Shown here piece after piece: positions 1-20,674 of a DNA stretch of 20,674 nt. Made by a program: the position numbers and the translations under genes. Each line of letters opens with the position of its first letter. The first letter of the stretch is position 1. The stretch is taken from positions 1 through 20,674 of the IMG/VR virus record IMGVR_UViG_3300044858_002176; one strand, written 5' to 3'. The notes beneath the pieces are model-generated. The model was given only the letters and a program-made list of their open reading frames with translations. It did not search any database and had not been told where the DNA came from. The stretch comes from a virus.

Positions 1-2067
1 TATATTTCCAGTAAACATATTTTCTTTATTTGGTTGGCTTCCAATATATAGTTTTAATGATCCTGGATTTGCAAAAAATTGAGCAAGACCACCTGTTGTA
101 TTGTTTGCAATTAGTTTTGAAATTTGAATTCCGGCAGTAAAAATTCCAACGGGACAAGTATGTGATCTAATCGTAGTTGAAACTCCAGCATAAGTAAAAA
201 CATAGTTTAATAAAGTAGATTCTTTTTTAATAGCAAAACTATTTACTCCGTCTGTTATGTATAAAAACATAGCGTTTTGATTTTCTTCTAATTTAAATGT
301 TCCAACAATAGAATCTATAGTGTTTGAAATAAATGAAAGACTTTCAAAATATATATAAGAATCAGTTCCCCAAGTTCCAGATGGCTTCAAACTAAAAAAT
401 TTAGATCCTGTAGTTTGAATTAATTTATTGGCAGCCTCTAGTTCAGTTATGGTTTTATTGTCAGATAGAATAAAATTAGGCAATTCATAGTCCGGAGTTT
501 TAAGTGTTGATATTCCAGGAATTAAATTATCTTCAATTCCAGAATCCCAAGATCTTGTAGTTGGATATGTTATGTTATTGCTATATTCTGCAAATGGATA
601 GTCTATCTCTACTGTTGATCCACCATAATAATTATCTATAATTTCTGGTGTTGTTGGTATACCCTGACCTAAAATATAATGAACTTTTGCTGCATTTGTT
701 GAAATAGAATATGGATATAAAGAAATACAATCAATCTTAATTTGATCCACATATGTTTCATATGCATAGAAAGCAATCCAGTCATTGCTTTTACTTGTCT
801 GTATTTCGTCGTATTGTGAAGGAAGATTTATCAATGATGTATTAATTACCAAAGATCCAACTTCTTCACCATTAACCAAAAGAATTGCTTGATTTTTAAT
901 AAGTTTAATGTGAACAAGCATTGGTCTATACCATTCACCAACAAAATGTGAAACAAAATCTCCATCAATTACTAAAGTTAAAAAACAATCTTTTACATAT
1001 AAACCATCTGTTGATCCTATTGGTCCCAAAATTCTTTTTGCATCTGACGTATTTACGTCTGCCTGTAGCCAAACCTCCAAAGTGTAGTCATTGTGTCTGC
1101 CAGATTCGTTTAAAAATCCATACCCTGGAAAAATAAAAGATGGTTGAGTATTTGCAATTAAATCTGCTTCATCTACAAAATAATTTATATCTGTCCAAGA
1201 ATCTTCTGTATTTTTCCAATAAGACCAACTTTCTTCAGCAACCTGTTCCCAAGTTCTATAATCAATTATTTCTGAGTGTGGAATTAACTGAACTGCTCTG
1301 TCTGATCCATAAACAAGCGGTACACCAAAATTTTTACCAGCCAAAGAATTGTTGTCAACAACATAGTATCCACTGTTTGCATTAAGACCATAAGCATTTG
1401 CCTCAACTACTCCGTCTAAAGATAAATTAATAGTTGCTGGACTTGAAAGTTTTGTTTGACCTAATGATGTTGCATTAAACTCTTCACTGTGTTGACCTGC
1501 AGTAATTCCGTTAAAATGAATATTATAGGCTGCAATATCTGCTCCTCCTGGAGAAGAAACAACTTTTATAACAAATTTAAATTCTTTGTCAAGGTCTGGA
1601 AAAGTAAATGTTGCTGAAATTGGAGTCCAAACCTCTGATTCAATAATTGTAAAATCTTTAAACTCTGATCCTCCATCATACTCATATCCAATAGATATTG
1701 AAACAATATTTGCACTTGCTGTATAGTAGTATGTGCTTAAAGCAAAGGTTTGTAGTGTAGGATTTAAAGATTGAAAATTTACTAGGTTTGCACTTTTTAT
1801 ATAAGATGTCGTATTTGAAGGTGCAACAGGAAGCGTAGATCTAAAAACTTTACGATAACTATCTGGAAAAGGCTCAACTTGGTTTTCTGAATTAATCTGT
1901 GGAGTTGACCCAGTAATGACTGTTCCACTTGTTTTAGTCCAAGTATTGATATCTCTTTGTGCTTCTGATATTAAAGATATGTAATCTGCAGAATCATCTA
2001 ATGGCCAAATTGCAAGCGGATGCTCAGCAAAAATTTTCTCGGCATATAAATTAGAAGGAATATTCAT
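1..2067 (-). CDS. Large tail/adhesin protein with LamG-like region (partial, C-terminus outside window)
   Basis: The frame is open without a stop from the ATG at 2065-2067 to the window edge (689 codons), so only the N-terminal part is present. The protein starts MNIPSNLYAEKIFAEHPLAI, then PLDDSADY, a start style seen in phage proteins carrying laminin-G/concanavalin-like modules. Around residues 320-440 the text reads like a LamG fold: DYTLEVWLQAD, then GLYVKDCFLTLVIDGD, then VHIKLIKNQAILLVNGEEVG. The rest is Ser/Thr/Asn-rich beta-type sequence with no membrane segment or signal peptide. It is the most distal visible gene of the leftward cassette, 15 nt after the oxygenase gene, and has no clear Shine-Dalgarno. 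Inference: a virion surface protein binding host glycans. Strand and frame are certain; the function is a family-level guess. Confidence 0.85.
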   Translation of the reverse strand, partial: MNIPSNLYAEKIFAEHPLAIWPLDDSADYISLISEAQRDINTWTKTSGTVITGSTPQINSENQVEPFPDSYRKVFRSTLPVAPSNTTSYIKSANLVNFQSLNPTLQTFALSTYYYTASANIVSISIGYEYDGGSEFKDFTIIESEVWTPISATFTFPDLDKEFKFVIKVVSSPGGADIAAYNIHFNGITAGQHSEEFNATSLGQTKLSSPATINLSLDGVVEANAYGLNANSGYYVVDNNSLAGKNFGVPLVYGSDRAVQLIPHSEIIDYRTWEQVAEESWSYWKNTEDSWTDINYFVDEADLIANTQPSFIFPGYGFLNESGRHNDYTLEVWLQADVNTSDAKRILGPIGSTDGLYVKDCFLTLVIDGDFVSHFVGEWYRPMLVHIKLIKNQAILLVNGEEVGSLVINTSLINLPSQYDEIQTSKSNDWIAFYAYETYVDQIKIDCISLYPYSISTNAAKVHYILGQGIPTTPEIIDNYYGGSTVEIDYPFAEYSNNITYPTTRSWDSGIEDNLIPGISTLKTPDYELPNFILSDNKTITELEAANKLIQTTGSKFFSLKPSGTWGTDSYIYFESLSFISNTIDSIVGTFKLEENQNAMFLYITDGVNSFAIKKESTLLNYVFTYAGVSTTIRSHTCPVGIFTAGIQISKLIANNTTGGLAQFFANPGSLKLYIGSQPNKENMFTGNI

Positions 2068-2076
2068 TATTAGTCT

Positions 2077-2085
2077 ATTTTATCA
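2077..2085 (-). promoter_or_regulatory. Possible extended -10 before the LamG-like gene
   Basis: On the minus strand TGA-TAAAAT lies 9 nt before the ATG at 2067. The TGA is also the stop codon of the upstream oxygenase gene. No -35 is evident. This is the weakest of the start-proximal -10 elements in the window. Confidence 0.3.
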
Positions 2086-2613
2086 TACAATGCGGGTAAA
2101 CCATCTTGGTAATGTGTACCTATTAGTTCCTGTGACAGTTTTTACTCCGTGAACAAAATCTGGTGTATCTGGAAAACACACTAAATCTCCTGCCTCTGGT
2201 TTAATTATAATGTCTAACTCTGGAAAATAAATCTCACCGCCAGAGTAATTATCATTTATATATATAAGGCAGGCAATGTCATTTGTTTTAGTAACATCAA
2301 AATGCTCATGCATTGATGCGCCAACTTCAAATCTAGCAATATGATTTAAATTTGATACGTAGTCTACAAATGGTCCAGGATAATTTTCTAATACAAAATC
2401 ATAAACTTTTTTTTGATACTCATTTAAAATTAAAAATTCTTCAGAAACATCTGATTTTGCAATACCAGAATGAAATGCTTTAAATTCTTTTTTTGTATTT
2501 CCAAATTCTGTAAACTCTGAATCAACGCTTAATGCAAAATTATATAGCATACTAGAAACTTCTTTTGGCATAAAAGTTTTTATATGCTTTATTTTAGATA
2601 AACGATCTTCCAT
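2083..2613 (-). CDS. 2OG-Fe(II) oxygenase, prolyl-4-hydroxylase-like
   Basis: 176 residues with the full motif set of Fe(II)/2-oxoglutarate dioxygenases: HxD at H104-F-D106, distal His at 155 (DFVHGV) and the 2OG-binding Arg at 165 (TNRYTLPRWF), plus the GGEIYFPELDIIIKPEAGDL segment typical of the P4H/PKHD group. These enzymes use O2 and 2-oxoglutarate to hydroxylate a substrate, often Pro or Lys in proteins; the substrate here is unknown. Its ATG overlaps the reductase stop codon (TAATG), so the two are probably translationally coupled. A collagen-like virion protein with G-P-x triplets is encoded at 16244-16990, so a virion-protein substrate is possible, but nothing in the sequence proves it. 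Confidence 0.9.
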   Translation of the reverse strand: MEDRLSKIKHIKTFMPKEVSSMLYNFALSVDSEFTEFGNTKKEFKAFHSGIAKSDVSEEFLILNEYQKKVYDFVLENYPGPFVDYVSNLNHIARFEVGASMHEHFDVTKTNDIACLIYINDNYSGGEIYFPELDIIIKPEAGDLVCFPDTPDFVHGVKTVTGTNRYTLPRWFTRIV

Positions 2614-4643
2614 TAAGAAACCTTAATTTCACAGTAGTCTGTTGTGCAATACATTTCTCCAACGGAATCAAGATTTTCAATACCGTCATAAATTGCATCA
2701 AAGTTAATGTGAGCAACCTTTCCGACATAAGCATCATACTCTTCTTTAGTAATTTGTGTGTATGGCTGTTGTGGATAAGTATGATTTCCCATTGGAAGGA
2801 ATGAAACTGCTTTTAATTGACCTTCGTACATATGAAGTGCAGGAGCAATGTGTTTTGTTTCTGTTTCTTTGTCAAAAGATAAAGTTACAGAGACTCCATT
2901 ATCTGACCAATATTTTTGTGTAGTTGCAGCAAGACCAATCTTTTCAAAAAGACTTACATCTTTTTCTGATCTTGGATGTCCAGAAGATACTGGAAAATAT
3001 ACTACTGTAGTATTTGCTGAAACTAGATCATCTTCAATTTTATACCCTGCTGCTTTAAATAAATGCAACATTGGATCTGTATTTCCAAAACGAATTGCAC
3101 GTAAGAAATACTCTCCACCAACAGACCAATGAACTCCTGGAGATGCTCCAGAAAGCAATGAGACAGATCCTGAAGGCTTTACTGTAGTTACACGAATTGA
3201 CTCACGAACACATAGCCATTCTGAATATTGCTTATCGTAGTGGCGAATCTTTTTGTATCCTTCGTCCATCCATTCTCTGGTTGTTGGCATTCCATTGATA
3301 TCGGTAAATGATGCAATACCAGTTAAAGATGTTCCAATTCTGCGGTTTCTTTGCATAATACCGTTTGTAATTTGCCAATGTGTTGGAAGCAATGTAACAG
3401 TCTTTCCATAAAGATATGCAAATTTCAAGGTACGCATAAAATCTTCTTTATCTGTGTGACGATTTAAATGAACTTCAACAAGGGTACAAAGTTCATAAGA
3501 TTCTAGTGGTTGTTCTGCACAAGGATTAAATCCCATAACACGATAGTCTTTTCCATCTGCTGGATCTGCTAATCTTCCATAATTTCTTGCAACATCAAGC
3601 CAAATAAAACCAGGCTCTCCATTATCTGCAATTAAATCTACATAATCTTCATAATGAGTTCCAACTTCAGCAGAGATAGAGTTATTACTCATCCATGCCC
3701 ATCCTGGATTTTCTGAATCAAAAGAGTTGCGATCTGGGAATACTTCTGAATTTTTAAGATTAATAAAATCTTTATCATTTGGATTTCCAAGAGCAAGTGT
3801 TGCAGATCTACGAACATTTCCAGAAACAACACAAGTTCCAATAAGATTTACAATATCTACAATTGCTCTAGAATCAAACTTCTCTCCTGCTCTAGAACCA
3901 ATTACTTTACGTATCATTGTATGTAGGTCCATCAATGGTTTTGGACCGCTAGCAACCCCACCAAAGCCTTTAATTAGTGCTCCTAGAGGACGTATTAGAT
4001 CATAGTTAAATTCTTGAATTGGTTGATTTACTCTCAAAAATGAATTAAGTAAAAGTCTAACAGATTCTACCCATCCTTCACGAGTGTCTGGAATTTCGTA
4101 TATAGATGCTGGCTCTGTTGGTGCATAAATAGATAGATCTTTTTCTTGACCTACCGTGTCAAAACCAACTCCAATGCCAAGCATCAGTGCGTCCATAACC
4201 CATGAAAATAAAGATCCTGGATCGTTACGGTCAATGTCTCTTGTTGAAACCATTGCACAATTTTGAAGAGATGCAGAGTTTTTCTTTTCCATTGTCATTG
4301 GGGTACCAAAAGCCCAAAGACCTCTTCCTGGTGGAGTCCATTTAAGATTAAACATACGGTCATATGCTTCTTGTGCTGATTTCTGTGCTTTATAGTCATT
4401 CCAAGGCAGTCTGTTTTCTTTCGCATGATTCTTTTGCACTGAGTACATGCCTTCAATTACTCTTTTACAAACCTCATACCATCTTTCCTTAGTACCATCG
4501 TCTTTTACACGGGAATAAGTACGAACAAACGTAATCTCTCCTAATGAGTTTCCACCTGCATCTTTGAACCCAAATGGTGGTTCAATTTCAATATATTTGT
4601 TTACAAAATCATCAGAAAAGCGAAAAGAAAATACGTCAGACAT
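2613..4643 (-). CDS. nrdJ: Adenosylcobalamin-dependent ribonucleoside-triphosphate reductase (class II, monomeric RTPR type)
   Basis: 676 residues. Makes dNTPs from NTPs using adenosylcobalamin. Compared with the Lactobacillus leichmannii RTPR pattern as I know it, all key residues are present: C129 (LQNCAMVST) and C386 as the redox pair, C375 in NPCAE as the thiyl-radical Cys with E377, the VKPSGSVSLLSGASPGVHW loop at 488-506, and a C-terminal pair C666/C671 (YCTTDYC) that shuttles electrons from a thioredoxin. It is a little shorter than the Lactobacillus enzyme. AAGGAG at 4648-4653 lies 4 nt before the ATG, and a promoter is visible upstream. It sits among tail and oxygenase genes, not replication genes. 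It should be free of oxygen and iron control but needs host B12. No thioredoxin gene is seen in the window. Confidence 0.97.
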   Translation of the reverse strand: MSDVFSFRFSDDFVNKYIEIEPPFGFKDAGGNSLGEITFVRTYSRVKDDGTKERWYEVCKRVIEGMYSVQKNHAKENRLPWNDYKAQKSAQEAYDRMFNLKWTPPGRGLWAFGTPMTMEKKNSASLQNCAMVSTRDIDRNDPGSLFSWVMDALMLGIGVGFDTVGQEKDLSIYAPTEPASIYEIPDTREGWVESVRLLLNSFLRVNQPIQEFNYDLIRPLGALIKGFGGVASGPKPLMDLHTMIRKVIGSRAGEKFDSRAIVDIVNLIGTCVVSGNVRRSATLALGNPNDKDFINLKNSEVFPDRNSFDSENPGWAWMSNNSISAEVGTHYEDYVDLIADNGEPGFIWLDVARNYGRLADPADGKDYRVMGFNPCAEQPLESYELCTLVEVHLNRHTDKEDFMRTLKFAYLYGKTVTLLPTHWQITNGIMQRNRRIGTSLTGIASFTDINGMPTTREWMDEGYKKIRHYDKQYSEWLCVRESIRVTTVKPSGSVSLLSGASPGVHWSVGGEYFLRAIRFGNTDPMLHLFKAAGYKIEDDLVSANTTVVYFPVSSGHPRSEKDVSLFEKIGLAATTQKYWSDNGVSVTLSFDKETETKHIAPALHMYEGQLKAVSFLPMGNHTYPQQPYTQITKEEYDAYVGKVAHINFDAIYDGIENLDSVGEMYCTTDYCEIKVS

Positions 4644-4672
4644 AATACTCCTTAAATTTAATTATATGTTTT

Positions 4673-4701
4673 ATTATAGCAGAGTTTTTATTTTTTAACA
4701 A
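4673..4701 (-). promoter_or_regulatory. Promoter for the reductase-oxygenase pair
   Basis: On the minus strand TTGTTA (4696-4701), 17-nt spacer, TATAAT (4673-4678) with a TGC extension. The predicted start near 4666 gives a leader of about 23 nt that carries the AAGGAG ribosome site. The -35 region lies inside a repeated hairpin-forming segment. Confidence 0.6.
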
Positions 4702-4739
4702 CTCTATACTTCTACATGAGATAGAGTTTTTATTTTTTA
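4681..4739. repeat. 17-bp direct repeat with an embedded inverted repeat
   Basis: AGAGTTTTTATTTTTTA occurs at 4681-4697 and 4723-4739. Between them AACTCTAT (4700-4707) can pair with ATAGAGTT (4721-4728), or AACTCT with the first AGAGTT. On the plus strand the hairpin is followed by a T-rich run and looks like a terminator, but no plus-strand gene feeds it. It overlaps the end of the gene at 4730-5401 and the reductase -35, so a regulatory or insulating role is possible. Confidence 0.5.
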
Positions 4740-5401
4740 TAAACTAAAGGTGTATAAAGTTTTTGTGTTTTATCATCAAAAGAATTTGCTGGCTGTATAC
4801 TATAGCCTAAAGTTATTCTTTTTGAATTCTCTTTCCAATATCCTCTTCCATGCAAAAGTCCAGTTTCAGACAAAATGGCCCTATTGTTTTTATTAACATT
4901 TTGAAATAATTCTCCAGACTCTAATTTATAAATTGTTACAGATGGTTCTGCATTTATGCAGTAATATCCATGAAAATCTGGAATCCCTCTTTCGTGATCA
5001 TCATGAAAGGTCATATCTTTATTAAATAATTCTTTAGGAGCAGTAATATTTTGAAAATCGTTTAAATCACAGTTAAACCAACCTTTAATTAAATAATTTT
5101 CTTTATTAAAATCAATATCATAATAGTCGCAAGCATTTTGTGTCATTTCTAACAAAGCATTATTTAAATTAATAATTTCTTTATAATCATATTTAAAAAG
5201 ATTATAAAAATTTGAAAAGATAGTCGTCATTCCTTTTTCATAATATTTTTGACCATCAGACTTTGATATTCCTTCAATTTCTCCATTAAGCATTTTTTGT
5301 TCTTCATTAAGTAAAAAATTATAAAAATCATCAAGATTATTATTTAAAAAAACTTCAAAAAACTTATGAGGTTTTTTATTTAATTGATTGCTATCTGTCA
5401 T
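4730..5401 (-). CDS. Second 2OG-Fe(II) oxygenase-like protein
   Basis: 223 residues from the ATG at 5399-5401. This start is chosen because AAAGGA (5407-5412) lies 5 nt upstream, while a longer frame to 5491 would overlap the upstream gene by 80 nt. The C-terminal half looks like a double-stranded beta-helix oxygenase: H133-D-D135 as the candidate HxD, FHGYYCINAEPSVTIY in the position of the usual GVYYL strand, distal H184 (GLLHGRGYW) and R195 (SKRITLGYSI) as the 2-oxoglutarate anchor. The N-terminal half is helical and Asn/Lys-rich without recognised motifs. It is unrelated in detail to the oxygenase at 2083-2613. The iron ligands are read by eye, so activity is less sure than for that one. 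Confidence 0.7.
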   Translation of the reverse strand: MTDSNQLNKKPHKFFEVFLNNNLDDFYNFLLNEEQKMLNGEIEGISKSDGQKYYEKGMTTIFSNFYNLFKYDYKEIINLNNALLEMTQNACDYYDIDFNKENYLIKGWFNCDLNDFQNITAPKELFNKDMTFHDDHERGIPDFHGYYCINAEPSVTIYKLESGELFQNVNKNNRAILSETGLLHGRGYWKENSKRITLGYSIQPANSFDDKTQKLYTPLVYKK

Positions 5402-5411
5402 TCTATTCCTT

Positions 5412-6128
5412 TCATTTGTATGTTTTTCTATTCCAATACCATTTTTTATATCCACCAGTAAATCTACTTCTAACTTTATTTGTTTGTTCATTTACTATTT
5501 TTATATCAAAATCTTTATTAAACTCTGCTACCCAATTCTCTCGTTTAAATGGAAAAACTTGCACCAATGGGGTGCCTTGTTTAATTGTTCCTTTAAATCC
5601 TTTATCTATAAAAAAAGAAAATAGACCATCTGACATATAACCATCTGTATCAATAATTGCAGCAATAGCATGCATTGGCATATAGTCTTGATGTTGTGGT
5701 TCCATAAATAAAGAACTGTATCCTTTTTCAGTTTCAACAACCCATCCAATGTTAACTCTAAATATGCAGTCTGTAAAAAAATCATAATTAAATGGATAGT
5801 GCGATACTTGTTCTTTTGAATGAGATCCAATTAATGGAGTTTTTAATTTTTTATAACTATCTGAAATTTTAAAAACTTTATTATCCCCAGTTGTATCAAT
5901 CTCTATGTCTACTGGACATAGCAACAAATAACCTGTAGTAATAATATCAAAAATTGCTTGACAATTTTTTATTGTTATTCCATCAATAGGGTTGTTTTCT
6001 TGCACAATGTAACTTGGTTGATCTTTATACCATTCTGGTAATTTTTTTGACATAGGAATTGGCTGAGGAAAAGCATCAATCATTTTTGGATATCTATAAT
6101 TAAATGTTATTTTTTTCTCTGTTTCCAT
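5412..6128 (-). CDS. Conserved phage protein with KKLPEWYK motif, unknown function
   Basis: 238 residues. The N-terminal part, YPKMIDAFPQPIPMSKKLPE then WYKDQP (residues 13-38), followed by TIKNCQAIFDIITTGYLLLC and PVDIEID, resembles a family often met beside 2OG oxygenases in environmental phages (P-rich start, LP-W, TIK-C, GY, D). DUF6065 is a possible match, but I cannot confirm it. The C-terminal part has a cupin-like feel (GTIKQGTPLVQVFPFKRENW) and ends basic and aromatic. It is 11 nt upstream of the second oxygenase gene, whose ribosome site overlaps its TGA, so they are co-translated. There is no Shine-Dalgarno, but TATAAT lies 5 nt before the ATG. No function is assigned. Confidence 0.75.
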   Translation of the reverse strand: METEKKITFNYRYPKMIDAFPQPIPMSKKLPEWYKDQPSYIVQENNPIDGITIKNCQAIFDIITTGYLLLCPVDIEIDTTGDNKVFKISDSYKKLKTPLIGSHSKEQVSHYPFNYDFFTDCIFRVNIGWVVETEKGYSSLFMEPQHQDYMPMHAIAAIIDTDGYMSDGLFSFFIDKGFKGTIKQGTPLVQVFPFKRENWVAEFNKDFDIKIVNEQTNKVRSRFTGGYKKWYWNRKTYK

Positions 6129-6133
6129 AACTA

Positions 6134-6142
6134 ATTATATCA
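6134..6142 (-). promoter_or_regulatory. Leaderless-type extended -10, TGA-TATAAT-N5-ATG
   Basis: On the minus strand TATAAT (6134-6139) with a TGA extension ends 5 nt before the ATG at 6128, so transcription should start at or next to the start codon. The TGA is also the stop codon of the upstream Hint protein gene. Confidence 0.55.
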
Positions 6143-7414
6143 GTAATCAGGACGGTCAAAGACTAACATGTTCTCAGTAAAGAAGTTATCGTATGGCTCG
6201 CAGTTTATAGAAATTTTTTCCATTTCTACATTTACTTCTTCTACTGTTGTAATTGGTAGCCATGCTTGATGCTCATAATTATAAACCTCATAAGTTGTAT
6301 CAATATTAGGTGCCTGTATAAACTTAGTAATTCCGTCTTTTTTAACTAAAAGATAATGAGCAGGAGTATAAAGGTTTCCATTTATATGAATAAAGTTTTC
6401 AGCAGTTCCAGGAGTAACTGACATAACTGTTGTTTCTACAACAAGATCATTATCTAATTGTATATCAGAAGAACTCCACTCTGTCCAATTTGTTGTTTCA
6501 TTTCCACCTAAATTCATTGCATAAACTGTATCTCCAACAACCAAATCTTCAATAAATTTTGTTCCAGTTGGAGTCAATACTTTTGTTTGCACTGCAAGAG
6601 AGTCTCCCCAAACGGAAAATCCAAAAGAGTAAGGCCAAAAACCAAATACGTTAAATGCTGGTGCAAAAGCAAATACGCTAAATGCTGGTGCAAAACCAAA
6701 CACTCCAAATGGTGCAAAACCAAAAACTGCAAATGGAGCAAAACTAAATGGAGTAAAAGTAAAACTTGTAAAAGTTGCAGATGCTGCAGATGTAGAAGAG
6801 TTGCCATTTGCATTTGTTGCATATACTGTATATGCCTGAGCCGTTCCAGCCTCTTGAGCAACGTTAGCAGAAAGGGTTGATCCGCTTACCGTTCCTGTTT
6901 TACTATCATTAGATGCCCATGTATATCCTGTAATTGTACTTCCTCCAGTTGCTGGGGCTACCCAAGTTACAATATCTGTTGCTGTTTGTGACACTGTATC
7001 AATAGTTGGTGCTGCTGGAGTTGCTGGAACTGTTGTTACTGTTACTGAAGAAGAAGTTGTTCCACTTGCAGTTCCTGAAGCATTTGTTCCCTGTACTGTA
7101 AATGTGTATGAAGTATTAGATGCTAATCCTTGAAAAGTATAGGAAGGAGTAGATGAGCCAGTACTAACTGTATAGGTTGAAGGAGTGGTAGTAATAGTAT
7201 ATCCAGTTGCTGCTGGAGATCCTGCTGGAAGTGTCCAAGTAAGAGATACTGACCCACCTGTGCCTGCTGCTGATGCTGCTGAAGTAGTATTAGCGGTAGC
7301 AAGATAAGGACGAGATGTTCCTACGTTTGTGCCACTTAAAGAAGTAACGTTATCTGGTTGCAAAAAGTTATCTTGTGCTGAAGACTTGATACCTCTTTTT
7401 TTACTAACTGCCAT
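6140..7414 (-). CDS. Fn3 x2 - Phe/Pro repeat - Hint-domain virion protein (copy 1)
   Basis: 424 residues in three parts. Residues about 45-215 hold two fibronectin-III-like domains (GYTITTTPSTY, SNTSYTFTVQGTNASGTASG; ITGYTWASNDSK). Residues 218-267 are a run of F-x-P-F/V-F-G-F units (FTPFSFAPFAVFGFAPFGVF). Residues 272-424 read as a Hint (hedgehog/intein) fold: S272-LAVQTKVLTPTG matches the N-terminal splice block with Ser in place of Cys, IEDLVVGDTVYAM follows, T350-P-A-H353 is the TxxH block, and YDNFFTENMLVFD is the last block without the His-Asn needed for splicing. Inference: a surface protein that may cut itself at G-D/S272. AGAGGAG (7420-7426) is the ribosome site, 5 nt before the ATG. 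Its partner fibre gene is just upstream; a diverged copy of the pair is at 13605-15264. Confidence 0.85.
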   Translation of the reverse strand: MAVSKKRGIKSSAQDNFLQPDNVTSLSGTNVGTSRPYLATANTTSAASAAGTGGSVSLTWTLPAGSPAATGYTITTTPSTYTVSTGSSTPSYTFQGLASNTSYTFTVQGTNASGTASGTTSSSVTVTTVPATPAAPTIDTVSQTATDIVTWVAPATGGSTITGYTWASNDSKTGTVSGSTLSANVAQEAGTAQAYTVYATNANGNSSTSAASATFTSFTFTPFSFAPFAVFGFAPFGVFGFAPAFSVFAFAPAFNVFGFWPYSFGFSVWGDSLAVQTKVLTPTGTKFIEDLVVGDTVYAMNLGGNETTNWTEWSSSDIQLDNDLVVETTVMSVTPGTAENFIHINGNLYTPAHYLLVKKDGITKFIQAPNIDTTYEVYNYEHQAWLPITTVEEVNVEMEKISINCEPYDNFFTENMLVFDRPDY

Positions 7415-7445
7415 TTTTACTCCTCTTTTCTATTATATTAAACTA

Positions 7446-9470
7446 CTATGCTGACAAATCTCCCATTACAACCCAAAGATTTGCTGCTCTCTTAAACAAT
7501 GTTGCTGATGACCATTGTGCACGAAGTTTTAATCCAGGAGTTGCATTTACTGTTGTTGTTACTGGCGTTGCTGCTTCAATTGTTACTGCTCCAGTATTTG
7601 TTCGAAGAATGTCAATTGATGTTCCAATTGGAAAGTTAAAAGTAGCGTCTGTTGGAATTAAAACCTTAACTGCAGTTCCGCCTGTATGTGAAACTTCAAT
7701 TAATGAGTCTCTTTCATTTGCTGCTGAAAGGGTGTATTCTGCTGTCTTCTGAATAATTGATGTCCGTGATGGAACACCTTCTTTTGTTTGTGTACCGTCG
7801 GTAAAAATAAATCCACCAGCAGTTGTACTAATAACTGAAGTTCCGTTTACTTTAAGATCTTTTCCTGAAGCAAGGTTGATATGCTCGGAAGATGTCCAAG
7901 AATCTGTAGAATCTACCCAGTTAAAGGTTTTGTCTGTTGCGCCTTTAAGTGTAATACCTCCGCCATCTGCAGTTGTATCAGTAGGAGTTCCTGTATCTCC
8001 AAGAACAATGTTTTTGTCTTCAATAACAAGGTTAGTTGAGTTAAGGTTTGTTGTAGTTCCATTAATCGTTAAGTTTCCAGAAAGCGTTAAGTCTGTTCCA
8101 GATACTGCGCCTGTAAATGTTGCTCCTGAAAGAGAAGCCTTAGCGTCTAACTGTGTTTGAATTGCAGAAGTAACGCCATCAACATATCCAATTTCTGTTG
8201 AAGATACGGTTGAAGAGATACCAAGTTTGGTCCAATCAATTGCAGCAGATGCGTTAATATCAGCATCAACAATAGTTCCGTCAAGAATTTTTGCAGAGGT
8301 AACTGCACCATCTGCTAAATCTCCAACAACAATTGTTCCATCAAGAATCATTGCAGATGTAACAGTTCCTGAAGGAAGAGTTACTGTTCCTGTGAATGTA
8401 GGAGAGGCTAGTGGTGCTTTTGCGTCAATTTGAGTTTGAATGGCTGAAGTTACTCCGTCAAGATATCCAATTTCAGTATTGTTAACACCTGCAACAACTG
8501 CTTGTTTATTATCTAATTGTGTTTGAATAGCAGAAGTTACTCCATCAAGATATCCAATTTCAGTGTTTGAAACATTTCCAACTATGGCTTGGTATGTATT
8601 AGATGCGGTTGTGATACTTAGTTTTGCAGCAAGATCATCAGTAAGTCCTGAAATTTTTGATTGACTAATTCCTGCAGTTGCTGAAATATCAGCATTAACA
8701 ATAGTTCCATCAGCAATCATTGGAGATGTAACAGTTCCTTCAGGAAGGGTTACTGTACCCGTAAATGTAGGATTATTTATTGGAGCCTTAAGTGCATCGG
8801 CAGTGTCTACGTATACTTTTGATGCGCCATCTGTATCTGCAGTAGGTACTGGCATATTAATAATTTTTGTAACCAAGTTTAAATCAATATTTCCAGTCAT
8901 TTGACCGCCTGCTTTTGATAGACGTTCAGTAACATCTGAAACTAATGCTACTGTACCTGCTGCGTTTGGAAATTGAATTGCTCTATCTGCTGTAGGTTCT
9001 ATAACGCTAATTGTTGTTTCATGAGCATCTGCTGTAGTACCTTCAAAAACAATTCCTGTTGTAGCATTAATTGTTGTGCTGTTAATAGTAGTAGTTGTAC
9101 CACTTACTGTTAAATCCCCTGAAATTGTAACATCGCCAGTAGAGGAGTTGGCTAAAACAACTGTTCCTGCTGCATCTGGAAGAATAATCGCTCTATCTGC
9201 TGTAGGGTCTGTTACTGATAGGGTAGTTTCAAAACCATTTGCTGTGGCACCTTCAAAAACAATACTTGAACCAAATTGAGGGTTTGTTGTGCTATCTGCG
9301 TCCATGAAGTAATCAAGGCTTAGCCAGTGGTTTGTGCCATCACCAATTTTAAATTTATTAGTATCTGACTCGTAACCGATTTCTCCGGCTGCAAGAATTG
9401 GGCCATTGCCACTATTGGTTGATATCCATTGGGCTGCAGTGCCTCGTCTCTGTTGCATTCTTGTTGCCAT
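7446..9470 (-). CDS. Long tail-fibre protein with Mtd-type N-terminus
   Basis: 674 residues. The start, MATRMQQRRGTAAQW, then AGEIGYESDTNKFKIGDGTN (to about residue 48), is the attachment domain seen in phage tropism-determinant and fibre proteins. Repeats fill the shaft: NTEIGYLDGVTSAIQTQLD three times, TFTGTVTLP(E/S)GTVTS and DGTIV(N/D)ADI units, and the block GGGITLKGATDKTFNWVD also seen in the 596-residue fibre. The last 27 residues (KLRAQWSSATLFKRA, LWVVMGDLSA) match the end of the 256-residue fibre at 14494 in 19 of 27 positions. AGGGGG (9479-9484) is 8 nt before the ATG. It lies directly upstream of Hint copy 1. Role: trimeric fibre for host binding. Confidence 0.92.
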   Translation of the reverse strand: MATRMQQRRGTAAQWISTNSGNGPILAAGEIGYESDTNKFKIGDGTNHWLSLDYFMDADSTTNPQFGSSIVFEGATANGFETTLSVTDPTADRAIILPDAAGTVVLANSSTGDVTISGDLTVSGTTTTINSTTINATTGIVFEGTTADAHETTISVIEPTADRAIQFPNAAGTVALVSDVTERLSKAGGQMTGNIDLNLVTKIINMPVPTADTDGASKVYVDTADALKAPINNPTFTGTVTLPEGTVTSPMIADGTIVNADISATAGISQSKISGLTDDLAAKLSITTASNTYQAIVGNVSNTEIGYLDGVTSAIQTQLDNKQAVVAGVNNTEIGYLDGVTSAIQTQIDAKAPLASPTFTGTVTLPSGTVTSAMILDGTIVVGDLADGAVTSAKILDGTIVDADINASAAIDWTKLGISSTVSSTEIGYVDGVTSAIQTQLDAKASLSGATFTGAVSGTDLTLSGNLTINGTTTNLNSTNLVIEDKNIVLGDTGTPTDTTADGGGITLKGATDKTFNWVDSTDSWTSSEHINLASGKDLKVNGTSVISTTAGGFIFTDGTQTKEGVPSRTSIIQKTAEYTLSAANERDSLIEVSHTGGTAVKVLIPTDATFNFPIGTSIDILRTNTGAVTIEAATPVTTTVNATPGLKLRAQWSSATLFKRAANLWVVMGDLSA

Positions 9471-9502
9471 AATTTAATCCCCCTAGATTTTATTCTTTCT
9501 TT

Positions 9503-9511
9503 ATTATAACA
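9503..9511 (-). promoter_or_regulatory. Extended -10 promoter before the long fibre gene
   Basis: On the minus strand TGT-TATAAT (9503-9511) is followed by a leader of about 27 nt holding AGGGGG. No good -35 is visible. Unlike the leaderless set, this one leaves room for a ribosome site. Confidence 0.5.
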
Positions 9512-9516
9512 TATGA

Positions 9517-9987
9517 TTAATTAAAGTTATCTAACGGACTTCCGCCATCATAACTTGTTAACCACTCTGCTGTATCATAAAACCCTGCAATTTGTGTTGA
9601 AGAGAATACATCATCATATGCTCCTGCATCTTGAAAAACGGTAGTAATAAGTCCCGTTCCATCAATTGCAGTATCGTGAATATGTTGTCTCAAGTTTGCA
9701 GTATCATCAAAAGTAGCAATCATAATCCAGTCGGCAGCATCTGTTGAATATATCGAAAGATGTTGCGTAACTGTATCAAAATATATTTGTCCATCTACTG
9801 GTGCAACTGGAGCAGTTGATTCGGTTGGGACAACGTTTGCATTTCCAGCAACCGTATCAACATACAACTTGGTTGCTGCGTGTGTATTTAAAGTTGGGGT
9901 AGCAACTGTAACAGTTCCTCCAAAGATGCCTGTTGTGGCTACGTTTAAGCCATTCTTGACCTTGAAGTCTTTATCTGTTGTTGGCAT
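9517..9987 (-). CDS. Small tail-fibre/virion protein
   Basis: 156 residues. The N-terminus, MPTTDKDFKVKNGLNVATTG, is the same attachment-like segment as in the next fibre (NKDFRVKAGLVV). It is followed by ATKLYVDTVAGN, a shaft-type motif, and PVDGQIYFDTVTQHLSIYS, a beta module common in fibre proteins. The C-terminus, FQDAGAYDD..FYDTAEWLTSYDGGSPLDNF, is aromatic and Gly/Asp-rich; I do not recognise it. AGGGGG at 9994-9999 lies 6 nt before the ATG. The gene lies between two long fibres in the same direction and is probably a short fibre or fibre-tip accessory. Confidence 0.85.
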   Translation of the reverse strand: MPTTDKDFKVKNGLNVATTGIFGGTVTVATPTLNTHAATKLYVDTVAGNANVVPTESTAPVAPVDGQIYFDTVTQHLSIYSTDAADWIMIATFDDTANLRQHIHDTAIDGTGLITTVFQDAGAYDDVFSSTQIAGFYDTAEWLTSYDGGSPLDNFN

Positions 9988-10011
9988 TTACTACCCCCTA
10001 CTTTTTATTTG

Positions 10012-11802
10012 TTATGCTTCGATGTATGTCTTGCTTACTTTAACGCTTGTATCTGCAGATGCGCCAGTTACTTGAAGAAGAACATTTCCAGAACTGTAAA
10101 CAGCGTTTGTTGTGCCTAGTTCAGCATTGCTAACTACATCAGCATACTCTGTTAAGTAAACGTTATTTGATCCATCAATGGTAACAAGTAATTCAATTAC
10201 TTCAATATCAGTACCCTTTTTCATTTGTACGATATATTTAGCGCTTGAGTATGTTGTTGCTGACCATGTATCAATAGTTGTTGCAGTTGCAGCAGCAGTT
10301 CCTGTTGCAGATCCAATAAGAGCATCTGGAAGAGCAAGGCTTGTACCTGTTGCTGCTCCAATTTCTGGAGTAACAAGAGTTGGTGTATTAGCAAATACTA
10401 ATGCGCCTGTTCCTGTCTCGTCTGAAATAACTCCTGCAAGTTCTGAAGATGATGTTGCAGCAAGTGCTGAGATCTTGCTTGCTGTAGTAATACCATTTGT
10501 AACTGTTGCAGCATTTCCAGTGTACTGTGTTGCTGACAGAACTTCAGTTCCATTAATCTTTAATACCTTGCCAGAAGCAAGATCCATGTGCTCAGAAGAT
10601 GTCCATGCATCAGTTGCATCAATCCATGAGAAGGTTTTGTCTGTTGTACCCTTAAGTGTAAGACCACCACCGTCAGCGCCTGCATCTGTTGGAGTTGCTA
10701 CTGAACCAAGTGTAAGGTTCTTGTCATCAACTGTGATTTCTGTTGAGTTAATTGTGGTTGTTGTACCATTAACTGTTAGGTCCCCTGAAAGAACCAAAGA
10801 TGTACCAGTTGCAGCACCAATGTTTGGTGTTACGAGTGTTGGTGTATTAGCAAAAACAAGTGCTCCAGTACCAGTTTCATCAGAGATGATACCAGCAAGT
10901 TCTGAAGAAGATGTTGCTGCAAGTACGTTCAACTTATCTGTTGTTACAACAAGAGTCTTTGTGCTTGGAATACTTGTACCATTGATAGAATCAGCAGTTG
11001 CAACACCAAGTGCTGGAGTTGTAAGAGTTGGGCTTGTCAATGTTTTATTTGTAAGTGTCTGTGTGTTAGTTGTTCCAACTACCGCACCAGTTGCACCATG
11101 TGCCTCTGTTGCACCTGTGTGAGTTGTAAGATCTGAAGAAGTAGCCTTAGCATCCAACTGAGTTTGAATTGCTGAAGTTACGCCATCTACGTAGTTAAGT
11201 TCTGTAGCGGTTGCAGTAAGTGATGTACCAGCAATTTGTAAAGTTGTAGCGTTTACTTCTCCTGCTGCGCCATAAACAACTGCCTTACCATTTGCAATAG
11301 TTCCTGCTGATGATCCATCTACTAAGTTGAGTTCAGAAGCACTTGCAGTCAAATCTGAAACATTTGCTACTTGAACTGTAACTGTGTTGTTTGTATAAGA
11401 AATTGTTTTGTTGCTTAATGTTTGTGTTGCATCATTAAGTGTTACAGTACCTGTAGCGTTTGGAAGTGTGATAGTACGATCTGCTGTTGGATCTGCTACT
11501 TCAAGAGTTGTCTCATAGTCATCTGCTGTTGCACCTTCAAATGAAATTGAAGAACCAAATACACCAACGGCTGCTGGGGCTGACCACTCAACTCCGTATG
11601 TTGCACTTGAATTTGCTGTGAGGACATGTCCGTTTGTACCAATGGCTAAACGTGCTACTGCATCATCTGCACTACCAACAATTAAGTCACCCTTAGCATC
11701 TACGGTTCCTGCGGTAAGAACATTCTTACCATTAACGGTTGCTGTTGATCCTTCAACAACTAATCCCGCTTTTACTCTAAAATCTTTATTTACTGTTGCC
11801 AT
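10012..11802 (-). CDS. Tail-fibre protein with internal duplication
   Basis: 596 residues. Starts MATVNKDFRVKAGLVVEGST. Residues 37-76 (AKGDLIVGSADDAVARLAIG, NGHVLTANSS, VEWSA) form a module shared with the fibre at 14494-15264. The shaft has ATELNYVDGVTSAIQTQLDA and NTQTLTNKTLTSPTLTTPAL. A unit of about 45 residues (LAATSSSELAG.ISDETGTG, ALVFANTPTLVTP.IGAATG) occurs twice, near residues 292-336 and 445-490, with a block shared with the 674-residue fibre between the copies. The last 85 residues (KYIVQMKKG, VYLTEYADV) resemble the C-terminal domain of the next protein upstream (148 residues). AAGGAG (11810-11815) is 7 nt before the ATG and touches the previous stop codon. Role: host-binding fibre. 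Confidence 0.92.
   Translation of the reverse strand: MATVNKDFRVKAGLVVEGSTATVNGKNVLTAGTVDAKGDLIVGSADDAVARLAIGTNGHVLTANSSATYGVEWSAPAAVGVFGSSISFEGATADDYETTLEVADPTADRTITLPNATGTVTLNDATQTLSNKTISYTNNTVTVQVANVSDLTASASELNLVDGSSAGTIANGKAVVYGAAGEVNATTLQIAGTSLTATATELNYVDGVTSAIQTQLDAKATSSDLTTHTGATEAHGATGAVVGTTNTQTLTNKTLTSPTLTTPALGVATADSINGTSIPSTKTLVVTTDKLNVLAATSSSELAGIISDETGTGALVFANTPTLVTPNIGAATGTSLVLSGDLTVNGTTTTINSTEITVDDKNLTLGSVATPTDAGADGGGLTLKGTTDKTFSWIDATDAWTSSEHMDLASGKVLKINGTEVLSATQYTGNAATVTNGITTASKISALAATSSSELAGVISDETGTGALVFANTPTLVTPEIGAATGTSLALPDALIGSATGTAAATATTIDTWSATTYSSAKYIVQMKKGTDIEVIELLVTIDGSNNVYLTEYADVVSNAELGTTNAVYSSGNVLLQVTGASADTSVKVSKTYIEA
10330..10930 (-). repeat. Two diverged ~130-bp internal repeats in the fibre gene (10330-10465 and 10795-10930)
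   Basis: The two segments encode nearly the same ~45 residues, but many third positions differ; short exact matches include TTGGTGTATTAGCAAA and GCAAGTTCTGAAGA. This is the pattern of an old duplication kept by selection on the protein. Edges were set by eye. Confidence 0.7.
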
Positions 11803-11815
11803 TTTTTATCTCCTT

Positions 11816-12262
11816 TTATGCCTTTAATCCTATACGTGCATAACGTACGGTTATAGGCGTTGTACCGACTACTGGAGTAACCGTTAAGGATACTGTATTT
11901 CCAGCGCGGGAGACGCTAATGGTGCCAATATTCCCATCGTTGTCTATAGTTCCATATTCACTGACGCTAACATCTGTACCGTCAATTAATATGCTAATCT
12001 CTGTGGCGTAATATTTATTAGCGCCTCCAGAAGTATGTTTGATTGAGATTAGGTATTTAACCATTCTCCATTCTGTTGCGTTAAAATTATCAACTACCGT
12101 AGAACTTTCAATTCCGTTAATTGTTGATTCATTATTACCAGTAGTTCCTAAGTCTGTGGCTTGGGCTGATGCTGAGTCAATTAAATCTTCATAATCTTGT
12201 TGAGTAGGACGATCTCCTGTTTGAAACAGGGCTTTGACTGATGCCAATGATATTTTTGCCAT
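11816..12262 (-). CDS. Small virion protein with fibre-type C-terminal domain
   Basis: 148 residues. The N-terminus has ALFQTGDRPTQQDYEDLIDS, a short helical motif common at the start of phage tail/fibre accessory proteins. Residues about 62-148 (ATEWRMVKYLISIKHTSGGA, ATEISILIDGTDVSVSEYG, TVRYARIGLKA) resemble the last ~85 residues of the 596-residue fibre encoded next, so both may dock to the same partner or form the same trimer cap. There is no ribosome site; TGT-TATAAT lies 6 nt before the ATG, so the mRNA should be leaderless. The stop overlaps the ribosome site of the next fibre gene. Role inferred from context. Confidence 0.85.
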   Translation of the reverse strand: MAKISLASVKALFQTGDRPTQQDYEDLIDSASAQATDLGTTGNNESTINGIESSTVVDNFNATEWRMVKYLISIKHTSGGANKYYATEISILIDGTDVSVSEYGTIDNDGNIGTISVSRAGNTVSLTVTPVVGTTPITVRYARIGLKA

Positions 12263-12268
12263 AACTAG

Positions 12269-12277
12269 ATTATAACA
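12269..12277 (-). promoter_or_regulatory. Leaderless-type extended -10, TGT-TATAAT-N6-ATG
   Basis: Minus strand TATGTTATAAT, then CTAGTT, then ATG (12262). TATAAT occupies 12269-12274. The same TATGTTATAAT string with the same 6-nt gap stands before the gene at 12522-12923. Confidence 0.65.
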
Positions 12278-12294
12278 TAATTATTTTTATAATT

Positions 12295-12522
12295 TTATAA
12301 AATATAGTTGCTTAAACCAATGATTTGTAGTGGAATTGGCGGTGCATTATTAGCGTCAAAGGCTATAATATCTATATCAGTTATTCTTACTCTAAATGGT
12401 AAAAATTCATTTATTGTTATCCCTCTGTCAATCTTTTCTTCAATAGAAACTTTAGGAAATGTGTGTTGATCAATTGATTTTAATATTGTTGTTTGTTTAT
12501 CAAATATTGCAACAGAAGCCAT
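12295..12522 (-). CDS. Small virion-cassette protein, unknown
   Basis: 75 residues. The ATG overlaps the TAA of the upstream beta-sandwich gene by one base (TAATG), which supports it as a real, coupled gene. The C-terminal half (FLPFRVRITDIDIIAFDANN, then APPIPLQIIGLSNYIL) is hydrophobic beta-type sequence with Pro-rich turns, a style I associate with small phage tail or neck proteins. No signal peptide, transmembrane helix or catalytic motif is seen. Function unknown. Confidence 0.75.
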   Translation of the reverse strand: MASVAIFDKQTTILKSIDQHTFPKVSIEEKIDRGITINEFLPFRVRITDIDIIAFDANNAPPIPLQIIGLSNYIL

Positions 12523-12923
12523 TAACTTGTTACGTCTTCTAGAACAACCATTTGACCTCTAGCAACTGTCCAAACTCGTGTTGCATCAGATAGTTGAACA
12601 TCAAAAACATCTCCAGTTTTTAATTGTGCTGACTGTACAGATGTTAATTTAACTGTAAATTCTCCATTTCCATCTCCCCCGTCTGGGGCAGGAGTTAATG
12701 TAAATACTGTACCAGCAGAATCCTGATCAAAATTATTTTCTACATCTGGTCGTCTAAATCTTGCAGCAATTGTCCAGTTGGCTATTACAAGTGGATTTTT
12801 AGCATCATCTGTAACATATATCCTAAATGCAACGGTATCGCCTTTTACAATTGTCCATTTTACTAATGGCGGGGCATCACCAATATCATAAACAGATTGT
12901 CCAGCACCTCTATAATTAGCCAT
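12522..12923 (-). CDS. Small beta-sandwich virion protein (GDT...DVT type), copy A
   Basis: 133 residues. It shares a frame of landmarks with the proteins at 15839-16228 and 17073-17459: an early K-G-D-T followed by a hydrophobic strand (VKGDTVAFRIYV), a middle W/A-R region (NWTIAARFRR), a G-D-x-F/Y-D-L/V-Q strand (KTGDVFDVQLSD), and a closing V-V-L-E-D-V-T. This pattern is known from N-terminal domains of baseplate-type proteins (BppU-like) and small phage tail proteins; the match here is by eye. Its promoter is leaderless-type (TGT-TATAAT-N6-ATG) and sits back to back with the endolysin promoter. Likely a structural adaptor in the tail tip. Confidence 0.8.
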   Translation of the reverse strand: MANYRGAGQSVYDIGDAPPLVKWTIVKGDTVAFRIYVTDDAKNPLVIANWTIAARFRRPDVENNFDQDSAGTVFTLTPAPDGGDGNGEFTVKLTSVQSAQLKTGDVFDVQLSDATRVWTVARGQMVVLEDVTS

Positions 12924-12929
12924 ATAAGA

Positions 12930-12938
12930 ATTATAACA
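12930..12938 (-). promoter_or_regulatory. Leaderless-type extended -10, TGT-TATAAT-N6-ATG
   Basis: Minus strand TATGTTATAAT then TCTTAT then ATG (12923); TATAAT is at 12930-12935. It is divergent from the endolysin promoter, whose -35 begins 27 bp to the right of this -10. Confidence 0.65.
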
Positions 12939-12961
12939 TAATTACAACAATACGTGAAAAG

Positions 12962-12991
12962 TTGACAAAAAATAAAACTTCATGTTATACT
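12962..12991 (+). promoter_or_regulatory. Consensus promoter for the endolysin gene
   Basis: TTGACA (12962-12967), 18-nt spacer, TATACT (12986-12991), with TGT before the -10 (extended -10). The predicted start at about 12997-12999 coincides with the first base of a perfect 8-bp hairpin. It resembles the promoter at 17511-17539 (TTGACAAA ... TATACT). Confidence 0.85.
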
Positions 12992-12998
12992 AGTAAGT

Positions 12999-13020
12999 AA
13001 CACCATGAAAAAATGGTGTT
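12999..13020 (+). other. 5'-terminal hairpin in the endolysin leader
   Basis: AACACCAT, loop GAAAAA, ATGGTGTT: perfect 8-bp stem followed by TTGTTTT and then the ribosome site AGGAGG (13031-13036). As the transcript should begin at the stem, it could protect the mRNA 5' end; the U-rich tail also allows a weak attenuator. Confidence 0.7.
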
Positions 13021-13041
13021 TTGTTTTCTAAGGAGGAAACT

Positions 13042-13608
13042 ATGATTAAATTTATCGAAAGAAACAAAGAGATCATTAGCACACTCAGCATAGTGGCTTT
13101 AGTAGCGACATTATCAAACAATGCTAACGCTGAAACAAGAATAAGTGACAAAAATAATTTGAGTATAGAACAGGCTCAGGAGCAGGAAAACGCCTCGAAA
13201 GAGGTTTTTTTGGTTTCTAAAGAGGAAAATAATAAAACTAACAAAAAATACAAATATGGAACCCCCCTTGAAAAAGATGAACTAATTAAAATATTAAAGA
13301 ACGTAGGCTTTGAAGGATATTCACTAAAGGTTGCTTGGGCAACGGTAATGAAAGAATCTATGGGCACTCCTAACTCTTGGAATCCTAATAGACAGACTGG
13401 AGATAATTCTTATGGCCTATTTCAAATCAATATGCTTGGAGGACTGGGCGAAGAAAGAAGAAGCAAGTTTAATCTAAAGTCTAACGAAGATCTATTTGAT
13501 CCAGTTAGAAATGCAGAAATCGCTTATCATATGAGTAATGGTGGTAAAGATTGGTCTGCCTGGAAAGGCATTACCTGGAAAACTAAAGAGTGGATGGAAA
13601 GATTTTAA
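13042..13608 (+). CDS. Secreted SLT/lysozyme-type endolysin
   Basis: 188 residues from the ATG at 13042, chosen because AGGAGG (13031-13036) lies 5 nt upstream; an in-frame TTG at 13021 precedes the ribosome site. Residues 1-30 are a Sec signal peptide: basic start, hydrophobic core STLSIVALVATL, cleavage likely after ANA. A charged Glu/Asn/Lys linker follows to about residue 75. Residues 85-180 look like a transglycosylase/lysozyme fold: VMKESMG with E105 as the likely catalytic Glu, NSYGLFQINM (122-131), GGLGEERR, NAEIAYHMSNGGKDWSAWKG. It would cleave peptidoglycan glycan strands. It is the only plus-strand gene among the tail genes, with its own promoter, and ends 4 nt into the convergent Hint gene. 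The signal peptide suggests export without a large-pore holin. Confidence 0.9.
   Translation: MIKFIERNKEIISTLSIVALVATLSNNANAETRISDKNNLSIEQAQEQENASKEVFLVSKEENNKTNKKYKYGTPLEKDELIKILKNVGFEGYSLKVAWATVMKESMGTPNSWNPNRQTGDNSYGLFQINMLGGLGEERRSKFNLKSNEDLFDPVRNAEIAYHMSNGGKDWSAWKGITWKTKEWMERF
13193..13211 (+). terminator. Terminator-like hairpin inside the endolysin gene
   Basis: CCTC-GAAA-GAGG (a 4-bp stem, extended by one G-U, with a GAAA loop) followed directly by seven T. It lies in the signal-peptide linker region of the coding sequence. A TCTAAAGAGGAAAA string follows, like the TCTAAGGAGGAAAC of the true ribosome site. The stem is short, so termination would be partial at most. Confidence 0.4.
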
Positions 13609-14492
13609 ATCGGATCCCTAGAATCAAAAACCAACATGTTTTCTGTAAAGAAATTATCATATGGTTCACAGTTAATTGAATAAACAGTGTCTTCATATTC
13701 TATAACTTCTAAGATTTCAATTGGTATAAAAGATAATTCAGAATAAGAAAAAACTTTATATGAATTATCTATTTCATCAACTCTAATAAATCTATTAAGT
13801 CCATCTTTTTCAGTTAAAATATAATGTGATCCAGAATATAAATCTCCATTAATTAAATACAATTCATCAATTTGTCTTGGTGTTATTGAAACAACTTCAG
13901 TAGTTACAATGTTACTTTCATGAAGTTCAATATTTTCCGCTGACCAATTCAGCCAATCTGTAACAGTATCATCTATATCCATAGCAACAAGCACTTCTCC
14001 TATAACAAGATCCTTTGCATCTTTTCTTCCATTAATTGTCATAATTCCAGTATTGCTTGAAACTGAGTATTCAGAAAATTCTGGACTGAAAGGGCTAAAT
14101 GGTGCAAAAGGCGCAAATGGCGCAAACGGTGAAAACGGTGAAAACGGTGAAAATGGAGAAAATGGTGTAAAACCAAATGGTGGTGCTGGAGTCACTGAAT
14201 TGCTTGAAGCAGAGTCTAAAGAATTTACAATAGAGTTTCCAAGTTTAACTTTAAATGTATAACTTGTTCCATTACTTAAACCACTTACAGATATTGGACT
14301 TGAGGAACTTGTTGCAGTAATATTTCCTGGTGTTGATGTAGCAGTATAAGTCGTTCCTATTGGTTTACCTAAATAATTTGGTGCAGTAAAAATAACTGAA
14401 GCATTTGAATCTCCAGCACTTGCATTTCCTATTGTTGGAGTTTCTGGTTGATGACCTGCACTTCCTTCAGGGCCAATTGGATGCAATGGCAT
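13605..14492 (-). CDS. Fn3 - Phe/Pro repeat - Hint-domain virion protein (copy 2)
   Basis: 295 residues from the ATG at 14490-14492, one base after the stop of the upstream fibre gene (TAATATG); a longer frame to 14537 would overlap that gene. Residues 17-101 form one Fn3-like domain (GTTYTATSTPGNITA, SNGTSYTFKVKLGN). Residues 106-137 are a very regular run of (S/A)PF units. Residues 143-295 are a Hint-like domain parallel to copy 1: S143 at the position-1 site, DLVIGEVLVAMD, S220-G-S-H223 for the TxxH block, and INCEPYDNFFTENMLVFD, identical to the other copy over 18 residues. Catalytic Ser1 and His are kept while most other residues have changed. It has one Fn3 domain fewer than copy 1. Convergent with the endolysin gene, 4-nt overlap. 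Confidence 0.82.
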   Translation of the reverse strand: MPLHPIGPEGSAGHQPETPTIGNASAGDSNASVIFTAPNYLGKPIGTTYTATSTPGNITATSSSSPISVSGLSNGTSYTFKVKLGNSIVNSLDSASSNSVTPAPPFGFTPFSPFSPFSPFSPFAPFAPFAPFSPFSPEFSEYSVSSNTGIMTINGRKDAKDLVIGEVLVAMDIDDTVTDWLNWSAENIELHESNIVTTEVVSITPRQIDELYLINGDLYSGSHYILTEKDGLNRFIRVDEIDNSYKVFSYSELSFIPIEILEVIEYEDTVYSINCEPYDNFFTENMLVFDSRDPI

Positions 14493-14493
14493 A

Positions 14494-15264
14494 TTAAGCC
14501 ACCAAATCGCCGACAGCAACCCAAGTATCTGTAGCACGTTTAATTAATGTACAAGAAGACCATTGCGCTCTTAACTTAGCAGTATTTGCTGTTCCTTGAG
14601 GAGTGCAGTTTAAGGTAACTCCAGCAGTAACGTTAATTGTAGTTTGACCAGAATTAGTTTGAATAATTGTTACTTGTGATCCAATTGCAAAATCACCATT
14701 TGTTGCAGCATTAAGAGGAATTGTTAAAGTATTTGCAGAAACATTACTCATTTCAATAATATAACCGTTATCTGCTTTTACTAAGGAATACGTAGTTCCT
14801 GTTTGTGCATTTGTAGAAAAGTTTAATGGTGCTTTTGTATCTTGTAATGTTTTTACTGTACTTGCTGTTGCAGCCTGTGATTCTGATGTGCTAGTTAAAG
14901 TATTATTTAATGGTAATGCAGCCCACTTAAGGCCAGTTGCCGTTGTTGAGTCTGCCGTTAAAATATGTCCATCACTACCAACTGCTAGATTATCTAAATT
15001 ATTATTTGATGTACCTACTAAAAGATCGCCTTTAAGATCAATGATAGTTTCTTCTACAACATTTTCTAAACTTGTGTCAATTCCATCAATTCTTGTATCT
15101 ATATCATCTAAATATTTTGAAATACCTGCAGTTGCTGTGCCTTCTGGTTCTGCTTCTTGTCCCCAATGATAATATTTAAGCGCGACCTGTATGTCGGCTG
15201 GATCTGCCATTGCTGGAATTTTTGCTAGGGGATACTTAGAACTTCCTATATTTGTGGCTGCCAT
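14494..15264 (-). CDS. Tail-fibre protein, partner of Hint copy 2
   Basis: 256 residues. Residues 48-70 (ISKYLDDIDTRIDGIDTSLE) look like a short coiled coil; 78-116 (KGDLLVGTSNNNLDNLAVGS, ILTADSTTATGLKWAA) match the module in the 596-residue fibre. The C-terminal ~95 residues, ending KLRAQWSSCTLIKRA and TWVAVGDLVA, match the end of the 674-residue fibre. In both cases the gene encoded just downstream is an Fn3-FxPF-Hint protein, so fibre and Hint genes form a repeated pair. A TGC-TATAAT element lies 9 nt before the ATG and no ribosome site is seen. Likely a short trimeric fibre. Confidence 0.88.
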   Translation of the reverse strand: MAATNIGSSKYPLAKIPAMADPADIQVALKYYHWGQEAEPEGTATAGISKYLDDIDTRIDGIDTSLENVVEETIIDLKGDLLVGTSNNNLDNLAVGSDGHILTADSTTATGLKWAALPLNNTLTSTSESQAATASTVKTLQDTKAPLNFSTNAQTGTTYSLVKADNGYIIEMSNVSANTLTIPLNAATNGDFAIGSQVTIIQTNSGQTTINVTAGVTLNCTPQGTANTAKLRAQWSSCTLIKRATDTWVAVGDLVA

Positions 15265-15273
15265 AGTCTAAAT

Positions 15274-15282
15274 ATTATAGCA
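15274..15282 (-). promoter_or_regulatory. Extended -10, TGC-TATAAT-N9-ATG
   Basis: Minus strand TATGCTATAAT with TATAAT at 15274-15279; 9 nt to the ATG at 15264, giving a leader of about 2-3 nt. Confidence 0.5.
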
Positions 15283-15290
15283 TAGTTATT

Positions 15291-15839
15291 CTAAGAGGCA
15301 GAAGATGTGTTGTCTTCCCCTATGCTAATTGAAATCATTACATCATAATCCCCTGATAAATTTGACCAGGTTGTTCCGCTCAAAGACTTAGCCTTAATTG
15401 TAAAGTCTAGATCAGTAGCAGTTAATGTTGGCTGAGTTATCACAGAGGCCATAACATTTGTTGTTCCAATGATGTTGTGATTTACAACAAAACTTCCAGT
15501 TGTTTCTGTTATTCCAAACATATCATTAATGTCATATGTAAAATCTGCGCTTCCAGAAGTAAAAGTGACAGTTTCATTAACGTTATATGTTAGTGGAGCA
15601 AACTTACCAACAATAGTCCAGACGTTATCAATATACTGATAAAGTTCTGAAGTAGAAACATCTAAATACATATCGTTTGCTAGTGGAGTTTCTGCAATTG
15701 TTAAACCGCTTGGCAACCCAGTTCCAACAAATTGTTTGCTTCCTCTTGTGCCAGTTTGTCCAATGTCAACTGATACAGCAATTTCTTCTACTGGGCCATA
15801 AACAGAAAGTTCGGGATCAAGGACAACTACCTCTGGCAT
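15291..15839 (-). CDS. Virion protein with short collagen-like and beta modules
   Basis: 182 residues. The ATG overlaps the TAA of the upstream gene by one base. The N-terminal SVDIGQTGTRGSKQFVGTGL has loose Gly spacing, as in short fibre connectors. LANDMYLDVSTSELYQYIDN followed by VWTIVGK is the common phage fibre motif meaning 'data set, label, W'. The C-terminal ~95 residues (VNETVTFTSGSADFTYDIND, NHNIIGTTNVMASVI, DYDVMISISIGED) are beta-rich and unrecognised. Context suggests a tail-tip or fibre connector. Confidence 0.82.
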   Translation of the reverse strand: MPEVVVLDPELSVYGPVEEIAVSVDIGQTGTRGSKQFVGTGLPSGLTIAETPLANDMYLDVSTSELYQYIDNVWTIVGKFAPLTYNVNETVTFTSGSADFTYDINDMFGITETTGSFVVNHNIIGTTNVMASVITQPTLTATDLDFTIKAKSLSGTTWSNLSGDYDVMISISIGEDNTSSAS

Positions 15840-16228
15840 TAAACTGCCCCAGTAACATCATCTTGAACTGTAATTGTGCCAGTTAACAAAGTATATCTAA
15901 GTGCTGCGCCATTATAAATTTCAAGATCATAATAATAAGTTGAGCCACCCTCTAGATCTCTTCCTCCATCAGGAGTAATCGTACATGTTATTGTATTGTC
16001 TGAAGTGTTGATAGATGCACCTAAATCTGAAGATCCGTTAGATGTTAGGACTAATTCTCTTGTACTGCCTCTAGCGTCTGCTATTGTAAAAATTGCATCT
16101 CTTGCTGGATTTGCTGATTTATAAGCAGAAAGAGCAAATGCTGCTCCTGTAGAATCTTTTGGGGATACAACAAACCTAAATGTGTCTCCACGATAATAGT
16201 CAAAATTATAAGTGCCTGGAAATGCCAT
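15839..16228 (-). CDS. Small beta-sandwich virion protein (GDT...DVT type), copy B
   Basis: 129 residues with the same landmarks as copies A and C: FDYYRGDTFRFVVSPKDSTG at the start, ARDAIFTIADARGST in the middle, STYYYDLEIYNGAALRYTLL and TGTITVQDDVT at the end. This copy keeps the most typical form of the pattern. TGG-TATAAT lies 6 nt before the ATG and fills nearly the whole 15-nt gap after the collagen-like gene. Translationally coupled to the next gene through TAATG. Likely an adaptor domain of the tail tip. Confidence 0.82.
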   Translation of the reverse strand: MAFPGTYNFDYYRGDTFRFVVSPKDSTGAAFALSAYKSANPARDAIFTIADARGSTRELVLTSNGSSDLGASINTSDNTITCTITPDGGRDLEGGSTYYYDLEIYNGAALRYTLLTGTITVQDDVTGAV

Positions 16229-16234
16229 GTATTT

Positions 16235-16243
16235 ATTATACCA
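16235..16243 (-). promoter_or_regulatory. Leaderless-type extended -10, TGG-TATAAT-N6-ATG
   Basis: TATAAT at 16235-16240 on the minus strand, 6 nt before the ATG at 16228. The gap between the genes is only 15 nt and contains little else. Confidence 0.6.
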
Positions 16244-16990
16244 CTAAGAAATATGGACTGTAAAGGATTTGACCTTTACGGCAGAATCTAGATCAGTTCT
16301 TATTTGTGGAACAACATTTGCTCGTTTCATTTTTTCATTTAAAATATACAGTGTTTGAGAAATTGAAAAGTCATAAGTGTACTTATATTTTAGATTAGCA
16401 ACAAATTGTGAAACATTTACAGCGGGAACAGAGTAGGTCCTTAGCCAAACCTCAACATTATTATCAAATGTTTCTATTTCAAAATTATAAACTATCTCTA
16501 CCCTTGTGCCAATGTCTAATTGTTTAAAATTTAACTTCTGTGTTTCTGTATTCCACAAACTTACTTTTCCTATTGGCAAATGTTTTTCTATTGTTTGTCC
16601 TTTAGAATCATTTAATAAGTCTACCCAGCCCTCGTCACCTTTATCTAATCCTAAAAATATTTGCTCTTGGTTTAAATTTTCATAATATGCCCAACCAGAT
16701 TTTGTTGGTTGTGTTTCAGCACCTTCTTTATTTATATATAAAGTTTCTCCAGCAGGTCCTCTTTCACCCTTTGGTCCCCTTTCTCCCTTTTCTCCAGGAT
16801 CCCCTTTATCGCCTTTTGGACCAGCCTCTCCAGCCCTTCCAGTTAGTCCTTGAGGTCCTTGTGGCCCTACAAGTATTCTATAGTCTATATCGGGCTCTGG
16901 AGCCGTTTTTTCTTCTTCAACAACTTTGCCATAAGAAGGTTTATTTTTTTGATTGCCTGGAATTTCTGCTTTACGACTAATACTCATCAT
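16244..16990 (-). CDS. Collagen-like virion fibre protein
   Basis: 248 residues. Residues 42-83 are 14 unbroken Gly-X-Y triplets (GPQGPQGLTGRAGEAGPKGD, then KGDPGEKGERGPKGERGPAG), with Pro/Lys/Glu as in stable bacterial and phage collagens. Before it is a charged linker (VVEEEKTAPEPDIDY); after it a globular beta domain of about 165 residues (SGWAYYENLNQEQIFLGLDK, VEIVYNFEIETFDNNVEVWL). The triplet region should form a triple helix and the C-terminal domain a trimeric head. ATG at 16990 is preferred over the next ATG because it overlaps the stop of the microprotein gene as ATGA. The window also encodes two oxygenase-type enzymes, so hydroxylation of the triplet prolines is conceivable. Confidence 0.9.
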   Translation of the reverse strand: MMSISRKAEIPGNQKNKPSYGKVVEEEKTAPEPDIDYRILVGPQGPQGLTGRAGEAGPKGDKGDPGEKGERGPKGERGPAGETLYINKEGAETQPTKSGWAYYENLNQEQIFLGLDKGDEGWVDLLNDSKGQTIEKHLPIGKVSLWNTETQKLNFKQLDIGTRVEIVYNFEIETFDNNVEVWLRTYSVPAVNVSQFVANLKYKYTYDFSISQTLYILNEKMKRANVVPQIRTDLDSAVKVKSFTVHIS

Positions 16991-17076
16991 TCACCAGTTT
17001 TAATTATAAATGTTTTGTCATCGACTTTTATAACTTTTGCTGGCGTTACTGCAGGGGAAGTAATTTTAATTATCAT
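16987..17076 (-). CDS. 29-residue microprotein, coupled on both sides
   Basis: Reading frame ATG (17074-17076) to TGA (16987-16989): MIIKITSPAVTPAKVIKVDD then KTFIIKTGE. Its start overlaps the stop of the beta-sandwich gene as ATGA, and its stop overlaps the start of the collagen-like gene as ATGA. A weak ribosome site, AGGTGG, lies just upstream. Two such exact overlaps are unlikely by chance and the frame bridges what would otherwise be an 82-nt gap. The peptide is basic with alternating hydrophobics, perhaps a beta hairpin. Function unknown; it might mainly carry ribosomes through to the next gene. Confidence 0.65.
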   Translation of the reverse strand: MIIKITSPAVTPAKVIKVDDKTFIIKTGE

Positions 17077-17459
17077 AGTCCACCTGGAGTTATATCACTG
17101 TATACACTAATTGTTCCAATAATTGGAGTCCAAACAACATCATCGTCTGTAATGATCTGAAGATCAAAAGGTAGGTTTGCTACAACATTTTTATAACCAT
17201 TTCCCCAGAATGTTGTTAAGTCTGAAGGGGCTGTAACAATAACATATCCATCATATTTAGTAACAGTAAGTTCGTCTAACAAGTCCCCAGAAGAATCGTA
17301 TGAGGTTGCTGAAACTGTCCAATCATCAATATCTATTTCTGTTGTTTCATCATCTTCTAAAAAGTCTACCCTTAGAGTTGCGGTATCACCACGAACTACT
17401 TTCCATTTAATATTGATTGGCTCTGCGCCTACCTGTTCAATAGAAGATATTGTACTCAT
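17073..17459 (-). CDS. Small beta-sandwich virion protein (GDT...DIT type), copy C
   Basis: 128 residues. Landmarks: INIKWKVVRGDTATLRVDFL near the start, DDWTVSATSYDSSGDLLDEL in the middle, LPFDLQIITDDDVVWTPIIG and TISVYSDIT at the end. These line up with copies A and B by order and spacing, though overall identity looks low. It is the first gene of the leftward virion block, with TGT-TATAAT 7 nt before its ATG and no ribosome site. It ends in an ATGA overlap with the microprotein gene. Likely a structural adaptor. Confidence 0.8.
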   Translation of the reverse strand: MSTISSIEQVGAEPINIKWKVVRGDTATLRVDFLEDDETTEIDIDDWTVSATSYDSSGDLLDELTVTKYDGYVIVTAPSDLTTFWGNGYKNVVANLPFDLQIITDDDVVWTPIIGTISVYSDITPGGL

Positions 17460-17466
17460 ACGTAAA

Positions 17467-17475
17467 ATTATAACA
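17467..17475 (-). promoter_or_regulatory. Leaderless-type extended -10, TGT-TATAAT-N7-ATG
   Basis: TATAAT at 17467-17472 on the minus strand, 7 nt before the ATG at 17459. It is divergent from the plus-strand promoter whose -35 begins at 17511. Confidence 0.6.
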
Positions 17476-17510
17476 CAATAATCAATTTTTTCTAGCCAAG
17501 AGAAGGAAAC

Positions 17511-17539
17511 TTGACAAACTTAAAAAGTTCGTGTATACT
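17511..17539 (+). promoter_or_regulatory. Consensus rightward promoter
   Basis: TTGACA (17511-17516), 17-nt spacer, TATACT (17534-17539). The transcript from about 17546 would cross the holin-like gene in antisense and then read the DHH-like gene at 17869. It is the closest match to a sigma-A promoter in the window, with the endolysin promoter. Confidence 0.85.
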
Positions 17540-17617
17540 TAAAATATATAAGAAAAAAGATCTATCTTTAAGTTAAATATATAGAAGATATCTTATATAT
17601 AGTATATAGAGTATATC
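17540..17617. other. AT-only dyad-rich spacer
   Basis: No gene. Contains AAAGAT-CT-ATCTTT (17556-17569), AAGATATCTT and several TATATA runs. In the plus-strand transcript these would form short hairpins just after the start; it may also serve as the end of the leftward holin-like mRNA. Confidence 0.45.
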
Positions 17618-17833
17618 TTATTTATTAGAATCTGAAATTCGATTTTCAATTAAAATGTCATACAGTTTGTCAACCTTAATTTCTAACCTATTGACTTGGT
17701 CTTTTACACTAGATCCACCATTTGGGCGGAGTTCAGAAAGATAATGTTTTACAAGCCACTTGATTCCAAAGGCGATTGATGATACAATTGTTAAGATGGC
17801 TACTAAAAGGGAAGCCCAATCTTCTACTGTCAT
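17618..17833 (-). CDS. Small membrane protein with coiled-coil tail, holin-like
   Basis: 71 residues. One transmembrane helix at about 6-28 (WASLLVAILTIVSSIAFGIK), then KHYLSELRPNGGSSVKDQVN and a heptad-like helix (RLEIKVDKLYDILIEN) ending in the cytoplasm or virion. Single-helix proteins with this tail are common in actinobacteriophage and related lysis regions and are usually called holins or membrane proteins. The endolysin here has its own signal peptide, so this could be a pinholin-type trigger. No ribosome site is visible; TGA-TAGAAT lies 10 nt before the ATG. The whole gene is covered by antisense transcription predicted from the promoter at 17511. Confidence 0.65.
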   Translation of the reverse strand: MTVEDWASLLVAILTIVSSIAFGIKWLVKHYLSELRPNGGSSVKDQVNRLEIKVDKLYDILIENRISDSNK

Positions 17834-17868
17834 AATGAAATCAATTCTATCATATTTTTAGGAGTGTT

Positions 17869-18645
17869 TTGAAAAAACAAATTCTGGATACCATTGCGTA
17901 CTCCAAAAAGTTGATAGTCTCGCCAGATATCGATGGACTCATGTCGGCAATGTTGTTATCAAAATATAATGGTTCGTCAGTGGTAGGTACATACGATAAA
18001 AATCTTTTAGTTCTCGCGGATGACATTGATCCAAAAGACTGTCTCTTCGTTGACTGCGATATGAACTCTCCAGACTATGTGTCAATTGGAAACCATATGC
18101 GACTTATGGAAGACAATATTTCAGTCGAATCGTTTAATCCAAATACGCATTACGAAGTCAAGCAATACAATCAAAAGTTTCCATTCGCAACGTGTTTCCT
18201 TCTCGCGTTTGGAATAGAGCCTCAAACATCCCTATCTGACAACCTATGCATGGCATATGCAGATTCGACTTACAAGAATAAAGTCAACTATGCACCTAAC
18301 ATGCAGCATTGGTCAATGTTGATGGATTGCCCAGAAGTTCAATTTGTTATGAACAATGATGTCCACACATCTGTGGAAAACCATATGGCTTATATGGAAG
18401 GTAAGCAAGGTTTTGTTTCAAGACGATTAGGCAAGGAAAAGTATATTGATCAAATGAACCAGGCATTAGATAATCAGGGCGCATGGTCATTTGCCTTTCC
18501 TAATAAATTAACCAGGGGATATAAATACCAAACAGGCCTAATAGACAAAACAACCTGTATAAGATATAATAAGGATATAATCTCATACGCAGAAGTATAT
18601 GGAGGAGAATATAGCGTGACTTATAAGGATGAAGTAGAATGGTAG
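17869..18645 (+). CDS. DHH-phosphoesterase-like protein, degenerate motif
   Basis: 258 residues from a TTG start at 17869, chosen because AGGAG (17860-17864) lies 4 nt upstream and no ATG precedes the first motif. The N-terminus follows the DHH superfamily layout: SPDIDGLMSAMLLSKY (residues 18-33, D20 and D22) for the first metal motif, LFVDCDMN (D62, D64) for the second, and SIGNHM (72-77) where the family normally has D-H-H. The rest (DNLCMAYADSTY, YKYQTGLIDKTT) is unrecognised. DHH proteins cleave phosphodiesters in nanoRNA, cyclic dinucleotides or DNA; loss of the Asp suggests altered or lost catalysis. It overlaps the zinc-ribbon gene by 7 nt. A DHH-like fold is my reading from motif order only. 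Confidence 0.6.
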   Translation: MKKQILDTIAYSKKLIVSPDIDGLMSAMLLSKYNGSSVVGTYDKNLLVLADDIDPKDCLFVDCDMNSPDYVSIGNHMRLMEDNISVESFNPNTHYEVKQYNQKFPFATCFLLAFGIEPQTSLSDNLCMAYADSTYKNKVNYAPNMQHWSMLMDCPEVQFVMNNDVHTSVENHMAYMEGKQGFVSRRLGKEKYIDQMNQALDNQGAWSFAFPNKLTRGYKYQTGLIDKTTCIRYNKDIISYAEVYGGEYSVTYKDEVEW

Positions 18646-18830
18646 GGCCTTGGGATTTATTAAATCCAAATGCGCCAAGAACACCAGAAGGTCTTGCTGC
18701 TGCCCGCCTAGAAATCTGTCAATCGTGTGATTGGTTTAGACCAAAAACTCAAACATGTAAAAAGTGTGGATGTTTTATGAAACTTAAGACTACCCTTGAA
18801 CAGGCTAAGTGTCCATTGGGTAAATGGTAA
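18639..18830 (+). CDS. Small zinc-ribbon protein
   Basis: 63 residues with C27-x2-C30 and C40-x2-C43-x-C45 plus C58 (CQSCDWFRPKTQTCKKCGCF, AKCPLGKW). This is a compact phage family whose end, KTTLEQAKCPLGKW, is well conserved in my memory of phage proteins. It probably binds one zinc ion; role unknown. AAGGA (18625-18629) is 9 nt before the ATG, which overlaps the DHH-like stop by 7 nt, so both come from one transcript. Ends next to the convergent gene at 18831. Confidence 0.8.
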   Translation: MVGPWDLLNPNAPRTPEGLAAARLEICQSCDWFRPKTQTCKKCGCFMKLKTTLEQAKCPLGKW

Positions 18831-19082
18831 TTATAGATCTTTGATATTTGATTCATCTTTACACCCGCAATTATTACAAACCTCTTCTTTAAATAATTGA
18901 GTTCCCCACTTATCTTCTAGCCATAAAGGGTTTGGAGGGGTGTGTGTCTTGTTAATCTCTACCCATGTTTCTCTACCCATATTGTCTGTTCTAGGAATAT
19001 GGCTTGATTCGAACTCAGGAGCCTTTGGTTCTTCCTGGAAATCTATGTCCCAGGCATTTTCGAAATTATCTAATATACCCAT
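18831..19082 (-). CDS. Small acidic protein with C-terminal CxxCxC, unknown
   Basis: 83 residues. Acidic, Trp-rich N-terminal part (NFENAWDIDFQEEPKAPEFE), a middle segment HTPPNPLWLEDKWG, and C69-x2-C72-x-C74 near the end. Stop codons of this gene and the zinc-ribbon gene abut (convergent). No ribosome site; TATAAT stands 6 nt before the ATG, so the mRNA should be leaderless. I do not recognise the family. Confidence 0.7.
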   Translation of the reverse strand: MGILDNFENAWDIDFQEEPKAPEFESSHIPRTDNMGRETWVEINKTHTPPNPLWLEDKWGTQLFKEEVCNNCGCKDESNIKDL

Positions 19083-19088
19083 TTATTT

Positions 19089-19094
19089 ATTATA
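19089..19094 (-). promoter_or_regulatory. Leaderless-type -10, TATAAT-N6-ATG
   Basis: TATAAT on the minus strand 6 nt before the ATG at 19082. The base triplet before it is GGG, not TGn. A 7-bp inverted repeat starts 2 bp upstream. Confidence 0.55.
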
Positions 19095-19096
19095 CC

Positions 19097-19117
19097 CCAA
19101 AATCTGAAAAATTTTGG
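19097..19117. other. Inverted repeat next to a -10 element
   Basis: CCAAAAT (19097-19103), 7-nt loop, ATTTTGG (19111-19117), then TTTT on the plus strand. It lies between the -10 at 19089 and the place a -35 would sit, so it may be an operator. On the plus strand it could be a weak terminator for the convergent zinc-ribbon transcript. Confidence 0.4.
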
Positions 19118-19176
19118 TTTTGAGAAAATCTGAATATTTTGTAAATATGTATGATACATGATTTTAAAAAAACAAA

Positions 19177-19221
19177 TAAAAAAAATTAGTGAGCACACTA
19201 TCTGCTAAAGATCGTGCCCAC
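19177..19221 (-). terminator. Rho-independent terminator for the small leftward genes
   Basis: On the minus strand GTGGGCACGATC (19221-19210) pairs with GATAGTGTGCTCAC (19202-19189) around a 7-nt loop, with one two-base bulge and a G-U pair. TAATTTTTTTT follows. It lies 60 nt after the last small gene (stop at 19281), as expected for the end of that operon. Confidence 0.75.
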
Positions 19222-19280
19222 TATGCATGGCCTTTTATTTTAGACTATGCACCCATGTTTTATTTATAGGAGTGCCACCT

Positions 19281-19457
19281 CTATAATGTATTCCCCTGCA
19301 CATAGCCGTCAATACATAATAGATCGCATGTAATTTTTACACGCTGGTTAGGTAGTAGTGTTGATTTAAATACCTCAATAAAATCATAGACCTCTTGCTT
19401 AGTCATGAGGTTAATGTTGCGAGTGTTACCTGACATTGTTGTTAGTGTTACTTTCAT
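19281..19457 (-). CDS. 58-residue small protein, unknown
   Basis: Frame read directly: MKVTLTTMSGNTRNINLMTK, QEVYDFIEVFKSTLLPNQRV, KITCDLLCIDGYVQGNTL. A beta strand, a helix (TKQEVYDFIEVFKSTL) and a C-terminal strand with C44 and C48 suggest a small alpha/beta fold. The ATG immediately follows the stop of the upstream gene (TAAATG), with AGGAA about 6 nt before it. Last gene before the terminator. Function unknown. Confidence 0.75.
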   Translation of the reverse strand: MKVTLTTMSGNTRNINLMTKQEVYDFIEVFKSTLLPNQRVKITCDLLCIDGYVQGNTL

Positions 19458-19628
19458 TTAGTTTCCTACACTTTCTAATAGTTCTGCCATAGCGATTTGG
19501 ATTTGATTGTATGCGTTAGCACAATCGTAGCAATATGTTTCTGTAGGGATACCGCCTAGCATAAAGGCAGCCGTTCCGCTATAGACTAGTTCTGTGTTCT
19601 CGCAGTGAATAACTTTGCATTGTTTCAT
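19458..19628 (-). CDS. 56-residue Cys-pair protein, likely zinc-binding
   Basis: Frame read directly: MKQCKVIHCENTELVYSGTA, AFMLGGIPTETYCYDCANAY, NQIQIAMAELLESVGN. C4/C9 and C33-x2-C36 frame a small beta segment, a typical zinc-ribbon arrangement, followed by an amphipathic helix. AAGGA (19639-19643) is 10 nt upstream. It starts right after the TAA of the gene before it and runs into the next gene as TAAATG, so the set is co-translated. Confidence 0.75.
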   Translation of the reverse strand: MKQCKVIHCENTELVYSGTAAFMLGGIPTETYCYDCANAYNQIQIAMAELLESVGN

Positions 19629-19757
19629 TTATTTATTTTCCTTAATACATAGACATGGGTTAATTGTAATTGTGTTACCCTTTTGGATAACGCTTGCGAG
19701 AGTGTCACACTGATCGCAGATGTAAAGATGATCGAACATATCCATAATGTTTCCCAT
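19629..19757 (-). CDS. 42-residue Cys-pair protein
   Basis: MGNIMDMFDHLYICDQCDTL, ASVIQKGNTITINPCLCIKE, NK. C14-x2-C17 and C35-x-C37 could hold one zinc ion. The start at 19757 is preferred over a longer frame to 19811 because AGGAG (19768-19772) lies 10 nt upstream and the longer frame would overlap the neighbouring gene; ATG at 19745 is another option. Function unknown. Confidence 0.65.
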   Translation of the reverse strand: MGNIMDMFDHLYICDQCDTLASVIQKGNTITINPCLCIKENK

Positions 19758-19762
19758 ATTGG

Positions 19763-19957
19763 TTATTCTCCTAAAAAATAATCTAATTTGTAACGTGAGA
19801 GATGAAACCACTCACCTGATTCTAGTAACACACTCTTAGCGTGTTGATTAGACTTTCTAATCTTAACTATCTTGCCTGACTTAACTAGGGCAAAGGATAG
19901 AGGCATTGTGATAATATCTCCAATTTCGATATTGTCGTATAGTGATAATGTAGTCAT
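19763..19957 (-). CDS. 64-residue small beta protein, unknown
   Basis: MTTLSLYDNIEIGDIITMPL, SFALVKSGKIVKIRKSNQHA, KSVLLESGEWFHLSRYKLDY, FLGE. Short alternating strands with Gly turns (IEIGDIITMP, SGKIVKIRK, ESGEWFHLSRY) suggest a small barrel of the SH3/KOW kind that could bind nucleic acid; this is a guess from shape. AAAGG (19968-19972) is 10 nt before the ATG. First gene of the operon driven from the promoter at 20115-20143. Confidence 0.75.
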   Translation of the reverse strand: MTTLSLYDNIEIGDIITMPLSFALVKSGKIVKIRKSNQHAKSVLLESGEWFHLSRYKLDYFLGE

Positions 19958-20108
19958 TTAGTAACTACCTTTCTTTTAATGTGATAGACCTTGTGCCTAT
20001 CGCTTTCCTTGACCTAGGTTATTTGCTCTTATTTGCTACGCTCACTCTATTTCTAGATTTATTTGGTAGGCTCAGAGGCTCACTAGGATTTCTTATTTAA
20101 TTGTTATA
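19958..20108 (-). other. 150-nt untranslated leader of the small-gene operon
   Basis: From the predicted start near 20108 to the first gene no credible reading frame was found. The leader can form a 7-bp stem (GCGATAG with CTATCAC, near 19980-20003) just before the ribosome site, and contains CCTAGG and repeated GAGCC. A regulatory role is possible; I recognise no riboswitch class. Confidence 0.45.
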
Positions 20109-20114
20109 GTAGTA

Positions 20115-20143
20115 ATACTAGCATAGAAATGTCAAAAAGTCAA
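20115..20143 (-). promoter_or_regulatory. Early promoter module 1
   Basis: On the minus strand TTGACT (20138-20143), 17-nt spacer, TAGTAT (20115-20120). The same two hexamers occur in module 2. It reads the four-gene operon ending at the terminator near 19189. A GlxR/CRP-like dyad is centred 29.5 bp upstream of the -35, about -64 from the start, where class I activators bind. Confidence 0.75.
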
Positions 20144-20148
20144 GTCCT

Positions 20149-20161
20149 GACACGGCGTGTC
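20149..20161. promoter_or_regulatory. Inner dyad of module 1
   Basis: GACACG-G-CGTGTC, perfect 6-bp arms around one base, between the -35 and the GlxR-like dyad. Module 2 has ACGCC-GTA-GGCGT in the same place. A phage repressor or second regulator could bind here. Confidence 0.55.
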
Positions 20162-20162
20162 G

Positions 20163-20182
20163 CATGTGATATACACCACATG
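20163..20182. promoter_or_regulatory. GlxR/CRP-like operator, module 1
   Basis: CATGTGATATACACCACATG: perfect 6-bp arms. Against the actinobacterial GlxR/CRP pattern TGTGA-NN-TA-NN-TCACA it has one mismatch (CCACA for TCACA). Binding by a host cAMP receptor-type protein is inferred. Confidence 0.6.
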
Positions 20183-20208
20183 ACAAATGGTGCAAATCGG
20201 ACATTGGC

Positions 20209-20232
20209 CTCGAGACCCCGACACGCCCGACC
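20209..20232. repeat. 24-bp GC-rich repeat, copy 1
   Basis: Starts CTCGAGACCCCGACACGCCC and is identical over 24 bp to 20549-20572, 340 bp away. Much richer in GC than the rest of the window; lies upstream of the promoter module. Confidence 0.85.
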
Positions 20233-20278
20233 GCGTGGGTGGGAGATATCGGCAGGGGGTATATGGATAGCCTATATA

Positions 20279-20425
20279 CTAGTGTGTATGTAGTGAGTAT
20301 TGGGGGGTATAGTACCCATCAAATTCTATAGTACATGGGGCACATCCATACCCGTCACATATATCATCATTCTCTACTGCCCAGCAGATTTCAGTGGTTG
20401 TGTAGATTGTGTTTTCGTTAATCAT
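20279..20425 (-). CDS. 48-residue Cys-rich small protein
   Basis: Frame read directly: MINENTIYTTTEICWAVEND, DICDGYGCAPCTIEFDGYYT, PQYSLHTH. C14, C23, C28 and C31 (GCAPC) could form a metal site or disulfides. The ATG lies about 45 nt after the predicted start of module 2; the ribosome site is weak (AAAGAGA). It lies between the two promoter modules, so each module heads its own small transcript. Function unknown; small acidic early proteins of phages often bind host enzymes. Confidence 0.65.
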   Translation of the reverse strand: MINENTIYTTTEICWAVENDDICDGYGCAPCTIEFDGYYTPQYSLHTH

Positions 20426-20477
20426 TTTAATTCTCTTTTCGTTTAGTAGTTAGTATCTCTAACTTCTTAATAATGGA

Positions 20478-20507
20478 ATACTATCACTATACCCTGCCAA
20501 AAGTCAA
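20478..20507 (-). promoter_or_regulatory. Early promoter module 2
   Basis: On the minus strand TTGACT (20502-20507), 18-nt spacer, TAGTAT (20478-20483). Drives the 48-residue gene. The GlxR-like dyad is again centred 29.5 bp upstream of the -35. Confidence 0.7.
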
Positions 20508-20513
20508 GGCGAC

Positions 20514-20526
20514 ACGCCGTAGGCGT
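20514..20526. promoter_or_regulatory. Inner dyad of module 2
   Basis: ACGCC-GTA-GGCGT between the -35 and the GlxR-like dyad, in the position of GACACG-G-CGTGTC in module 1. The arms differ between modules, so the two may not bind the same protein. Confidence 0.5.
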
Positions 20527-20527
20527 T

Positions 20528-20545
20528 GTGTGATATAGGTCACAC
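20528..20545. promoter_or_regulatory. GlxR/CRP-like operator, module 2
   Basis: GTGTGATATAGGTCACAC contains TGTGA-TA-TA-GG-TCACA, a full match to the GlxR/CRP pattern including the central TA. Confidence 0.7.
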
Positions 20546-20548
20546 GGT

Positions 20549-20572
20549 CTCGAGACCCCGACACGCCCGACC
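20549..20572. repeat. 24-bp GC-rich repeat, copy 2
   Basis: Identical to 20209-20232. Here it begins 4 bp from the GlxR-like dyad, while in module 1 26 bp separate them. Its left end is part of a perfect 12-bp palindrome, GGTCTCGAGACC (20546-20557). Confidence 0.85.
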
Positions 20573-20581
20573 TCGTTGTAG

Positions 20582-20647
20582 GTTATCCACATGATGTACA
20601 TCACATCTAGAATTGAGCGTAAGTTATCCACATGACCTACATCACAT
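20582..20647. repeat. Tandem 25-bp repeat with DnaA boxes (20582-20606 and 20623-20647)
   Basis: Two copies, 41 bp apart, of GTTATCCACATGA, two variable bases, TACATCACAT. Each holds a perfect DnaA box TTATCCACA (20583-20591, 20624-20632) and, on the minus strand, TGTGATGTA followed by (C/G)(A/G)TCA, a half-conserved form of the GlxR-like dyad. 41 bp is about four helical turns, so both copies face the same side of DNA. No promoter is visible at the distance used in modules 1 and 2. A replication or regulatory region may continue beyond the window. Confidence 0.75.
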
Positions 20648-20674
20648 TTCAAAATGTCCGTTTTAGTATGATTA

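Follow-up and report, generated by a model that had tools for sequence, protein, structure and literature searches.

The window analysed here is the whole of a 20,674-nucleotide viral record, and its right end carries two fused copies of a DnaA box and a CRP/GlxR-like dyad, followed by a conserved element and the truncated beginning of a promoter. Two predicted leftward promoters, each with a CRP/GlxR-type site of its own, lie to their left. The features are:

20115–20143, minus strand: second leftward promoter, TTGACT-17-TAGTAT, called by sequence match only
20165–20180: CRP/GlxR-like site TGTGATATACACCACA, located 60 bp ahead of the second leftward promoter's -10
20478–20507, minus strand: leftward promoter, TTGACT-18-TAGTAT, likewise a sequence match only
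20529–20544: CRP/GlxR site TGTGATATAGGTCACA, a perfect palindrome located 61 bp ahead of that leftward promoter's -10
20583–20606, plus strand: distal fused site, TTATCCACATGATGTACATCACAT, at the same position in relatives; DnaA box TTATCCACA at 20583–20591 and CRP/GlxR-like dyad CATGATGTACATCACA at 20590–20605, with CA common to both
20607–20623, plus strand: 17-bp spacer with AATTGAGCGTAAG, an element found in either orientation in relatives (TTGAGCGTGA or TTACGCTCAA)
20624–20647, plus strand: proximal fused site, TTATCCACATGACCTACATCACAT, 77–79 bp before the -10 in relatives; DnaA box TTATCCACA at 20624–20632 and dyad CATGACCTACATCACA at 20631–20646, with CA common to both
20654–20664, plus strand: conserved element ATGTCCGTTTT, separating the fused site from the promoter core
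20669–20674, plus strand: cut-off start of the promoter core region, which in the relative G001 goes on as CTGGTCAGTAGATGTCAGACCCCCCTGCTATACT and then the first small early ORF

Both fused sites contain the nine-base DnaA box TTATCCACA (TTATNCACA) exactly, at 20583 and 20624, bearing out the initial annotation's report of two perfect boxes 41 bp apart. That annotation also had each box overlapping the dyad on CACATGA; the fusion itself stands, but the bases in common are limited to the final CA of the box (20590–20591 and 20631–20632). In both copies the dyad has the form CATGA-N6-TCACA: compared with the CRP/GlxR pattern TGTGA-N6-TCACA, its TCACA half is perfect and its CATGA half carries two mismatches. 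A third exact TTATCCACA lies at 2770–2778 on the minus strand, inside a ribonucleotide reductase gene. When one mismatch is allowed, TTATCCACA alone shows no excess in the window (7 observed versus 8.2 expected), so it is the composite that carries the signal. Elsewhere on the minus strand, at 6140–7414 and 13605–14537, the window encodes two proteins with similar end segments (VLTPTGTKFIEDLVVGDTVYAMN and MTINGRKDAKDLVIGEVLVAMD) that by eye look like Hint/intein-type domains.

The last repeat ends only 27 bases from the right end of the record, so the initial annotation could not see what the repeats serve. G001, the closest relative, aligns to the window at 91–98% over most of its longer matched stretches and at 96.6% over the window's last 119 bases. 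In relatives the pair is followed, in order, by ATGTCCGATTTG, TTACTGGTCAGTA, the promoter core ATGTCAGACCCCCCTGCTATAAT, a Shine-Dalgarno-like sequence and several tiny ORFs in a row, which places the core just past the right edge of the window. The strict core, TGTCAG-N-TGnTATAAT, lies downstream on the same strand in 123 of 144 distinct fused sites and on the other side in none; a variant core, counted by eye, follows 19 of the remaining 21, so that 142 of 144 fused sites stand before a promoter in one orientation, the two exceptions being loci L199 and L214.

Distances from the fused sites to the -10 are mostly fixed, at -77 to -79 and -119 to -121, with partners 41–42 bp apart, and the promoters are of the extended -10 type without a consensus -35. 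The CRP-type sites show helical phasing that persists without the modal peak (Rayleigh p ~0.02) but is weak over distinct positions alone (p ~0.1). Together, the extended -10, the missing -35 and the phased CRP-type sites fit an activator, although by our own calculation the sites are displaced by ~3 bp from the classical class I distances of E. coli, so the two arrangements differ slightly. Further conserved elements lie nearby: 37 of 123 promoters have GTCCGATTTG or GTCCGTTTTG at -47/-46, and 29 of 123 have a dyad, TACTGGYYAGTA, spanning the -35 region about -30 from the -10. GTCCGATTTG and TACTGGYYAGTA suggest that additional regulators may act here. The tiny ORFs and their position indicate that the operon is probably expressed early; seven small downstream early ORFs had no match in PHROGs. 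Every perfect CRP site of G001–G003 falls inside a 5–12 kb early region.

The leaders, taken as the first 60 nt after the cores, often contain a 7-bp hairpin whose stems differ between loci (for instance L062, L044 and L072), as in TTGAGAA-AGG-TTCTCAA and TTGCTAA-AGG-TTAGCAA; hairpins with at least 7 pairs occur in 24 of 224 leaders against ~4 in shuffles.

The composite is widespread among viruses. The exact 22-base pattern recurs in 33 other IMG/VR contigs, a relaxed composite pattern in at least 119 viral contigs and the promoter core in at least 120, while a control with the box letters reversed gave no matches among viral contigs. The 24-mer is near-invariant as a unit, and the tandem pair occurs once per genome, or twice in one record, at a spacing of 41–42 bp (15 records of up to 110 kb). 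A scan of species genomes with the fused pattern gave no matches; with the promoter core, its sole match was L173, a 3.8-kb contig in a Methylophilaceae MAG that is probably a misbinned phage. A search of INPHARED with the promoter region returned chance-level matches only, and Rfam searches on four sources found one tRNA and nothing else. We conclude that the composite site is real and conserved, and infer that it is regulatory.

We find that the box and the CRP-type site are separable modules. Among 171 nonredundant promoters fetched by the promoter core alone, the region from -230 to -50 contains 61 copies of TTATCCACA (shuffle mean 0.4; downstream control 0) and 61 perfect TGTGAN6TCACA sites (shuffle mean 0.05; downstream control 3). 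Both motifs are thus more than 100-fold enriched over shuffles, and boxes and CRP-like sites co-occur in 37 promoters versus 18 expected (Fisher p 7e-12), counts that overstate independence because related promoters share ancestry. Five aligned, nonredundant sister promoters carry two intact TGTGA-N6-TCACA sites in the same places without DnaA boxes; in other promoters, an intact CRP site is separated by tens of bases from a single box or from two, facing either way. The CATGA half tracks the presence of the box at the proximal site (20 cases with a box, 2 without). Given this separate occurrence and the tie between CATGA and the box, the most fitting interpretation is that the box has been superimposed on a CRP-type promoter, at the cost of the dyad's left half. 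Some distal boxes have drifted to TCGTCCACA with CCACATGA still kept, a sign that the left half could have a role independent of a full DnaA box.

The phages that carry these promoters are large (~100–115 kb), uncultured freshwater viruses. Eight of 16 records carry WhiB genes, among them 8 of the 9 longer than 60 kb, and the DNA polymerase is 54% identical to that of Streptomyces phage BillNye, which together identify the group as actinophages related to Stanwilliamsviridae; the host is resolved to the actinobacterial level only. G001 also carries a phosphate-binding-like protein (PF12849; L039, 18145–19185) and a carbamoyltransferase (PF16861/PF02543; L040, 18594–19964), both phage-borne. 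Neither the DnaA C-terminal domain (DnaA_C) nor a Crp-type HTH family was found in any of the 16 phage records, so the binders would be host proteins: if the sequences mean what they say, host DnaA and host CRP/GlxR.

We propose that the two repeats make up the activator region for a rightward early promoter, which host CRP/GlxR activates and host DnaA modulates, and we consider this reading probable, though far from certain. Two CRP/GlxR-type sites, four helical turns apart, would act upstream of an extended -10 promoter. Since this promoter has no consensus -35, it probably relies on the cAMP-responsive CRP/GlxR of the host. The promoters of this subset have a putative host DnaA box overlying the half of each site that is farther from the promoter, where bound DnaA would occlude or share the CRP/GlxR site, making early transcription responsive to both host DnaA availability and cAMP. 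In this way the virus may sense two master regulators of its host as infection begins. Competition between the two proteins, raised in the initial annotation along with a role in sensing host replication, is the simplest form of this model, and both it and a host-state sensor are plausible; cooperation is also possible.

A simpler arrangement would have one regulator, phage-encoded or another host protein, read the whole 24-mer TTATCCACATGANNTANATCACAT, with the match to a DnaA box coincidental. The near-invariance of the 24-mer as a unit is what such a protein would predict, as is the retention of most of CCACATGA in distal copies with damaged boxes (TCGTCCACATGA, TTATGCACGTGA). We nevertheless judge this unlikely, since tandem TGTGA-N6-TCACA sites exist without TTATCC, TTATCCACA can face either way and stand at a different distance from a CRP site, and TTATCCACA is the exact DnaA consensus. 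It is also conceivable that the boxes act as decoys, titrating DnaA of the host and thereby stopping host replication initiation: many phages shut off host replication, and exact boxes would be expected to bind with high affinity. Genomes of this group hold only ~3–10 exact TTATCCACA boxes each, and many of these keep set places at promoters instead of forming arrays, making a decoy role scarcely credible.

The initial annotation had also suggested that the repeats form part of a phage replication origin, as DnaA boxes or iterons. Exact boxes in tandem, present as one pair per genome in most records, favour this idea, and in principle an origin close by might, as in lambda, be activated by transcription from this promoter. 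Counting against it, the pair sits at a set place and in a set orientation ahead of a promoter, on one strand, and sister promoters exist without boxes. The repeats consist of two boxes only, rather than several clustered DnaA boxes or a repeat array beside an initiator gene; in G001 the DNA polymerase and DnaB helicase genes lie at 5.5–12 kb and the fused site at 65.3 kb, ~50 kb away along the contig. Further repeats do occur outside the window, as the initial annotation's own test asked, but these mark promoters. No extremum of GC skew falls at the site: detrended extremes are 15–27 kb away in G001–G003 (for G003, the distance to the maximum treats the genome as circular), and the skew goes with the strand of the genes. 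Relatives, moreover, have DnaA-box clusters elsewhere that make better origin candidates, of three exact boxes in G002 (69602–69697) and G004 (12234–12309), ~12 kb downstream of the site (round the circle for G004), and of four and five in G018 (67757–67993) and G020 (26461–26600). On position, skew and the presence of these other clusters we reject the repeats as an origin, a role that we regard as highly improbable.

These separate clusters (loci L045, L179, L181 and L182 for G002, G004, G020 and G018) adjoin CTCCACTT and GGTTTGGAGGTTT-like repeats that are partly common to these genomes, and are better candidates for replication origins than the tandem repeats. At ~118.9–119.7 kb in the Streptomyces phages Annadreamy (L177) and BillNye (L178), exact TTATCCACA is clustered, in an ORF-poor gap of the former and a matching region of the latter, possibly a conserved origin. 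At L199, one of the two loci whose fused site has no promoter core after it, TTATCCACA is packed in both orientations around that site, unlike at the promoters, and this region may also be an origin.

The early promoter region of lambda (pR/ori-lambda) responds to the host initiator DnaA, which stimulates it (as cited in PMC3985674); here too, a phage early promoter region would respond to DnaA. The lambda DnaA-box-like sites lie near the origin and are not fused to CRP sites, whereas the boxes described here overlap CRP-type sites that lie ~75–120 bp before the expected start of an early promoter, at a place showing no sign of an origin. At the E. coli guaB promoter, a DnaA site is combined with a putative CRP site centred near -117.5, and DnaA overlaps the core promoter and represses (PMC2885671). 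As here, DnaA and CRP sites share one promoter; unlike here, the two sites are far apart and the promoter is that of a metabolic gene of the host. Lambda and guaB thus provide precedents for DnaA acting on promoters, in opposite directions. GlxR, the actinobacterial CRP, recognizes the consensus TGTGANNTANNTCACA and usually activates (PMC4254451). Actinobacterial GlxR/CRP promoters share with ours a TGTGANNTANNTCACA-type site upstream, whereas ours are phage early promoters in which the sites are paired at 41–42 bp and the left half is the end of a DnaA box. The closest annotated relatives seen, the Stanwilliamsviridae Streptomyces phages BillNye and Annadreamy, resemble this group in WhiB matches and DnaA-box clusters, but have 0–1 perfect CRP sites per genome versus 3–9 in 10 of 11 freshwater records searched. 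Literature searches, restricted to open-access sources, found no phage DnaA/CRP composite promoter.

To our knowledge, few phages of the abundant freshwater Actinobacteria have been cultured. A promoter signature in more than 100 contigs provides a handle for annotating the early genes of these phages, and suggests that their early expression depends on host CRP/GlxR. Whether DnaA couples the early transcription of a phage to replication of its host also becomes directly testable. More tentatively, and with rather less than even confidence, we suggest that these widespread, uncultured freshwater actinophages gate their first early operon through host DnaA and cAMP-CRP/GlxR, acting as mutually exclusive binders at tandem composite sites. 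If so, the onset of infection would directly read the replication and energy state of the host.
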